From assembly GCF_014132155.1 (NCBI RefSeq), contig NZ_BLJQ01000001.1:434001-498000 (forward strand): a DNA stretch of 64,000 nucleotides. The letters run 5' to 3'. Shown piece by piece: positions 1 through 64,000 of the stretch (its first letter is position 1; every line of letters begins with the position of its first letter). This DNA comes from Gluconobacter sp. Gdi (GTDB lineage Bacteria; Pseudomonadota; Alphaproteobacteria; Acetobacterales; Acetobacteraceae). Both the position numbers and the translations under genes were made by a program. The notes beneath the pieces were generated by a model, which did no database searches, was not told the origin of the DNA, and worked only from the letters and a program-made list of their open reading frames with translations.

Positions 1-317
1 ACTGTGGCAATCGCAGCCTTCACCAGCGAGGATTTGCCCATGCCGCGAGCGCCCCAGAGCATCACGTTATTGGCCGTGAAGCCTTCTGCGAAATGACGTG
101 TGTTCGTCATGACCTGTGAAATCTGTCGCTCAATCCCCCGAAGCAGTGAAAGGGTAACGCCGGAAACCTTCTCAACTGGAGCAAGCGTTCCCATCGCGGC
201 CTGCCAGATAAAGGCATCATGGTGCTTCAGAATATCAGCACTTGGCGGTTTGGGGCTCATGCGTTCGAGGCTGTCTGCAATACGTTCAAGGACGTTGAGC
301 AGGGCGTGATCGGTCAT
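1..317 (-). CDS. AAA ATPase of the DUF815 family, N-terminal part only (runs off the left edge)
   Basis: Reading down from ATG at 317 gives an uninterrupted frame of about 105 residues to the edge. It begins MTDHALLNVLERIADSLERM and near the edge carries a Walker A loop, LWGARGMGKSSLVKA. This arrangement, a helical N-terminus followed by a GxRGxGKSS P-loop, is typical of the DUF815 ATP-binding proteins common in alphaproteobacteria, whose biological role is unknown to me. It is divergent from yajC, with a 104-base gap. The Walker B and C-terminal parts lie outside the window, so activity cannot be judged. Confidence 0.8.
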   Translation of the reverse strand, partial: MTDHALLNVLERIADSLERMSPKPPSADILKHHDAFIWQAAMGTLAPVEKVSGVTLSLLRGIERQISQVMTNTRHFAEGFTANNVMLWGARGMGKSSLVKAAIAT

Positions 318-357
318 GGAATTCGCTTTGTGCCAGTGATGAAGGAAGCGCCCGTCC

Positions 358-385
358 TTGACGGGGAAACTCCGGACGATATGGT
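358..385 (+). promoter_or_regulatory. Predicted sigma-70 type promoter of yajC
   Basis: A -35 element TTGACG (358-363) is followed after 16 bases by TATGGT (380-385), matching 5/6 and 4/6 of the consensus. A transcript from here would have a leader of about 30 nt before the yajC ATG at 422. Assigned by eye only. Confidence 0.45.
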
Positions 386-421
386 CCCCGCACGTTTCAC
401 TCAAGACTGGACCAATATTCC

Positions 422-766
422 ATGAGCAGTCTGTTCATTTCTTCCGCACAGGCCGCCGATGGCGGCGGGCTCCTCGCGAACCCGACGGTGCTTCAGTTCG
501 CCCCGATGATTTTCATCTTCGTTGTTTTCTACTTCCTGCTGATCCGTCCGCAGCAGCAGCGTCAGCGCAAGCTCCGTGAAGAGCAGGGTGGTCTGCGCCG
601 TGGTGACAAGGTTGTGACGGCCGGAGGTATCGTTGGCATCGTGCAGGCAACCCGTGACGGTAGCGACGAAGTTGATGTCGAAATCGCTCAGGGCGTCCGT
701 GTGAAGATCGTTCGCACCACGATCACGAACATCGTGTCTCGCGACAAGGCTGCAAACGACTCCTGA
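422..766 (+). CDS. yajC: Preprotein translocase subunit YajC
   Basis: A 114-residue inner membrane protein, the usual size for YajC, the accessory subunit of the SecDF-YajC complex that assists Sec-dependent export and YidC insertion. One transmembrane helix (about residues 27-44, FAPMIFIFVVFYFLLIRP) is followed by the family's cytoplasmic segment, with LRRGDKVVTAGGIVGIV and a C-terminal VKIVRTTITNIV. The secD and secF genes usually found downstream are not here: a strong terminator follows and the next gene is convergent, so yajC appears to be transcribed alone. The start is ATG 422, with only a weak ribosome site. Confidence 0.93.
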   Translation: MSSLFISSAQAADGGGLLANPTVLQFAPMIFIFVVFYFLLIRPQQQRQRKLREEQGGLRRGDKVVTAGGIVGIVQATRDGSDEVDVEIAQGVRVKIVRTTITNIVSRDKAANDS

Positions 767-787
767 TCGGGTCGTAGCGCGCCAAGA

Positions 788-822
788 AAAACGCCCCGCC
801 GGGAGACCGGTCGGGGCGTTTT
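788..822. terminator. Bidirectional Rho-independent terminator between yajC and sodB
   Basis: A perfect 11-base inverted repeat (AAAACGCCCCG at 788-798, CGGGGCGTTTT at 812-822) has T runs leaving on both strands. It lies between the convergent yajC and sodB and can serve both. Confidence 0.9.
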
Positions 823-846
823 CCGTCTTCAGACTGTCTGAAAGAT

Positions 847-1455
847 TCAGGCAGACTTCAGTTCAGCTTCTGCGAACTCATAATTCGCCAACTTGTCCAG
901 ATAGTTGGTGATGTAATCCGGACGGCGGTTGCGGAAGTCGAGGTAGTAGGCGTGCTCCCAGACGTCGAGGCCGAGAAGGGCCTTGCCCCGGCCTTCGGCG
1001 AGCGGGTTGGAGCCATTGGCCGTCTTCGTCACGGCCAGCTTGCCGGACTTGTCGAGCACGAGCCAGGCCCAGCCAGAGCCGAACTGCGTTGTGGCAGCCT
1101 GCTTGAATGCGGTCTTGAAAGCATCCACGGAGCCGAAGTCTTCCGTGATCTTCTTTTCAAGCGATGTCGGCAGCTTGCCACCCGTCGGGGACAGGTTCTT
1201 CCAGAACAGGATATGGTTCCAGTGCTGGCCGGCATTGTTGAAAACCGGGGCAATGTCAGACTTGCCATGAGAGAACGCGATGATCTCTTCAAGGGACTTG
1301 CCAGCCAGTTCCGGCTTGCTTTCGACGAAGCCGTTCAGGGCTGTGACATAGGCCTGATGATGCTTGCCGTGGTGAAGTTCCAGGGTCTCCTGGCACATGC
1401 CAGCGCCTGCGAGCGCGTTGGCGGCGTAGGGCAGTGAGGGCAGTTCGAAGGCCAT
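847..1455 (-). CDS. sodB: Superoxide dismutase, Fe type
   Basis: A 202-residue cytoplasmic enzyme that dismutates superoxide to oxygen and hydrogen peroxide. Metal ligands are visible in LELHHGKHHQAYV (N-terminal His), QHWNHILFW (second His) and DVWEHAYYLDF (Asp and third His). The Gln in NNAGQHWNH is at the position that favours iron in the family, so I call it Fe type, although a cambialistic enzyme is possible. ATG 1455 is chosen because AAGGAG lies seven bases upstream; an in-frame start 18 bases further up has no such site. A hairpin separates it from the same-strand dehydrogenase gene upstream. Confidence 0.95.
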   Translation of the reverse strand: MAFELPSLPYAANALAGAGMCQETLELHHGKHHQAYVTALNGFVESKPELAGKSLEEIIAFSHGKSDIAPVFNNAGQHWNHILFWKNLSPTGGKLPTSLEKKITEDFGSVDAFKTAFKQAATTQFGSGWAWLVLDKSGKLAVTKTANGSNPLAEGRGKALLGLDVWEHAYYLDFRNRRPDYITNYLDKLANYEFAEAELKSA

Positions 1456-1482
1456 GATGTTACTCCTTGGCAAAATGAAGAA

Positions 1483-1509
1483 GTCACTCCCTCAGGGATG
1501 AGGGGTGAC
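1483..1509 (-). terminator. Stem-loop between the dehydrogenase gene and sodB (weak terminator or attenuator)
   Basis: The arms GTCAC-T-CCCTCA and TGAGGGGTGAC form 11 base pairs with one bulged base and a GGGA tetraloop. On the minus strand it is followed by TTCTTCATTTT, a loose T tract, and then by the sodB ribosome site. It probably ends the upstream transcript but could also influence sodB leader structure. Confidence 0.5.
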
Positions 1510-1526
1510 CACTGTCATAATCGATC

Positions 1527-2399
1527 TCATTTATGAGGCGTGTTGGCAACGCTGTGTTCCATCGCGCCGATGAGAGCTGAGTAGTCCTCGTCAGCGTGCT
1601 GGCGGTTGGAAAGGCCCAGAGCCTGATCGGCTATGGCCATGGCAGGCATGAAGGCACCCACTTTACGTCCCGCATCAATCAGAAGGCCCATGTCCTTGGA
1701 CATCAGACGCGTCGGGAACTGGGATGGGAAGGACTTGTCCTGACCCATTTTCAGTTTGCGCTTGTGATGGGGGCTGACAACGGCGACCTGCTGGAGTGTA
1801 TCGAACAGGACATCGCGGTCGATCCCCGCTTTCAGGCCGTAGCTTACACCTTCGGCAATGACGTTGAGCGTGGCACCCATGACGCCATTCACGACGAGTT
1901 TAAGCCGCGCGGCAGAGCCAGCAGGCCCGGCGTGGATTGTCAGCTTTCCAACGACGTCCAGAATCGGCTTGGCGCGTTCGACAGTCTCGGCATCCCCACC
2001 GACCAGCATGACCAGATCGCCGGTTTCTGCTTCGGGTGTACTGCCGGACATCGGGGCGTCCAGAACGACAAACCCGTTTTCGGCAGCGAGTTTGGCGAGA
2101 GCCAGAGCCTGTTCCGGAGACACGGTTGATGTGTCAAGCACCAGTTTTCCAGCAGATATGCCCGCGAGCATTCCGTTTTCCCCCTGAAGGGACTGATTCT
2201 CAGCGGCATCATTGGGAACGCAAAGGATGATGACGTCGGCAGCCTCGGCAATGGCACGCGGGGAGGGAAGCATCTCCGTCTCGTCTTTGCCGCCGGAGGG
2301 CGCAAAGGCCACAACGGAATATCCGGCACGGCGGAGATTGGCGCCCATCCGCTGGGCCATGGCGCCGTAGCCGATAAAACCGATTTTCATATCGGGCAT
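1527..2399 (-). CDS. NAD(P)-dependent beta-hydroxyacid dehydrogenase (3-hydroxyisobutyrate dehydrogenase family)
   Basis: A 290-residue cytoplasmic oxidoreductase. The Rossmann dinucleotide loop is at the start ([19 protein letters not shown]), the substrate-binding signature is [16 protein letters not shown] near residues 112-127, and the catalytic lysine/asparagine segment is [18 protein letters not shown]. Relatives act on 3-hydroxyisobutyrate, tartronate semialdehyde or succinic semialdehyde-like acids; the exact substrate cannot be read from the sequence. ATG 2399 has AAGGAG nine bases upstream. It is divergent from msrP. Confidence 0.85.
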
Positions 2400-2478
2400 G
2401 CAAACCGGCTCCTTACGATGCGTTGCTTCAGTTCACGCACTATGGCTGCCAGAGTTTCATTCAGATCGGAAATTGATC

Positions 2479-3423
2479 ATGGCGATTTTTCGCTATCCAT
2501 GTCCTGCACCATCGGAGATCACCCCAAAAAAGGTTTATCTTTCTCGCCGGGGAATGTTGGGGGGGAGTGCCATGAGTCTCATGGCTGCTCTCGCCGGGAC
2601 GGCTGAAGCGGACGCTCTAAAAGCACATCCTGGCCCTTATTCGGGCGGCCTCACGCCCACGCCGGAAGAATTCGTAACCGGGTACAATAATTTTTATGAA
2701 TTCGGGATGGAGAAGGATGATCCTGTTTCTCATGCAGGTGATTTCCACCCACTGCCGTGGACACTCGAAATCTCAGGGATGGTAAAAAAGCCTCAACACA
2801 TTGATGTTGGAGCACTGTTGAAATCTTCCGACATTGAAGAGCGCATTTACCGCATGCGCTGTGTCGAAGCGTGGTCCATGGTTATCCCGTGGGATGGCAT
2901 TCCGCTGGCGAAGCTTCTGGCATTGGCTGAGCCGGATAGCGCTGCTCGCTATGTTGCTTTTGAAAGTGTTGTCAGGCCCTCTGAAATGCCGGGGCAGAGC
3001 AGTACATTTTCAGGAATTTCGTGGCCCTATGTTGAGGGCTTGAGGCTGGATGAGGCCATGAACCCGCTCACATTGCTGGCCGTCGGTATTTATGGCGAAA
3101 GCCTTCCCAACCAGAACGGTGCTCCCATCCGGCTTGTTGTGCCGTGGAAATATGGTTTCAAGGGAATTAAATCCATCCAGCGTATCCGTCTGTTGGACCG
3201 GCAGCCTCCGACGACATGGAACCGGCTGGCGCCAAACGAGTATGGCTTTTACGCCAACGTCAATCCGCAGGTTGACCACCCGCGGTGGAGCCAGGCGAGT
3301 GAGCGTGTCATCGGCTCCAAGACGCTCTTTGGCACGAAGCGTCAGCCAACACTGATGTTCAACGGCTATGCCGAGCAGGTCGCCAGTCTCTATAAAGGCA
3401 TGAACCTGCATGAAAGCTTCTAG
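2479..3423 (+). CDS. msrP: Protein-methionine-sulfoxide reductase catalytic subunit MsrP (YedY)
   Basis: A 314-residue periplasmic molybdopterin enzyme that repairs oxidised methionines in envelope proteins. The N-terminus has a twin-arginine export signal ([17 protein letters not shown]) and the mature part contains the molybdenum-ligating cysteine in [15 protein letters not shown]. The C-terminal half ([13 protein letters not shown]) is typical of YedY. I place the start at ATG 2479, which gives the normal pre-Tat length; an open extension upstream has no homologous character. It overlaps the msrQ start by 14 bases. Confidence 0.93.
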
Positions 3424-4057
3424 AGTATCAGGGAAAAGCACTGCTTTTTTACGGAGATACTGGCACGTCGTGCTTTATCCCCTGGGTCTCATTCCGGCTG
3501 CCTGGCTGGTCTGGCAGGGACAAAACGGAGAGCTTGGTGCTGATCCAGTCAATGTCTTTGAGCGCAGCTTAGGTCTTTGGGCTTTCCGGTTCCTGCTGAT
3601 CTGCCTTGCGCTCGCTCCGATCCAGAAAATTATCGGGATCAATCTGCTAAGGTTCAGGCGATTGACCGGATTGTTAGCGTTTTTCTACGCTGTAATGCAT
3701 CTGGCCTCTTATCTCGCGCTGGATCTTCAGTTTGATATTTCGATTTTCTGGCGAGATGTAACGCGGCGGCCATTCATTATTTTGGGAATGGTGGCGCTGG
3801 TGTTGCTTTTGCCGCTCGCCGTGACATCAAACCGCATTTCGATGCGATGGCTCAAGCGAAACTGGAAGCGGTTGCATCGACTGGTCTATGTCGCTGCCGT
3901 TCTGGCAGGCATACATTTCTTTCTCTCGTTCAAAACGCTGAACAGCACGACTGCCTTTTATCTGACGGTAATGGGGCTAGTGCTGATGACAAGAGTGCCA
4001 GCGCTTGTGAGCGCTGGCAGGCGCGTGTTCATGCACTCGGGCGCAAGGCGCTCCTGA
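3410..4057 (+). CDS. msrQ: Heme-binding membrane subunit MsrQ (YedZ)
   Basis: A 215-residue integral membrane protein with about six hydrophobic helices. It is the heme b quinol-oxidising partner that feeds electrons to MsrP. Family marks are [39 protein letters not shown] with a candidate heme-ligand His, and [20 protein letters not shown] with two more histidines. It overlaps msrP, so the pair is translationally coupled. Its 3' end overlaps the convergent downstream gene by 29 bases and no terminator is visible. Confidence 0.93.
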
Positions 4058-4607
4058 TCTGCGGGATAAGCTTTATCAAAGCATTTTTACGCTGAGTTAG
4101 AAGATCGGGGTCGGCCTTTTCAGAGAGGGGGTGACATGCATCGGCAAGCAGGAGCCCGTCTGGCAAACGTGTAATTTCGCCGGGCCGGAAATCGAGCCGT
4201 GTCAGGGGAATGCCACAGGCTCCAAGAACGGCGATATGAGCGCTGATGCCCAGAACCAATACGAGGCGTAGTCCACTCATGTCCTGCAATTCCTCGCATA
4301 GCGCGGCACTACAGAACTCCATGTCGGTGGGGAGGGGAACCTGCTCAGGCGGAAGGTGGCGGGTAACGGGTGTGATCCGCGCCTGAATGAGAAGCGGATC
4401 ACGATTGTCGTCAGTGAAACAAATTCCCTGTGCTTCCAGAAACGGTATAAGGGTCTTGGTGGCTTTTTCCGGATCGAGACAGACAATCAACAGCTCAGCG
4501 GTAAGAGGCCCAAGTCCTTCCTTTGGGGACAAGGATGGCTGGACCACTGAACGAACAGGTGAGTGACCGTCTGATGGTGTTGAACCGGAAGAAGCCTGGG
4601 GCGTCAT
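4029..4607 (-). CDS. Degenerate uracil-DNA glycosylase superfamily protein
   Basis: A 192-residue protein recognisable as UDG-like (family 4/5) mainly by its middle and C-terminus: the segment ITPVTRHLPPEQVPLP corresponds to the usual N-A-V-R-C-x-P-P-x-N-x-P-T stretch, LRLVLVLGISAHIAVL to the conserved L-G-x-x-A strand, and ACHPLSEK to the usual HPSxxN loop. The catalytic motif near the N-terminus (usually GxAPGxxED or GLAPAxHGxNRTG) is absent; LLIVCLDPEKATKTLI is found there instead. The Fe-S cysteine pattern is not seen either. It is therefore probably not an active glycosylase. Its ATG overlaps the stop of the NYN gene by four bases. Confidence 0.6.
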   Translation of the reverse strand: MTPQASSGSTPSDGHSPVRSVVQPSLSPKEGLGPLTAELLIVCLDPEKATKTLIPFLEAQGICFTDDNRDPLLIQARITPVTRHLPPEQVPLPTDMEFCSAALCEELQDMSGLRLVLVLGISAHIAVLGACGIPLTRLDFRPGEITRLPDGLLLADACHPLSEKADPDLLTQRKNALIKLIPQIRSALRPSA

Positions 4608-5209
4608 GTATCGCTGCTCTCGTCACTATTGATGTCTGCTGGATGACGAACCGGAGGAGCCTGACGCGGTCTCGTTTCTGACTGGCGCCGTGTGAATGAC
4701 GGAGCAATGTCAGCCAACTCCACGAAACGGTCAGCCTGTCTGCGCAGGTCATCGCCGATCATGGGCGGGGTCGAGCGCATGGAAGAAATGACAGTCACGC
4801 GTACGCCACGGCTCTGTGCGGCCTCAACAGCACGACGCAGATCCGAGTCGCCGCTAATGATGACGGCGTGATCCAGTCTGGAGGACTGCTCAAGCAGATC
4901 TACGGTGAGTTCGACATCCATATTTCCCTTGATACGGCGTCTTCCTGAATGATCCGTAAACTCTCGGGCATTTTTCAACACAAGGTGGTAGCCGTTGTAG
5001 GCCAGCCAGTCTGTCAGTGGGCGAAGTGGAGAATAGTCGTCCGTCTCAGGCATGGCGGCATAGTAGAAGGCGCGCTGAAACTGGCTCTGGCTTTCAAACA
5101 GACTGCGAAGGCTACGAAAATCTACTTCAAATCCAAGGTTGCGTGCGGCGTGATGAAGGCTCGCGCCATCGATGAAGAGAGCGGTGCGTTCGTTTTGACG
5201 CAAAATCAT
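4604..5209 (-). CDS. NYN domain (LabA/DUF88-like) putative ribonuclease
   Basis: A 201-residue protein with a PIN-like NYN fold: TALFIDGASLHHAARNL supplies the first acidic residue, DVELTVDLLEQ a second acidic patch, and HAVIISGDSDLRRAVEAA the SGDSD metal-binding motif. LabA-type NYN proteins are suspected metal-dependent RNases; the target is unknown. The C-terminal ~45 residues are low-complexity and rich in Arg, Ser and Asp. I choose ATG 5209, which has AGGA seven bases upstream, over an upstream in-frame ATG at 5263. It is translationally coupled to the degenerate UDG gene. Confidence 0.85.
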   Translation of the reverse strand: MILRQNERTALFIDGASLHHAARNLGFEVDFRSLRSLFESQSQFQRAFYYAAMPETDDYSPLRPLTDWLAYNGYHLVLKNAREFTDHSGRRRIKGNMDVELTVDLLEQSSRLDHAVIISGDSDLRRAVEAAQSRGVRVTVISSMRSTPPMIGDDLRRQADRFVELADIAPSFTRRQSETRPRQAPPVRHPADINSDESSDT

Positions 5210-5335
5210 ATGATATTCCTGGTTGTAAAATGTGTTGTCTCGCCTGACAGAGACAGGCCCCAACGATAGAACATGAAACGATTCAGCCAGCGTTTAAGTT
5301 TGGTCAGGATTATGGCAGAAAAGCGGGGCTGCGTT

Positions 5336-5362
5336 GCATTGGCATGAACAGCATGCTAATGC
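5336..5362. promoter_or_regulatory. Near-perfect dyad upstream of rpoZ
   Basis: The arms GCATTGGCATG (5336-5346) and CATGCTAATGC (5352-5362) are inverted repeats of 11 bases with one mismatch (G opposite T, which can still pair in RNA) around a 5-base centre. It lies in the divergent gap between the NYN gene and rpoZ, 52 bases before the rpoZ ATG. It could be a protein operator or a leader hairpin; there is no T run, so it is not a normal terminator. Confidence 0.45.
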
Positions 5363-5414
5363 CAGCCTCTTCTGTATTCATTTTCTATAGTTTTACCCGA
5401 AGGGGGCCAGTCGC

Positions 5415-5810
5415 ATGGCGCGTGTAACCGTCGAAGATTGCATCGAGAAGGTTCCAAACCGTTTCGAGCTGGTTCTGCTGGCTGCCCAGCGTGCCCGCGC
5501 ACTCTCCCGTGGCGAAGAGATGCTGCTCGATCGTGACAACGACAAGAACCCGGTCGTTGCACTTCGTGAGATCGCTGAAGACAAGCTGAACCTTGGTAGC
5601 CTGCGTGACGGCATCATCCGTTCGCTCGCCCGTGCTCCGGAGCCGGAGCCTGTAGACGAAGAAGTCATGGACATTATCCCGACGGACCAGAACATTTTTG
5701 GTCTGCAGGATGTTTCGGCTGAAGAAGAGCATGCTCATATGGCAGACAACATGTCCGCTGATGAAGCTGCTGCCATTGAGGCAGAGCTGGGTGGCCGGGG
5801 CCGCCGCTGA
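5415..5810 (+). CDS. rpoZ: DNA-directed RNA polymerase omega subunit
   Basis: A 131-residue protein starting [20 protein letters not shown], the canonical omega N-terminus, followed by [12 protein letters not shown] and [15 protein letters not shown]. Omega helps assemble beta prime into RNA polymerase and is the site of ppGpp binding in many proteobacteria. The C-terminal ~45 residues form an acidic alanine-rich tail, common in alphaproteobacteria. It directly precedes the (p)ppGpp synthetase gene, a conserved and functionally sensible pairing. Confidence 0.96.
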
Positions 5811-5848
5811 TTTTCTCTGCTTTATCCTGACTGAGGGGGGTATGCTTC

Positions 5849-8149
5849 ATGCCTGACGCATCTCCTCCTGTTGAGCGTACCGCTGTCGCGACGGGAGACT
5901 TCAAGCCGTCCATCAGCGGGCTGCTCCGTCGGATCGAAAGTTACGATCCGACTGCTGATCTGTCCCGCGTTGAGGCTGCCTATGATCTGGCAGCCGATGC
6001 TCATAACGAGCAGCGGCGGGATAACGGCGACGCCTACATCACTCACCCAATTGCTGTTGCCAATATTCTGGCAGGTTTCCGGATGGACACGACGTCCATC
6101 ATTGTGGGGCTGCTGCATGATACGGTTGAAGATACAGGCGTTTCCTGTGCCTCTCTGAAAAACCGATTTGGCGAAGACGTTGCATCCCTCGTCGATGGTG
6201 TGACGAAGCTGACGCGGCTTGAGCTGCAGTCTGACCGGACGAAGCAGGCGGAAAACTTCCGTAAGCTTGTCCTGGCCATGTCACGCGATATCCGCGTGTT
6301 GATCGTTAAGCTCGCCGATCGTCTGCACAACATGCGGACGCTGCATTATGTGCAGCGCCTGGACCGGCGGCAGCGTATTGCCCGTGAGACCATGGATATC
6401 TATGCGCCGCTCGCTGAGCGCATTGGTATGGACCGGGTCAAGACGGAGCTTCAGAATCTTTCCTTCGCCCAGCTTGAGCCGGAAGCAGACGCCACGATCC
6501 GTGCGCGTCTGAACTTCCTTCGCGGGCAGGGCGCAGACATTATTGAACATATTCGCAAGGAGCTGATTGCTCTTTGTGCGGAAGCGGGTCTCGACAAGGT
6601 CGAAGTAACCGGGCGCGAAAAATCTCCCTTTTCAATCTGGGAGAAGATGCAGCGACGGAATGTGGCGTTCGAACAGCTTTCAGACATCATGGCATTCCGT
6701 CTGCTCGTTCCAACTCGTGATGCCTGTTACATGGCGTTGGGTGCCATTCATGGCGCCTATCCGATGATTGCGGGCCGCTTCAAAGATTATATTTCCACCC
6801 CAAAGGCCAACGGTTACCAGAGCCTGCATACGGGGGTGACACTCCGTCACCCGCGTAATCAGAAGATTGAAGTGCAGATCCGCACGGCGGAAATGCACGA
6901 TCTCGCTGAAAACGGCGTGGCCTCGCATTGGGCCTATAAAGAAGATGCGACGCCAAGCGAGCGTGAAGCCGCAGCGCTCTCTTCGGCTTTTGGCGCCGGT
7001 AGCCGAAAGCTGCGTTGGGTACAGGATCTTCTGGACATTCTGGAAGACAGCCAAGCCCCGGATGAGTTCCTGGAAAATACCAAGCTTGAACTCTATCAGG
7101 ATCAGGTTTTCTGCTTTACGCCCAAAGGGCAGTTGATCTCGCTTCCCCGGGGCGCGACACCTGTCGACTTTGCCTATGCCGTGCATAGTCAGGTGGGCGA
7201 TACCTGTGTCGGAGCTAAGGTAAACGGGCGGCTTCTGCCGTTGCGTCATGAGCTCCAGAACGGTGATCAGGTCGAGATCATGACGGCTCGTGGCGGTACA
7301 CCGTCGCCGTCATGGGAGCGGTTTGTTGTTACGGGCAAGGCCCGTGCGCGCGTGCGCCGTTTTGTGGCCGCGCAGCAGCGCCAGGTACATCTGGACAATG
7401 GGCGTGCAGCCATTGCCAAGGCCTTCCGTCAGGAAGGTGTCGATGGCTCCGAAAAGGTTCTTGACGGAATCCTCAAGGAGCTTCGACAGAGTTCCATCGA
7501 AGATCTCTATGTGGCTGTCGGGAACGGGCAGTTGGGTCCGAAGGATGTGGTCAATACCGCATATCCGGATCTGCGGCAGAATGGTCGTGCGCCTCGTATG
7601 GTGCCGGGTCTGTCGCCGCGCTTTGGTCAGTCACTTCTTCTGGGGGCGGGGAGCGCGTCTGCGCGTCCGGCGCCTGTTGTTCAGTCCACCAATATTCTCA
7701 AGGGTATCGGCACAGGGATTGCGACGAGTTTTGCCGGATGCTGCCGTCCGCTGCCGGGTGATCCGATTGTTGGCATCATAGCGCAGAGTAAGGGCGTGAC
7801 GATCCATCGTCGTGGATGCCAGAACCTGTCGAGTTTTGCAGATACGCCAGAGCGCTTCATTGAGGTGGACTGGGATTATGAGGCGCTCGGAAGACGTAAG
7901 GATGCAGTTCCTTACACGGCGCGCCTGTCGGTTATTGCGGCAAATGAGCCCGAAGTTCTGGCGACCCTGACCAATACGGCCGCCAAATATAATGGCAGCG
8001 TCATCAATTTGAAGATCGTGAACCGTCAGCTCGATTTCATGGAAATCTTGGTTGATCTTGAAGTTCGCGACCTAAGGCATCTTTCGTCACTTATTGCCGC
8101 GTTCCGGACTGCCGTGGGCGTGATGCAGGTAGAGCGCGCGAAGGGATGA
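5849..8149 (+). CDS. rsh: Bifunctional (p)ppGpp synthetase/hydrolase (RelA/SpoT homologue)
   Basis: A 766-residue RSH enzyme, the single long stringent-response enzyme usual in alphaproteobacteria. Domains in order: HD hydrolase (about 45-155, with YITHP at 63-67 and HDTVEDT at 90-96), synthetase (about 240-350, FKDYISTPKANGYQSLHT), TGS (about 415-475, FCFTPKGQLISLPRGATPVDFAY), a conserved CC-type region (SFAGCCRPLPGDPIVG) and a C-terminal ACT domain. Both catalytic motifs look intact, so it should make and degrade the alarmone. The start ATG 5849 is preceded by GAGGGGGG. acpS follows after four bases. Confidence 0.95.
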   Translation: MPDASPPVERTAVATGDFKPSISGLLRRIESYDPTADLSRVEAAYDLAADAHNEQRRDNGDAYITHPIAVANILAGFRMDTTSIIVGLLHDTVEDTGVSCASLKNRFGEDVASLVDGVTKLTRLELQSDRTKQAENFRKLVLAMSRDIRVLIVKLADRLHNMRTLHYVQRLDRRQRIARETMDIYAPLAERIGMDRVKTELQNLSFAQLEPEADATIRARLNFLRGQGADIIEHIRKELIALCAEAGLDKVEVTGREKSPFSIWEKMQRRNVAFEQLSDIMAFRLLVPTRDACYMALGAIHGAYPMIAGRFKDYISTPKANGYQSLHTGVTLRHPRNQKIEVQIRTAEMHDLAENGVASHWAYKEDATPSEREAAALSSAFGAGSRKLRWVQDLLDILEDSQAPDEFLENTKLELYQDQVFCFTPKGQLISLPRGATPVDFAYAVHSQVGDTCVGAKVNGRLLPLRHELQNGDQVEIMTARGGTPSPSWERFVVTGKARARVRRFVAAQQRQVHLDNGRAAIAKAFRQEGVDGSEKVLDGILKELRQSSIEDLYVAVGNGQLGPKDVVNTAYPDLRQNGRAPRMVPGLSPRFGQSLLLGAGSASARPAPVVQSTNILKGIGTGIATSFAGCCRPLPGDPIVGIIAQSKGVTIHRRGCQNLSSFADTPERFIEVDWDYEALGRRKDAVPYTARLSVIAANEPEVLATLTNTAAKYNGSVINLKIVNRQLDFMEILVDLEVRDLRHLSSLIAAFRTAVGVMQVERAKG

Positions 8150-8153
8150 CAGC

Positions 8154-8558
8154 GTGATTCTTGGCATGGGAACTGACCTGTGCATGATTTCCCGCATCGA
8201 ACGCAGCATTGAACGGTTTGGAGATCGCTTTCTTGACCGGGTATTTACCGAAGCTGAGCGTAGTCACGCTGAGCGTCTGTCTGGTCCGGCGCGAACGGGA
8301 AGTTATGCCAAGCGTTGGGCGGCCAAAGAAGCGTGCGTCAAAGCCTTGGGGACGGGAGTTGCTGACGGTGTGCAACTTCAGGACATTGGGGTTCTGAATG
8401 ATAAAAAGGGCGCTCCAAGGCTCATTCTTTCCGGCGGAGCTCAGCTCGCCCTGGAGCGTCTGACGCCATCAGGATGTCGGGCAGACGTCCTTGTGAGCCT
8501 GACGGATGACCCTCCCTTTGCATTGGCGCAGGTCATCATTCAGTCTGTTAGGGTTTGA
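8154..8558 (+). CDS. acpS: Holo-[acyl-carrier-protein] synthase
   Basis: A 134-residue enzyme that transfers 4'-phosphopantetheine from CoA to acyl carrier protein. The magnesium-binding N-terminus ILGMGTDLCMISRIE and the catalytic motif AKRWAAKEACVKALGTG are present. The start is GTG 8154, which keeps the conserved hydrophobic strand before GxGxD; ATG 8166 would remove it. It sits between rsh and lepB in the usual alphaproteobacterial order acpS-lepB-rnc-era. Confidence 0.95.
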   Translation: MILGMGTDLCMISRIERSIERFGDRFLDRVFTEAERSHAERLSGPARTGSYAKRWAAKEACVKALGTGVADGVQLQDIGVLNDKKGAPRLILSGGAQLALERLTPSGCRADVLVSLTDDPPFALAQVIIQSVRV

Positions 8559-8598
8559 AGCGCTCGCCATTGCGGGCAAGCTGCGTTAAGAGCGTCCC

Positions 8599-9414
8599 AT
8601 GACTCAGGAGAAAAGCCCCGTGAAGGGTTCAGAGAAGGCTGGTGCAAAGCCGGCGGCCCGTGAAGAATCTCTGGGAGAGAGCGTGCGCTGGCTTGCCCTT
8701 ATGGTGCTGGCTGTCGTCGCCGTGCGTTCTCTGGTGTTTGAGCCGTTCAATATCCCCTCAGGCTCGATGATCCCGACGTTGCAGATCGGTGATTTCGTTC
8801 TGGTATCGAAATCCAGCTACGGCTATTCACGGTTTTCGTTTCCGTTTTCGCCCAATCTCTTTAACGGACGGATCATGGGCTCTGAGCCGCATCGTGGCGA
8901 TGTGGCTGTTTTCCGGTTCACCCAGAACACCTCCGTTGATTACATCAAGCGGATTGTTGGGCTGCCGGGTGACCACATCCAGATGACGGGCGGAAAGCTC
9001 TTCCTTAACGGAATTGAGGTGCCGCGGACGTCCCTGGGGCATTACGAAGTTGTTGACGAAAATAACCGTCTGCTGAGTGGTGACCGATATCGGGAAGCGC
9101 TGCCTGGGAGTGCCGGGCGCCCACCTGTCGAGCATGATATTCTCAAGCTGACGGACGAAGGCTTTGCCAACGACACGCCAGAATATGTCGTGCCACAGGG
9201 TTATTTCTTCGCGATGGGTGACGACCGGGACGATAGCGCTGACAGTCGTTTTCAGGGCGATGGTCCGGATGATCTCGGCTATGTCCCGATGCAGAACCTT
9301 GTAGGGCGGGCGCCGCTTGTTCTGTTCTCCATGGATTTGCGGCACCCTGCCTGGCAGTTCTGGTACTGGCCGGTCGAAATTCGCTGGAACCGTTTTCTGC
9401 ACCCTGTCACATGA
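8599..9414 (+). CDS. lepB: Signal peptidase I
   Basis: A 271-residue inner membrane serine/lysine protease that removes Sec and Tat signal peptides. After a basic N-terminal tail of about 28 residues there is one transmembrane helix (about 30-46). The catalytic serine is in NIPSGSMIPTL (Ser 56), the general-base lysine in DYIKRIVGLPGD (Lys 117), and the C-terminal box is GDDRDDSADSR. Only one N-terminal membrane span is seen, as is common in alphaproteobacteria. It ends in a four-base ATGA overlap with rnc. Confidence 0.96.
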   Translation: MTQEKSPVKGSEKAGAKPAAREESLGESVRWLALMVLAVVAVRSLVFEPFNIPSGSMIPTLQIGDFVLVSKSSYGYSRFSFPFSPNLFNGRIMGSEPHRGDVAVFRFTQNTSVDYIKRIVGLPGDHIQMTGGKLFLNGIEVPRTSLGHYEVVDENNRLLSGDRYREALPGSAGRPPVEHDILKLTDEGFANDTPEYVVPQGYFFAMGDDRDDSADSRFQGDGPDDLGYVPMQNLVGRAPLVLFSMDLRHPAWQFWYWPVEIRWNRFLHPVT

Positions 9415-10145
9415 AACTTTCACAGGAAGAGGCCATGGAAGCCATGGAGCAGGCGCTCGGTCATCGCTTTGCGAACCGGGATTTGCTCGTGGAAGCTCTG
9501 ACGCATCGTTCTGCGGTCAGTGGGCGTGATCCTCGTCGTGGCAAACGCATGCAGGGCCCTAGAGGAACCGGCTCGAACGAGCGACTGGAATTCATTGGAG
9601 ATCGGGTGCTTGGCCTTCTGATGGCGGAGTGGCTGTTCGAACACTATCCGCTGGAGCAGGAAGGGGCGCTGGGTCCGAGGCATGCCCATCTTGTTTCCAG
9701 ACCTGTTCTCGCTGAAATCGCGGATAATATCCACTTATCCTCTGCTCTGACGATTTCACCGCATGAAGAGGCCGCCGGTATTCGCCGCCTGTCCAGTATC
9801 CGGGCAGATGCCATGGAAGCTCTGCTGGGTGCGCTTTATCTGGATGCCGGGCTGGAGCCTGCACGGCGTGTTGTCCGTCAACAGTGGGAAGGGCGGATCG
9901 ACAGTCATGCCCGGCCTCACAAGGAGCCTAAGACCCTGTTGCAGGAATATCTCCTGTCTAAAGGGCTGCCGCTCCCGAAATATGAACTCCTCGCCGCAGA
10001 GGGGCCGTCTCATGCGCCTGTGTTTCGTGTGGCCGTTCAGGCATTTGGCCTGACGGGGCATGGAGAAGCCGGCAGTAAGAGAGTGGCCGAAAGTGCGGCG
10101 GCAATAGATCTTCTGAAACGTCTTGGTCAGAACGTAGCGTCGTGA
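9411..10145 (+). CDS. rnc: Ribonuclease III
   Basis: A 244-residue double-stranded RNA endonuclease that processes rRNA precursors and structured mRNAs. The catalytic signature NERLEFIGDRVLGLLMAEWL lies at about residues 57-76, and the second acidic cluster is RADAMEALLGALYLDAGL. A double-stranded RNA-binding domain fills the C-terminal third (KTLLQEYLLSKGLPLPKYELL to AESAAAIDLLKRL). A basic Gly/Arg insert (about residues 38-55) precedes the signature. Translationally coupled to lepB, and era follows after 25 bases. Confidence 0.96.
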   Translation: MKLSQEEAMEAMEQALGHRFANRDLLVEALTHRSAVSGRDPRRGKRMQGPRGTGSNERLEFIGDRVLGLLMAEWLFEHYPLEQEGALGPRHAHLVSRPVLAEIADNIHLSSALTISPHEEAAGIRRLSSIRADAMEALLGALYLDAGLEPARRVVRQQWEGRIDSHARPHKEPKTLLQEYLLSKGLPLPKYELLAAEGPSHAPVFRVAVQAFGLTGHGEAGSKRVAESAAAIDLLKRLGQNVAS

Positions 10146-10170
10146 GGCGCATGTGGAAAAGGATTGGTAC

Positions 10171-11058
10171 ATGACCACACGCTGCGGTTTCGTGGCCCTT
10201 GTCGGGTCCCCGAATGCTGGAAAATCAACACTTCTGAACCGGATTGCCGGTGCCAAACTGTCGATTGTGAGCCCTAAAGCTCAGACGACACGCTTTCGCA
10301 CGCTGGGAATTGTGGTTCGCAACAATGCTCAGATCATCCTTGTGGATCTGCCTGGCATTTTCAAGCCGCGCCGTCGGCTTGACCGGGCCATGGTCAACGC
10401 GGCTTGGACGGGATCCCAGGATGCGGATCTGACGCTTCTCCTGATCGACGCCAAGGCTGGTTTACGGGATGATGTTCGTGAGATCATTGGCAAGCTTGCG
10501 GGTAGCGGCAAGAGGGTCTGGCTTGTTCTAAACAAGACGGATCTTGTTGGCGCTGAAGAATTGCTGCCGCTGACGAAGGATGTCAGCAGCCTGATCAGCG
10601 TTGAATATGTGTTTATGCTGAGCGCCCGTTCCGGAGACGGCGTTGATGACCTGATGGATCATCTAGCACGTGAACTGCCGGAAGGTCCGTATCTCTATCC
10701 GGAAGACGATTTGACGGATCTTCCGGATCGTCTTCTCGCGGCTGAGCTGGTGCGCGAACAGATCTTCATGCAGACGCATGAAGAGATTCCCTATCAGGCG
10801 ACAGTCGAGACAGAGAGCTTCAAGGAGCGTCCAGATGGATCAGTGCGCGTGGAAGTTACAATCTACGTGTCACGCCCTGGTCATAAGGCGATCCTGATTG
10901 GCGAAGGCGGCCATAAAATCAAATCCATTGGTGCACGAGCGCGAATGGAGCTTCAGGGCCTGCTTGAGCGAACCTGCCATCTTTTCCTGAACGTCAAGGA
11001 GCGAGCAGGCTGGGATGAAGAGAAGGCACGCCTGAGGGCGATTGGCCTCGAAGAGTAA
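10171..11058 (+). CDS. era: GTPase Era
   Basis: A 295-residue GTPase that binds 16S rRNA and takes part in 30S subunit maturation. GTPase motifs: GSPNAGKST (G1), VDLPG (G3) and NKTD (G4). The C-terminal KH domain shows the segment GHKAILIGEGGHKIKSIG. ATG 10171 is chosen over an upstream GTG because AAGGA lies seven to eight bases ahead and the conserved N-terminus GFVALVG then starts at residue 5. Confidence 0.96.
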   Translation: MTTRCGFVALVGSPNAGKSTLLNRIAGAKLSIVSPKAQTTRFRTLGIVVRNNAQIILVDLPGIFKPRRRLDRAMVNAAWTGSQDADLTLLLIDAKAGLRDDVREIIGKLAGSGKRVWLVLNKTDLVGAEELLPLTKDVSSLISVEYVFMLSARSGDGVDDLMDHLARELPEGPYLYPEDDLTDLPDRLLAAELVREQIFMQTHEEIPYQATVETESFKERPDGSVRVEVTIYVSRPGHKAILIGEGGHKIKSIGARARMELQGLLERTCHLFLNVKERAGWDEEKARLRAIGLEE

Positions 11059-11184
11059 CAGGGTGGAAACGCTGTCAACGGGGCTTTTCATAAGAAGCCT
11101 CGTGTCTGACATCGCTTGTTCCCAGCCCTCTGCGTCTGTATGACAGGCGCAAAGTCACCACAAATCCAGCAAGAGACGGGCACG

Positions 11185-11922
11185 ATGACCGAACAACGAG
11201 ACAAAAGCCCCTCCTACAAACGTGTTCTGCTCAAGGTGTCAGGCGAAGCCCTGATGGGTAAGGGTTCGGGTGGAGTGGACCCAGAAATGGTAGACATGGT
11301 TGCTGCCGATATCGCCGCAGTTGTGGCGTCTGGTGTGCAGGTCTGCCTCGTTGTCGGTGGTGGCAACATTTTCCGTGGCCTGTCCGCGGCGGCACGTGGC
11401 ATGGATCGTGCGCAGGGTGACTATGCCGGTATGCTGGCAACGGTCATCAACGCACTGATGCTCCAGAACGGTCTTGAACGTCAGGGGCTTGAGACACGCG
11501 TTATGACGGCTATCCAGATGGCCGCTATTGCTGAGCCCTATATCCGCCGTCGGGCAGTTCGTCACATGGAGAAGGGACGCGTTGTCATTTTCGCCGCAGG
11601 AACGGGTAACCCGTACTTCACGACGGATACAGCTGCTGCCCTGCGTGCTAACGAAATGGAATGCGACGCCGTGTTCAAGGGAACGCAGGTCGACGGCATT
11701 TATTCCGATGACCCACGTCGTAATCCAGATGCCGTGCGTTACGATCAGCTGACGTACATGGATGTTCTGGCACGTCAGTTGAATGTCATGGATGCTGCGG
11801 CAATCAGTCTTGCTCGTGAAAATAAATTGCCCATCGTGGTCTTCAACATGCATGCTCCGGGCGCGTTTGCAGCCGTTGTGCGTGGCGAAGGTCGCTTTAC
11901 ACGGGTTATCGAAGCAGGCTGA
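11185..11922 (+). CDS. pyrH: UMP kinase
   Basis: A 245-residue hexameric kinase that phosphorylates UMP to UDP for nucleotide and cell-wall precursor synthesis. Family marks: [25 protein letters not shown], and the C-terminal nucleotide-binding part with [19 protein letters not shown]. The start is placed at ATG 11185, preceded by GAGACGGG; an open extension to 11116 is unlike the family. It leads the pyrH-frr-uppS-cdsA-dxr-rseP-bamA series. Confidence 0.96.
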
Positions 11923-11944
11923 TCGCCTCATTTTTAACGAACCT

Positions 11945-11963
11945 TTCAGGATATTCTCCTGAA
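11945..11963 (+). other. Intercistronic stem-loop between pyrH and frr
   Basis: TTCAGGA (11945-11951) and TCCTGAA (11957-11963) form a perfect 7-base stem with a 5-base loop. It is not followed by a T run, so it is more likely an RNA processing or stability element than a terminator. Confidence 0.4.
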
Positions 11964-11992
11964 CTTACGTTGATTCAGAAAGGAACAGCTTA

Positions 11993-12559
11993 ATGTCTGC
12001 TGACCTGAAAGACCTGATGGCTGACCTCACGCGCCGTATGGATGGTGCGATTGAGAGTCTGCGTCGTGACCTCTCTGGCCTGCGGTCTGGTCGTGCCAGC
12101 CCGAACCTGCTGGAGCCGATCCGGGTTGAAGCCTATGGCTCCGAAGTGCCGCTTTCTCAGGTGGGATCTATCGCTGTACCGGAAGCCCGGATGCTGACGG
12201 TTTCCGTCTGGGATCGTACGCTGGTTGGTGCAGTGGAACGTGCCATCCGTGATGGTGGCCTGGGTCTTAACCCTGCTGCTGACGGTCAGACGATCCGCGT
12301 TCCCATTCCGGTGCTGACGGAAGAGCGTCGTAACGAACTGGCGCGTGCAGCCAATCGTTACGCCGAAAACGGTAAGATCGCTGTACGTGGTGTTCGTCGT
12401 GACGGCATGGAACAGACGAAGTCGCTCGAAAAGAAGGGTGACATCAGTCAGGACGACATGAAGTCCTGGACGGATTCCGTGCAGAAGCTGACAGATCAGT
12501 ACGTCAAGAAAGTTGACGATATTCTCGCGGAGAAAGAACGCGAGATCAAACAGGTCTGA
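11993..12559 (+). CDS. frr: Ribosome recycling factor
   Basis: A 188-residue two-domain protein that, with EF-G, splits post-termination ribosomes. It shows the expected features: [29 protein letters not shown] near the N-terminus broken by the hinge, [18 protein letters not shown], and [20 protein letters not shown] in the C-terminal coiled-coil domain. Length is normal. AAGGAA lies eight bases before ATG 11993. Confidence 0.96.
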
Positions 12560-12573
12560 TACCTTCGTTGACA

Positions 12574-13335
12574 ATGGGATCTCTTCCTCAGGCCAGCACA
12601 CCTTCTCTTTCATCAAGAGAGGGGGAAGGCGCCACTGTTCCCGTCCATGTCGCCATGATCATGGATGGGAATGGGCGTTGGGCCCGTTCGCGCAATCTGC
12701 CAGTTGCAGCCGGGCACCGGAAAGGTGCCGAGGCTGTGCAGGATTGCGTTCGTTCGGCCATTCGCCAGGGCGTACGCTATCTGACGCTTTACGCTTTCTC
12801 TTCGGAAAACTGGCGGCGGTCTGCTGAGGAAGTCGGTGACCTGACATCGCTCCTGCGTTTCTATCTGCGCCACAAGCTCAATGAATTGCATGAGCAAGGG
12901 GTGCGTTTGCGCGTTATTGGAGAGCCTGAGCGGTTCGAAGGAGCATTGCGCGAGGAATTGCGCCGTGCGGAAGCAAAGACTGCTTCCAACACGACGCTGA
13001 CTCTGACGCTCGCCCTGTCCTATGGCGGGCGAGCCGATATTGTTCAGGCGGCACGACGTCTTGCGGATCAGGTTGCCAGTGGAACATTGGCATCGTCCGA
13101 TATTACTGAGGAACGTCTGGATCAGGCGCTTCAGACGTCCGATATGCCAGATCCGGATCTCGTTATTCGGACAAGTGGAGAATGCCGTCTCTCCAACTTT
13201 CTGCTCTGGCAGAGTGCTTACGCGGAACTGGTGTTCATGGACGTCCTGTGGCCGGATTTCGGGGAAGCCGAGTTCGTTCAGGCTCTCTCGCATTTTGCCG
13301 GGCGTCAGCGCCGTTTTGGCGGTCGACCAGCATGA
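12574..13335 (+). CDS. uppS: Isoprenyl transferase (undecaprenyl diphosphate synthase)
   Basis: A cis-prenyltransferase that builds the C55 lipid carrier used for peptidoglycan and O-antigen. The catalytic motif HVAMIMDGNGRWAR is followed by YLTLYAFSSENWRR, and the C-terminus has DPDLVIRTSGECRLSNFLLW. About 253 residues, the usual size. I use ATG 12574; TTG 12568 six bases earlier is also possible and no clear ribosome site decides. Its stop overlaps the cdsA ATG by four bases. Confidence 0.95.
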   Translation: MGSLPQASTPSLSSREGEGATVPVHVAMIMDGNGRWARSRNLPVAAGHRKGAEAVQDCVRSAIRQGVRYLTLYAFSSENWRRSAEEVGDLTSLLRFYLRHKLNELHEQGVRLRVIGEPERFEGALREELRRAEAKTASNTTLTLTLALSYGGRADIVQAARRLADQVASGTLASSDITEERLDQALQTSDMPDPDLVIRTSGECRLSNFLLWQSAYAELVFMDVLWPDFGEAEFVQALSHFAGRQRRFGGRPA

Positions 13336-14180
13336 GCGGATCTTCCCGGTGGTCTGATCTGAAGCTGCGTCTGACGTCAGCTGTCATTCTCGTTGTCGTT
13401 GCCGGGGGATGCCTCTGGCAAGGCGGCATGATCTATAACGCTCTCATCCTGCTGGCCATGTTCGGGCTGGTTTGGGAAGGGCTTACCCTCATCAAGCAGC
13501 CATTACACACCTGGCGCGGCGTCCTCCTTCTTCTCTGGCCGATGGTGTCAGGGGTTGCGGCCCTTCGCGGTGAATGGAGCGGCGCATTCTGGATGGTTTG
13601 GCCAAGCCTCATTTTTGGTATTCCAGCCTGTATTCCTGTTGTCGTCTCCATTCTGGGCGGTCTCTCGCTCCTCTGGCTTCGACATTTGCCCTATGGTTTA
13701 GAGAGCGTTCTGTTCGTGCTGTGCGTTGTGATCGCTAGCGACAGTTTTGCTTATCTGACAGGCCGCATCTTTGGTGGCCCTAAACTGGCCCCTTCAATCT
13801 CTCCCGGAAAAACCCGCTCGGGCGCAATTGGCGGCCTGATCGGTGCGTCTTTTGCCGGGGGAATGGTGGCCTGGCTGTCTGGAGCGGGCTTTGTGGGTGG
13901 TGGTCTCCTGTGGGGAGCGGTTCTGGGTGTTTTCTCCCAGAGTGGTGATCTGCTTGAAAGTGCGGCCAAGCGTAGACTGAACGTCAAGGATTCTGGCCGT
14001 CTGATTCCAGGTCATGGCGGTCTGCTGGATCGTTTTGATGGCCTACTGGCTGCGGCACCGCTTGCCGCGCTTTTGTCACTGGCAGTTGCGGGGCAGGTGT
14101 TCTGGTCTGCCACTCCTGCGGATCTGATAGGCGGGTCTGCGCATCGTATCATTCCTCAGGGGGAATCTTCTCATGATTGA
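13332..14180 (+). CDS. cdsA: Phosphatidate cytidylyltransferase
   Basis: A 282-residue polytopic inner membrane enzyme that makes CDP-diacylglycerol, the precursor of all phospholipids. About seven to eight hydrophobic helices are visible. The C-terminal family signature is present as KDSGRLIPGHGGLLDRFDGL, and an earlier conserved piece is SDSFAYLTGRIFGGPKLAPSISPGKT (quoted in part). The start ATG 13332 forms an ATGA overlap with the uppS stop; the frame is open further upstream but only as an out-of-frame shadow of uppS. It overlaps dxr by eight bases. Confidence 0.94.
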   Translation: MSGSSRWSDLKLRLTSAVILVVVAGGCLWQGGMIYNALILLAMFGLVWEGLTLIKQPLHTWRGVLLLLWPMVSGVAALRGEWSGAFWMVWPSLIFGIPACIPVVVSILGGLSLLWLRHLPYGLESVLFVLCVVIASDSFAYLTGRIFGGPKLAPSISPGKTRSGAIGGLIGASFAGGMVAWLSGAGFVGGGLLWGAVLGVFSQSGDLLESAAKRRLNVKDSGRLIPGHGGLLDRFDGLLAAAPLAALLSLAVAGQVFWSATPADLIGGSAHRIIPQGESSHD

Positions 14181-15396
14181 CGGTTCTGTGGCCACGCCTC
14201 GGCGGATCAGCGTTCTGGGCAGTACAGGTAGCATCGGGACTTCGACGGTCGATCTACTCAAGCAGATGGGCGGCGATATTGAAGTGCGGGCACTGGTCGG
14301 GGGGCGTAATGTTGCCCTTCTTGCGGAGCAGGCTCGTGAACTTCGCGCTGAAATTGCGGTCATTCACGATGAGAGCCTGCATGACGATCTGAAAGCACGG
14401 TTGGCAGGGAGCGGTATCCGCACCGCAGCCGGGCGTCAGGCCGTTATCGAGGCCGGTGCGATGGAAGCGGACTGGACCATGGCTGCCATCACAGGCGCAG
14501 CCGGTCTGGAGCCGACACTTGCTGCCGCGCGTAATGGTCATGCAATCGCGCTCGCCAACAAGGAAGCTCTCGTCTGTGCGGGCGATGTGATGCTTCGAGT
14601 TGTTGGCGAAGCTGGTGCGACGCTGCTTCCTGTTGACTCAGAGCATAATGCGATTGCCCAGGCCTTGGGTGGTTGTGACATGAGCACGGTCGAAAAGATC
14701 GTGCTGACAGCTTCAGGTGGCCCCTTCCGTCAGTCCACTCTGGAAGAGATGCGTGATGCGACGCTTGAAAAGGCGCTGAAGCATCCTACCTGGACGATGG
14801 GTGCGAAAATCACGATTGATTCGGCTTCCATGGCCAATAAGGGTCTTGAGGTTATTGAGGCGGCGCGTCTGTTTGGTCTGACAGAAGACCGCATTGATGT
14901 TTTGGTGCACCCTCAGTCTGTGGTGCATGGGCTCGTTCAGTTCCGGGATGGCAGTCTGGTCGCGCAGATGGGGTCAGCAGACATGCGTATCCCTATTGCT
15001 CACACACTTGCGTGGCCTGACCGCATGGAAACACCATGCCAGCGTCTGGATCTGACAGCTTTCGGGCGCCTCGATTTCGAGGCCCCAGATGAGACGCGTT
15101 TTATTCCCCTGCGACTTGCCCGTCAGGTTCTCAGGGCAGGAGGGGCTGCTCCCGCAGTTTTCTCAGCAGCCAACGAAGTTGCCGTGGACGCTTTTCTGAA
15201 CCGTCGGATAGGATTCCTTGGTATTGGTGAAACCATCGATAGCGCTCTTCAGGCCATGACGGAAAATCCTGAACTGACGACGCTGGATGAAGTCCTGGAA
15301 TGGGATGCGCGCGGCCGGGCATTGGCAGAAGAGCATATTCTTCGCGAAAGCGGCCGACTGCGGAACACAGTAAGCGAGACTGCCCTGCATGCATGA
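14173..15396 (+). CDS. dxr: 1-deoxy-D-xylulose 5-phosphate reductoisomerase
   Basis: A 407-residue NADPH enzyme of the non-mevalonate isoprenoid pathway, converting DXP to MEP. N-terminal NADPH loop ISVLGSTGSIGTSTVDLL; central motif ALANKEALVCAG; metal and substrate part LLPVDSEHNAIAQAL; LTASGGPFR; and TIDSASMANKGLEVIEA. All catalytic elements look intact. It is embedded in the envelope operon just upstream of rseP, with an 8-base overlap at each side, so coordinated translation is likely. Confidence 0.96.
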   Translation: MIDGSVATPRRISVLGSTGSIGTSTVDLLKQMGGDIEVRALVGGRNVALLAEQARELRAEIAVIHDESLHDDLKARLAGSGIRTAAGRQAVIEAGAMEADWTMAAITGAAGLEPTLAAARNGHAIALANKEALVCAGDVMLRVVGEAGATLLPVDSEHNAIAQALGGCDMSTVEKIVLTASGGPFRQSTLEEMRDATLEKALKHPTWTMGAKITIDSASMANKGLEVIEAARLFGLTEDRIDVLVHPQSVVHGLVQFRDGSLVAQMGSADMRIPIAHTLAWPDRMETPCQRLDLTAFGRLDFEAPDETRFIPLRLARQVLRAGGAAPAVFSAANEVAVDAFLNRRIGFLGIGETIDSALQAMTENPELTTLDEVLEWDARGRALAEEHILRESGRLRNTVSETALHA

Positions 15397-16489
15397 TTTT
15401 CTGCGTACCATTCTTGCCTATGTTCTGATTCTTGGCGTTCTCGTGTTTATCCACGAGCTGGGCCATTACCTTGCTGCCCGGTGGCGCGGGGTAAAGGTTG
15501 AGACATTCTCCATCGGTTTTGGGCCGGCTCTTCGCCGGTGGCATGACAAATCCGGTACTGAATGGCGGCTGAGTGCAATTCCACTTGGTGGGTATGTCAA
15601 ACCGCACGGGTTTGAAGGCCCTGACGATGCCACGGATGAGCAGAAAGCGGCCTGGATTCCCGGGCGTACCTTTCATGACAAGCCTGTCGGTTCCCGCGCG
15701 CTGGTGATCGTGATGGGACCTGTTTTCAATTTTCTGTTTGCGATTGTGGCGTTTACCCTGTTGTTCGCAACGGTGGGCAAGCCGCAGCTTCGCGGGGATA
15801 TTTCCCAGGTTGTGGCAGGGAGTGCCGCAGAGAAGGCGGGCGTAAAAACGGGTGATGTCATTACCCGGATTGGCTCGCTTTCCATTTCCGGTCCTGAAGA
15901 TGTCATGGGGACGGTATCGGCACGACCAGGCGCTGAGACCACACTTGAAGTGCGCCGGAATGGCCAGGATCTGACGTTGCCCGTGACAATTGGCAGCGTA
16001 AAGGCTGGCGCCCATCCGACTGGTGTTCTGGGCGTTGGTTTTGCGGCCTCTCCGGGGAAACCGGTTTCGCCGATCAAGGCGGCGATAATGGGTGTTCAGG
16101 AAACCTGGACCATGTCAGTGCGGACGTTGCAGGGCGTCTGGCAGATCATTTCTGGGCAGCGCAGTGCACGGGAGCTGGGCGGAACAATCCGAATCGCACA
16201 GATCTCTGGACAGGTCGCCAGCTATGGTATGGCCAGCATTGTGTCTTTCATGGCGCTTCTGTCTATCAATCTGGGGCTGATCAACCTCTTCCCGATCCCT
16301 GTTCTCGATGGTGGACGACTGATCTTTTATGCCGTCGAAGCCATTAAGGGGCGCCCGGTTTCACGCCGTGTGCAGGAAGTCAGCATGCAGGTCGGAATGG
16401 CGCTTATCGGCGCGCTTTTCCTCTTTTCAACAGTGAATGACCTCACGAATCTGGGTCTGTTTCACTGGATGTTTCACGCAGGAAGCTAA
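15389..16489 (+). CDS. rseP: Site-2 zinc metalloprotease RseP (M50 family)
   Basis: A 366-residue inner membrane protease of regulated intramembrane proteolysis. The zinc motif VFIHELGHYLAARW is in the first transmembrane helix and the partner motif NLFPIPVLDGGRLIFY in the third. One PDZ domain lies between (about residues 125-205, KAGVKTGDVITRIG), whereas the E. coli enzyme has two. Substrates are probably anti-sigma factors or signal peptide remnants; none is encoded nearby. It precedes bamA, a conserved order. Confidence 0.94.
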   Translation: MHDFLRTILAYVLILGVLVFIHELGHYLAARWRGVKVETFSIGFGPALRRWHDKSGTEWRLSAIPLGGYVKPHGFEGPDDATDEQKAAWIPGRTFHDKPVGSRALVIVMGPVFNFLFAIVAFTLLFATVGKPQLRGDISQVVAGSAAEKAGVKTGDVITRIGSLSISGPEDVMGTVSARPGAETTLEVRRNGQDLTLPVTIGSVKAGAHPTGVLGVGFAASPGKPVSPIKAAIMGVQETWTMSVRTLQGVWQIISGQRSARELGGTIRIAQISGQVASYGMASIVSFMALLSINLGLINLFPIPVLDGGRLIFYAVEAIKGRPVSRRVQEVSMQVGMALIGALFLFSTVNDLTNLGLFHWMFHAGS

Positions 16490-16657
16490 TGTGAGATACG
16501 CCCGGTAACTCTTCGTGAGTGAAGGGAGATCTTGCATGGTGGGGGGATTTTCGGATACCTCCGCCAATGGCGTAGCGTGTCAGGCGCCTGCAAAAAATCT
16601 GTTACAAGGAAAACCGGTTTGTCAGGATCACGGTCAAGAGGTTCCCGGTCCCCGAAC

Positions 16658-19132
16658 ATGCGCTTGATGCTGCTGGCATCTGCATGTCTTCTCCCGACCG
16701 CTCTCGGTGTGGCGGAGGCCCGTTCTGCTCGTCAGCACCAGACATCAGGTGCAACCTCAGGCAACAACGTGATCCAGGCCATTTCGGTCACTGGTAACAC
16801 GCGTATCGAGACCAGCACGGTCCTGTCGTACATGGTTGCCCAGCCAGGTGACTCGTTCAACCAGGACGATCTGGATCGCTCCCTGAAGACGCTCTATGCA
16901 ACGGGCCTTTTCAAGGACGTTACCCTTCACCGTGAGGGCAATACTCTCCTGGTGAATCTGGTTGAGAACCCGATCGTCAATCGCATTGTCTTTGAAGGGA
17001 ATCACGCCCTGAAGGATGAAGATCTCCGCAAGGAAATCAGTCTTCGTCCCCGTGCAGTGTTTTCCTCACAGACCACGGCTGCTGATCGTCAGAAGATCCT
17101 GAACCAGTATGCGGGCAAGGCGCGTTTCGGGGCGACTGTAACGCCGCAGATCATCAAGCTTTCTCATAATCGCGTGGATGTTGTCTTCAAGATCAACGAG
17201 GCTCAGCAGACGCTGATCCATAAGATCGTCTTTGTTGGCAATCATGCGTTCAGTGAAGCCCGTCTGGCTCAGGTGATTTCGTCCAAAGAGAACACCTGGT
17301 ATCGCTTCTTCTCATCTTCTGATGAGTATAATCCTGAGCGTATCAAGTATGACGCAGAGTTGCTGCGCCGCTTCTACCTTCACAACGGATTTGTCGATTT
17401 CCACATGATCGACGCGACGGGCGAGCTTTCTCCCGATCACAAGTCTTTCTACGTGACGTTCACCATCCATGAAGGTGAGCAGTATCGCATCGGCAAGATG
17501 GACGTTCGTTCCACGGTGCGTCGCGTCACGCCGGAAATGATGCGCAAGCACATCGAGCTGTTCAAGCATCAGATCTATGATGGAACTGCCATCCAGCATA
17601 ACACCACGAACATGCAGGAGTGGTTGCAGGCTCAGGGGCATCCGTTTGCGATGGTGCGCTCTGAAATTGCCCGTAATCCGGAAAAGCGGATTGTTGACCT
17701 TCTGTTCGATGTGACTGAAGGGCCGCATGTTTATGTCGAGCGTATCGACATCAACGGCAACACGATCACCCGGGATAATGTGATCCGACGCAATCTGCCC
17801 ATGGCAGAGGGCGACCCGTATACCCCGTTTGACAAGAAGTATTCCAAGCTGGCCCTTCAGGACCTCGGATATTTCAGCACGGTGTCTGTTGATCAGACGC
17901 AGGGCTCCGCTCCTGACCGTGTGAACGTGTCTGCCAACGTGGTCGAGAAGCCGACTGGTGAGTTCTCACTGGGTGGTGGTTACTCCACAGACGTTGGTGT
18001 GCTGGGTAATGCGTCCATCAAGCAGCACAACATGCTTGGCACGGGTATCGACGCCGGTATCTCGGGTACGGTTGCGTACTATGAGAAGCAGGCTGACATC
18101 TCCATTACGGATCCGTACTTCCTGAACCGTAACCTGGTTGCTGGCGCTGATTTCTACTTCATCCAGAATAACTACCAGACGTATCAGAGCTATAAAGAAT
18201 CCCAGTACGGTATGAGCCTGCGTCTGGGGTATGCGTATAACCGCTATCTGTCGCAGTCCTTTAGCTACACGCTGGTCGATCGTCAGGTTGGCAACTTCTA
18301 TGATGCGAAGACCGTGGCTGAGAACCCGGATTACATTGAATGGGTTCCATCCAAGTATGTTCGTGACTCAGCCGGCTGGTCCGTCCTCTCGCAGCTCAGC
18401 ACCTCTCTGACGTATGATCGCCGTGATCGACGCATGAACCCTCATGACGGGTACATGATGAAAGTCGGTGGTGATTTTGCTGGTCTGGGCGGCGATGCGA
18501 AGTACTATCGCGTCAAGGCTGACGGTGCATATTATCTGCCGCTCGACCAGCTTACAGGTAGCCACGACTGGACCCTTCAGTTCAAGGGTGGCGTCGGTTA
18601 CATGGGCGACTGGAGTGACTCCGGGCGCCGTAACATCATCGATAACTTCTACCTGGGTGGTGAAAACCTGCGAGGCTTCTTGCAGGGTGGTGTTGGCCCG
18701 CGTTCGGGGCATATCTGCACCACCGCACAGCGGACTTCGAGCGGATCTTGCCCGACACTCGCCTATCTCCCACGGGCAGGTCAGGAAGATCTGTTGGGTG
18801 GCCGTTTCATGTATACGGCTTCTGCACAGCTTAACTTTCCGATGCCAATGGGTGACGATCTTGGAATTTCCGGTCGTTACTTTGTGGACGCGGGTAGTCT
18901 TTCCAGTGTTCGCGTAAAGCAGAAATATACGGATTACTCACGCCGCGACCAGTCGGGCTACGAATACACCCCGATCACGGGTGACACCATGATCCCGCGT
19001 GTTTCCACGGGCCTCGGTATCTCCTGGAAGAGCCCATTCGGCCTTGTGAATATTGATGGTGCCATACCGCTGCGTAAGGAGAAGGGCGATCGTCTTTACC
19101 CGCTGCGCTTTGGCTTTGGGCAGCAGTTCTAA
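16658..19132 (+). CDS. bamA: Outer membrane protein assembly factor BamA
   Basis: A roughly 824-residue outer membrane protein that folds beta-barrel proteins into the outer membrane. It has a signal peptide (MLLASACLLPTALGVAEA), then five POTRA repeats (about residues 40-390, beginning IQAISVTGNTRIETSTVLSY) and a C-terminal 16-strand barrel that ends in a terminal phenylalanine (RFGFGQQF), the usual recognition signal. The frame stays open to 16532, but the signal peptide fits a start at ATG 16658 (or 16667). No strong ribosome site is visible, so the start is uncertain. Confidence 0.93.
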   Translation: MRLMLLASACLLPTALGVAEARSARQHQTSGATSGNNVIQAISVTGNTRIETSTVLSYMVAQPGDSFNQDDLDRSLKTLYATGLFKDVTLHREGNTLLVNLVENPIVNRIVFEGNHALKDEDLRKEISLRPRAVFSSQTTAADRQKILNQYAGKARFGATVTPQIIKLSHNRVDVVFKINEAQQTLIHKIVFVGNHAFSEARLAQVISSKENTWYRFFSSSDEYNPERIKYDAELLRRFYLHNGFVDFHMIDATGELSPDHKSFYVTFTIHEGEQYRIGKMDVRSTVRRVTPEMMRKHIELFKHQIYDGTAIQHNTTNMQEWLQAQGHPFAMVRSEIARNPEKRIVDLLFDVTEGPHVYVERIDINGNTITRDNVIRRNLPMAEGDPYTPFDKKYSKLALQDLGYFSTVSVDQTQGSAPDRVNVSANVVEKPTGEFSLGGGYSTDVGVLGNASIKQHNMLGTGIDAGISGTVAYYEKQADISITDPYFLNRNLVAGADFYFIQNNYQTYQSYKESQYGMSLRLGYAYNRYLSQSFSYTLVDRQVGNFYDAKTVAENPDYIEWVPSKYVRDSAGWSVLSQLSTSLTYDRRDRRMNPHDGYMMKVGGDFAGLGGDAKYYRVKADGAYYLPLDQLTGSHDWTLQFKGGVGYMGDWSDSGRRNIIDNFYLGGENLRGFLQGGVGPRSGHICTTAQRTSSGSCPTLAYLPRAGQEDLLGGRFMYTASAQLNFPMPMGDDLGISGRYFVDAGSLSSVRVKQKYTDYSRRDQSGYEYTPITGDTMIPRVSTGLGISWKSPFGLVNIDGAIPLRKEKGDRLYPLRFGFGQQF

Positions 19133-19190
19133 GAACTGCGTGTCTGACTTCGAGCTCCAAGCACTTCCATCCCCTTTCCCAGAGGTGGTT

Positions 19191-20102
19191 ATGACCTTTA
19201 TTTCCCTGATGCGCCCGGCCTCGGTCGGTGCGCTTCTGGCTGCGACGGTTCTTGCTGTTGCACCCGCTGCTCACGCCCAGGCCGCCAACAACGGTGGATG
19301 GTTTGTTCCCAAGGCCGCACATCCGGATGCACCGGCTGCTGCACGTCCGGCACCTCGCCGCAGTGTGCCCATGGCTGAGGCGCCTGTTGAAGACGAGCAG
19401 GCTGCTCCGAATGCACAGCAGGCTCCCCCGGTTCTGCCGTTGCCGCCGATCCCTAATCCGCCAACTGTTGCGAAGGGCGCTGCGCCACCAGCTGCAGTCA
19501 TTGGTGTGATCAATGTTCAGGCTGTCATGCAGATGTCGTCTGCTGCGCAGGAGATCCAGCAGGTTCTTGGCGCACGTCGTGACAAGCTGGCACAGGCTGT
19601 GCAGCGTGAAGAGGGTGCGTGGCGTGGTGAGCAGCAGAAGCTGCAATCCGAAGCCCGCAGTCTTACAGCTGACCAGATCCAGCTTCGTGAGCGCCATCTT
19701 CAGGAGCGTCGCGCCAAGGATCAGCGAGATTTTGGTAATCAGGCTCGTATTGTTCAGGAAGCTGCGCAGGTTGCCTTCCACCAGATCGAGCGTGAGCTTG
19801 AACAGGGTAACGGCATCATTGCCGCGGTTGCCGGTGCGCATAACATGAACCTGGTTCTGCATGCCGAGCAGGTTGTGCTGCATGTGGGCGAGCAGGACAT
19901 CACGGAAGAAGTGGCAAACCAGCTGAACAAGACGCTGCCGCACGTGTTTATTCCTGACGAAGGCGTGGATCCTGAGCAACTCGCCAAGTCTGGCAAGATG
20001 CCAACGACGGCAGACGAACAGCGTGCGCCGCAGGGTCCTGAACAGGCAGCGCCAGCTTCGGCTCCCGCGCAGCCTGAGTCCGTTCTCCGGCAGCATCGCT
20101 GA
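19191..20102 (+). CDS. OmpH/Skp family periplasmic chaperone with long Pro/Ala-rich flanks
   Basis: A 303-residue exported protein. After a signal peptide (ending APAAHAQA) comes a ~75-residue Pro/Ala-rich linker, then the Skp-like core: [20 protein letters not shown] followed by a long charged coiled coil (about residues 125-215) and a return strand [21 protein letters not shown]. Skp binds unfolded outer membrane proteins and delivers them to BamA. Typical Skp is about 160-200 residues; the extra length is in both low-complexity ends. ATG 19191 is preceded by AGAGGTGG. Its position between bamA and lpxD is the standard one. Confidence 0.87.
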
Positions 20103-20113
20103 GGCCTGATCCC

Positions 20114-21175
20114 GTGGCTGATAAGGTACTCACCGAAAACCGACCTGGTGATGAGCGCTTCTTCCTGAGAGCTGGACCTTTTGGTCTGGCTCATCTTGCG
20201 GAAGTATCGGGAAGCGAGGTTCGTCCTGCTGCTGAAGGGCAGGAGGATCCAGTCAGTTTCCGCGGGGTTGCCCCATTGCACGTTGCGGGACCGGAAGACG
20301 TGAGTTTTCTGGATAATCGCCGCTACCTGCCTCTTCTGGAAAAAACGCGTGCAGGGGTGGTCATTCTTGCGCCGGCTTTTGCCGACAAGCTGCCAGCACA
20401 TACGGCGGGCCTTGTCTGCAAAACGCCCTACCTTGCATGGGCACGCATTGCAGCGCTCTTTCATCCTGCACCGTCATCGACGGGTGTTCGTCATCCTTCG
20501 GCTTATGTCAGTGAGACAGCTGAGATCGGTGAGAATGTCGAGATTGGGGCTTTCGCTGTTGTCGAAGACGGCGCGAAAATTGGCTCGGGCACACTGATTG
20601 GTGCGCATGCCGTGATTGGTCGGAGTGTCGAGATCGGTGAGCGTTGCCGCATTGGCAGCCATGTCAGTCTGACGCACGCCCGTGTCGGGAACCGGGTAAC
20701 ATTGTATCCCGGCGCGCGCATTGGTCAGGACGGATTTGGTTTTGCTGTCGGTCCTGCTGGTTTCGAGACCGTGCCGCAGCTTGGTCTGGTTGTCATTGAG
20801 GACGACGTTGAGATCGGTGCTAACTCAACGATTGATCGTGGCTCCATGCGCGATACGATCATTGGGGCAGGCACGCGGATCGATAATCTGGTTCAGATCG
20901 GACACAATGCCCAGCTCGGAAAATGCTGCATTGTTGTTTCGCAGGCTGGTATTTCCGGCTCGACCGAGCTTGGCGATTTCGTCACGATCGCTGCTCAGGC
21001 CGGCCTGATCGGTCACATCAAGATTGGTGACAAGGCCCGTGTTGGGGCTCAGTGCGGTGTCATGTCTGACGTGGATGCGGGAGCGGATGTTATCGGTAGC
21101 CCCGCCATGCCCTTCCGGGAATTCTTCCGGAACGTAGCCACTTTGCGGAAGCTCTCCCGCAAAAGCGGCGACTGA
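20114..21175 (+). CDS. lpxD: UDP-3-O-acylglucosamine N-acyltransferase LpxD
   Basis: A 353-residue left-handed beta-helix acyltransferase, third step of lipid A synthesis. An N-terminal uridine-binding domain (about 1-115, with [16 protein letters not shown]) is followed by many hexapeptide repeats ([20 protein letters not shown] and onward) and the catalytic-His region [14 protein letters not shown]. The start is GTG 20114. The N-terminus is slightly long compared with E. coli. Confidence 0.95.
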
Positions 21176-21277
21176 CCTTTCCGGTGACGGATGGTATCCC
21201 GTAGCCAGTTTTGCTAAGGGAGGCCATCCGCACTGCTCGGAGAGCAGAAAACTGACAAAATTTTCCCTTAGAAGGGC

Positions 21278-21796
21278 ATGGTGAACAAAATGGATCGAGT
21301 GGACGCTCCGGCTGAAAAGACGACCCCGGCAGAAGGGGCTTCGGGAACGCATCAGGTTCCTGAGAGCATCGACATTCTGCAGATCATGCAGGCGATCCCT
21401 CATCGCTATCCGTTCCTGCTGATCGACAAGATGCAGGAAATCAAGGCTGGTGAGTCCGCTGTTGGCATCAAGAACGTCACAGTGAACGAGCCCTTCTTTC
21501 AGGGGCATTTTCCTTCCCATCCGGTGATGCCTGGCGTTCTGATCATCGAAGCCATGGCTCAGACAGCTGCGACGCTTGTTGTCCTGACGCTTGGCAAGGC
21601 CTTCGAAGGGAAGCTGGTATATTTCATGACCATTGAAGGCGCCAAGTTCCGCCGTCCGGTTGGGCCGGGTGATCAGCTTCGTATTGAAGTGGTCAAAGAG
21701 CGGTCGCGGGCGAATGTCTGGAAATTCAAGGGCATTGCACGTGTTGACGGCGTTGCCGTTGCAGAGGCAACCTTCAGTGCCATGATCATGGGCTGA
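21278..21796 (+). CDS. fabZ: 3-hydroxyacyl-[acyl-carrier-protein] dehydratase FabZ
   Basis: A hot-dog fold dehydratase of type II fatty acid synthesis, up to 172 residues. The core begins IDILQIMQAIPHRYPFLLID, with the catalytic His in PHRYPFLL and the catalytic Glu helix in GHFPSHPVMPGVLIIEAMAQ. About 25 residues of N-terminal tail precede the core. Both ATG 21278 and ATG 21290 are possible; the ribosome site AGAAGGG is too close to the first and somewhat far from the second. It lies in the usual lpxD-fabZ-lpxA order. Confidence 0.94.
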   Translation: MVNKMDRVDAPAEKTTPAEGASGTHQVPESIDILQIMQAIPHRYPFLLIDKMQEIKAGESAVGIKNVTVNEPFFQGHFPSHPVMPGVLIIEAMAQTAATLVVLTLGKAFEGKLVYFMTIEGAKFRRPVGPGDQLRIEVVKERSRANVWKFKGIARVDGVAVAEATFSAMIMG

Positions 21797-21800
21797 ACTG

Positions 21801-22658
21801 ATGCAGATTGCAGGAAAACGATCCGATAGCGCTGAGATTCACGCGACTGCTCTTGTCGATGAACGTGCCCGAATTGGGGAAAATGTTCGCATTGGCCCGT
21901 GGTGCATCGTCGGGCCTCACGTGACACTTGGCGACGGTGTGCACCTGCATGCTTCGGTGATTGTCGATGGGCACACGACCCTTCGTGAGGAAGTAGAAGT
22001 CTATCCCTTCGTCACGATCGGCATGGCACCGCAGGATCTCAAATACGCTGGAGAGCCGACGCTCTGCGAGATCGGTGCGAGAACGATCATCCGTGAAAAC
22101 GTTACCATTCATCGTGGAACGGCGCAGGGACATGCACTGACGAAAATTGGCGCGTCCTGCCTGATCATGGCAAATGCTCATGTGGCGCATGACTGTGTTC
22201 TCGGTGATCGTGTGATCATCGTGAACAATGTTGTCATGGGCGGCCATGTCGAGATTGCTGACGATGCAAAGGTGATGGGATCAGCAGCGCTCCATCAGTT
22301 CGTGCGCATTGGTCGCGGCGCTGTCGTAGGTGGCGTCTGTGGCGTCGAAATGGATGTCATCCCCTACGGAAGTGTTCTCGGGAATCGTGCCCGTCTGGTC
22401 GGACTGAACTGGATCGGGCTGAAGCGCTCTGGCGTCGGCCCGGAAGAAATGCAGGCCATGCGTCGCGCCTTTCGGACACTCTACCCTCGGCATGGCAGCA
22501 CGGAGGTTGTGCTGGAAGCCCGCATTGCAGATGTACGGCGGGAGTATGGTCATTTGCCGCGTATTGCTGAGATGCTGGACTTTATGGAAGCGCCAAGCCG
22601 CCGCGGGCTGACACGTGTGGCCCGTAATGAGGGGCTTTCCGAAACCGAAGGGGCCTGA
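21801..22658 (+). CDS. lpxA: Acyl-ACP:UDP-N-acetylglucosamine O-acyltransferase LpxA
   Basis: A 285-residue left-handed beta-helix enzyme catalysing the first step of lipid A synthesis. Hexapeptide repeats start IHATALVDERARIGENVRIG. The catalytic region is NVTIHRGTAQGHALTKIG and ANAHVAHDCVLGDRVI, and the C-terminal helical part has RLVGLNWIGLKRSG. It starts four bases after the fabZ stop. Family length is about 260, so the C-terminus is slightly extended. Confidence 0.95.
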   Translation: MQIAGKRSDSAEIHATALVDERARIGENVRIGPWCIVGPHVTLGDGVHLHASVIVDGHTTLREEVEVYPFVTIGMAPQDLKYAGEPTLCEIGARTIIRENVTIHRGTAQGHALTKIGASCLIMANAHVAHDCVLGDRVIIVNNVVMGGHVEIADDAKVMGSAALHQFVRIGRGAVVGGVCGVEMDVIPYGSVLGNRARLVGLNWIGLKRSGVGPEEMQAMRRAFRTLYPRHGSTEVVLEARIADVRREYGHLPRIAEMLDFMEAPSRRGLTRVARNEGLSETEGA

Positions 22659-22660
22659 GC

Positions 22661-23506
22661 GTGATGGGGGCAGGTTGCGTCGGTATTCTGGCCGGGGCGG
22701 GCCCCTTGCCTGCAAAGGTCGCTGCGGCTGCCCTGGAAAAGGGAAAGTCGGTTTTTGTGGTCGGCTTTCGTGATTTTGCGGACATGGCCCGTCTGGCACC
22801 TTATCCACATGAAATCATCCGCCTTGCTGCTGTAGGAGAAATCTTGGCAGCCCTTAAAAAGCATGGATGCCGGGAACTGGTTCTGATCGGACCGGTTCGA
22901 CGCCCTGCGTGGCGTGACCTTCGCCCTGATGCGGAAGGGGCGCGTGTTCTTGCACGTTTGGGACGTGCGATCTTCCTTGGCGATGACGGGCTTCTCGGAG
23001 CAGTTGTGCGCGTGCTCGGGGAAGAAGGGTTCATTGTTCGCGGCGCCCACGAATTCCTTGATCATGCGACCGGTAAGAGCGGGACGCTTGGTCGCGTTGT
23101 GCCAGACGAACAGGCGCGTCAGGACATAGCACGTGGTGTTCAGGTGCTGCGGGCCATGGCTGCGCTGGATATTGGGCAGGGGTGTGTCGTTCAGAGCGGT
23201 CTGGTTCTGGCTGTCGAAGCTCTTGAGGGCACGGATGCCATGCTGGGACGCTGCGGCAAACTGATGCAGGCTGGCAGTGGCGGCGTTCTTATCAAAATGC
23301 CCAAAAGCGGACAGGACCTGAGGGCAGATATGCCGACAATAGGTCCTGAGACGCTGGAAAATGCGGCCCGGAACGGATTGAGGGGCGTTGCGTTTCAGCC
23401 TGGTGTCACGTTGTTGACAGACCCTGACCGCTGCGTCGCCTTGGCTGACCGATACGGGCTATTCCTTTACGGGCTGACAAGCGAAGATCTGAAAGAAGAA
23501 AAATGA
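22661..23506 (+). CDS. lpxI: UDP-2,3-diacylglucosamine pyrophosphatase LpxI (DUF1009)
   Basis: A 281-residue enzyme that removes UMP from UDP-2,3-diacylglucosamine, the alphaproteobacterial alternative to LpxH. Marks: GILAGAGPLPAKVAAAALEKG at the N-terminus, ELVLIGPVRRPAWRDLRPD in the middle, and the C-terminal domain with DIGQGCVVQSGLVLAVEALEGTDAML (quoted in part) and KMPKSGQDLRADMPTIGPET. GTG 22661 and ATG 22664 are both possible; GAAGGGG lies just upstream. lpxB, which often follows, is not here. Confidence 0.93.
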   Translation: MMGAGCVGILAGAGPLPAKVAAAALEKGKSVFVVGFRDFADMARLAPYPHEIIRLAAVGEILAALKKHGCRELVLIGPVRRPAWRDLRPDAEGARVLARLGRAIFLGDDGLLGAVVRVLGEEGFIVRGAHEFLDHATGKSGTLGRVVPDEQARQDIARGVQVLRAMAALDIGQGCVVQSGLVLAVEALEGTDAMLGRCGKLMQAGSGGVLIKMPKSGQDLRADMPTIGPETLENAARNGLRGVAFQPGVTLLTDPDRCVALADRYGLFLYGLTSEDLKEEK

Positions 23507-23892
23507 GCACATTTCTGCACACGATGGTTCGTATTCGAGACATTGATCGCAGTCTGGCGTTCTACAGCCTTCTTGGCATGAAAGAACTGCGCCGCAAGGA
23601 AGTTCGTGAAGGCCGTTACACACTCGTTTTCATTGGATTCGCTGATAATGAGAACGGACAGGCTGAAATTGAGCTGACCTATAACTGGGATCAGGAAACG
23701 GATTACGACGTCGGCACGGGATTCGGCCATTTTGCGATTGGCGTCTCGGATGTGGCCGCGCTTGTAGAGGCTGTCCGGATTGGTGGCGGCAAAGTGACCC
23801 GTGAAGCCGGGCCACTGAAGTTCGGCACGATCATCATTGCCTTCGTGGAAGATCCAGACGGCTACAAGATTGAGCTTATTGAGAAGAAGTAG
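23503..23892 (+). CDS. gloA: Lactoylglutathione lyase (glyoxalase I)
   Basis: A 129-residue metalloenzyme that isomerises the methylglyoxal-glutathione adduct to S-lactoylglutathione. Metal ligands are visible as His in FLHTMVRIRDIDRSLAFY, Glu in QAEIELTYNWD, His in GTGFGHFAIGV and Glu in DPDGYKIELIEK. Four-base ATGA overlap with lpxI. The last 17 bases overlap the convergent H-box gene. Confidence 0.94.
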   Translation: MSTFLHTMVRIRDIDRSLAFYSLLGMKELRRKEVREGRYTLVFIGFADNENGQAEIELTYNWDQETDYDVGTGFGHFAIGVSDVAALVEAVRIGGGKVTREAGPLKFGTIIIAFVEDPDGYKIELIEKK

Positions 23893-24085
23893 GTTTCTTC
23901 AGGAGGCGCAGTGCTTTTTCCAGCGCCTCGACAATTGTTCCTGCATGTTTTCTGACGGATTCGTCTGAATGGGATGTCAAGATGTCCGCACACAGCATCG
24001 CCGGGGACAGGGCATTTCGCAGATCATGTCGAAATGCCTTGGAGTCGTCAGTTGATGACGGTGGCGGAGCGGGATTTTGGCTCAT
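23876..24085 (-). CDS. Small stand-alone histidine-kinase H-box-like protein, 69 residues
   Basis: It begins MSQNPAPPPSSTDDSKAF and continues RHDLRNALSPAMLCADILTS, which resembles the H-box helix of HisKA-type dimerisation domains (HDLRNxL with phosphorylatable His), then a second helix HAGTIVEALEKALRLLKK. There is no room for an ATP-binding domain, so it cannot be a kinase itself; a phosphotransfer or decoy role is a guess. ATG 24085 is chosen because AGGA lies about ten bases upstream; ATG 24139 is an alternative. I do not know a named family for it. Confidence 0.6.
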   Translation of the reverse strand: MSQNPAPPPSSTDDSKAFRHDLRNALSPAMLCADILTSHSDESVRKHAGTIVEALEKALRLLKKPTSSQ

Positions 24086-24111
24086 ATCCTTAAGTTCCTG
24101 AGAGTGTAGCA

Positions 24112-24140
24112 TTGACAGGGAAGGGTCGGGTGAGTACAAG
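24112..24140 (+). promoter_or_regulatory. Predicted sigma-70 promoter of rpmH
   Basis: A perfect TTGACA (24112-24117), a 17-base spacer and TACAAG (24135-24140, 4/6 match) make the best sigma-70 type promoter seen in this window. The leader to rpmH is about 80 nt and contains a GC-only stem (CGGGCG 24157-24162 with CGCCCG 24170-24175). A strong promoter fits a ribosomal protein gene. Confidence 0.65.
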
Positions 24141-24227
24141 CCCGGGTCTCATTCACCGGGCGTTTCGTGCGCCCGATCGACGCGGATGTCCAGAGAGGCG
24201 TCTGCATGGTTTTAAAGGATCGATGTC

Positions 24228-24362
24228 ATGAAGCGCACGTATCAACCCTCCAAGCTGGTTCGTAAGCGTCGTCACGGTTTCCGTGCACGCACTGCTACAG
24301 TCGGTGGCCGCCGCGTGCTGGCAAACCGTCGCACCAAGGGCCGCTCGAAGCTCTCCGCCTGA
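24228..24362 (+). CDS. rpmH: 50S ribosomal protein L34
   Basis: A 44-residue very basic protein starting [20 protein letters not shown] and ending GRSKLSA, an unmistakable L34. It is the first gene of the conserved rpmH-rnpA-yidD-yidC cluster. Its TGA stop (24360-24362) overlaps the apparent CTG start of rnpA. Confidence 0.97.
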
Positions 24363-24706
24363 GCCAGAACCACACAGCTGGCCGCCTGAAAAAGCGGCCG
24401 CAGTTTCTGCGTGTTGCCGGGAAGGGACATAAGGTCGCTACCCCGGGAATGGTTGTGCAGATGCTGCAGGATGATAGCCAGCCTGATAGCCGTGTCGGCT
24501 TTACCGTCACGAAAAAGGTTGGAAACTCTGTCATCCGCAACCGCACAAAACGCCGCCTCCGAGAGGCGTTGCGTCTTGTAGCGCGTGAGGACGGTCTTCC
24601 TTCGGGAGACTTTGTCCTGATCGGCCGTGATGGTACGCGCCGACGAGAATTTTCCCTTCTTCAGGATGATCTTCGTAAAGCGCTCCGCAAGGGCTTGGAA
24701 AAATGA
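24359..24706 (+). CDS. rnpA: Ribonuclease P protein component, apparent CTG start
   Basis: The protein subunit of RNase P, which with its RNA matures tRNA 5' ends. The conserved core is [15 protein letters not shown], then [20 protein letters not shown] and RRLREALRL. The first ATG in frame is 24449, which would delete the conserved RLKKRxxFLRV segment. Upstream to the in-frame stop at 24263 there is no ATG, GTG or TTG, only CTG codons (24293, 24359, 24386). CTG 24359 forms a CTGA overlap with the rpmH stop, the same geometry as the ATGA overlaps elsewhere in this window, and gives 115 residues. It overlaps yidD by four bases. Confidence 0.85.
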
Positions 24707-24951
24707 CACGCCTTTTCAATAAGGCTGTCACTGTCTTCCTGCTTGCGTTGATCGACGCTTACAAGCTGTTCATCAGTCCCTATCTGGGTCGAAACTGTCG
24801 TTTCGAACCGGGGTGCAGCACCTATGCCATCATGGCAATCAAAGGGCATGGGCCTGTTCGGGGCGGCTGGCTGGCATTGAAGAGAATCCTCCGCTGTCAC
24901 CCCTGGTCAAAAGGGGGATGTGACCTCCCGCCCGAGGCTCATCGGCATTAA
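24703..24951 (+). CDS. yidD: Membrane protein insertion efficiency factor YidD
   Basis: An 82-residue protein with the family core [35 protein letters not shown] and [13 protein letters not shown]. YidD is a small membrane-associated protein that helps YidC-dependent insertion. Three or more conserved cysteines are present. ATGA overlap with rnpA; yidC follows after 90 bases. Confidence 0.95.
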
Positions 24952-25041
24952 AAACGCGTGCGCCTATTGTTTTGGTAACGGTTTTCGGCCACTTGAGGCT
25001 CAGCATTCCTCCGTTAGAGACGAAAGACCGGCATCAGCCCG

Positions 25042-26763
25042 ATGGAAATCAAGCGCATCATTGCGGCCATTATCCTCTCGGCCCTCATCCTGATCGGTTT
25101 CGACTATTTCATGCCGAAACCCCGTCCGGACAGTCATCCGGCTGTGACGCAAACCACTGCGACACAGTCTCCGTCCACTCCGGCTGTTGCTGGTCCGGCT
25201 CCGGCCTCGCCTGAACCGGAAGTGGTCGCTCGTCGCATTGCGATTACCAGCGACGACGTGCAGGGCTCCCTGAACCTCAAGGGTGCGCTTCTGGATGATG
25301 CGGTGCTGACGAAGTACCGTGCCACTCTTGCAAAGGACAGTCCGCTTGTCCGTCTGCTGGACAAGCCCGGCAGCGAGCATCCGAACTTCTTCGTAATTGG
25401 CTGGAGCAACGCTCCGGGGTCCAATGCGAAGGTTCCGGATCTGAACACGGTCTGGACCAGTGCGGACGAGGCACTCTCTCCTGGTCATCCGGTCACGCTG
25501 ACATGGGATAACGGCGAAGGTCTGATTTTCTCGATCTACCTTTCAGTTGATGAGCATTATATGTTCTCGGCTGTGCAGTCGGTGGAGAATCATTCCTCCC
25601 AGCCTGTTGCGCTGCTTCCGTTCCAGCGTGTGCAGCGTGACTATCAGGCTCCGGAAGGTTTCTGGACGGCACATGAAGGCCCTATTGCTGTCATGGACGG
25701 TCGCCTGAACGACGAGACCTACAAAAATGTTCGTAAGGGCGCTGAGCATCCTGACCACACGTTCTGGGCCAAGGGTGGTACAGGTGGCTGGGGCGGTATC
25801 AGCGACAAGTACTGGTTGACGGCCGTTGCACCTGACGCCACGTCTTCTGTGACGGCGAGCTTTGCTTACGTTCCGGAACATGCAGGGTCCTATCGTATCA
25901 GCTTCGTGTCTCAGGCTCCGCAGCAGATCATGCCGAATGGCACTGTTACGCAGACGAGCCATCTTTTTGCTGGTGCAAAGGTGCCAAGCCTTCTGCAGGC
26001 TTACAGCAGCAACCTGCACATTACGGACCTCGACAAAGCCATCGACTTTGGGTGGTTCAGCTTTCTGACGCGTCCGATCCTGTATCTGCTGCACTGGCTG
26101 TATCTGCATCTGGGCAATTTCGGTCTGGCGCTGATGGCGCTGACGCTGATCGTCAAGATTGTGCTCTTCCCGCTTGCGTCCAAGGCGGCAGGATCTTCAG
26201 CGCGCATGCGTCTGCTAGCTCCGAAGATCAAGGAGATCCGTGAGAAGAACAAGGACGACCCGATGGTGATGAACCAGAAGGTCATGGCGCTCTACCGCGA
26301 AGAGGGTGTTAGCCCTGCCAGTGGGTGCCTTCCTGTTCTGATCCAGGCTCCGATCTTCTTCTGCCTCTACAAGATGCTGAACATCAGCATTGACGAGCGT
26401 CATGCACCGTTCTTCGGCTGGATTCATGATCTGTCTGTCCCAGATCCGACGAACATTTTTAACCTGTTTGGTCTGATCCCCTTTGACCCGACCGTGTATT
26501 TTTCCTTCCTGCATGTCAGCATCTGGGGTGCTGCGCTAGGCGTGACCTTCTGGTTGCTTCAGCGGCAGACGATGGTCAGCATGGACCCGGCTCAGGCCCG
26601 CATCATGCAGTTCATGCCGCTGGTCTACGTGTTCGTGATGTCCAACTTCCCGGCCAGCCTTCTGGTTTACTATACGTGGAACAACCTGCTGACGTTCGCC
26701 CAGCAGTCCTTCATTCAGAGCCGTGCCAAGCTGCCGGTTCCTGTCACTAAAAGTGGACGCTGA
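25042..26763 (+). CDS. yidC: Membrane protein insertase YidC
   Basis: A 573-residue inner membrane insertase. N-terminal anchor helix (about residues 6-22, IAAIILSALILIGFDYF), a proline-rich linker and the large periplasmic beta domain (about 60-345), then the conserved five-helix insertase core from about 355 (GNFGLALMALTLIVKIVLFP, coiled cytoplasmic hairpin, SPASGCLPVLIQAPIFFCLY, and the C-terminal pair ending in NNLLTFAQQ). The length is normal for Gram-negative YidC. It likely works with YidD just upstream and YajC elsewhere in this window. Confidence 0.96.
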   Translation: MEIKRIIAAIILSALILIGFDYFMPKPRPDSHPAVTQTTATQSPSTPAVAGPAPASPEPEVVARRIAITSDDVQGSLNLKGALLDDAVLTKYRATLAKDSPLVRLLDKPGSEHPNFFVIGWSNAPGSNAKVPDLNTVWTSADEALSPGHPVTLTWDNGEGLIFSIYLSVDEHYMFSAVQSVENHSSQPVALLPFQRVQRDYQAPEGFWTAHEGPIAVMDGRLNDETYKNVRKGAEHPDHTFWAKGGTGGWGGISDKYWLTAVAPDATSSVTASFAYVPEHAGSYRISFVSQAPQQIMPNGTVTQTSHLFAGAKVPSLLQAYSSNLHITDLDKAIDFGWFSFLTRPILYLLHWLYLHLGNFGLALMALTLIVKIVLFPLASKAAGSSARMRLLAPKIKEIREKNKDDPMVMNQKVMALYREEGVSPASGCLPVLIQAPIFFCLYKMLNISIDERHAPFFGWIHDLSVPDPTNIFNLFGLIPFDPTVYFSFLHVSIWGAALGVTFWLLQRQTMVSMDPAQARIMQFMPLVYVFVMSNFPASLLVYYTWNNLLTFAQQSFIQSRAKLPVPVTKSGR

Positions 26764-26769
26764 GACACC

Positions 26770-27450
26770 ATGAAAGAAGCCGCTGGCCCTCCTACCCCTG
26801 AGCAGATTGAAGACGGTCGCCTGCTGTTCGCAGGGGAGTGCGAGTTCTTCTTCGGCTCGCAGAAGATCGATCAGCTTCCGCCGGTTGGTCGACCGGAAGT
26901 TGCTTTTGCCGGGCGTTCCAATGTTGGCAAGTCCAGCATCATCAACGCTTTGACCGGGCGTCGTGCGCTGGCGAGAGCATCTTCAGAACCGGGGCGCACC
27001 AAGCAACTCAACTTTTTCAATCTCGCTGACCGTATTTCTCTTGTGGATATGCCTGGTTACGGGTTCGCTAAAGCTGCGAAATCCGTCAAGGAAGACTGGC
27101 AGAACATGATGTTCGCCTATCTTCGTGGGCGAACCACGCTGGCCCGCGTCATTCTGCTTCTGGATGCGCGGATTGAGATCAAGCAGTCCGACAGGGACGT
27201 TATGGATCTGTTGGGGCGTGCGGCTGTGGTGTTCCAGATTGTTCTGACCAAATGCGATCAGGTTCGGCCGACGGCACTGAAAGCCAAAATTGCGGAAGTT
27301 GAAGCGCTCGCGCTCAAACAGGCTGCGGCCTACCCGCGGATTGTCTGCACCAGCAGTCAGACCGGGGAAGGCATTGAAGATCTTCGGGCAGAGATTGCCC
27401 GTTTCGCAGATCCTGTTCAGACCTCAGGGGAAGGAGATGTCCGGCCATGA
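26770..27450 (+). CDS. engB: Ribosome biogenesis GTP-binding protein YihA/YsxC (EngB)
   Basis: A 226-residue GTPase needed for large ribosomal subunit assembly. Motifs: [20 protein letters not shown] (G1), GRTKQLNFF (G2), [12 protein letters not shown] (G3), LTKCDQV (G4). It starts six bases after yidC and overlaps argB by four bases (ATGA). Confidence 0.95.
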
Positions 27451-28382
27451 GCAAAAAGACCCACAGTGAAAAATTGCCGGAAATTCCCCCGGCCGTTAAT
27501 ATGGATGATGCCCAGCAGCAGGCTGCTATTCTTGCGAGTGCACTGCCATTTCTGCGCCGTTATGCCGGGGACACGATCGTTGTGAAATACGGCGGTCATG
27601 CAATGGGTGAGGGCAAGCTGGCCAGTGCATTTGGATATGACATTGCGCTTCTGAAGCTCGTAGGGATTAATCCGATCGTTGTGCATGGCGGTGGCCCGCA
27701 GATCAGCTCCATGCTGGATCGTCTCCACATCCGCTCACAGTTCGTGGATGGTCTGCGCGTTACGGATAGTGCCATGGTCGATGTGATCGAGATGGTTCTG
27801 GCTGGAAGTGTGAACAAGCAGGTTGCGCAGCTCATCAACAGTGCTGGTGCTATGGCTGTTGGAATTTCGGGTAAGGATGGAAGTCTTATTCAGGCTCGTA
27901 AACTGACCCGCACGCGGCGTGATCCGGATAGCCAGATCGAGAGTATTATCGATCTTGGTTTCGTGGGACAGCCGGAGAAGATTGATCCGCGCGTTCTTTA
28001 TGCTTTGCTCGGATCAGGCCTTATTCCTGTCATTGCGCCTGTGGGTGCGGGCGAAAATGGCGAAACCTACAATATCAATGCCGATACGGCAGCAGGTGCC
28101 ATTGCCGGTGCAGTTCATGCATCTCGCCTGCTGATGCTGACGGACGTTCCGGGCGTGCTGGATCGTGACGGCAAGCTGATTGAAGAGCTGAGTGCGGAAG
28201 AAGCACGCAATCTCATCAAGGATGGCACGATCTCCGGAGGGATGATCCCGAAGGTCGAAACCTGTCTGGATGCTGTGCAGAGCGGCGCCAAGGCTGCAGT
28301 TATTCTTGACGGTCGTGTTCCTCACACCTGCCTTCTGGAACTCTTTACCAGAGCAGGCCCCGGCACTCTTATCAAAGCCTGA
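27447..28382 (+). CDS. argB: Acetylglutamate kinase
   Basis: A 311-residue kinase, second step of arginine synthesis. Marks: [13 protein letters not shown] (phosphate-binding), [32 protein letters not shown] and the C-terminal [18 protein letters not shown]. The N-terminal helix of about 30 residues before the catalytic core is typical of arginine-feedback-sensitive hexameric enzymes, so inhibition by arginine is likely. It is followed by a strong terminator. Confidence 0.95.
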
Positions 28383-28388
28383 TCCGGC

Positions 28389-29408
28389 TTATGGCGCTTC
28401 GTGTGAGAAGCGCCATTTTTTTTGCTCTTCTTCTCCGGTCTGGAGAGCCTGACTGGCTCTTTCCAGAAGATTGTCTGCCGTGTTTTCCGGATCGTTCGCT
28501 TCTCGGCACATCAGTCCGATGTGTAGTGGAAGGTGCACCGGTGGGTTTATCAGGATCGGAATGCCATGCGCCGTCATCCGTTCGGCACGCTCAGCCATGG
28601 CAAAACGATCCCCTCCATCCAGCCAAAGCGCAAACATGTTGCCGCTAAGCCGCGCAATAGCGTCGGTTGGACGCACGGCCTTGCGGAGTAAAGCAATGCA
28701 TTGTGTGAGCGCCTCTTCTCCTGCCTGAAATCCATGCGTTTGGGTTGTTTCGCTCAGGCCGGGAACGTGCGCGATCATAAGGGTCGCCGCGAGGCAGTCT
28801 CGATCCAGGCGCGGAATGCGCCGCTCCATTTCCTGTTTCAAGCCTTCCCAGTTCAGAAGGTTGGACGAGAGATCATAGTGAGCGCCCTTTAGGACGTTTC
28901 TGTGAAGCCCTTCAGCATCCTGCAACGTTGCAATGACTGTCAGCAGAGTGCGAAGAAGATCAGTTTCATCTGCTGACCATGATGTTTTTTTCCAGCATAG
29001 AAGGCCAAAAGGAGCCTGGCTTCTGATGGGTTCGCAGATCAGGAGCGCATGATGGACCCCTGAGGAAAACTGGATGACGTGTTGCTCGAGCATGAGCCCA
29101 CATTTCTGTAATTCGCCTTGAAACCCCTCGGGAAGCGGGGCGGACTGATGCAAGGCCACGCTATGATCGGAAGGTGTAAAGGCGCTGAAGAGCAGGCAGT
29201 CCGCTTCAAGCGCTTCCTGTACCTTGGTGAGGGCTGCTGCGATGCCAAGTCGGGGAAGAATGGCGCTGCGCATGCAGGCCAGATTCTCTCTCAGGAGCTG
29301 AAAGGTTTGATGGGAAGTCGGCTCCGGCACCGGAGGGGGAGGGCTTTTCAGGCCAATGTCATGCATTGCCGCAAAGGATCCATGATTTTGCGGCTGAACG
29401 TGCCGCAT
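28389..29408 (-). CDS. GAF domain protein with degenerate GGDEF domain
   Basis: Up to 339 residues. The N-terminal half (about 60-185) looks like a GAF sensor (EADCLLFSAFTPSDHS ... PFGLLCWKKTSWSADETDLL), and the C-terminal half is a diguanylate cyclase fold: DLSSNLLNWEGLKQEMERRI, ATLMIAHVPGLSETTQTHGF, EALTQCIALLRKAVRPTDAI, ARLSGNMFALWL. The catalytic GGDEF signature is replaced by SGNMF, and the metal-binding Asp strand reads AHVPG, so cyclic-di-GMP synthesis is not expected. It could be a sensor or binding protein. Starts at 29408 or 29366 (MHDIGLKSPPPP) are both possible; neither has a clear ribosome site. Confidence 0.75.
   Translation of the reverse strand: MRHVQPQNHGSFAAMHDIGLKSPPPPVPEPTSHQTFQLLRENLACMRSAILPRLGIAAALTKVQEALEADCLLFSAFTPSDHSVALHQSAPLPEGFQGELQKCGLMLEQHVIQFSSGVHHALLICEPIRSQAPFGLLCWKKTSWSADETDLLRTLLTVIATLQDAEGLHRNVLKGAHYDLSSNLLNWEGLKQEMERRIPRLDRDCLAATLMIAHVPGLSETTQTHGFQAGEEALTQCIALLRKAVRPTDAIARLSGNMFALWLDGGDRFAMAERAERMTAHGIPILINPPVHLPLHIGLMCREANDPENTADNLLERASQALQTGEEEQKKWRFSHEAP
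28391..28424 (+). terminator. Rho-independent terminator of argB, lying inside the convergent gene
   Basis: ATGGCGCTTC (28391-28400) and GAAGCGCCAT (28407-28416) form a perfect 10-base stem with a 6-base loop, followed by a run of eight Ts. It sits within the last codons of the convergent GAF-GGDEF-like gene, where the A run on the other strand encodes Lys-Lys. Confidence 0.93.
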
Positions 29409-29641
29409 CGTTGAAGCGATAAATGTGCTGCGTCGTGAATCGATGTGAGAACACGGTCTGGCGCCTTTGGCTTTCCGGATCTTTTCCGGAGACGAAAGAG
29501 CTTGGATTTTTCATAGGATCAAAAGGTAAACAAAGCCTTAACGTTGGTCTGGATGATGCTCACAGGGAAAGAGCCGTTGACAGTCGGGACCGGGGACCGC
29601 ATGGTCCGGCGGTTTTCTGCTCCTTTTCCGGATTGGTCCTG

Positions 29642-30472
29642 ATGCCTCACGATACGCTCCGCACCGCTATTGACGCTCTTTGGGAGCGTCGCGCTACTCT
29701 GAACGCCCAGACAGAGGGAGAGGACCGCGAGGTCGTCGAAACCGCTCTCAAAGGGCTGGACGCTGGTACGCTGCGTGTTGCCGAGCCGAGCGAAGATGGC
29801 TGGGTTGTTCATGAATGGCTGAAGAAGGCTGTTCTGCTCTCATTCCGTCTGTACGACAGCCGCGTGATGGTGGGTGGATGTGGCGGTCAACCTGCTTTTG
29901 ATAAGGTCCCGCTGAAGTTTGAAGGCTGGGATCAGTTCCGGTTTGCTGAAGCCGGTTTCCGTGCCGTTCCAGGTGCCATTGTTCGTCGCTCCGCGTTCAT
30001 TGCGCCGAATGTTGTTCTGATGCCGAGCTTCGTGAACGTCGGTGCCCGTGTAGACAGCGGCACGATGGTCGATACTTGGGCGACAGTCGGTTCCTGCGCC
30101 CAGATTGGCAAGAACTGCCATATCAGCGGCGGTGCTGGCATCGGTGGCGTTCTTGAACCGCTTCAGGCTGCTCCCGTCATCATTGAAGATGACTGCTTCA
30201 TCGGTGCCCGTTCGGAAGTTGCTGAAGGCGTGATCGTGGAGAAGGGCTCCGTCCTGTCCATGGGCGTGTTTATCGGTGCCTCCACGAAGATTGTGGACCG
30301 TGCGACGGGTGAAATCTTCATGGGACGTGTGCCAGCCTATTCTGTGGTTATCCCAGGCACGCTGCCGCCTAAGGAGCCAGGTCAGCCGTCCCTCGCATGT
30401 GCTGTAATCGTAAAGCGCGTTGACGAGCGTACGCGCTCCAAGACGTCCATCAACGAACTTCTGCGCGACTGA
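29642..30472 (+). CDS. dapD: 2,3,4,5-tetrahydropyridine-2,6-dicarboxylate N-succinyltransferase
   Basis: A 276-residue enzyme of the succinylase branch of lysine and diaminopimelate synthesis. Domain order: N-terminal helical part ([18 protein letters not shown]), a middle domain ([14 protein letters not shown]), and hexapeptide left-handed helix ([39 protein letters not shown]). ATG 29642 matches the family N-terminus; the frame is open upstream to 29423 but that extension has no family character. A TTGACA at 29577-29582 may be a -35 element, but the -10 is poor. dapE follows directly. Confidence 0.95.
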
Positions 30473-30475
30473 TCC

Positions 30476-31621
30476 ATGCCGTCCCCATCTTTTCCGACTG
30501 ATCCTGTTGCCCTTGCGCAGGATCTGATCCGTTGCCAGTCCGTTACTCCAGCCGATGATGGAGCGCAGGCTCTTCTGGTATCGGTTCTGGAAGGGATGGG
30601 GTTCGAGGTGGTCCACCTGCCATTCGGGCCAGCGGACGCTCCTACGCCGAATTTTTACGCTAAAATTGGTATCGGGCGTCCGGTTCTCTGCTTTGCGGGC
30701 CATACGGATGTGGTTCCTCCCGGTGAAGGATGGGCACACGATCCTTTCGCAGCGCAGATCCAGGATGGTCGGCTGTATGGCCGTGGGATCGCGGACATGA
30801 AAGGCGGCGTGGCCTGTTCCGTGGCAGCCATCGCACGTTTTCTTCAGAACAATACCCTCAAAGGGTCAATTTCCCTGCTCATTACGGGTGATGAGGAAGG
30901 CCCGGCTCATTTCGGCACAAAGCCTGTCATTGAATGGCTGGCAGCGCGAAATGATGTGCCGGATTTCTGCCTTCTCGGAGAGCCCACAAATCCTTCGGCT
31001 CTGGGGGATACGATCAAGATTGGTCGTCGGGGCAGCATGAATGCAGAGATCGTGGTTCGGGGCGTGCAGGGGCACGTTGCCTATCCGCATCTGGCCGATA
31101 ACCCCATCCACCGTCTCCTTCCGGCACTCGGTGAACTGACCGGACGCTGCCTAGATGAGGGAACGGAATGGTTCTCCCCGTCGTCATTGCAGGTCACGAG
31201 CGTTGACGTCGGCAATCCTGCGACGAACGTCATTCCTGCCGAGGCCAAGGCGCGCCTGAACATCCGGTTCAATGACTGTCATACTGGTGCGGCCCTGTCT
31301 GAGTGGATCCGCGAAGTTATCTCTCGTCATGCACCTGACAGCGAAGTTACGGTTTCCATCAGTGGGGAGGCGTTTCTGACGCAGCCGGGACCGGCAGTTC
31401 AATGTCTTGAGCGGGCTGTTCAGGATGTGACAGGGCGGCAGCCGAAACTCGATACGGGCGGAGGAACGTCTGATGCGCGCTTCATTTCGCAATACTGTGC
31501 TGTAGCAGAGTTCGGTCTGGTCGGAGCGACAATGCATAAGCGGGACGAGCATGTTGATGTCTCGACGCTTGAAGATCTGACGCAGATTTATCTGACGTTC
31601 ATGGAAAGATTTGGCCTGTGA
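30476..31621 (+). CDS. dapE: Succinyl-diaminopimelate desuccinylase
   Basis: A 381-residue dinuclear zinc peptidase-family enzyme that releases succinate from N-succinyl-LL-diaminopimelate. Zinc motifs: LCFAGHTDVVPPGEGW, YGRGIADMKGGVAC, TGDEEGPAHFGT, LLGEPTNPSALGD and a C-terminal His near TMHKRDEHVDV. All ligands look present. It lies three bases after dapD, so the two lysine-pathway steps are co-expressed. Its TGA overlaps the GTG start of the next gene. Confidence 0.95.
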   Translation: MPSPSFPTDPVALAQDLIRCQSVTPADDGAQALLVSVLEGMGFEVVHLPFGPADAPTPNFYAKIGIGRPVLCFAGHTDVVPPGEGWAHDPFAAQIQDGRLYGRGIADMKGGVACSVAAIARFLQNNTLKGSISLLITGDEEGPAHFGTKPVIEWLAARNDVPDFCLLGEPTNPSALGDTIKIGRRGSMNAEIVVRGVQGHVAYPHLADNPIHRLLPALGELTGRCLDEGTEWFSPSSLQVTSVDVGNPATNVIPAEAKARLNIRFNDCHTGAALSEWIREVISRHAPDSEVTVSISGEAFLTQPGPAVQCLERAVQDVTGRQPKLDTGGGTSDARFISQYCAVAEFGLVGATMHKRDEHVDVSTLEDLTQIYLTFMERFGL

Positions 31622-32238
31622 CTCCAGACCGTCCAACCGGTATTCCCCCGATTGGAGGAATGAGTATCCCACTGGGCGTCTGGCTGCTGGGGCGCGGACG
31701 TGCGGTGGGGATCAACTGTTTCTCCCCCGGGGTTCAGCCGCTGATGGCGGCTCTGGCGCCCACCATTGCCATAACTCTCATCGAACTGGTCAGTGTCTTC
31801 CTGTTGCCCGCGGATCAACGGGAATTGCAGGCCATACGAGCATTGGTTCAGCTGGTTTGTCCCTTGCTTCAGCTCGTCGTCTCGGAACGCTATGCCGTGT
31901 TTGTAGGCCGGAAAGGCTTGTGGACCCGCTATGCGACGGCCTCGCTCTGGTGTGCGTGGCTACCGGTGATCATGATGATCATGGCCGAAGGCATCATGAG
32001 GATCATCATGCCTGCTGCTGCCTCGTCTTCTGCAGCGCTGGCTGGCGTCGCAGTGGGCGTGTGGCTCTATAGCCTGTGGCTGACCTGGTATGTCACGCGT
32101 GTTGGGCTTGTGATGACGGCATGGCAGTCTGTCATCATGACGGTGTTGCAGACTGTCAGCGTATTCCTTCTGATCGGCCTGCTGTTGCTGGTCCCACCGC
32201 ATTACAACGCAATAGCGGATCTGTTTGGGGCACCCTGA
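31618..32238 (+). CDS. Uncharacterised polytopic membrane protein coupled to dapE
   Basis: A 206-residue protein of unknown function. About four hydrophobic segments are visible: PLMAALAPTIAITLIELVSV, the stretch around LWCAWLPVIMMIMAEGIMRI, ALAGVAVGVWLYSLWLTWYV and a C-terminal VFLLIGLLLLV. The region before the first helix has a Gly/Pro-rich start. The start is GTG 31618 in a GTGA overlap with dapE, so it is translated as part of that operon. No motif suggests enzymatic activity. It ends two bases from convergent truA. Confidence 0.75.
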   Translation: MTPDRPTGIPPIGGMSIPLGVWLLGRGRAVGINCFSPGVQPLMAALAPTIAITLIELVSVFLLPADQRELQAIRALVQLVCPLLQLVVSERYAVFVGRKGLWTRYATASLWCAWLPVIMMIMAEGIMRIIMPAAASSSAALAGVAVGVWLYSLWLTWYVTRVGLVMTAWQSVIMTVLQTVSVFLLIGLLLLVPPHYNAIADLFGAP

Positions 32239-32240
32239 AC

Positions 32241-33011
32241 TTAGGCGAACGGATCTTCCGGATAGCCGACGCCTGTAAGGCAGAGGCCATCTGGTGGAGA
32301 AGTCGGTCCCGCAGCGCAGCGGTTCCGGGCTTCCAACACTTCGCGCATCTTTTCCGGTGGCCACTGGCGAGAGCCCACCATGACCAGAGAGCCTACCATA
32401 TTCCGGACCTGATGGTGCAGGAACGAGCGTGCCTTGGTGTTCACGATCACCAGTTCGCCTTCCCGGTGAATGGTCAGAACATCAAGGGTGCGCACAGCAC
32501 TTCGGGCCTGACAGGCGATCGCCCGGAATGATGTGAAGTCGTGCGAGCCCAGAAGGTAGTTCGCGCCTTCCTGCATCAGGTCTACATCCAGCACGCGCTT
32601 GACGTGCCAGACGTGTGTCTCCTGCAAGGCTGGGCGCGCCTGACGGTTCAGGATCTTGAACTGGTAGCTGCGCCAGATGGCGGAGAAACGTGCGCTCCAG
32701 TCCAGGCTGACCTGTGCGGCCTCCAGAACTACAACCCTGTGAGGCTTGAGGTAATAACCCATGCCATCGCGGATCTGGCGCCCGTTGATCTTGGCGTCTC
32801 CCGGGAAATCGATGTGAATGACCATGCCGGAGGCATGGACACCGGCATCGGTACGGCCTGCGGTGATGCTGGAGACCGGACGATTTCCAACAAGTCGAGA
32901 CGCTGCCGCCTCAATGAGGCTCTGGATAGAGACGCCGTCTTGCTGTTTCTGCCATCCCACAAAGCCCGTCCCGTCATATTCGAGACGTAACGCCCAGCGG
33001 GAGATATCCAT
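32241..33011 (-). CDS. truA: tRNA pseudouridine(38-40) synthase TruA
   Basis: A 256-residue enzyme that makes pseudouridine in tRNA anticodon stems. RLEYDGTGFVGWQKQ is the N-terminal family motif and AGRTDAGVHASGMV carries the catalytic aspartate. The C-terminal FLHHQVRNMVGSLVMVGSRQ is also canonical. I place the start at ATG 33011, one base beyond the fmt stop; a TTG nine bases upstream would overlap fmt. Last gene of def-fmt-truA. Confidence 0.94.
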   Translation of the reverse strand: MDISRWALRLEYDGTGFVGWQKQQDGVSIQSLIEAAASRLVGNRPVSSITAGRTDAGVHASGMVIHIDFPGDAKINGRQIRDGMGYYLKPHRVVVLEAAQVSLDWSARFSAIWRSYQFKILNRQARPALQETHVWHVKRVLDVDLMQEGANYLLGSHDFTSFRAIACQARSAVRTLDVLTIHREGELVIVNTKARSFLHHQVRNMVGSLVMVGSRQWPPEKMREVLEARNRCAAGPTSPPDGLCLTGVGYPEDPFA

Positions 33012-33012
33012 T

Positions 33013-33924
33013 TCAGTCAAAGCGTGTGCCTGCCGGAATTTCTTGTCCGCGTACGAAATCTGCAGCGTCCATCATGCTGCGTCCTGGCTTCTGAATACGG
33101 TCAATGCGCAGTGCGCCGGTGCCGCAGACAATGGTCAGAGCATCATCCAATGCGCTACCGGCAGCGGGCCCTTCAATTTCGGGACGTGGCGTAGCGGCGC
33201 CAATTTTAAGGATGACACCGTTTAGCATCGTGAATGCGCCGGGCCATGGTGTCAGCCCCCGAATTTGGCGATCGATTTCTTCGCAGGACTGTGACCAGTC
33301 GATACGCCCGTTTTCGCGCTTCAACATATGCGCGTATGTCACGCCGTCTTCAGGCTGTGGCACAGGCTGAGGCTGCTCACTCAGTGCTCGAACAATCAGC
33401 CTGCCGCCAATTTCTGCCAGACGATCGTGGAGCGTGCTGGCGGTGTCTGACAGGCTGATTGGCGTGGCTTCCTCCAGCAGGACCGCGCCCGTATCGAGAC
33501 CCTCGTCCATCTGCATGATGGAAACGCCGCTTCTGGTGTCTCCGGCCACGATGGAGGACTGGATAGGCGAAGCTCCGCGCCAGCGGGGAAGCAGGCTTGC
33601 GTGAATATTCAGGCATCCCATACGAGGGGCATCCAGCATGGCTTTCGGTAGGATCAACCCGTAAGCGGCGACTACTGCGGCGTCTGCATTGAGCGCGGCA
33701 AAGGCTTTATGCTCCGCTTCGTCCCGGCGAACGCGGGCAGGCGTACGCACTTCAATGCCTGCCGCTTCCGCTGCTTCATGGACAGGGGAGCGCCGTACGG
33801 CCTTGCCACGTCCTGCCGGACGAGGGGGCTGCGTATAAACGGCAACGATTTCGTGTCCTGCAGCCATGAGAGCATGCAGGGCCGGAACCGCGAAATCCGG
33901 CGTACCCATGAAGATCAGACGCAT
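33013..33924 (-). CDS. fmt: Methionyl-tRNA formyltransferase
   Basis: A 303-residue enzyme that formylates initiator Met-tRNA. N-terminal domain MRLIFMGTPDFAVPALHALM, the formyl-binding motif GCLNIHASLLPRWRGASPIQ, and the C-terminal oligonucleotide-binding domain starting RIDWSQSCEEIDRQIRGLTP. It is six bases downstream of def, which removes the same formyl group after translation. Confidence 0.96.
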   Translation of the reverse strand: MRLIFMGTPDFAVPALHALMAAGHEIVAVYTQPPRPAGRGKAVRRSPVHEAAEAAGIEVRTPARVRRDEAEHKAFAALNADAAVVAAYGLILPKAMLDAPRMGCLNIHASLLPRWRGASPIQSSIVAGDTRSGVSIMQMDEGLDTGAVLLEEATPISLSDTASTLHDRLAEIGGRLIVRALSEQPQPVPQPEDGVTYAHMLKRENGRIDWSQSCEEIDRQIRGLTPWPGAFTMLNGVILKIGAATPRPEIEGPAAGSALDDALTIVCGTGALRIDRIQKPGRSMMDAADFVRGQEIPAGTRFD

Positions 33925-33930
33925 CAGAGA

Positions 33931-34485
33931 TTAACGCCTTCTCAGCTTCTGCTCTTTGGCCAGACGGCGCATGATCATGTTGCGCTTGAGTGTGGAGAGG
34001 TGATCCACGAACAGGATACCCTCCAAATGATCCATTTCATGCTGGATGCATGTCGCCAGCAGGCCATCAGCATCACGCTCGATGATCTCACCCGCAAGGT
34101 CGCGGTAACGCACGCGAATCGATTCGGGGCGGATGACTTCCGCATACTGGTTCGGCAGCGAGAGGCAGCCTTCTTCCCGTACGGCCATCTGTTCGGAATC
34201 CGTGACGATCTCCGGATTGATGAGAACCATGGGTTCGCGGGGGGCATCTTCTTCAGCGACGTCCACGAGGGCGAAGCGCATATCAAGGCCAACCTGCGGG
34301 GCCGCTAGGCCAATGCCGGGAGCCTTGTACATGGCGGAAAACATGCCTGGAAGCTGCTCACGCAGGAACGCCATGTCCTCTGCGCGGACGTCACGGGTGA
34401 CCTGACGCAGCACGGGCGCAGGGGCAATCAGGATCGGGGTCGGCGGCACCGCGTCGATGCCGGACAGGAAATCGAATTCGCTCAT
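33931..34485 (-). CDS. def: Peptide deformylase
   Basis: A metallo-enzyme that removes the N-formyl group from nascent proteins. Motif 1 GIGLAAPQVG, motif 2 EEGCLSLP and motif 3 QHEMDHLEGILF are all intact, giving the Cys and two His metal ligands. About 184 residues from ATG 34485 (MSEFDFLSGIDAVPP), chosen because earlier starts (to 34557) would add residues not seen in the family and cover the divergent regulatory region. Leads the def-fmt-truA operon. Confidence 0.94.
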   Translation of the reverse strand: MSEFDFLSGIDAVPPTPILIAPAPVLRQVTRDVRAEDMAFLREQLPGMFSAMYKAPGIGLAAPQVGLDMRFALVDVAEEDAPREPMVLINPEIVTDSEQMAVREEGCLSLPNQYAEVIRPESIRVRYRDLAGEIIERDADGLLATCIQHEMDHLEGILFVDHLSTLKRNMIMRRLAKEQKLRRR

Positions 34486-34550
34486 GCCTTGCGATGTAGC
34501 GAGCGACGACTGTTTATGCCAGTCCCGAGCAAGCATTTCCCGAGGCAGAA

Positions 34551-34580
34551 CTTGCATAGAAAGCCTGCTCCACCATATCC
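34551..34580 (+). promoter_or_regulatory. Candidate heat-shock (sigma-32) promoter of hsp20
   Basis: CTTGCA (34551-34556), a 14-base spacer and CACCATAT (34571-34578) resemble the sigma-32 consensus CTTGAA and CCCCATNT (5/6 and 6 of the 7 defined positions). A sigma-70 reading of the same bases (TTGCAT with TATCCT) is also possible. The leader to hsp20 would be about 65 nt. Confidence 0.5.
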
Positions 34581-34612
34581 TAGGGTCACGTCAGATGCCT
34601 CATGGAGGGTCT

Positions 34613-34651
34613 GGTTCCCGCTGTCTCGCTCATGGAGGAGGCTCTAGCCCT
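34613..34651 (+). promoter_or_regulatory. ROSE-like RNA thermometer hairpin covering the hsp20 ribosome site
   Basis: The Shine-Dalgarno GAGGAG (34635-34640) can pair with CTCGCTC (34625-34631) across a three-base loop, leaving one G (34628) bulged. The anti-Shine-Dalgarno strand contains UCGCU, the U(U/C)GCU signature of ROSE elements that repress small heat-shock genes in alphaproteobacteria at low temperature. An outer stem (GGTT 34613-34616 with AGCC 34646-34649) closes it. The pairing was worked out by hand. Confidence 0.6.
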
Positions 34652-35164
34652 ATGTCCGGTCGCTTGTTTACATCCCCGATGTTCCTTGGTTTTGATCATC
34701 TTGAGCAGATGCTCGAGCGTGCCTCCAAGTCTACGTCAGACGGTTACCCACCTTACAACATCGAGCAGCTAAGTCAGACGGCGCTCCGGATTACCCTGGC
34801 TGTAGCCGGGTTCGTGATGGATGACCTTCAGATCACGCAGGAAGACAACCAGCTGGTGATCCGTGGACGTCAGACCGATGATAGCCAGGGACGGATCTTT
34901 CTGCATCGTGGTATTGCTGCACGGCAGTTCCATAAGGCGTTTGTTCTGGCTGAAGGCATAGAGATTGGCGGGGCATGGCTTGATAATGGCCTGCTTCATA
35001 TCGATCTTCTGCGTCCGGAGCCTGAAGTTCGTGTCAAACGGATTGCTATCACGCAAGGACGGCGGACTGGCGGAACCCCGCAGACGGTTCAGCACGAAGT
35101 GGTCCCGCCTGTGGTCAAGACAGCCCGGCGCACCCGGCCTGTGCGGGAACTCGACGACGAGTAA
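34652..35164 (+). CDS. Small heat-shock protein, Hsp20 family
   Basis: A 170-residue ATP-independent holdase chaperone. An N-terminal arm (FTSPMFLGFDHLEQMLERAS), then the alpha-crystallin domain (about 30-125): YNIEQLSQTALRITLAVAGF, LQITQEDNQLVIRGRQ, FLHRGIAARQFHKAFVLAEG, and LDNGLLHIDLLRPEPE. The C-terminal tail is basic and carries PVVKTARRTRPVRELDDE. ATG 34652 is preceded at ten bases by AGGAGG. It is under a probable heat-shock promoter and thermometer. Confidence 0.92.
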   Translation: MSGRLFTSPMFLGFDHLEQMLERASKSTSDGYPPYNIEQLSQTALRITLAVAGFVMDDLQITQEDNQLVIRGRQTDDSQGRIFLHRGIAARQFHKAFVLAEGIEIGGAWLDNGLLHIDLLRPEPEVRVKRIAITQGRRTGGTPQTVQHEVVPPVVKTARRTRPVRELDDE

Positions 35165-35240
35165 GTCACGTATCGACAGTATGAATGTTCCAACCTGACT
35201 GCGGCTGAAAAGGCCCTCAGGTGTCAGTAAGGATTATGAA

Positions 35241-35492
35241 TTGAACAACCCGTTCGAAAACAGTGATGGGCACGAAGACGTACTCCCCGCAGATCTGAGG
35301 CGGATCACGGGGCCGCAGCTTCGGACGCTGGGGATGTCCCAGCTGGCCTATGTCAAATCAGTGCTGCATGACGGCGAGCTGATGGTGGCAATTCACGCCG
35401 CTGACGGCACGCCCATGGCAGTTGCCGAAGATGAGGAGAGCGCCATGGACGCAATCCTCGAACATGAATTGATTCCTACTCTTCTTCAGTAA
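35241..35492 (+). CDS. DUF1150 family protein
   Basis: An 83-residue protein of the DUF1150 family, a small alphaproteobacterial family commonly encoded beside hsp20; its role is unknown. Core: LRTLGMSQLAYVKSVLHDGE and IHAADGTPMAVAEDEESAMD. The start is TTG 35241: AAGGA (35229-35233) is seven bases upstream. The ATG at 35236 is in another frame and only makes Met-Asn-stop, overlapping the TTG. Confidence 0.85.
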   Translation: MNNPFENSDGHEDVLPADLRRITGPQLRTLGMSQLAYVKSVLHDGELMVAIHAADGTPMAVAEDEESAMDAILEHELIPTLLQ

Positions 35493-35501
35493 GGTTCTGG
35501 C

Positions 35502-35864
35502 GTGAGCATCAATACAGATATTACCCGTCACCTCGAAGAGAACCGCTTGGCCGGCGTGGTGACACATAACGGTTTGGCTTATCTTGCCGGACAGGTTGCG
35601 GACGATGCCACGCTGGATACCGAAGGCCAGACGGCTGACATCTTGCGCCAGATCGACGCGCTTTTGGCTGATGTGGGGACGGACAAGACCCGTATTCTGT
35701 CTGTGCAGATCTTCCTGACCGACATCAACGAGATCGGGAACATGAACAAGGCTTGGGATGTTTGGCTGGATACGGGCCATAAGCCCGCTCGTGCCACGGT
35801 TGAGGCCAAGCTGGCCGATCCGGACTGGCGGGTAGAAATTACGGCGATTGCCGCCCTGCGCTGA
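35502..35864 (+). CDS. RidA family protein (enamine/imine deaminase-like)
   Basis: A 120-residue YjgF/YER057c/UK114 protein. RidA members hydrolyse reactive enamines and imines released by PLP enzymes. Fits: HNGLAYLAGQVADDATLDTE, the middle AQIDALLADVG region and the end ARATVEAKLADPDWRVEITA, where the usual substrate Arg (PARATVEA) is present. The start is GTG 35502 with AAGG upstream. It directly follows the DUF1150 gene and is followed by a terminator. Confidence 0.9.
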   Translation: MSINTDITRHLEENRLAGVVTHNGLAYLAGQVADDATLDTEGQTADILRQIDALLADVGTDKTRILSVQIFLTDINEIGNMNKAWDVWLDTGHKPARATVEAKLADPDWRVEITAIAALR

Positions 35865-35881
35865 TCTCAACAGAGTTCCAT

Positions 35882-35921
35882 AAAAAAGCGGTATGGCTTT
35901 AGTGGCCATACCGCTTTTTTT
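35882..35921. terminator. Strong bidirectional terminator after ridA
   Basis: A perfect 16-base inverted repeat (arms ending GGTATGGC and GCCATACC, with A6 and T6 at the outer ends), 7-base loop. It separates the hsp20 block from the convergent permease gene and can serve both. Confidence 0.93.
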
Positions 35922-36024
35922 GTATCTTCCGACTTGTAGGGCTGCTGGCCTTATCTAAAGAACCGTTCGGCAAAGCTTGTGCGAAGATAGGTTCGTACAA
36001 GCCTTAAAGTGGGGCCCATCCGGC

Positions 36025-37371
36025 CTAAAGCATTGCATCGAAGACCACATGCTCGGCCGTTTCGTCGCCGCTTTTCATGCAGTACGCTGCGAACATCGCA
36101 ATCACGACGAAGCATCCCATCGGCACAATATAGGCAAGCTGCATGTTTCCCCCTGTAGCGTCCGAGATGTAGCCTTGCAGAAGCGGAAGGATACCACCGC
36201 CGCTGATGCTCATGACCAGAATTGAGCCGCCATAAGCGCGGTCATGGCCGAGTTCATCGACGGTCAGGCCATAGATGGTTGGCCAGCAGGGGCCGAGCAG
36301 TCCACTGACGAGGATGGCCGCGTACACAGCCGTGAAGTCATGCACCATCACCGCATAACCCAGCGCCACGATGCAAAGCAGGCTGTAAACGAACAGAACC
36401 CGCGCCGGACGGGCGTGCCGCATAAAGAAATTGGCAACCAGCTTGCCGACGAAGAAGGCACAGAATGAGGCGATCAGGTATACGGAGGCCTGCCGTTCGT
36501 TGATGTGCCCTAGTCGCATGGAGAGGCGGATAATGAAGCTCCAGACGCCAACCTGAGCGCCGACATACAGAAACTGTGTCAGGATACCGAGGACAAAGCG
36601 CTTATTTGCGAACAGCCGTTTGAGGGCGCCGGCCGTATCCAGTTCGTGACTACGCTGCTGATCGCGCCCTTTGCAGGCCGGATAACGCGTGACGCCAATC
36701 GCGATCATGACGACCAGCAGAACCCCGAGAATGTAGACATACGGCTCAAGAGTGGCGTGGATCATGCCGAGCTGATGCTGCCAGGCCTGAGCGGCAGGCA
36801 TGGCGGAAAGCTGCTCGCGTGACAGGTCGCCATCCTTGAAAATCAGGTAGGCCCCCATGCTGGAGCCGAGAATGGCGCCAATCGGTTGAAATGCACTGGC
36901 AAAGTTCAGGCGGTGCGTTCCGCGCCCCGGAGGGCCGAGCAGGGTGCAATAGGTATCGGCCGCAGTTTCGATGAAGACCAATCCCGCCGCGACAACAAAA
37001 AGGGCGACGAAAAAGATCTGGTATGTCGCGAAATGGGCAGCAGGGAAGAACAGGCAGCAGCCGATCAGATACAGGAACAGCCCGAGTTGGATCGACCATT
37101 TGTAGCTAAAGCGCTTGATGATCATGCCCGCAGGAATACCGAGCACAAAATAGCTGATGTAGAACGAAAATTGCACGAGCGCGGACTGAAAATCCGACAG
37201 CATGAATGCCTTGCGGAACTGCCCGATCAGCACATCATTGAGGCTCATCGCGCAGCCCCAGAGGGAAAACAGGCAACACAGAAGCCCGAAGGCCAAAAGG
37301 GGCGTGCGGTTCAGGTAAAAGCCGTCCGGGAGTTGGACGATAGGGTCAGACTTGGCCACGGATTGCCTCAT
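36025..37371 (-). CDS. MFS sugar permease of the FHS (L-fucose:H+ symporter) family
   Basis: A 448-residue inner membrane transporter with about 12 hydrophobic helices. The N-terminal SLWGCAMSLNDVLIGQFRKAF, QSALVQFSFYISYFVLGIPA and the Asn/Glu region FIETAADTYCTLLGPP fit FucP/GluP-like symporters, which import fucose, glucose, galactose or N-acetylglucosamine; the sugar here cannot be told. A perfect palindrome just upstream suggests LacI-type control. The protein is encoded alone, without catabolic neighbours. Confidence 0.85.
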   Translation of the reverse strand: MRQSVAKSDPIVQLPDGFYLNRTPLLAFGLLCCLFSLWGCAMSLNDVLIGQFRKAFMLSDFQSALVQFSFYISYFVLGIPAGMIIKRFSYKWSIQLGLFLYLIGCCLFFPAAHFATYQIFFVALFVVAAGLVFIETAADTYCTLLGPPGRGTHRLNFASAFQPIGAILGSSMGAYLIFKDGDLSREQLSAMPAAQAWQHQLGMIHATLEPYVYILGVLLVVMIAIGVTRYPACKGRDQQRSHELDTAGALKRLFANKRFVLGILTQFLYVGAQVGVWSFIIRLSMRLGHINERQASVYLIASFCAFFVGKLVANFFMRHARPARVLFVYSLLCIVALGYAVMVHDFTAVYAAILVSGLLGPCWPTIYGLTVDELGHDRAYGGSILVMSISGGGILPLLQGYISDATGGNMQLAYIVPMGCFVVIAMFAAYCMKSGDETAEHVVFDAML

Positions 37372-37380
37372 GGAATTGGA

Positions 37381-37392
37381 TTTAGCGCTAAA
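37381..37392. promoter_or_regulatory. Palindromic operator TTTAGCGCTAAA before the permease gene
   Basis: A perfect 12-base palindrome centred on GCGC lies 10-21 bases upstream of the permease ATG (37371). A central CG with AT-rich arms is typical of LacI-family operators. No regulator gene of that family is seen in the window. Confidence 0.5.
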
Positions 37393-37632
37393 GACAAGAA
37401 AGAGGTCTCATGTTGGCTGAAGGGGGAGAGAGGATCTTCCTCGGCGTTATGTTTGTCGCGCATATCACATAAATAACGTTATAAAACGATATTTTTATCA
37501 TTTCAAATGTTCTTGCAAAGGCAAAAGATCACATTGACTGGAGATGTCACATTCACACTGTCTTCTTGACCTTTACAGCCTCACCCCGCATCGGCACTCT
37601 TTGTTTCTAAAAGTAACATGCAAGGGTAGATG

Positions 37633-38685
37633 ATGACACGCCGGGAGAAGTTGCTGAGTCTATTGCTGATGGCGTCTCTCGGTGCTTTGGGGTGTGTGTT
37701 GATCACGCCAAGCCTTCAGAAATCAGGACTTTTCGGCACATCTCAAGCTGCCAACACGCCTTCCGTTCTGGATAACGGGTTGAATGTTCCCGTTCGACCA
37801 GAGGCAGAGACGGGTTCTGATGTCAGGCAGGATGAACAGGCGCTGCGGAAGGATCTGGAGGTTTTTCCCTACCCTATTCCTCCCCAGCCCCCCAAGCGAA
37901 TGTCTGTCGAACTGAGGAGTGATGAGTTTTACGCTTCGGACGTCCCTTACTATGCTATTGGTTACAATGACTTTTCACTGAATGGACTTGAAGCTGCGGC
38001 GGCTGAACAGAACCACAGACGGCGTGTCTTTCGCCATGACCTGAACTTTGGCGCGTATTCCATCCCGTTGCCTCCCGGGGATTGGACGACACTTGCAACC
38101 GTTCTGGAGAGGCCTGCGGCCGATGGAACGGTAAGGCGCGGTGCTTTTCTCGCGCGTATGGATGGTCATGAACCTACTGGCTATGTGCTGGTAAGGTCAG
38201 GAGAAAGTCTGACACCTCTTCAGCCAAATTCAAACTGTGCCTACGTGCGGCGTTATGCGCGGGGTGTTTTGCAGGAGCCGGAGGATGGGCAGGAAGAGTG
38301 CTGGTTCATCAACAGGGTCGCTTTTGCCTACTCGGATTGGGATCTGGATAAGGCTCCGCTCCCTTTGTTGATTGGGGAAAGAGCCATCAGCCAGAACAAG
38401 GATCATTTTCCGTCCACGATCGTCGGTGCAACCTATTTCCGGGCGATGGGTAAAGCCTGGGAGGAAGTCACATATTTCTTTGATACAGGGGCGAACGATG
38501 TCCAGATGCTTGGGACATCGGATATTTGGGCGCCGTGGAACATTGGTAACAATCGTACGCTCCAGCATTTTGTTATTCGGGATGCCGACTGGCTGAAGAA
38601 AGTCATTCCTGTCATTCGGGACAATTCCGCACATGACCTGTCACCGCAGGCCTATGACGCCATGAACGAAGGCGTGCCTGAGTAA
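37633..38685 (+). CDS. Uncharacterised exported or membrane-anchored protein
   Basis: A 350-residue protein of unknown function. An N-terminal hydrophobic segment (about residues 6-27, KLLSLLLMASLGALGCVLIT) is an uncleaved signal anchor or signal peptide. A proline-rich piece (VFPYPIPPQPPKR) precedes a soluble domain with aromatic residues and two cysteines that may pair (NSNCAYVRRYARG and DGQEECWFINR). No catalytic motif is recognised. Two adjacent ATGs exist (37630 and 37633); AAGGG is better spaced for the second. The 258 bases upstream hold an A+T-rich leader with the palindrome ATAACGTTAT at 37473-37482. Not linked by operon to its neighbours. Confidence 0.65.
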   Translation: MTRREKLLSLLLMASLGALGCVLITPSLQKSGLFGTSQAANTPSVLDNGLNVPVRPEAETGSDVRQDEQALRKDLEVFPYPIPPQPPKRMSVELRSDEFYASDVPYYAIGYNDFSLNGLEAAAAEQNHRRRVFRHDLNFGAYSIPLPPGDWTTLATVLERPAADGTVRRGAFLARMDGHEPTGYVLVRSGESLTPLQPNSNCAYVRRYARGVLQEPEDGQEECWFINRVAFAYSDWDLDKAPLPLLIGERAISQNKDHFPSTIVGATYFRAMGKAWEEVTYFFDTGANDVQMLGTSDIWAPWNIGNNRTLQHFVIRDADWLKKVIPVIRDNSAHDLSPQAYDAMNEGVPE

Positions 38686-38770
38686 GCTTTTTCTGGGGTT
38701 TCGCCCATGCGGGGATAAGGGTAAGTCCCGACAGCCCTTTATTTCCAGCTTCCAGTGCCTCTGAGGACCC

Positions 38771-40390
38771 ATGATTCGTCTCGACAATATCAGCAAGCAT
38801 AACGGCCAGCGCGTCATTTTTATTGAGGCCTCGGCCGCTCTTCTGAAGGGCGAGAAGGTGGGTCTTGTCGGTCCCAACGGTGCGGGAAAATCCACGCTGT
38901 TCCGCATGATCACAAAGCAGGAAGAGCCGGATGAAGGGAATGTCCTGACGGATCGTGGCGTCACTATTGGCTTCTTCAGCCAGGATGTGGGTGAAATGTC
39001 CGGCCATAGTGCTGTGGCGGAAGTCATGAACGGGGCAGGTGCCGTTTCGGAAGTGGCGGCTGAACTGGCCGAGTTGGAAGCCGCCATGGCGGACCCAGAG
39101 CGGATGGATGAACTGGACAGCATCATTGAGCGCTTTGGTGAAGTGCAGAGCCGCTTTGAGGATCTTGGTGGCTATGCGCTGGATGGCAAGGCGCGTGAGG
39201 TTCTACACGGCCTCGGGTTCAGTCAGGAAATGATGGACGGAGACGTCAGTCTGTTGTCTGGTGGTTGGAAGATGCGCGTGGCGCTGGGCCGTATTCTTCT
39301 GATGAAACCTGATGTCATGCTGCTCGATGAGCCGAGCAACCATCTTGATCTGGAAAGTCTGATCTGGCTTGAGCAGTTTCTTGCTGGTTACGATGGCGCA
39401 TTGCTCATGACGTCTCATGACCGCGCCTTCATGAACCGTATCATCAACAAAGTGATCGAAATTGATGGCGGTAACCTGACGACGTTCTCTGGAAACTACG
39501 AATTCTATGAAGAACAACGGGCCTTGAACGAGAAGCACCAGCAGGCACAGTTTGAGCGCCAACAAGCCATGCTGGCCAAGGAAATCAACTTCATCGAGCG
39601 CTTCAAGGCCCGTGCGTCTCATGCCGCGCAGGTTCAGAGCCGTGTGAAGAAGCTGGACAAGATCGATCGTGTGGAGCCGCCGAAGCGTCGTCAGGCCATG
39701 AGCTTCGAATTCGCCCCCGCTCCGCGTTCGGGCGATGTGGTCGTGAATATTCAGGGCGTGGACAAGCGGTATGGAAGCCGCACAATTTATGATGGACTGG
39801 ATTTGATGATCCGTCGGCGTGAGCGTTGCTGCATCATGGGTGTGAACGGTGCCGGCAAGTCCACATTGCTAAAACTTGTGACCGGTACGACAGAGCCTGA
39901 TTCCGGAACCGTAACCGTCGGCAGTAATGTAAAGATCGGGTATTTTGCCCAGCACGCCATGGATCTTCTTGATGGCGACCGAACAGTCTTCGGGATGCTG
40001 GAATATACGTTCCCCCAGGCCAATCAGGGCGCTCTACGTTCGCTCGCTGGTGGTTTCGGATTTTCGGGTGACGAAGTGGAAAAGAGCTGCCGGGTTCTCT
40101 CTGGTGGCGAAAAGGCGCGCCTTGTCATGGCTCTGATGCTCTTTGATCCACCGAACTTCCTTGTACTCGATGAGCCAACCAACCATCTGGACATGGCCAC
40201 GAAGGAAATGCTGATCACGGCCCTTGCAGACTATGACGGAACCATGCTGTTCGTCTCCCATGATCGTCACTTCCTGGCAGCCCTGTCTAATCGCGTTCTG
40301 GAAGTCACGCCGGAAGGTGTGCACCAGTATGGTGGCGGATATACGGAATATGTGGCGCGTACAGGTCAGGAAGCGCCGGGTCTGCATTAA
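38771..40390 (+). CDS. ABC-F family ATPase
   Basis: A 539-residue soluble protein with two ATP-binding cassettes and no membrane part. First cassette: GLVGPNGAGKST, LSGGWKMRVALGRILL, LLDEPSNHLDLESL. Linker with coiled coil (about 240-300, KHQQAQFERQQAMLAKEINF). Second cassette: MGVNGAGKSTLLKLV, LSGGEKARLVMALM, LDEPTNHLDM. ABC-F proteins act on the ribosome as translation factors. The best match by architecture is the YbiT group. It faces rpoN convergently. Confidence 0.92.
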   Translation: MIRLDNISKHNGQRVIFIEASAALLKGEKVGLVGPNGAGKSTLFRMITKQEEPDEGNVLTDRGVTIGFFSQDVGEMSGHSAVAEVMNGAGAVSEVAAELAELEAAMADPERMDELDSIIERFGEVQSRFEDLGGYALDGKAREVLHGLGFSQEMMDGDVSLLSGGWKMRVALGRILLMKPDVMLLDEPSNHLDLESLIWLEQFLAGYDGALLMTSHDRAFMNRIINKVIEIDGGNLTTFSGNYEFYEEQRALNEKHQQAQFERQQAMLAKEINFIERFKARASHAAQVQSRVKKLDKIDRVEPPKRRQAMSFEFAPAPRSGDVVVNIQGVDKRYGSRTIYDGLDLMIRRRERCCIMGVNGAGKSTLLKLVTGTTEPDSGTVTVGSNVKIGYFAQHAMDLLDGDRTVFGMLEYTFPQANQGALRSLAGGFGFSGDEVEKSCRVLSGGEKARLVMALMLFDPPNFLVLDEPTNHLDMATKEMLITALADYDGTMLFVSHDRHFLAALSNRVLEVTPEGVHQYGGGYTEYVARTGQEAPGLH

Positions 40391-40404
40391 GCTGGCTTGA
40401 GACG

Positions 40405-41730
40405 TCAGGAGGTTTTCCTCAGGCGTCGCCTCTGGCTGGATTTTGCGATCCCCATGCCTTCCCGATATTTTGCCACTGTCCGGCGCTGGATGGCGAACCC
40501 TTCTTTTTGAAGTTGGGTCGTCAGGGCATCATCTGACAGGATGTCATCGTCTTCCGAAGCGATCAGCGTTTTGATGCGGTGCTGAATGGCGCTGGCACTT
40601 TGCGTAGAGCCGTCGCTGGCCTGAAGAGCCGTAGAGAAAAACATACGAAGCGGAAGGATGCCGCGGGGTGTGTCTATGTACTTCCCGTTCACAACCCGGC
40701 TGACCGTGCTTTCATGGACATCTGCGCCGGTGGCGAGGTCGCGCATGGTGAGGGGGCGGAGAGCAGAGAGGCCGTCTTCAAAAAACGCCGCCTGCTGACG
40801 GACGATCTCGGCTCCGATCTTCAGAATAGTCTGGCGACGCATTTCCAGCGCGCGGATGACAGCATTGGCCTCGCTTGCATAAGCAAGAAGCTGTCGCCCA
40901 GCGTCTGTTGAACTGTCGAGCGCGCTTTGCATCTCTAGATCCACGTGACAGTGCGGCAGCAGACGGTGATTAAATGTCAGGCGGAACCCTGGACCATTTT
41001 TGCGGAGGATCAGGTCTGGCTGAATGGGGGAGACTGGCTGGCGCGGATCAAAGCCCGGCCTGGGGTTGAGGACCTGAATTTCCGCGAGCATATCGAGCAG
41101 GTCGTCCTGTTCGAGCTGACACTTCTGGCGGAGCAGCCGCCAGTCCCTTCGGGCTAAAAGATCGAGATTAGCCAGAAGAACTTTCATGGCGGGGTCTAGC
41201 CGGTTTTTCTGTTCCAGCTGGACCGCCAGACACTCTTCCAAGGAGCGTGTAAAAAGACCAGCAGGCTCCAGTCGCATCAGAACTTGGCGGATAGTTTCAA
41301 GAACAGCGGGCTCGACACCAAGTTCGACCGCAAGGCCTGAAACTGCTTCCGGCAATCGTCCGGCCTCATCGAGGCAAGCCAGAAGATAAAGAGCGGCGGC
41401 ACAGTCCTGCTGAACGGGAAACCGGAGGTGGATCTGGGCAATCAGATCATCATGAAGTGTGGGGCCGGGGGCCGCAGTCTCTGGTCGTTCCGAACCCGAA
41501 GTAAACCGTTCAGGGTCATCGTCGTGCAAGTCAGATGCAGGATCTGCGGGCTCTGTGTTGGGAGCAGTGTCCGTGGATTCCAGAATCAGAAGGGGGTTCA
41601 GTTCCGCAATCTGCTGAAGTGATTGCGTCAGTTCCTGATGGCCCAGTTGCAGCATTGCAATCGCCTGACGCAACTGTGGCGTCATGACGAGCGACTGCGA
41701 CTGGCGCTGTATCAGACCGGGACTGAGCAT
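40405..41730 (-). CDS. rpoN: RNA polymerase sigma-54 factor
   Basis: A 441-residue sigma-54. Region I is Gln/Leu-rich (SQSLVMTPQLRQAIAMLQLG), and the core-binding domain follows. The DNA-binding half contains the helix-turn-helix (MRDLATGADVHESTVSRVVN) and the RpoN box RRTVAKYREGMGI, which reads the -24 element. It is the last gene of the lpt block; hpf and ptsN, which often follow rpoN, are absent, since the next gene is convergent. Confidence 0.95.
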   Translation of the reverse strand: MLSPGLIQRQSQSLVMTPQLRQAIAMLQLGHQELTQSLQQIAELNPLLILESTDTAPNTEPADPASDLHDDDPERFTSGSERPETAAPGPTLHDDLIAQIHLRFPVQQDCAAALYLLACLDEAGRLPEAVSGLAVELGVEPAVLETIRQVLMRLEPAGLFTRSLEECLAVQLEQKNRLDPAMKVLLANLDLLARRDWRLLRQKCQLEQDDLLDMLAEIQVLNPRPGFDPRQPVSPIQPDLILRKNGPGFRLTFNHRLLPHCHVDLEMQSALDSSTDAGRQLLAYASEANAVIRALEMRRQTILKIGAEIVRQQAAFFEDGLSALRPLTMRDLATGADVHESTVSRVVNGKYIDTPRGILPLRMFFSTALQASDGSTQSASAIQHRIKTLIASEDDDILSDDALTTQLQKEGFAIQRRTVAKYREGMGIAKSSQRRRLRKTS

Positions 41731-41739
41731 CCCGTCAGA

Positions 41740-42495
41740 TTAGAGCGAGAAGTTCTCTCCAAGATAGACCCGGCGCACATCTTCGTTGGCGACGATGGCC
41801 TCCGGTGTCCCTTCCATCAGAACTTGACCGCCATGCATGATGTAGGCGCGGTCAATGACTTCGAGCGTTTCGCGGACGTTATGGTCCGTAATCAGCACGC
41901 CGATGCCACGATCCTTGAGGTGAGACACAAGATCGCGAATTTCGCCCACGGCAATAGGATCAATACCGGCCAGAGGCTCATCCAGCAGAATATAGTTCGG
42001 CTGGCTTGCCAGGGCGCGGGCAATTTCCAGACGACGGCGTTCACCGCCGGACAGGGCCAGGGACGGCGAGTGGCGCAGATGCGTGATGCCGAACTCGGCG
42101 AGAAGCCCGTTCAGCATGGTTTCGCGCTTTTCCGGATCGGATTCGATCACTTCCAGCGCAGCCATGATGTTCTGTTCGACGTTCAGGCCGCGGAAAATGC
42201 TGGCTTCCTGTGGCAGATAACCAACGCCCAGACGCGCCCGCCGATACATCGGCAGTTGGGTGATATCTGCTCCATCCAGCGTAATGGTGCCTGTGTCTGG
42301 CTGGACCAGTCCGACGATCATGTAGAAGCTTGTCGTCTTGCCTGCGCCGTTCGGTCCGAGGAGGCCAACAGCCTCACCGCGTTGAACCTGAATGGACACG
42401 TTCTTGACGACAGCCCGCTTCTTGTAGGTCTTGCCGATCCCGCTGGCGACCAGACCGGTCTGGAGCACGGGAAATGAGGGGGATGTGTCTGTCAC
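41740..42495 (-). CDS. lptB: LPS export ABC transporter ATP-binding protein LptB
   Basis: A 251-residue cytoplasmic ATPase that powers lipopolysaccharide extraction from the inner membrane with LptFGC. Walker A GLLGPNGAGKTTSFYMIVG, signature ALSGGERRRLEIARAL, Walker B YILLDEPLAGIDPIAVGEI and switch His in LITDHNVRETLEV. ATGA overlap with lptA. The lptFG genes are not in this window. Confidence 0.96.
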   Translation of the reverse strand: MTDTSPSFPVLQTGLVASGIGKTYKKRAVVKNVSIQVQRGEAVGLLGPNGAGKTTSFYMIVGLVQPDTGTITLDGADITQLPMYRRARLGVGYLPQEASIFRGLNVEQNIMAALEVIESDPEKRETMLNGLLAEFGITHLRHSPSLALSGGERRRLEIARALASQPNYILLDEPLAGIDPIAVGEIRDLVSHLKDRGIGVLITDHNVRETLEVIDRAYIMHGGQVLMEGTPEAIVANEDVRRVYLGENFSL

Positions 42496-43436
42496 TTTGG
42501 TGCCTGGCTGCTGTTGGCTTCGTTTGGAACGACTAGTCCCTGAATAGGAGAGTCAGATCCTGGCAGCATCGTGGCAATGCCGGTCTTCATATTGACGATA
42601 GCCTGAGACCCGTTGTTCTGGTTCTGGCCCTGCGTCACATGCACGTGGCCGATCAGGCGGGCGATCTGGCTGGCAAAGACATAGACGCCTCTGTCCCCGG
42701 TTGCTGTCTGGGTCGGGGTGCGCAGCACGACATGGCCCCAGCCATAAGCACGATCCAGTTTTGAAGAACCACCCCCAAGAGGGCTGCCGTCGCTTTTCGC
42801 AGGCTGGGCCTGTCCTGCGGGTGCAGGGGAGTCCGGTGCACTGAAGGAGACCAGCACGTCAGCCTTGATCTGGCGCCCGTCATTGGTGGTGACAGTTGCG
42901 TTTCCACGACCGACCGACATGCGGGTTTTGGAGTGATATTCCATGACGTCACGCGCAGTGAGCACATCCTGCGGCGTCGTAAGTTTCAGGTTCTTGCCAG
43001 TCATGACCATGACGGCCTGATCCATGTCATACAGGGCACGGTCGCCCCAGCCCTGGTCCGTCTGGTTATAGATATGGACGTGACCGCGAGCTTCGATGCG
43101 GTACAGCTCAAGGGAGCCACCCATCGGGTCGGCTTCACCCGTCTGTCCATTTGCCGACGGCGGCGGTGTGGCTGGCTGCCCCTGTGGAGCCGCTTTCTTG
43201 CGCAGATAGCCAATCAGCGTATCGGCATCGACCGTTACATCCCCTCGTACGGCGCGGGCACCGCCAGTCAAGGTAACTGTCTGGGCGTTCCGGTCGTAGA
43301 TTTCCTCGCTTTTCCAGAACAGCTTAACGGCCTCGCCATGAGACATATCCAGCCCATCCGCATAAGCGGCAGGTGTGGCGGTAGTGGCGAGGAGAAGTCC
43401 TGCAACGGGAAGCAGTCTGGCGATGCGGCTCATCAT
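42492..43436 (-). CDS. lptA: LPS transport periplasmic protein LptA
   Basis: A 314-residue exported protein: signal peptide (MSRIARLLPVAGLLLATTAT PAAYA region), then OstA/LptA beta-jellyroll segments (AVKLFWKSEEIYDRNAQTVT, GDVTVDADTLIGYL, LYRIEARGHVHIYN, WGDRALYDMDQAVMVM, LTARDVMEYHSKTRMSVGRG). It forms the periplasmic bridge for LPS. It is longer than E. coli LptA (185) because of two Pro/Gly/Ser-rich inserts (about 92-106 and 205-225). Coupled by overlaps to lptC and lptB. Confidence 0.88.
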   Translation of the reverse strand: MMSRIARLLPVAGLLLATTATPAAYADGLDMSHGEAVKLFWKSEEIYDRNAQTVTLTGGARAVRGDVTVDADTLIGYLRKKAAPQGQPATPPPSANGQTGEADPMGGSLELYRIEARGHVHIYNQTDQGWGDRALYDMDQAVMVMTGKNLKLTTPQDVLTARDVMEYHSKTRMSVGRGNATVTTNDGRQIKADVLVSFSAPDSPAPAGQAQPAKSDGSPLGGGSSKLDRAYGWGHVVLRTPTQTATGDRGVYVFASQIARLIGHVHVTQGQNQNNGSQAIVNMKTGIATMLPGSDSPIQGLVVPNEANSSQAPK

Positions 43437-44203
43437 TTCTCTGTCTTGGCTCCTTCCTGGCGGAGGCGGGCCGCCATGGAAGGGGGGCCGTTATCGTCGT
43501 TGCGGACCGTCAGACCCGGCCCTGTAAACTGCATGATACCTGCATGCTGGTCCAGGAAATAGCCCTGCGCGTCCTGCTTGCCAAATGGGCCTTCGGCATG
43601 GACCCAGTCGCGGGATGCAATAACGTCCTGCTTCAGGTCCATATCGGCGGAAGGGCCGTTCATGAGCGTCCCGTCATCGCGGTAAAGCACCACGTTGTCG
43701 TCCAGATTCAAGGTCTGCTCGTGCTGCATGTAGACGCCACGGTCCGCCTTGATATGCGCCCAGGAATTACCTGCCAGCTCGATATCCGCCACCGGATCAA
43801 CCAGATCTACACGGTCCGGGCCTTCCTGATGCGTAACGCGTGCCGTGATCATGTACAGGTGGTTATGGGCGTCCAGACCGCGATAGACGGCATTTTCCAT
43901 ATTGCCGCTCTCAACGCGCAGGCGGGCCATTTCTTTCAGAGCGGCGCGGTTCTGATTGACGAGATGAGAGATCTCGGGCCACGCCGCAATTGAGCTCAGC
44001 AAAACAAGTGCAAGCCCCGGGAGTGCCCATTTGGCGAACCCCAGAAGAGAACGGCGGCGGGCCAGCTCTTCCGGATTTGGGGCGGTCCGTACCTTCTGGA
44101 ATGCTGCACGGCGCAGGGCGTCAAGCTTGGCGAGGCTTTCGCTCCGGTTTCCTGAAAAGTCGTCCCGTTTGGGGCGTTTGTCATCCTTGGACGAGTCGGT
44201 CAT
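43433..44203 (-). CDS. lptC: LPS export periplasmic protein LptC
   Basis: A 256-residue protein anchored by one N-terminal helix (about residues 53-70, WALPGLALVLLSSIAAW) after a basic cytoplasmic tail, with a periplasmic jellyroll domain (RVTHQEGPDRVDLVDPVADI ... YMQHEQTLNLDDNVVLYRDD). LptC passes LPS from LptBFG to LptA. Start ATG 44203 overlaps the kdsD stop by four bases. Confidence 0.9.
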   Translation of the reverse strand: MTDSSKDDKRPKRDDFSGNRSESLAKLDALRRAAFQKVRTAPNPEELARRRSLLGFAKWALPGLALVLLSSIAAWPEISHLVNQNRAALKEMARLRVESGNMENAVYRGLDAHNHLYMITARVTHQEGPDRVDLVDPVADIELAGNSWAHIKADRGVYMQHEQTLNLDDNVVLYRDDGTLMNGPSADMDLKQDVIASRDWVHAEGPFGKQDAQGYFLDQHAGIMQFTGPGLTVRNDDNGPPSMAARLRQEGAKTEK

Positions 44204-45186
44204 GCCAGGCCCGCCCTCAGGAGATCGTGCAGGTGAATGATGCCCTGTGGGCGTCTGTCCTCTCCAACGACGAAAAGACTCGTGATCGGTTTGGAGCGTG
44301 CATTCATAAGGAGAAGGACGTCCTGTGCCAGGGTCGAGGGGGCTGTCGTGGTTGGAGAGAGATTCATGACCTCTTCCGCCGTGGTCGTGTCAAGATCGCT
44401 GTGGAGGGCCCGTCGGAGATCCGCATCCGTGATGAGACCGCACAGCACGCCATTTTCGTCTGTCACGCCCATGCAGCCAAAGGCTTTGTGCGTCATTTCC
44501 AGAATGACCGAACGAAGCGAGAGAGATTTTTCCCCGAGTGGAAGAGCCTCTCCGGTGTGCATGAGTTCCCGCACCGGGCGCAAACGCGCTCCCAGACGGC
44601 CGCCTGGGTGAAACACGCTGAAGTCGTTAGCTGTGAAGCCGCGTTTTTCCAGAAGAGCTATGGCCAGCGCGTCTCCAAGGGCAAGCTGAAGAAGCGTGCT
44701 CGTGGTTGGTGCCAGCCCCATGGGGCAGGCTTCTCTGGCGGGAGGGAGAACCAGAGTAATCTTGGCGGCGCGGGCCAGAGCCGAGGTTTCGACGGATGTT
44801 ATGGCAATCACATCCAGCTGTCTGTGCGACGCATACGACAGAATTGCGGCAAGTTCTGTGGTTTCGCCGGAATTCGAGAGAGCAAGGATGACATCCCCTG
44901 CCGCCACCATGCCCAGATCACCATGCGCGGCTTCTGCGGGGTGAACGAAAAGAGAGGGAGTTCCGGTAGAGGCAAGGGTGGCTTGGATCTTGCGGCCAAT
45001 ATGACCGGACTTCCCGATCCCCGTGACAATCAGCCGGCCAGAACAGAGAAGGATCCGCTCAATGGCGTGGCTGAAAGCTTGACCCAGAGAGCCGCCGAGG
45101 GCGCTTTCGAGCGCTTCAAGCCCCTGTCGCTCGACAGCAAGAGTGTGCAGGGCCGAGGGAAGGGGCGAGGTAGCCGGGTTTATCAT
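44200..45186 (-). CDS. kdsD: Arabinose-5-phosphate isomerase (KdsD/KpsF)
   Basis: A 328-residue enzyme converting ribulose 5-phosphate to arabinose 5-phosphate, precursor of KDO for the LPS core. An N-terminal SIS domain (about 35-185, GRLIVTGIGKSGHIGRKIQA, PAEAAHGDLGMVAAGDVILA) precedes two CBS domains (about 205-325, with AFGCMGVTDENGVLCGLITD and SLFVVGEDRRPQGIIHLHDLL, quoted in part). It sits upstream of lptC, the classic LPS gene order. Confidence 0.94.
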   Translation of the reverse strand: MINPATSPLPSALHTLAVERQGLEALESALGGSLGQAFSHAIERILLCSGRLIVTGIGKSGHIGRKIQATLASTGTPSLFVHPAEAAHGDLGMVAAGDVILALSNSGETTELAAILSYASHRQLDVIAITSVETSALARAAKITLVLPPAREACPMGLAPTTSTLLQLALGDALAIALLEKRGFTANDFSVFHPGGRLGARLRPVRELMHTGEALPLGEKSLSLRSVILEMTHKAFGCMGVTDENGVLCGLITDADLRRALHSDLDTTTAEEVMNLSPTTTAPSTLAQDVLLLMNARSKPITSLFVVGEDRRPQGIIHLHDLLRAGLA

Positions 45187-45207
45187 GTCGGGGCGCAGTG
45201 TAGGCGA

Positions 45208-45852
45208 TTACGCGCGGTGTGCGAAGATGTCGGGCTCGTCGTAGCCCAGAAGATCCAGACGGGTGCGCGCTGAAAGGAAGTCGAAGCAGGCCTGAGCCAG
45301 CTCCCGGCGCTCTTCCCGGATCAGCATGGCCTCAAGCTTGTCCCACAGGGCATGGAGATAGAGCACGTCAGATGCAGCATAGCGCTTCTGGTCGTCCGTC
45401 AGGGTTTCAGCGCCCCAGTCCGAGCTCTGCTGGTGCTTGCTGATTTCGACGCCAAGCAGGTCGCGGCACAGATAGGCCAGTCCATGACGGTCCGTGAACG
45501 TATAGACGAGGCGGGCAGCGATCTTGGTGCAGATGACGGAAGAGATCGTGATGCCAAAGGCTTTCTGGAGCACGGCCACGTCAAAGCGGGCGAAGTGCAT
45601 CAGCTTGGTGATCGAGTCATCCGAAAGGAAGGCTTTGAGATTAGGGCAATCATAGCCACGGCCACCCATGGAGACAGGCTTGATCTGCACGAGATGTGCT
45701 TCACCGTCACCGGCGGAAAGCTGCACAAGGCAGAGGCGATCTCTGTAGGGATTGAGACCCATGGTCTCGGTATCTATGGCGACAACAGGGCCAATATCAA
45801 AATCTTCCGGCAGGTCGCCGTCATGAAGATGGATGGCGTTCTGCTGGCTCAT
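45208..45852 (-). CDS. rnd: Ribonuclease D, short form
   Basis: A 214-residue DEDDy 3'-5' exoribonuclease. Exo I VVAIDTETMGLNP, Exo II LMHFARFDVAVLQ, Exo III RYAASDVLYLHALW with the catalytic Tyr and Asp. The HRDC domains found in the long E. coli enzyme are missing, as in most alphaproteobacterial RNase D. It probably trims 3' ends of tRNA precursors. It lies 62 bases downstream of tRNA-Leu on the same strand. Confidence 0.92.
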   Translation of the reverse strand: MSQQNAIHLHDGDLPEDFDIGPVVAIDTETMGLNPYRDRLCLVQLSAGDGEAHLVQIKPVSMGGRGYDCPNLKAFLSDDSITKLMHFARFDVAVLQKAFGITISSVICTKIAARLVYTFTDRHGLAYLCRDLLGVEISKHQQSSDWGAETLTDDQKRYAASDVLYLHALWDKLEAMLIREERRELAQACFDFLSARTRLDLLGYDEPDIFAHRA

Positions 45853-45914
45853 TTTGTTGTCACCGAATTTTTATGAACTCAGAGGGGAAGGTTCTTAATG
45901 AACCTGACCGTCTG

Positions 45915-46001
45915 TGGTGCCCAGAAGAAGACTCGAACTTCCACGTCCTTTCGGACACAGGTACCTGAAACCTGCGCGTCTACCAATTCCGCCATCTGGG
46001 C
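45915..46001 (-). tRNA. tRNA-Leu (anticodon CAG)
   Basis: An 87-nt tRNA read on the minus strand from GCCCAGATGG to the encoded CCA. The acceptor arm pairs GCCCAGA with TCTGGGC, the D arm contains GAATTGGTAGACGC, the anticodon stem is CAGGT/ACCTG around TTCAGGT (CAG at positions 34-36), a long variable arm follows (class II), and the T arm has GTTCGAGTC. These are the features of tRNA-Leu. Confidence 0.95.
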
Positions 46002-46056
46002 TCAGAAAGCACCGGGTTTTTTCAGTTTCCTGAGGCATCCCGGGTTGGTGAAGAGG

Positions 46057-46085
46057 CGTTTACATCGACTGAATGAGAGCGTCAA
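46057..46085 (-). promoter_or_regulatory. Candidate promoter of tRNA-Leu (and rnd)
   Basis: On the minus strand TTGACG (46085-46080), a 17-base spacer and TAAACG (46062-46057). The -35 is good (5/6), the -10 weak (3/6). Transcription would begin about 50 nt before the tRNA. Confidence 0.4.
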
Positions 46086-46111
46086 CAGTTGGAATGAAAG
46101 AAAACAGGGAA

Positions 46112-47068
46112 ATGGAAAAACTTTTTTCGGGTGCCGGGCAGCAGAAGGTCGCTGTCATTGGTGGTGGTGGTTTTATCGGGCGCAGCCTGGTGAGAAAGCT
46201 GGTTGCTACAGGGCATGTCGTTCGTGTGGGGAGTCAGGATCCCGAAAAAATTCAGGGGCTTGGAAAGGCGCGTGGAACAGGGCGCGTCGAGTTCCTGAAA
46301 ACGTCAGTCAATGATGCACCGCAGCTTGATTGTCTGTTTGATGGTGTGGACGCTGTCATCAATCTTGTGTCTGTCATGACGCCAGATGTGCAGACTCTGC
46401 ATCGCATTAATGTTGAGGGCGCTCGGCTCGCAGCTGTGCGGGCGCATCTGGCAGGTGTGAAGCACTACGTTCATATGTCTGCCATCGGTGCTTCTTTGAC
46501 GTCTCCAGGGGCATATGGTCGGAGTAAAGCAGCTGCAGAACGTGTCGTACGGGACGTTTTTCCTGATGCGCGTCTGCTTCGCCCGTCTGTGGTGTTCGGG
46601 ACGGACGACAGTTTCTTTAATCTGTTCGCCTTGATTGGAGCGCTGTCACCCGTCCTGCCAGTTTTTGCTGGTCGCACATATTATCAGCCGGTATTTGTGG
46701 AAGATGTTGCAGAAGCAGCGCTACGACTTCTGCAACCGGAGAATGCAGGTCTAACGGTTGAGGCCGGTGGTCCCGATATCCTGAGTATGCGTGAGCTTAT
46801 GGCGTTCGTACTCGAAGCGTCGGGTCGTAAAAGAATCCTGCTTCCGATCCCGCAAGTGGTAGCCCGCCTTGAAGCGACTGTTCTAGAGAAGTTGCCCGGC
46901 CATCTGCTGACACGGGACCAAGTGGCCATGATGTCTGTCGATAATGTCGTTCAGCCGGGAGCTGAGACCTTGCAGACACTCGGAATCCATCCGGCATCAA
47001 TGGGAATGGTGGTTCCGGGGTATCTGAATGGAAGCGTCTGTAAGCTTTATCGCCAGCTAAAAGCCTGA
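46112..47068 (+). CDS. NAD(P)H-binding short-chain dehydrogenase, complex I NDUFA9 subunit family
   Basis: About 318 residues. A Rossmann loop near the start (VAVIGGGGFIGRSLVRKLVA) and an extended SDR core: DGVDAVINLVSVMTPDVQTL, HMSAIGASLTSPGAYGRSKA with a YxxxK pair. Members of this family are accessory to respiratory complex I or quinone synthesis in alphaproteobacteria. The C-terminal half (RILLPIPQVVARLEATVLEK) is typical. The start is uncertain: ATGs at 46073, 46094 and 46112 lack good ribosome sites, and I choose the last because it leaves the shortest tail. Confidence 0.82.
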   Translation: MEKLFSGAGQQKVAVIGGGGFIGRSLVRKLVATGHVVRVGSQDPEKIQGLGKARGTGRVEFLKTSVNDAPQLDCLFDGVDAVINLVSVMTPDVQTLHRINVEGARLAAVRAHLAGVKHYVHMSAIGASLTSPGAYGRSKAAAERVVRDVFPDARLLRPSVVFGTDDSFFNLFALIGALSPVLPVFAGRTYYQPVFVEDVAEAALRLLQPENAGLTVEAGGPDILSMRELMAFVLEASGRKRILLPIPQVVARLEATVLEKLPGHLLTRDQVAMMSVDNVVQPGAETLQTLGIHPASMGMVVPGYLNGSVCKLYRQLKA

Positions 47069-47244
47069 TTGGTCCGTATCGGACCTATAAAATGTGACAC
47101 TGACGCAAGAAAAGTGACGCTATGAGGCTGGTTTTTTTATATTGGTAAGTGTTGCTGACTATTATCGCGTAAACTGACGGAATAGCTGGTATTCCACAAA
47201 TTTCGTACGCTTGGCGTGCGTTCTGTTTTTAGGAGGCACGGCGC

Positions 47245-48678
47245 ATGGCCGAACGGATGTTGCAGTTCGTCAATCACCCACAGATCCTTCCGGAGAAGCG
47301 TGACGCTGCCGAGCGTCGTGCAGACTTTGGAGAGATTTACCGTGGGTTTGCGATGAGCCGCGCTGAAGAGCAGGCCTCTCGCTGCTCTCAGTGTGGAATT
47401 CCGTTCTGCTCCGTGCATTGCCCGCTGGGCAACAACATCCCGGACTGGCTGAAGCTGACGGCGGAAGACCGTTTACAGGAGGCCTATGAGATGTCTTCGG
47501 CTACCAACACCTTTCCGGAGATTTGCGGCCGCATCTGCCCGCAGGATCGCCTGTGTGAAGGCAACTGCGTGATCCAGAAGGGCTTCGAGAGCGTCACGAT
47601 CGGTGCTGTCGAACGCTTTATTACGGAAAATGCTTTTGAGCAGGGCTGGGTGCAGCCGCGTCTGCCGGATCGTGAACTCAAAGTCAGTGTTGGCGTCGTG
47701 GGTTCCGGCCCCGCCGGTCTTGCCTGTGCAGAGCGTCTGCGGGCACGCGGGTATGAGGTTCATGTTTATGAACGTCAGGACCGTGTGGGCGGCCTGCTGA
47801 CGTACGGTATTCCGAGCTTCAAGCTGGAAAAGCATGTCGTGGCCCGTCGTCACAAGCTGCTGGAAGAGCAGGGCATCATCTTCCACCTTTCCACACCAAT
47901 CGGTGCGGGTGAGGGGGAGACCTCGCTGGATGATTTACGGACGCGTCATAACGCAGTGTTCCTTGGAACGGGCGTGTATCGTTCGCGCTCCGTGGATGTT
48001 CCGGGTGCAGACCTGAACGGCGTTGTGGATGCGATTGACTTCCTGACGGCCTCGAACCGTCGCGGATATGACGAAGACCCCGGCGAAGATGCAGCGCTGC
48101 ATGCCAAGGGCCGTCGTGTTGTTGTCATTGGTGGTGGTGATACGGCCATGGACTGCGTTCGGACGTCTATCCGTCAGGACGCCGAAAAGGTCACCTGTGT
48201 CTATCGTCGTGACCGTGCGAACATGCCGGGCTCTCGTCAGGAAGTTTACAACGCTGAAGAAGAAGGCGCGAACTTCGAGTGGCTGGCTGCACCGGAAGAA
48301 TTCTTGGGCGAAAGCACCGTTGAAGGTGTGAAGGTGCTGAAAATGCGTCTTGGTGCACCGGATGCCACAGGCCGCCGCTCTATCGAAGGCACGGGCCAGC
48401 ATTCCATTATTGAAGGCGACCTTGTGATCCGCGCGCTGGGTTTCGATCCGGAAGACCTGCCGGGCCAGTGGCAGCAGCCGGAACTTGCCGTGACGCGTTG
48501 GGGCACGCTGACGGTTCCGCCGGGCGGCTTCCAGACCAGCCTGCCGGGCGTGTTCGCTGGCGGCGATATTGTACGCGGTGCCAGCCTCGTTGTCTGGGCC
48601 ATCAAGGACGGCCGTGATGCGGCTGATGCAATTCACCTTTCTCTGACCGAGACCCTGGCGCTGGAGGCCGCGGAATGA
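47245..48678 (+). CDS. gltD: Glutamate synthase (NADPH) small subunit
   Basis: A 477-residue flavoprotein that passes electrons from NADPH to the large subunit. The N-terminal Fe-S domain has CSQCGIPFCSVHCPLGNNIP and CGRICPQDRLCEGNC; then the FAD site VGVVGSGPAGLACAERLRARG and the NADPH site VVVIGGGDTAMDCVRTSIRQ. ATG 47245 has AGGAGG upstream. Overlaps gltB by four bases. Glutamate synthase with glutamine synthetase is the main ammonium assimilation route. The order gltD-gltB is the reverse of E. coli. Confidence 0.96.
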   Translation: MAERMLQFVNHPQILPEKRDAAERRADFGEIYRGFAMSRAEEQASRCSQCGIPFCSVHCPLGNNIPDWLKLTAEDRLQEAYEMSSATNTFPEICGRICPQDRLCEGNCVIQKGFESVTIGAVERFITENAFEQGWVQPRLPDRELKVSVGVVGSGPAGLACAERLRARGYEVHVYERQDRVGGLLTYGIPSFKLEKHVVARRHKLLEEQGIIFHLSTPIGAGEGETSLDDLRTRHNAVFLGTGVYRSRSVDVPGADLNGVVDAIDFLTASNRRGYDEDPGEDAALHAKGRRVVVIGGGDTAMDCVRTSIRQDAEKVTCVYRRDRANMPGSRQEVYNAEEEGANFEWLAAPEEFLGESTVEGVKVLKMRLGAPDATGRRSIEGTGQHSIIEGDLVIRALGFDPEDLPGQWQQPELAVTRWGTLTVPPGGFQTSLPGVFAGGDIVRGASLVVWAIKDGRDAADAIHLSLTETLALEAAE

Positions 48679-51600
48679 CACAGAACACCGATTTCATCCG
48701 CGAATACACTGAGAACGTCGAGCGCCTGAAAGGTCTGTATGACCCGACGCAGGAGCGCGATTCCTGTGGTGTGGGCCTTGTGGCAGCTCTGGATGGCAAG
48801 CCGTCCCGCGCTGTTGTGAAGGCCGGTATCGAAGCGCTGGGCAACATCTGGCATCGTGGTGCTGTCGATGCTGATGGCAAGACGGGCGATGGCGCAGGTA
48901 TCCATGTCGAAATCCCGCAGGATTTCTTCGCCGAAGCCATCCATAACAGTTCCAGCGATGACACGATCGACGGTCGCATTGCCGTTGGCATGGTGTTCCT
49001 GCCGAAGACGGATCTGGCGTCGCAGGAAGCCGGTCGTCAGATCATCGAAACCGAGGTTCTGAACTTCGGCTATGGAATTTATGGTTGGCGTCAGGTGCCG
49101 ATCGACACGGCCTGCATTGGCGAGAAGGCCAACCAGACGCGCCCCGAGATCGAACAGATCATGATCCGCAATACGCTGGCTCGCTCGGAAGATGAGTTCG
49201 AGCGTGACCTGTATGTGCTGCGTCGTCGCATCGAGAAGCAGGCGACAAGCCAGCAGGTGGATCTGTATATCTGTTCGCTGTCCTGCCGCTCTGTCATCTA
49301 CAAGGGCATGTTCCTTGCCGAGAACCTGACGGACTTCTTTCCGGATCTTCTGGACGAGCGCTTCGTCTCACGGTTCGCGATCTACCATCAGCGTTACTCG
49401 ACCAATACGTTCCCGACCTGGAAGCTGGCCCAGCCGTTCCGCAAGGTGGCGCATAACGGCGAGATCAACACGATCTCCGGCAACACTAATTGGATGCGGT
49501 CGCACGAAACGCGCCTGTCACACGCGGCACTCGATCCTTACATGGAGGATCTGAAGCCGGTCGTGCAGGCTGCCGGCTCGGATACGGCTGCGCTGGATAA
49601 CGTCTTCGAACTCATGACCTTCGGTGGCCGCAGTGCTCCGATGGCCAAGATGATGCTGATTCCAGCATCCAGCGGTGCGAACTCTGCGATTTCTCCGGCA
49701 GCTCGGGCTATGTTCCGCTACTGCAATGCGGTGATCGAACCTTGGGATGGCCCGGCCGCAGTCTGTGCGACGGATGGTCGCTGGGTCATCGCTGGGCTGG
49801 ATCGTGCGGGTCTGCGTCCGCTGCGGTACTCCATCACGAATGACAACCTGCTGATCGTGGGGTCGGAAGCGGGCATGGTCCGTGTGCCGGAAGCGCGCAT
49901 TCAGCGTCGCGGGCGCCTTGGTCCGGGGCAGACACTGGCGCTCGACCTCAAGGAAGGTCGCCTCTACCAGCCGGATGAACTGCTTGAAATGCTGGCCTCT
50001 CGTCAGGATTTCCAGTCCTGGGTCAAGCGCATCCGCAATATCGAGCCGATCGTGCGTGATGTGGTCGAGCCGGAAGGTATGGCTGCGGACGTGCTGCGTC
50101 GCCAGCAGATGGCCGTCAGCCTGACGCATGAAGAGCTCGAAACCATTCTTCACCCGATGGTCGAGACGGCTGCTGAAGCCCTAGGGTCCATGGGTGACGA
50201 CACGCCGCTTCAGGTTCTGTCCAAGATCTACCGTGGTCTGTCGCATTATTTCCGTCAGGGCTTCAGTCAGGTTACGAACCCGCCGATCGACTCCCTGCGT
50301 GAAACGCGGGTGATGAGCCTGATCACGCGTCTGGGCAATCTGGGGAACATTCTCGACGAGCGCCCGGAACAGTGCGATCTGCTTCAGCTTCCCAGCCCGG
50401 TTCTGACGGTTGGTGAGTTTGATGAACTGCGGAAAGTCTGCGGTGAGAATGCAGCCTCGATCGACTGTACTTTCCCAGTTGGGGACGGCGAGGAAGGTCT
50501 GCGTGCGGCGATCGCGTCCATCCGCGTTCAGGCGGAGGATCATGTCCGTGGCGGTTGCACCCATCTGTTCCTGACGGATGAGAACACTGGGCCGGATCGT
50601 GTGGCCGTGCCGATGATCCTTGCGACGGCTGCCGTGCATGTTCACCTTGTGCGTCATTCCCTGCGTACGTTCACGTCCCTGAACGTGCGGACGTCCAGCG
50701 CCATCGACGTTCACGCCATTGCCGTGACGATCGGTGTTGGTGCGACGACGGTGAACCCGGCTCTGGCCCAGCACAGCATCGCGGACCGTCTGCGTCGTGG
50801 CCTGTTTGGCCAGATGACGATGCGTGAGGCGATGGAGCGTTACCGCAAAGCGGTGGATAAGGGTCTGCTCAAGATCATGTCCAAGTTCGGGATTTCCATC
50901 ATCTCGGCTTACCGCGGCGGTTACAACTTTGAAGCCATTGGTCTGTCCCGTGCGTTGGTGGCTGAGTTCTTCCCAGGCATGCCGTCGCGTATTTCCGGCA
51001 TTGGCCTGCCGGGTATCGCCCGCAATATCCTGAAGGCTCATGCGGCTGCATGGGATCAGAAGGTTGAAGCGCTTCCGGTCGGTGGCCGCTATAAGCTGCG
51101 CCGTCAGGGCGAGACGCATGCGTTCTCCGGCCAGCTTGTGCATATGCTGCAAAGCGCTGTTTCGGCCAACAGCTACACGCTGTATCGCCGTTACGCGGAT
51201 GCCGTGCGTCAGATGCCGCCGGTCGCCCTGCGTGACCTGCTGGACTTCAAAGCTCCTCATGCACCGATCCCGGTGGACGAGGTTGAGAGCATCACGCAGA
51301 TCCGTCGTCGTCTTGTCGCGCCCGGCATCTCACTGGGTGCCCTGAGCCCGGAAGCGCATGAGACGCTGGCGATTGCCATGAACCGGATTGGCGCGAAGTC
51401 TGATTCCGGTGAAGGTGGCGAGGACGCCGAGCGTTCCAAGCCGCGCCCGAACGGGGACAATGCGTCTTCCGCGATCAAGCAGGTGGCGTCTGGCCGGTTC
51501 GGTGTGACCGCGCAGTATCTGAATGACTGCCGCGAGATCGAAATCAAGATGGCCCAGGGTGCGAAGCCGGGCGAGGGCGGACAGCTTCCGGGCTTCAAGG

Positions 51601-53195
51601 TCACGGAGCTGATCGGTCGCCTGCGTCATGCGACGCCGGGTGTGACGCTGATCTCCCCGCCGCCGCATCATGACATCTATTCGATCGAGGATCTGGCCCA
51701 GCTCATTTACGATCTGAAGCAGGTCAACCCAACGGCAACCGTCACCGTGAAGCTGGTTGCCCGGACGGGTATCGGCACGATTGCGGCAGGTGTGGCGAAG
51801 GCGAAGGCTGATGCCATTCTGATCTCCGGTCATTCCGGCGGTACGGGTGCCAGCCCGCAGTCTTCGATCCATTATGCGGGTCTGCCGTGGGAAATGGGTC
51901 TGTCCGAAGCGCATCAGGTTCTGATGCTCAACCGTCTGCGTCATCGTTTGGTGCTGCGGACAGATGGCGGCATCAAGACGGGCCGTGACGTTGTCATGGC
52001 GGCGATGCTGGGTGCGGAAGAGTTCGGTATTGGTACGGCCGCGCTGGTCGCCATGGGCTGCATCATGGTGCGTCAGTGCCATTCCAACACCTGCCCGGTT
52101 GGCGTCTGCGTTCAGGACGAAAAGCTGCGTGCGAAGTTCGAGGGCTCCCCGGAGAAGGTCATCAACCTTTTCACGCTGATTGCTGAAGACATCCGCCATA
52201 TCCTTGCCGATCTAGGCGTTCGCTCCCTGAAGGACGTCATTGGACGGACGGATATGCTGCGTCAGGTGTCCCGCGGTGCGGACTATCTGGATGATCTGGA
52301 TCTGAACTCCCTGCTGGTGCAGGCCGATCCGGGTGAACATGCCCGTTACTGCACCCGCGAGGGCCGTAACGAGGTTCCGGAAACGCTGGACGCACAGATC
52401 GTGGCCGATGCGATCCCGCTGTTCGAGCGTCGTGAGAAGCTGCACCTGCACTACAACGTGCAGAACACGCATCGTGCGATCGGGACGCGTATTTCCGGTA
52501 TGATCACCCGTCAGTTCGGGATGCACGAACTGCCGGAAGGCCAGCTTACGCTGTCGCTCCGTGGGTCGGCTGGTCAGTCCCTGGGTGCCTTCGCGGTGCA
52601 GGGGCTGAAGATGATCGTGGAAGGCGATTCCAACGATTACGTCGGTAAGGGGCTTTCGGGTGCGACGATCGTTGTCCGTCAGTCTCCGGCGTCCACGTGG
52701 CGTTCGGAAGAAAATGCGATCATCGGCAACACGGTTCTGTACGGCGCAACGAGTGGCAAGCTCTTTGCGGCCGGTCAGGCTGGTGAGCGTTTCGCGGTTC
52801 GTAACTCCGGTGCGACGGCTGTTGTTGAAGGCTGTGGCTCGAATGGTTGCGAGTACATGACCGGCGGTAAGGTCGTGATCCTCGGTGAAACTGGCGATAA
52901 CTTCGGTGCTGGCTTTACGGGCGGCATGGCCTATGTGCTCGATCCGAAGGACCGCTTTGAATCCCGCATCAATCCGGACACGGTGATGTGGAACCGCGTG
53001 CAGCCTGGCAGCCGCTGGGACGTGGAACTGCGCACGCTGGTCGAGCAGCATGTGGAAGAAACAGGCAGCACTTACGCCGCGGACCTGCTGCATTGTTGGG
53101 AACACACGCTGGAGCAGTTCTGGCACATCGTTCCCCGCGAATATGCCAAAGTCATTGGCTATGTGCAGGAAGATTTGTCCAAGCTTTCAGCCTGA
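48675..53195 (+). CDS. gltB: Glutamate synthase (NADPH) large subunit
   Basis: A 1506-residue enzyme. A short propeptide ends at ERDSCGVG, where Cys 31 becomes the N-terminal nucleophile of the type II glutamine amidotransferase domain (about 31-430). Central domain about 480-785, FMN-binding synthase domain about 850-1230 (GGTGASPQSSIHYAGLPWEM), a 3Fe-4S cluster in GCIMVRQCHSNTCPVGVC, and the C-terminal GXGXG beta-helix (about 1260-1450, with FAAGQAGERFAVRNSGATAV). All catalytic regions look intact. Followed by a terminator. Confidence 0.97.
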   Translation: MTQNTDFIREYTENVERLKGLYDPTQERDSCGVGLVAALDGKPSRAVVKAGIEALGNIWHRGAVDADGKTGDGAGIHVEIPQDFFAEAIHNSSSDDTIDGRIAVGMVFLPKTDLASQEAGRQIIETEVLNFGYGIYGWRQVPIDTACIGEKANQTRPEIEQIMIRNTLARSEDEFERDLYVLRRRIEKQATSQQVDLYICSLSCRSVIYKGMFLAENLTDFFPDLLDERFVSRFAIYHQRYSTNTFPTWKLAQPFRKVAHNGEINTISGNTNWMRSHETRLSHAALDPYMEDLKPVVQAAGSDTAALDNVFELMTFGGRSAPMAKMMLIPASSGANSAISPAARAMFRYCNAVIEPWDGPAAVCATDGRWVIAGLDRAGLRPLRYSITNDNLLIVGSEAGMVRVPEARIQRRGRLGPGQTLALDLKEGRLYQPDELLEMLASRQDFQSWVKRIRNIEPIVRDVVEPEGMAADVLRRQQMAVSLTHEELETILHPMVETAAEALGSMGDDTPLQVLSKIYRGLSHYFRQGFSQVTNPPIDSLRETRVMSLITRLGNLGNILDERPEQCDLLQLPSPVLTVGEFDELRKVCGENAASIDCTFPVGDGEEGLRAAIASIRVQAEDHVRGGCTHLFLTDENTGPDRVAVPMILATAAVHVHLVRHSLRTFTSLNVRTSSAIDVHAIAVTIGVGATTVNPALAQHSIADRLRRGLFGQMTMREAMERYRKAVDKGLLKIMSKFGISIISAYRGGYNFEAIGLSRALVAEFFPGMPSRISGIGLPGIARNILKAHAAAWDQKVEALPVGGRYKLRRQGETHAFSGQLVHMLQSAVSANSYTLYRRYADAVRQMPPVALRDLLDFKAPHAPIPVDEVESITQIRRRLVAPGISLGALSPEAHETLAIAMNRIGAKSDSGEGGEDAERSKPRPNGDNASSAIKQVASGRFGVTAQYLNDCREIEIKMAQGAKPGEGGQLPGFKVTELIGRLRHATPGVTLISPPPHHDIYSIEDLAQLIYDLKQVNPTATVTVKLVARTGIGTIAAGVAKAKADAILISGHSGGTGASPQSSIHYAGLPWEMGLSEAHQVLMLNRLRHRLVLRTDGGIKTGRDVVMAAMLGAEEFGIGTAALVAMGCIMVRQCHSNTCPVGVCVQDEKLRAKFEGSPEKVINLFTLIAEDIRHILADLGVRSLKDVIGRTDMLRQVSRGADYLDDLDLNSLLVQADPGEHARYCTREGRNEVPETLDAQIVADAIPLFERREKLHLHYNVQNTHRAIGTRISGMITRQFGMHELPEGQLTLSLRGSAGQSLGAFAVQGLKMIVEGDSNDYVGKGLSGATIVVRQSPASTWRSEENAIIGNTVLYGATSGKLFAAGQAGERFAVRNSGATAVVEGCGSNGCEYMTGGKVVILGETGDNFGAGFTGGMAYVLDPKDRFESRINPDTVMWNRVQPGSRWDVELRTLVEQHVEETGSTYAADLLHCWEHTLEQFWHIVPREYAKVIGYVQEDLSKLSA

Positions 53196-53213
53196 GAGTT
53201 TCAGGTCTCATGG

Positions 53214-53251
53214 AAAAGTCTGTACCGGAAATCCGGTGCAGGCTTTTTTTT
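53214..53251 (+). terminator. Rho-independent terminator of gltDB
   Basis: The arms 53214-53228 and 53233-53247 pair over 15 bases (two G-T pairs) around loop AAAT, ending in a run of eight Ts (53244-53251). Confidence 0.92.
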
Positions 53252-53318
53252 GTTTGAAGACCTACCGTTTCCTTCTTCTAACAATATCGATATAAAAACG
53301 ATATTTGTGGGGAAAATA

Positions 53319-54356
53319 ATGAAGAGATGGAGTGTTGTTTCGGCTGCGGCTGGTCTGCTGATGACCTTCTCTCTCGCAAAAGCAGGGAGCGTTTCATTTC
53401 CTTCCGAACTTCAGTCGTATGTTCATGACGGCCATTTTGAAGTCGGGGATTTTGCGTGGATGCGCGGCGCATTTCCCGGAGCCAATGATGAACAGAAAAA
53501 GCGCTGGGAACACTTGCAGGCTTATTCTACCGCTTGCCTTAAGGAGGCTACGAAGCAGGAAACTGAGGCGCTGCTGAGAGAGGGTGAAAAGGTAAGCGTG
53601 TCTTTGGAAGAACGGCCTTATATCCCATATGCGGATGAGAAGTGTTCGGGGCTCTGGTTCTGGTCCTCCTCACCTCAGAACGTCAAGACATGGCCTGAAT
53701 TCAAAACTCTTGTGACAGAAGAGAGTCCCGTAATTCGTGCTTATCTGACGGCAGTTGAAGAAACGCAAAAAGCTGAAAATCTTATTGATGTAGACGGTAA
53801 AGAGCATGAATCTGAGAGATTGCTAATTCGTGGGGTAACGGATCAGACAATTCGTCGTCCTTTGATGAATGGTCTGGATCTAACAGGGGAGGGTCATCCT
53901 GCTTCAGTTCAGGTGAATGAATTTCGTACGATGTTTCTCGCAGAGCGGATGGAAGAGATTGACCACGCCAACACCCGTTGGCTGCAGAAAATTGTAGCAT
54001 CCAAGAGCTGGCCCACTCTGACACAGGCTGGTTCTGTCACCTCGAAGGCTGCGTGGTTGCTGGTGCAGCATGCTGATGACGATATTGCCTTTCAGGCCAG
54101 GGCGCTAAAGCTCATGACCCAACTGGCGAAGAAAGGCGAAGTGAACCAATCCAATTATGCCCTGCTGACAGATCGCGTATCGATTGCCCTGACAGGGCAT
54201 CAAATTTATGGATCACAGATGTCCTGCACCAAAGGGCGTCTTATTCCTTTGCCCATTGAGCAGCCCACTGACGTAAACCAGCGCAGGCATGCACTTGGCA
54301 TTGGAACAATCGAACAGAAAATTTCCGAGATGAAAGAAGCGGGCATTTGCCGGTGA
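53319..54356 (+). CDS. Exported DUF6624 family protein
   Basis: A 345-residue protein with a signal peptide (MKRWSVVSAAAGLLMTFSLA, cleaved near AKA-GS). The C-terminal third matches the DUF6624 pattern: ERMEEIDHANTRWLQKIVAS, AAWLLVQHADDDIAFQARAL, LTDRVSIALTGHQIYGSQMS and LPIEQPTDVNQRRHALGIGT. Function unknown; conserved His/Asp and Tyr are present. GGGGAAA precedes ATG 53319. Base use is clearly more A+T-rich than the flanking genes. It stands alone. Confidence 0.75.
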   Translation: MKRWSVVSAAAGLLMTFSLAKAGSVSFPSELQSYVHDGHFEVGDFAWMRGAFPGANDEQKKRWEHLQAYSTACLKEATKQETEALLREGEKVSVSLEERPYIPYADEKCSGLWFWSSSPQNVKTWPEFKTLVTEESPVIRAYLTAVEETQKAENLIDVDGKEHESERLLIRGVTDQTIRRPLMNGLDLTGEGHPASVQVNEFRTMFLAERMEEIDHANTRWLQKIVASKSWPTLTQAGSVTSKAAWLLVQHADDDIAFQARALKLMTQLAKKGEVNQSNYALLTDRVSIALTGHQIYGSQMSCTKGRLIPLPIEQPTDVNQRRHALGIGTIEQKISEMKEAGICR

Positions 54357-54409
54357 GCGGAGGCTCGGAGGCCGAGTTTTGTCTCTGCTCATGGCGGATG
54401 TTTTAGTGA

Positions 54410-54979
54410 TCAGAACATGAGTTTCCGTGTCAGTTTTGCAAGTGCGTCAATCTGGCCGGTCAGAAATTTGCAGGTTGGTTCGTCCGTCAGTTTCAGCGTT
54501 TCCGGATCTACTTTACCCGTCACCATGCTAATCATGACTTCAGGGCGATTGAGAACATATGCGTCCAGAAAGACCATGTTCTGCCGGAGGTTGTATTGCG
54601 CTCTGGCACCTCCGATCATGCCGGGAGAGGCCGTCTGGATGGCGAGGGGTTTTCCGCTGAAAGGTTGGGGCGATACGCGGGAGAGCCAGTCGATTGCATT
54701 TTTCAATGCGCCAGGAATGGAATAATTGTATTCCGGGGTCACGATGATGACGCCGTCTGCGGCCTGGATCTGCTCGGCCATGGCCAGAACAGGGGCCGGG
54801 AAGCCTGCGTCCTGAACATCCTGGTCATAATGGGGAAAATCCCCGATCGATCCGAGCGCGGTAATGGAAATTCCTTCGGGCGCAAGCTCCGGCAAAGCAC
54901 GAGCAACTGCCGCGTTGAAGGACGCTTTGCGCAGGCTTCCGAGCAGGGTGACGAAATGCAGGGGCGTATCGTTGGGCAT
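54410..54979 (-). CDS. NADPH-dependent FMN reductase family protein
   Basis: A 189-residue flavodoxin-like oxidoreductase. FMN phosphate loop TLLGSLRKASFNAAVARAL and the second flavin contact IIVTPEYNYSIPGALKNAIDWL. Relatives (ChrR, ArsH-like, YieF) reduce quinones, chromate or azo dyes with NAD(P)H and protect against oxidative stress. Which substrate is used here is unknown. Divergence from neighbours and lack of operon partners give no further clue. Confidence 0.88.
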   Translation of the reverse strand: MPNDTPLHFVTLLGSLRKASFNAAVARALPELAPEGISITALGSIGDFPHYDQDVQDAGFPAPVLAMAEQIQAADGVIIVTPEYNYSIPGALKNAIDWLSRVSPQPFSGKPLAIQTASPGMIGGARAQYNLRQNMVFLDAYVLNRPEVMISMVTGKVDPETLKLTDEPTCKFLTGQIDALAKLTRKLMF

Positions 54980-55054
54980 GGACAGGTCTCCATCGAAGTG
55001 CCGGTCATGTCATGGCCAAAAGCTAGGGCAACCATGACATGACGTCAGAGTGAG

Positions 55055-56248
55055 TCAGGCTGCGGTTTTCAGCATTCCGTGAGGATCGAGAACGAATTTG
55101 CGCGGCGCGCCGTTGTCGAAGTCATGGTAGCCGCGTGGTGCGTCTTCGAGTGAAATCACGGTGGCGTTGACGATATCTGCGATGGGCAGGCGCCCATGCA
55201 AAATGGCCTGCATCAGTTGCCGGTTATATCTCAGAACGGGTGTTTGCCCGGTATGGAACGACTGGCTTTTAGCCCAGCCCTGACCCAGCCGGAGTGTCAG
55301 ATTGCCTTTCTGCGCCGCAGCTTCATGGGCGCCCGGATCTTCCGTCACATACAGGCCCGGAATACCGATGGCTCCGGCCGGGCGGGTGACTTCCATGGCC
55401 TGATTGAGAATGACGGCTGGCTGCTCCTTTCCGTCATATCCTTTGGCTTCAAAACCGACGGCATCAATGAAGCTGTCGACTTCCGGTGTCCCGATGACCT
55501 GTTCGATGAGGTCTCCGAGCCGGTCATGGTTCTGGAGGTTGATAGGTTCAAACCCGACCGCCTTCGCGTGGGCGAGGCGCTCAGGATTGAAATCGCCGAT
55601 CATGACGACTGCGGCCCCTAGAATGCGCGCCGACGCGGCTGCGGCCATACCGACTGGCCCGGCGCCCGCGATATAGACCGTTGATCCCACACCCACCTTG
55701 GCATTGATGGCGCCATGGAAGCCGGTGGGGAGAATATCGGTCAGCATTGTGAGGTCTTTGATGCGCTCAAGTGCCTGAGCCTTGTCAGGGAAGCGCAGCA
55801 GATTGAAATCGGCATAAGGGACCATGACGTAGCGGGCCTGTCCGCCGATCCATCCGCCCATATCAACATAGCCATACGCGCCGCCTGCGCGGCTCGCATT
55901 GACTGTCAGACATACGCCCGTGTGTTGTTCCCGGCAGCATCGGCATCGGCCACAGGCGACGTTGAAGGGAACGGAGACCAGATCGCCCTTCCGAACCATC
56001 TCGACATCCGATCCGGTTTCGATGACTTCGCCGGTGATTTCGTGGCCCAGGACCAACCCCGATGGGGCGGTCGTGCGGCCTCGGACCATATGCTGGTCGG
56101 AGCCGCAGATATTGGTGGAGACGACTTTGAGAATGACGCCGTGGTCAATCTTCCGGCCATCGGGTGTTTCCATTCGGGGGTCGTCGATCCGCTGGACTTC
56201 AACATGATTAGGGCCGAGATAAACGACCCCTCTGTTTTCGTCAGACAT
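55055..56248 (-). CDS. fdhA: Zinc-dependent dehydrogenase, glutathione-independent formaldehyde dehydrogenase type
   Basis: A 397-residue medium-chain alcohol dehydrogenase. Catalytic zinc region STNICGSDQHMVRGR and GLVLGHEITGEVIETGSDVE; structural zinc cysteines CGRCRCCREQHTGVC; Rossmann loop GSTVYIAGAGPVGMAAAASA. The long insertion near the coenzyme domain and the pattern RPAGAIGIPGLYVTEDPGA resemble Pseudomonas formaldehyde dehydrogenase, which binds NAD very tightly. The start ATG 56248 has GGAGAG six bases upstream. A related aldehyde dismutase role is possible. Confidence 0.88.
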   Translation of the reverse strand: MSDENRGVVYLGPNHVEVQRIDDPRMETPDGRKIDHGVILKVVSTNICGSDQHMVRGRTTAPSGLVLGHEITGEVIETGSDVEMVRKGDLVSVPFNVACGRCRCCREQHTGVCLTVNASRAGGAYGYVDMGGWIGGQARYVMVPYADFNLLRFPDKAQALERIKDLTMLTDILPTGFHGAINAKVGVGSTVYIAGAGPVGMAAAASARILGAAVVMIGDFNPERLAHAKAVGFEPINLQNHDRLGDLIEQVIGTPEVDSFIDAVGFEAKGYDGKEQPAVILNQAMEVTRPAGAIGIPGLYVTEDPGAHEAAAQKGNLTLRLGQGWAKSQSFHTGQTPVLRYNRQLMQAILHGRLPIADIVNATVISLEDAPRGYHDFDNGAPRKFVLDPHGMLKTAA

Positions 56249-56559
56249 GGCTTCTCTCCAGGTTCGGGCAGCGGCCATCCCTTGCGGCCGGGGTCGCCCG
56301 GCACGACGAAATGTTGTCGTACAGAGGCCTCAACGTTCGCCGCGTGTTCTGGAACCGTGACATAGGGCTACAGACGCGCCTCTCGCCTGAAAGTGATGGG
56401 AAACATGTCTGTTGCTTGCCGTCCTCTTTCGAGGGTGGTTTGTGAACCGGGATATAACCGACTTTTCAGGGCAGACTTGAAGCTGGCCATATAACCCCCT
56501 TAACCTGTGGTCCATCTGTAGGCACGATGGTGCCAACTGCACGATCAACCGAGGGGTTC

Positions 56560-57372
56560 ATGGAAAATCACGTCAATACGTTATGGGGCCAGTTTTATGG
56601 CTGGCTGCCCACGCTACTGAGCTATGTCGGACAGCTTGTTCTGGCGATTATTGTGCTGCTGGTGGGCTGGTCCATCATCAACATGATCACGCGCGGCATG
56701 GGCCGCATGATGGCCGCCAGCAACATTGAGCCAACCCTGAGGGGCTTCCTGCTCAGCGTCGTCGGGCTGCTGCTGAAGGCGCTTCTGCTGATCAGCGTTG
56801 CTTCGATGGTTGGCATTGCAACGACGTCCTTCGTCGCAGTTCTGGGTGCGGCTGGCCTGGCTGTTGGCATGGCGCTTCAGGGCAGTCTTGCCAACTTTGC
56901 GGGTGGCGTGCTGATCCTGCTGTTCCGTCCGTTTAAAGTGGGGGATTCAATTACGGCCGCGGGCAATACCGGCACGGTTGTCTCGATCGAGATGTTCCGG
57001 ACTGTGCTACAGGATTCCACGAATGACATCGTTTACGTGCCCAACGGAACGCTTTCGAACAATGTCGTCATCAACAGCTCCCAGTCTGAGCGACTGCTGG
57101 CATCGGTCAGCCTGCTGATTGATTATAATGACGATATTGACAAGGCTCGTGCCCTGCTTCTGGGGCTGTTTGAAAATGATGCTCTGGTTCTCAAGACGCC
57201 CGCGCCATCCGTTTCGTTTCTGCCTCGTCCGGCCAATGTCGCCGTTACGCTGGGCTTCTGGTGTGCTCCGGGCAATGTAACGCCGCTGGTTGCGAAGTAT
57301 TCTGAAGCATCCATTCAGGCGCTGAAGAAAGAAGGCTTCCGTCTGGGTGTTACGGCCCGTACTGCAGCCTGA
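56560..57372 (+). CDS. mscS: Small-conductance mechanosensitive channel MscS
   Basis: About 270 residues. Three transmembrane helices (about residues 22-44, 65-88 and 95-122), the last being the pore helix VLGAAGLAVGMALQGSLANF with the conserved Gly/Ala pattern, and then the beta domain (LLFRPFKVGDSI, NGTLSNNVVINSS). It opens under membrane tension to release osmolytes on hypo-osmotic shock. Start ATG 56560 follows GAGGGG; an in-frame ATG at 56527 also exists. Confidence 0.92.
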   Translation: MENHVNTLWGQFYGWLPTLLSYVGQLVLAIIVLLVGWSIINMITRGMGRMMAASNIEPTLRGFLLSVVGLLLKALLLISVASMVGIATTSFVAVLGAAGLAVGMALQGSLANFAGGVLILLFRPFKVGDSITAAGNTGTVVSIEMFRTVLQDSTNDIVYVPNGTLSNNVVINSSQSERLLASVSLLIDYNDDIDKARALLLGLFENDALVLKTPAPSVSFLPRPANVAVTLGFWCAPGNVTPLVAKYSEASIQALKKEGFRLGVTARTAA

Positions 57373-57507
57373 TCTTGGTGCGGCCTGTCTAGGACTATGC
57401 TGGGCTGGCCGCGTTTCAGTTTTTAAGTTTACCCAATTAAAAAACGCAGCATCGTTGGTTTCCGCAAGAAAAACCAAATCAATTAAAACAGCAATTTTTG
57501 AGATTGA

Positions 57508-57584
57508 TGGTGGACCCGACGCGATTCGAACGCGTGACCTTTGCCTTCGGAGGGCAACGCTCTATCCAGCTGAGCTACGGGTCC
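57508..57584 (-). tRNA. tRNA-Arg (anticodon CCG)
   Basis: A 77-nt tRNA on the minus strand from GGACCCGTAGCTC to encoded CCA. Acceptor arm GGACCCG/CGGGTCC, D arm AGCTCAGCTGGATAGAGC, anticodon loop CTCCGAA within the stem TTGCC/GGCAA (CCG), T loop GTTCGAATC. Confidence 0.96.
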
Positions 57585-57646
57585 GTCGGGTTTCCAATAG
57601 ACGGTTCAGGACAGGCTTGCCAAGCCCTTAGTAGAATTTTGTTTGT

Positions 57647-58669
57647 TCAAGGTTGCGCGGTGGCTTTCCAGAGGGCGGCAGCGACGTCTCCTCCGGATGG
57701 AAGGGCGTGGTCGGGCGTCAAAATCCATGAGGTGACGTCCTGTGCTGTGATTCGTTTATCGCGGCTCAGCAGATGATGGGCCGTCGGAAATTCATCTAGT
57801 CGTACTGAGTTGGGAAGGCGTTTCAACAGACGTGCGGTGTAAGGCGGAAGAACGAACTGGTCCCGACCACCGAAAATCATAAGCATGGGCGTTCTGACCC
57901 GTGGTGCGTCGTCAAAAGCTGTTGCCATGAGGTGGGTCAGGCCAAAAAGCGGATGAATGGTCGAACTATGCTGGGTCAGCGGGTCAAAATACATGCGTCG
58001 CAGAGCATGGATGTTATCGCTCGCAACGCGCTCTCCGGGGACGGCTGATCCATCCAGTTTCCAGTGGGGCGCGACTGTATCGATGCCATCCAGAACGGTC
58101 TGCCAGAGCTCACCGAGTTTCATGATGGCTGGTGCGAGAAGAATGGTTCCGGACAGTTCTGGTGGCGGGTCGGTCGCAAGGAGCAGGGCGACGGCTCCGC
58201 CCATGCTTTCGCCCATGACATAGAGAGGCACGCCGGGATAACGCCTGCGGAGCCACGTAAGCTCTTCCCGCGTGTCCTGAACCATGCGCGTCGTGCTGCT
58301 CCAGCCACCTGCGTCCTGTGTTGCGCCGAACCCGCGCTGGTCTGGTGCGACTATTTCGATACCGGCAGCGCTCAGGGGCGGTGCAAAGAATTCCCAGGCA
58401 TCCCGGCTGTCTCCGAAGCCATGAAGCGCCAGAATAACGGCCTTCAAGGGGTGTGCTGCGGGATAAGTTCTTGAAGGAATGTGAGCACCATCCGCCATGC
58501 TAAGCGTCACATCCGGGGGGATGAGGGCTGTTTCTTTCGCTGTCGGATGCAGGTCGGGCATTGGCCGGTGCGTGCAGGCACCGAGAAGCAGCGTGCAGGC
58601 CGCAAAGCAGGCCAAGGTGCAGGAAAGACGCCACAGGCGGTTTGAAACGGATGGGAATGAGCCTATCAT
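57647..58669 (-). CDS. Lipoprotein alpha/beta hydrolase (lysophospholipase-like)
   Basis: A 340-residue protein with a lipoprotein signal: hydrophobic stretch then LLLGAC, so Cys 32 should be lipidated. The alpha/beta hydrolase core has [20 protein letters not shown], the nucleophile elbow [16 protein letters not shown] (Ser in GESMG), the acid near [11 protein letters not shown] and a catalytic His in [11 protein letters not shown]. Close to monoacylglycerol lipase or lysophospholipase families; substrate unknown. Its start is divergent from polA. Confidence 0.88.
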
Positions 58670-58718
58670 CGCGAAGATTTTAGAACGTCCGGCCCTTCCG
58701 GGCGAGAAGGAGATATTC

Positions 58719-61508
58719 GTGCCGTCTGAAACGCCTCATCTGGTTCTGGTTGACGGGTCTGGGTTCATTTTCCGTGCATTCCATGCCCTCCCGCCTATGA
58801 GCAGCCCGGATGGTGTGCCGGTCAATGCGGTTTACGGCTTCACGAATATGCTGACACGGCTGCTGCGCGATCATGTCGGCACGCATCTGGCCGTTATTTT
58901 TGATGCTGGTCGTCACACGTTCCGTAATGAAATTTACCCGCAATACAAGGCGCATCGTCCGGAGCCGCCAGAAGACCTGCGCCCGCAGTTTGGTCTGATC
59001 CGGGATGCGACAGCGGCATTCAATGTGCCGTCGATTGAACTGGCTGGCTGGGAAGCGGATGATCTGATCGCCAGTTATGCCAAGGCTGTAGTGGCGCAGG
59101 GTGGGCGTTGCACGATCATCTCATCGGACAAGGATCTGATGCAGTTGATCTGCCCTGGTGTCGAACTGATGGACCCGATGAAGCAGAAGCCGATTCGGGA
59201 AGCTGAGGTTGAGGCCAAGTTCGGTGTGCGGCCAGATCAGGTTGTCGATGTTCAGGCCCTGATGGGGGACTCTACTGATAACGTGCCGGGTGTGCCGGGC
59301 ATTGGTGCGAAGGGCGCGGCCCAGCTCATTAATGAATATGGCACGCTGGAAAAGGTTCTGGATGCTGCGGAGGGCATGAAGGCCTCCAAGCGCCGCCAGA
59401 ACCTGATTGAATTTGCGGATGCCGCCCGGATGTCTCGCAAGCTGGTTCTGCTGGCCGACGATGTGCCGTTGCCTCAGCCGATTGAGGAACTGGGGTGCCG
59501 CGAGCCGGTTCAGGAAACGCTCCGGGACTGGCTCGACACGATGGGCTTCCATTCCACGATCCAGCGTATGGGTTTGGGGTTGGCGGCAAAGCCAAGGCCC
59601 ACGCCTCGTCCCAAGGCAGCGCCAGCGGAGGGTGAGGCGCCGACAGTGACGCTCTCTGAAGCGTCTTATGGACCGTATGAAACGGTTACAGATTTCGAGA
59701 CGCTGGATCGGTGGATTGCCGAGGCGCGAACGGCTGGGGTTGTCGCCGTTGATACGGAGACGGATAGCCTCAATGCGCGTCAGGCCAATATGGTCGGGCT
59801 GTCGCTCTCTGTTGCGCCGGGCAAGGCCTGTTATGTGCCGTTCCTGCATGAAGGCAAGCGGGATCTGTTGCAGGATGGGCGGGACGATCAGCCGATCGAT
59901 CAGCAGCTTGATCGTGCTGCAACGCTGGAGCGTCTTGCCCCGCTGATGCGGGATGCGTCTGTCCTGAAGATCTTCCAGAACGCCAAATATGATCTGACGG
60001 TGTTCCGCAAAGCTGGTCTGCCTGAAATAACGCCGATCGACGATACGATGCTCATTTCCTATGCACAGTCTGCGGGAGAGCACGGGCAGGGCATGGATGA
60101 GCTGTCGCAGCTTCACCTTGGCCATACGCCGATCACGTATGATTCCGTAACGGGAACGGGGCGTAAGCGCATTCCGTTCGCTGAAGTGCCGCTGGATCAG
60201 GCGACGGCTTATGCAGCGGAAGATGCCGATGTCACGCTGCGGTTGTGGCAGGTTCTGCGTCCTCAGTTACGTCTTCGTCAGTCACTGGCTCTGTATGAGG
60301 AAATCGAGCGGCCTCTGATTGAAGTTCTGACGGATATGGAAGACGTCGGGATCAAGGTGGATGCCGTCGAACTGCGGCGTATGTCGGCCGATTTTGAAAC
60401 GCGTATGGCAGTGATAGAGAAGGATATTCACGAGCAGGTTGGGCGCAGTTTCAATGTTGGTTCTCCCAAGCAGCTTGGTGAGATCCTGTTCGATGAAATG
60501 GAGCTTCCGGGTGGGAAGCGGACCAAAAGCGGCTCTTGGGGGACGGATTCCTCTGTCCTTGAGGGACTGGCGGAGCAGGGGCATGACCTGCCGCAGAAAA
60601 TCCTGTCATGGCGTCAGTTAGCCAAGCTGAAATCCACGTATGCCGATGCGCTGGTTGAGCAGATGGACCAGGGAACGCAGCGCGTTCACACGTCCTTCCA
60701 GATGGCCATTACGACCACTGGGCGTCTGTCTTCCAATGAGCCGAACCTTCAGAACATCCCGATCCGGACGGAAGAAGGCGCGCTGATCCGTAAGGCTTTC
60801 GTGGCAGCTCCGGGGCATGTTCTGGTGTCTGCGGATTACAGCCAGATCGAACTGCGACTTCTGGCCCATGTGGCGAAGATCGAGCCTTTGCTGGAGGCGT
60901 TCCATCTGGGGCAGGACATTCATGCCCGCACGGCCTCCGAAGTGTTTGGTATTCCCATTGAAGGCATGGACCCTTTGACCCGTCGTCGGGCCAAGGCCAT
61001 CAACTTCGGCATTATTTACGGGATTTCAGCTTTCGGTCTGGGGCGTCAACTTCAGATTTCGCCGGGTGAAGCACGTTCTTATATTGATGCGTATTTTGCC
61101 CGCTATCCCGGTATTCGCGCCTACATGGAGCGCACCAAGGAAGAGGCGAAGGAACATGGCTACGTTCTGACGCCGCTTGGTCGTCGCTGTTATGTGCCGG
61201 GAATCAAGGACAAGAACGGCGCTCGTCGATCTTATGCTGAGCGTCAGGCGATCAATGCGCCGCTTCAGGGCGGTGCCGCTGACATTATCAAACGCGCCAT
61301 GGTGCGTCTGGCGAGAAAGCTGCCTGAGACGGGCCTGAAAGCGCAGATGCTGCTTCAGGTGCATGACGAACTGCTCTTCGAAGTTCAGGAGCAGGATGCG
61401 CAGGCATTGGCGGATTTCGTCCGTCAGGAAATGGGAAGTGCTGCCAAGCTGGATGTGGCACTTGAAGTTGAAACCGGTATTGGCCCGAGTTGGGCTGACG
61501 CACACTGA
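58719..61508 (+). CDS. polA: DNA polymerase I
   Basis: A 929-residue three-domain repair and Okazaki-processing polymerase. 5'-3' exonuclease domain (about 1-290, LVLVDGSGFIFRAFHALPP), 3'-5' exonuclease domain (about 320-520) with intact VVAVDTETDSLNARQ, and polymerase domain with motif A LVSADYSQIELRLLAHVA, motif B RRAKAINFGIIYGISAFGL and motif C LLQVHDELLFEV. The start is GTG 58719: AAGGAG lies seven bases upstream and the family's first residues follow. The open frame further upstream would overlap the divergent lipoprotein gene. Confidence 0.96.
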   Translation: MPSETPHLVLVDGSGFIFRAFHALPPMSSPDGVPVNAVYGFTNMLTRLLRDHVGTHLAVIFDAGRHTFRNEIYPQYKAHRPEPPEDLRPQFGLIRDATAAFNVPSIELAGWEADDLIASYAKAVVAQGGRCTIISSDKDLMQLICPGVELMDPMKQKPIREAEVEAKFGVRPDQVVDVQALMGDSTDNVPGVPGIGAKGAAQLINEYGTLEKVLDAAEGMKASKRRQNLIEFADAARMSRKLVLLADDVPLPQPIEELGCREPVQETLRDWLDTMGFHSTIQRMGLGLAAKPRPTPRPKAAPAEGEAPTVTLSEASYGPYETVTDFETLDRWIAEARTAGVVAVDTETDSLNARQANMVGLSLSVAPGKACYVPFLHEGKRDLLQDGRDDQPIDQQLDRAATLERLAPLMRDASVLKIFQNAKYDLTVFRKAGLPEITPIDDTMLISYAQSAGEHGQGMDELSQLHLGHTPITYDSVTGTGRKRIPFAEVPLDQATAYAAEDADVTLRLWQVLRPQLRLRQSLALYEEIERPLIEVLTDMEDVGIKVDAVELRRMSADFETRMAVIEKDIHEQVGRSFNVGSPKQLGEILFDEMELPGGKRTKSGSWGTDSSVLEGLAEQGHDLPQKILSWRQLAKLKSTYADALVEQMDQGTQRVHTSFQMAITTTGRLSSNEPNLQNIPIRTEEGALIRKAFVAAPGHVLVSADYSQIELRLLAHVAKIEPLLEAFHLGQDIHARTASEVFGIPIEGMDPLTRRRAKAINFGIIYGISAFGLGRQLQISPGEARSYIDAYFARYPGIRAYMERTKEEAKEHGYVLTPLGRRCYVPGIKDKNGARRSYAERQAINAPLQGGAADIIKRAMVRLARKLPETGLKAQMLLQVHDELLFEVQEQDAQALADFVRQEMGSAAKLDVALEVETGIGPSWADAH

Positions 61509-61522
61509 GAGACTGAACGACC

Positions 61523-62131
61523 ATGGAAACCCAACACGAACGCCGCAAGCGGATCAGCAATCGCATCATCTGGGGGGTGCTGGCAGTTGCGGCAGTTCTG
61601 GCCGGGGTCGGCTTCCAGTTAGCCTCTCATGGTGGACCGGGGCTGCTGGTACAGTCCAACGGAAATGAAGTTGGCGGCAGCTTCCGTCTTGATTCCCTTG
61701 GGGAAAGCACGGTCACGGAAGGAGACTTCCACGGGACCTGGGTTCTGGTATGGTTCTTTGACACCAACTGCCCGGAAGATCGCTGCCAGCCGGTGCTGAA
61801 AAGCATGGAGCAGGCGTATCAGGCACTTCACGCACAAGGCGTCCGTGTCTCTCCGCTTGCTGTGTCTCTGGACCCGTTTGATGAAAACGAAGCCCTCAGA
61901 AACTATGTCATTCCGGTTGCTCCCCATGTGATGCCGTTCACGGGTACGCCGAACATGATCAAGGCCATGACGGCTGAGTATCATGCTCCGGATCAGAAAG
62001 AGGGTGATCATTACGTTCCGGCTCCGCGGATCGTTGTCATGGATCCAAGTGCCCGTTATGCTGGCACGATCGATGCGACCGGCGATGCAGATGCGTTGAT
62101 TGCCCGCCTTCGTCAGCTGTCAAAGCGCTAA
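61523..62131 (+). CDS. SCO1/SenC-like protein with a CX4C motif
   Basis: A 202-residue membrane-anchored thioredoxin-fold protein. One N-terminal helix (about residues 15-33), then LDSLGESTVTEGDFHGTWVL and VWFFDTNCPEDRCQP. SCO proteins hold copper for cytochrome oxidase assembly through CxxxC and a distant His. Here the cysteines (83 and 88) are separated by four residues, one more than usual; a candidate His is 163 in GDHYVPAP. Copper binding with altered geometry, or a thiol function, are both possible. 14 bases after polA; the SBP gene follows directly. Confidence 0.8.
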   Translation: METQHERRKRISNRIIWGVLAVAAVLAGVGFQLASHGGPGLLVQSNGNEVGGSFRLDSLGESTVTEGDFHGTWVLVWFFDTNCPEDRCQPVLKSMEQAYQALHAQGVRVSPLAVSLDPFDENEALRNYVIPVAPHVMPFTGTPNMIKAMTAEYHAPDQKEGDHYVPAPRIVVMDPSARYAGTIDATGDADALIARLRQLSKR

Positions 62132-63781
62132 ATGGCAATGCGTGTCCCGGCTTTTCTCCTCGCTCTTTCACTTGGCGTGGCCGGGACGGCGTTTGCTCAG
62201 GAGCAGACACCTCCTGACTGGGACGGGCAGACGCTGGGCAGCCCGCACAGAGGTGGAACGCTTCGGCTTACCGCTGATGGTCCCGGCGGGACGTTGGACC
62301 CGCAGGTTAATTACGGCACGCAGTACATGCAGGTGTTCGTCAATATGTACGATCCCCTGCTGACGTTTAGAGAGGCGCGTGGCCCCACCGGGCTGGAGGT
62401 CGTTCCCGATCTTGCGGACGCCATGCCGACTATCAGCCCTGATGGGCTGACATGGACACTTCATTTACGGTCCGGTCTGAAGTTTTCGAATGGGTCGCCG
62501 GTTCGTGTTGAAGACGTCGTGGCGTCTTTTCGTCGGATCTATAGGGTTGGTAGCCCGACGGCGGCCTCATTTTACGGCGGGATTGTCGGGGCGAAAGAAT
62601 GCCTGAATGCGCCGGATCACTGCACGTTGCCGGGTGTGGAAGGGCGCCCAGATGGAACGATCGTGTTTCATCTGGCTCATCCGGATGGAGAGTTTCTCTA
62701 CAAGCTTGCGTTCCCTCACGCAGTTATTCTGCCTGCGTCAGTGTCTGTGCACGATGTGGGGAATGAGACCGTGCCGGGCACAGGGCCTTATCGGATCACG
62801 CATTACGATCCCGAGCATGGCATTGTGTTAGAGCGAAACTCCTACTTTCATGTTTGGAACCCACAGGCCCAGACAGACGGGTTTGCTGACCGGATCGAGT
62901 ATAATTTTGGCCTCTCTGACGAGGCGCAGATCACTGCGGTCGAACAGGGCCAATATGACTGGATGCTCGATGCCAAGCCCTCTGACCGATTGGGTGAGCT
63001 CGGCGCGAAATACACCTCGCAGGTTCATATCGAGCCGTTGCTGGGGCTGTATTATCTGGCCATGAATGTGCACGAAAAGCCGTTCACAGATCAGCGGGTT
63101 CGTCAGGCTGTCAGTATGGCTGTTAATCGACATGCCATGACCATTTTGTTCGGTGGTGGCGCGATTTCCGAACCTCTCTGCCAGATGGTTCCACACGGCA
63201 TTCCAGGCGCTGATCTTGGCCTTTCATGCCCACAGGACCTGGAGAGAGCCAGAAAGCTTGTGCGTGAGGCCGGTGAAGAGGGGGCGACCGTAACGCTGGT
63301 GGTTCCCAACCGGGCCGTTGAGCTTGGGATGGGAACATATCTGCGAAATGTACTTCAGCAGATCGGTTTCAAGGCACAACTCCGTCCCATAACAGCTGGA
63401 CTGGCAGAGTCCTACGAACAGAATACAGCCAACCATGTGCAGATTAGTCTGTCTTACTGGTTTGCAGATTATCCCTCAGCATCGACGTTTCTCGATGATC
63501 TGTTTGGATGCGATAATTACCATCCGAATTCAGCCATTTCTCCGAACTTTACCGGCTTTTGTGACCAGCGTATTCAGAGCCTGTTCGAGCAGGCCAAGGC
63601 ACAGACCGATCCAGCCAAAGCCGCACCAATCTGGCAGGAGGCGGGGCATGAAATTATGCGGCAAATGCCGGGTGCTCCGATGATTCAGATGAAGACTATT
63701 GATTTCGTTTCGAAAAGAGTTGGAAATTATTTCTCTACGTTGCTAAGTCATGTAATATTTTCTCACCTTTGGGTACATTAG
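62132..63781 (+). CDS. ABC transporter substrate-binding protein, family 5 (peptide/oligopeptide type)
   Basis: A 549-residue periplasmic protein. Signal peptide ALSLGVAGTAFAQ, then the SBP_bac_5 layout: GGTLRLTADGPGGTLDPQVN, YEVVPDL-like region LEVVPDLADAMPTISPDGLT, FSNGSPVRVEDVVASFRRIY, and VPGTGPYRITHYDPEHGIVL. Members bind di- or oligopeptides, nickel or heme. No permease or ATPase genes are seen after it, so its transporter partners are elsewhere or lost. Starts one base after the SCO-like stop. The last ~20 codons are A+T-rich but the C-terminus (SHLWVH) looks complete. Confidence 0.88.
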   Translation: MAMRVPAFLLALSLGVAGTAFAQEQTPPDWDGQTLGSPHRGGTLRLTADGPGGTLDPQVNYGTQYMQVFVNMYDPLLTFREARGPTGLEVVPDLADAMPTISPDGLTWTLHLRSGLKFSNGSPVRVEDVVASFRRIYRVGSPTAASFYGGIVGAKECLNAPDHCTLPGVEGRPDGTIVFHLAHPDGEFLYKLAFPHAVILPASVSVHDVGNETVPGTGPYRITHYDPEHGIVLERNSYFHVWNPQAQTDGFADRIEYNFGLSDEAQITAVEQGQYDWMLDAKPSDRLGELGAKYTSQVHIEPLLGLYYLAMNVHEKPFTDQRVRQAVSMAVNRHAMTILFGGGAISEPLCQMVPHGIPGADLGLSCPQDLERARKLVREAGEEGATVTLVVPNRAVELGMGTYLRNVLQQIGFKAQLRPITAGLAESYEQNTANHVQISLSYWFADYPSASTFLDDLFGCDNYHPNSAISPNFTGFCDQRIQSLFEQAKAQTDPAKAAPIWQEAGHEIMRQMPGAPMIQMKTIDFVSKRVGNYFSTLLSHVIFSHLWVH

Positions 63782-63786
63782 TGGTT

Positions 63787-64000
63787 ATGAAAATTCTTAG
63801 TGAAGACAATCCTGGAACCCTTGTTATTAGTGAGGGAAGAGTACCCCATGGGGCATACCAAGCAATTTACCACAAATTAACAAAAAAAGTAGAAAAGACA
63901 GAGAAAAAATTTAAAGGAAATTATAACATAGGGGCGAGCGATATTATCGCTCTAAATCAAAAAATAGAACAATTGCTTGTTCAGTATAAAGTTCAAGGAG
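63787..64000 (+). CDS. Unrecognised gene, N-terminal part only, in A+T-rich DNA
   Basis: From ATG 63787 the frame is open to the window edge, at least 71 residues, beginning MKILSEDNPGTLVISEGRVP and containing AYQAIYHKLTKKVEKTEKKF and DIIALNQKIEQLLVQY. The segment is Lys-rich and probably helical. By hand count the last 220 bases are about 35% G+C, far below the neighbouring genes, and codon use changes accordingly. I cannot name a family; the protein continues outside the window. It may be the first gene of a transferred segment. Confidence 0.6.
   Translation, partial: MKILSEDNPGTLVISEGRVPHGAYQAIYHKLTKKVEKTEKKFKGNYNIGASDIIALNQKIEQLLVQYKVQG

Follow-up and report, generated by a model that had tools for sequence, protein, structure and literature searches.

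A putative compact two-hairpin ROSE-like RNA thermometer in the leader of a Gluconobacter hsp20 gene

ROSE-like elements are defined by a U(U/C)GCU motif that is imperfectly paired with the Shine-Dalgarno (SD) sequence, with a predicted bulged G (PMC11342760). They regulate genes of small heat-shock proteins (sHsp) and, in their classical form, consist of three to four hairpins, while the ROSE-like leaders of Pseudomonas ibpA genes have two hairpins in 61-62 nt (PMC3669281). For alpha- and gamma-proteobacterial ROSE elements lengths from 60 to more than 100 nt and two to four stem-loops were given in 2023 (PMC10474464). Among acetic acid bacteria, Gluconobacter oxydans 621H was listed with one Rfam ROSE of 84 nt located before the Hsp20 gene GOX_RS07835 (PMC5756330).

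We analyzed a 64,000-nt stretch of Gluconobacter sp. Gdi DNA (the window), in which an hsp20 gene is preceded by a short leader with a motif of this kind. Of the described systems, the short ROSE-like leaders of Pseudomonas ibpA come closest (PMC3669281). Common to both are two hairpins in a short leader (61-62 nt in Pseudomonas, about 67 nt inferred here, close to the about 65 nt of an earlier sequence-only reading that had called the leader compact), a sigma-32 promoter (a candidate in our case), U(U/C)GCU lying over the SD, and an sHsp gene downstream. The predicted energy of the SD-containing hairpin II of the window, -7.1 kcal/mol, is inside the thermosensing range of -4.1 to -7.6 kcal/mol given for Pseudomonas (PMC3669281). 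A compact form is not new as a kind, since published ROSE elements start at 60 nt and two stem-loops (PMC10474464). The locus differs from Pseudomonas, in a comparison with the published description, in that hairpin I contains a conserved bulged G, the motif reads UCGCU or CCGCU and so forms no U-G pair there, and an alphaproteobacterial sHsp gene followed by a DUF1150 gene lies downstream.

Like elements of Rfam RF00435 (ROSE, classical type), the window element lies in an sHsp leader. Aligned to a family member, RF00435 has CC/GG after the bulged G of its first hairpin, the architecture of hairpin I, and UU[G]CUC over GAGGA in its last one. This alignment indicates that hairpins I and II correspond to the first and last hairpins of RF00435, whereas neither its middle hairpin nor the long lower stem of its sensor hairpin is present here, leaving two hairpins and not the classical three to four. 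RF01832 (ROSE_2, the E. coli ibpA type) is the same kind of element in front of the same gene family. With ROSE-G elements the leader shares a bulged G in the anti-SD strand, but ROSE-G has CUGCU and two opposed bulged Gs, whereas in the window the bulge is in the anti-SD strand only (PMC12857270). Beyond the Rfam entry in PMC5756330, no account of this leader from any acetic acid bacterium appeared among the matches listed by our search, which lay mostly outside the subscription literature. The combination of RNA thermometer and Acetobacteraceae likewise returned nothing in the literature searched; an earlier listing of the element is possible.

The hsp20 locus and its two hairpins

The hsp20 gene (34652..35164, plus strand, start codon ATG at 34652) codes for an IbpA/B-like small heat-shock protein of 170 aa (PF00011, E 1.6e-14). 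The NCBIfam IbpA profile matches it with an E of 6e-33, below the profile's curated cut-off, and the nearest named relative, from Gluconobacter thailandicus, is 96% identical. A DUF1150 gene (35241..35492, plus strand, PF06620) lies 3′ of hsp20, likely on the same transcript. A connection of DUF1150 to the chaperone looks worth testing.

The pattern CTTG-N18-CCATAT at 34551..34578 (plus strand) constitutes a candidate promoter of the heat-shock sigma factor RpoH, a label that follows the RpoH consensus. The pattern was present in 92 of 121 leaders of the family, compared with 13 of 2420 shuffled upstream regions. If used, it would place the transcript start near 34585 and define a 5′ leader of about 67 nt (34585..34651, plus strand). 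The divergent peptide deformylase gene def (minus strand) has its longest-frame start at ATG 34557, which the candidate promoter overlaps; a def start further in, at about 34485, is possible.

The minimum-energy fold of the leader 34585-34651 consists of two hairpins (-19.7 kcal/mol). The second one contains the hairpin seen in the sequence-only reading, which exists: CTCGCTC at 34625-34631 folds on GAGGAG at 34635-34640 across the three-base loop ATG (34632-34634) with one bulged G. The stem is two pairs longer than had been read, being extended by U34624-G34641 and G34623-C34642. Hairpin II (34623..34642, plus strand) thus has 8 bp formed by the anti-SD strand GUCUCGCUC (34623-34631) and GAGGAGGC (34635-34642), with loop AUG and with G34628 bulged in the anti-SD strand. 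The SD sequence of hsp20, GAGGAGG (34635..34641, plus strand), ends 10 bases 5′ of the ATG. The UCGCU at 34626-34630, correctly recognized earlier as the ROSE signature, is paired with AGGA (34636-34639). Upstream, fold and covariation reveal hairpin I (34591..34614, plus strand), which had been overlooked; its 10 pairs include two U-G pairs, G34597 is bulged, the loop is at 34602-34604, and the SD takes no part in it.

Taken alone, hairpin II is matched in stability by 6 of 200 dinucleotide shuffles and hairpin I by 20 of 200 shuffles, and the leader as a whole is no stabler than its shuffles (z +1.14, 175 of 200 at least as good). When at least 13 coding bases are added, competing folds appear and the pair probabilities of hairpin II range from 0.08 to 0.63 (20 to 60 C). 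Of 38 ORF starts in the window selected by a simple rule, six have an SD that is more buried at 30 C than that of hsp20; among the six is an upstream start in the hsp20 frame.

The expected hairpin was found in the minimum-energy fold of 34585-34651 but not in that of 34551-34670, where the SD is paired with 34562-34572. That this stretch, instead of the hairpin II strand, buries the SD is extremely unlikely. It is the reverse complement of the GGAGCAGG box located just before the divergent def ATG, so that the match is one of two SD-like boxes that face one another. The stretch also falls between the -35 and -10 elements of the candidate promoter and is not part of the transcript predicted from it. 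This pairing was rejected.

Conservation and covariation of the leader

Homologues of hsp20 were present in 195 of the 200 family genomes searched, and 122 of these genomes provided a set of 123 leaders, window included. The ROSE motif was found in 121 of the 123; the two leaders without it are that of a second gene copy in genome G110 and that of genome G146, where the start may be misplaced. All 8 pairs of hairpin II can form in 116 of the 121 leaders and 7 pairs in the other 5, compared with 8 pairs in 65 of 6050 trials in which random 9-mers from the same leaders were set against the SD region. By this comparison, hairpin II is beyond chance. The motif has the form UCGCU in 117 leaders and CCGCU in 4, and therefore no U-G pair is formed beside the bulge. 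The bulged G is present in all 121 anchored leaders, the search pattern itself having demanded a bulge. While the loop of hairpin II varies from 3 to 13 nt, both strands are nearly fixed, and substitutions in the anti-SD strand are nearly all exchanges of C and U facing G or A. Leader G164 has its top pair changed from C-G to G-C, and an out-of-family leader (L234) has, by eye, UU/AA at the base of the hairpin. The same pattern was observed in 77 of 80 public relatives; of the three misses, the UCGCU strand is visible by eye in L179 and L195 and absent in L201.

Over the 121 leaders the SD is unpaired with a mean probability of 0.084; shuffling the letters upstream of it raises this to 0.335, and 174 of 1210 such shuffles were at or under the value of their native leader. 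The core of hairpin II is missing from the minimum-energy fold of 24 of the 121. An exact pattern, TCTCGCTC-N2..8-GAGGAGG, had matches in 67 of the 200 genomes, a count that overlooks the GCUUCGCUC form and takes in chance matches elsewhere.

MAFFT alignments of the leaders displaced hairpin I in many rows, and RNAalifold run on such an alignment of 115 leaders returned 9 pairs only, 5 of them with double changes. Because of this displacement, counts were taken from sequence-anchored scripts and from model-fitted alignments, the latter being biased towards the structure since a model made them. One anchored script gave 84% paired cells versus 56% in shuffles (500 shuffles, maximum 60%), taking a wrong hairpin I in some rows, that of the window included. 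In a fitted alignment of 100 loci with 111 matches, of which a few are spurious second ones, covariation was 0.351, compared with 0.159 after shuffling (none of 500 shuffles reached 0.351) and at most 0.088 when slid. A stricter set of 92 matches yielded 0.387, versus 0.180 shuffled and at most 0.104 slid. The number of doubly changed pairs in this set, 6, was not above that in shuffles (mean 6.4); doubly changed cells numbered 143 versus 38.8. In 17 rows combining 14 out-of-family loci with 3 Gluconobacter loci, 96.4% of cells were paired and covariation was 0.402 versus 0.161 shuffled.

Hairpin I shows strong compensatory change, and hairpin II is almost invariant. In hairpin I, 96.3% of cells are paired and double changes occur in 6 of 9 pairs in the 111-match alignment, and in 5 of 8 main-helix pairs plus the outer pair in the 92-match set. 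Double changes in hairpin II affect 3 of 8 pairs (111 matches), none of 8 (92 matches) and 3 of 8 (17 rows). When the best-pairing hairpin was chosen in each leader, all 5 outer pairs of hairpin I were present in 93 of 121 leaders and at least 4 in 110. Even within Gluconobacter the stem is rewritten, from UCAGAU...GUCUGG in the window to GCCGGU...ACCGGC in G. vitians. The sequence-only reading had held that a lack of compensatory changes in homologous leaders would count against it; such changes are present, mostly in hairpin I. In six leaders (L051, L053, L054, L070, L073 and L116) hairpins I and II are separated by additional sequence, which on inspection by eye resembles a further hairpin rich in GC, as though these leaders were on the way to classical ROSE.

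The near-invariance of hairpin II exceeds what pairing alone requires, which would agree with the hairpins serving as a protein-binding platform: Hsp20 would repress its own leader as E. coli IbpA does, with titration of the protein by aggregates, and not melting, as the main switch. Self-repression of IbpA through the ibpA 5′UTR needs Arg93 (PMC10474464). The match of the window protein to the IbpA profile, residues 12-133 against profile positions 14-136, places position 93 at residue ~90-91, where an Arg is found (GIAARQ). This mapping, however, relies on the alignment ends only, self-repression is described for gamma-proteobacterial IbpA (PMC10474464), and near-invariance is also predicted by the SD together with the ROSE motif. 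We consider self-repression as the main switch unlikely; it may act together with a thermometer.

Predicted response of the leader to temperature

The leader fits the short ROSE-like definition, having the motif, the bulged G, an extra 5′ hairpin and a place in the 5′UTR of an sHsp gene (with the transcript start inferred). Its earlier assignment to the ROSE type stands as far as motif, bulge and conservation are concerned, but it is not an Rfam ROSE match and has two hairpins rather than one. Most likely, judging from sequence, predicted folds and conservation, the two hairpins make up a ROSE-like RNA thermometer of compact form. Support for the structure is strong, and translation would depend on heat. 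According to this scheme, RpoH would make the transcript, hairpin I would fold stably near its 5′ end, and GUCUCGCUC of hairpin II, weakened by the bulged G, would cover the SD in GAGGAGGC. At growth temperature the covered SD would not allow binding of the 30S subunit; upon heat shock hairpin II would open and Hsp20 would be made, the melting range and the translational control both being presumed.

Removal of the bulged G in silico changed the energy of the fold from -19.7 to -23.5 kcal/mol. Since the G is kept in the leaders (where the search pattern required it) although its removal stabilizes the fold, the weak point seems to be maintained. The predicted probability that the SD is unpaired in the window leader rises from 0.02 at 30 C to 0.08 at 50 C, and with 18 coding bases added it is flat near 0.21. 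Ten Rfam-positive ROSE leaders behaved nearly as flatly, with no sharp opening predicted either; software melting curves are therefore uninformative here.

A hairpin that is predicted to be stable and does not melt in software could also lower translation at every temperature, with dosage control as its role and with heat control exerted by RpoH only. Other observations speak for caution about a thermometer, and the first of them also for dosage control. A C-G pair replaces the U-G of many ROSE elements beside the bulge, and in P. putida induction fell to 1.7-fold when the U at that motif place was changed to C (PMC3669281). In our family 81 of 116 hairpins are stabler than the Pseudomonas range of -4.1 to -7.6 kcal/mol, the median being -8.3 kcal/mol. 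Published effects of deleting the bulged G are mixed: loss of the G is not always fatal to sensing, induction having been raised to 6.8-fold in P. putida, but it was cut to 1.4-fold in P. aeruginosa (PMC3669281), and heat induction of P. stuartii oppF was lowered (PMC11342760). Against dosage control stand these last two results and the retention of the destabilizing G in the leaders, and we regard it as very unlikely.

The leader gives acetic acid bacteria, for which heat tolerance matters in fermentation, a candidate thermometer that is widely conserved.

Two sHsp clades and the distribution of the element

A search of the whole window with Rfam at gathering score returned two tRNAs and no ROSE, and at E <= 10 the window leader gave three chance matches to eukaryotic families and no ROSE. 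Neither RF00435 nor RF01832, the Rfam ROSE families, matched in the window's own genome at E <= 10; at gathering score RF00435 matched 0 of 20 related short-element loci. Across the 200 family genomes RF00435 had matches at E <= 1 in 33, of which 21 were above the cut-off, and in the genus it exceeded the cut-off in 7 of 26 genomes. One match (G194, 27.9 bits, under the cut-off) is the leader of an orthologue of the window hsp20; the remaining listed matches fall elsewhere wherever the place of the orthologue was listed. The seven over-cut-off loci that were read, out of 10 such matches, precede another sHsp gene, 93-99% identical to the L134 copy, and at three loci under the cut-off no sHsp was seen.

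A tree of 32 proteins separated nine Rfam-ROSE genes, together with L001 and L246, from 21 short-element genes with support of 100/99; its branches are long and the tool warned of long-branch joins. One sequence, L138 (45 aa, wrong frame), was omitted by length. In the window's clade, all 8 family loci tested and 12 of the 13 tested outside the family have a DUF1150 homologue after the sHsp gene; in the other clade 0 of 5 tested loci do. The tree split, the DUF1150 distribution and the RF00435 loci together place the compact element with a second clade of sHsp genes. Judged from the loci read, the Rfam ROSE model covers only one of the two sHsp clades of the family.

Covariance models extended the comparison. 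Model R1, built from ten gapless family leaders, none of the window's genus, found 34590-34642 in the window with 21.6 bits (runner-up 10.3 bits), and in the window's own genome the leader was the best of 3 matches (E 0.128). Model R2, trained on the family with the window in its training set, matched 180 of 200 genomes of an order sample at E <= 1; the sample rows are all of this family, and the matches were counted without confirming an hsp20 leader for each. Among 289 alphaproteobacterial genomes R2 matched 46 at E <= 1, 4 of them from this family. Of the 27 out-of-family loci listed and examined, 14 lie directly 5′ of an hsp20 homologue, as do 9 of the 10 best. Thirteen of these 14 hsp20 loci resemble the window's clade, and L246 resembles the other one.

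We give about even chances to a broader interpretation, that this is a second, compact ROSE family present across Alphaproteobacteria, tied to one sHsp clade (the hsp20-DUF1150 operon), uncaught by Rfam ROSE and made of two hairpins each with one bulged G. Classical ROSE would then have grown from this minimal core by gaining middle hairpins, or else the compact form would have arisen by reduction in parallel. The UCGCU, which hardly varies, would make these elements open at a higher temperature than those with the UUGCU of many class-A paralogues. With two paralogous sHsp clades and two ROSE types, full and mostly UUGCU or compact and UCGCU, one can test whether the opening temperature is set by the letter next to the bulged G, and what role hairpin I has.

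The second hsp20 of the window's own genome (L001:1288-1390, class-A) has in its leader GGUCAUGAUGCCUUCGGGGUCAUGGCC, which is hairpin I-like, and CCUGCCUUGAGGAGG at the SD. It has no Rfam ROSE match and no R2 match at E <= 1, and is possibly a divergent or ROSE-G-like element. The length of the ROSE of G. oxydans 621H is that of the class-A copies, so it probably precedes that paralogue. The class-A hsp20 genes at L256-L262 and L134, whose Rfam ROSE leader is 84 nt long, are 93-99% identical between Gluconobacter and another genus, and their loci often have a second weak ROSE match ~3 kb off in the opposite direction. These loci look like a shared, perhaps mobile, heat-shock island.
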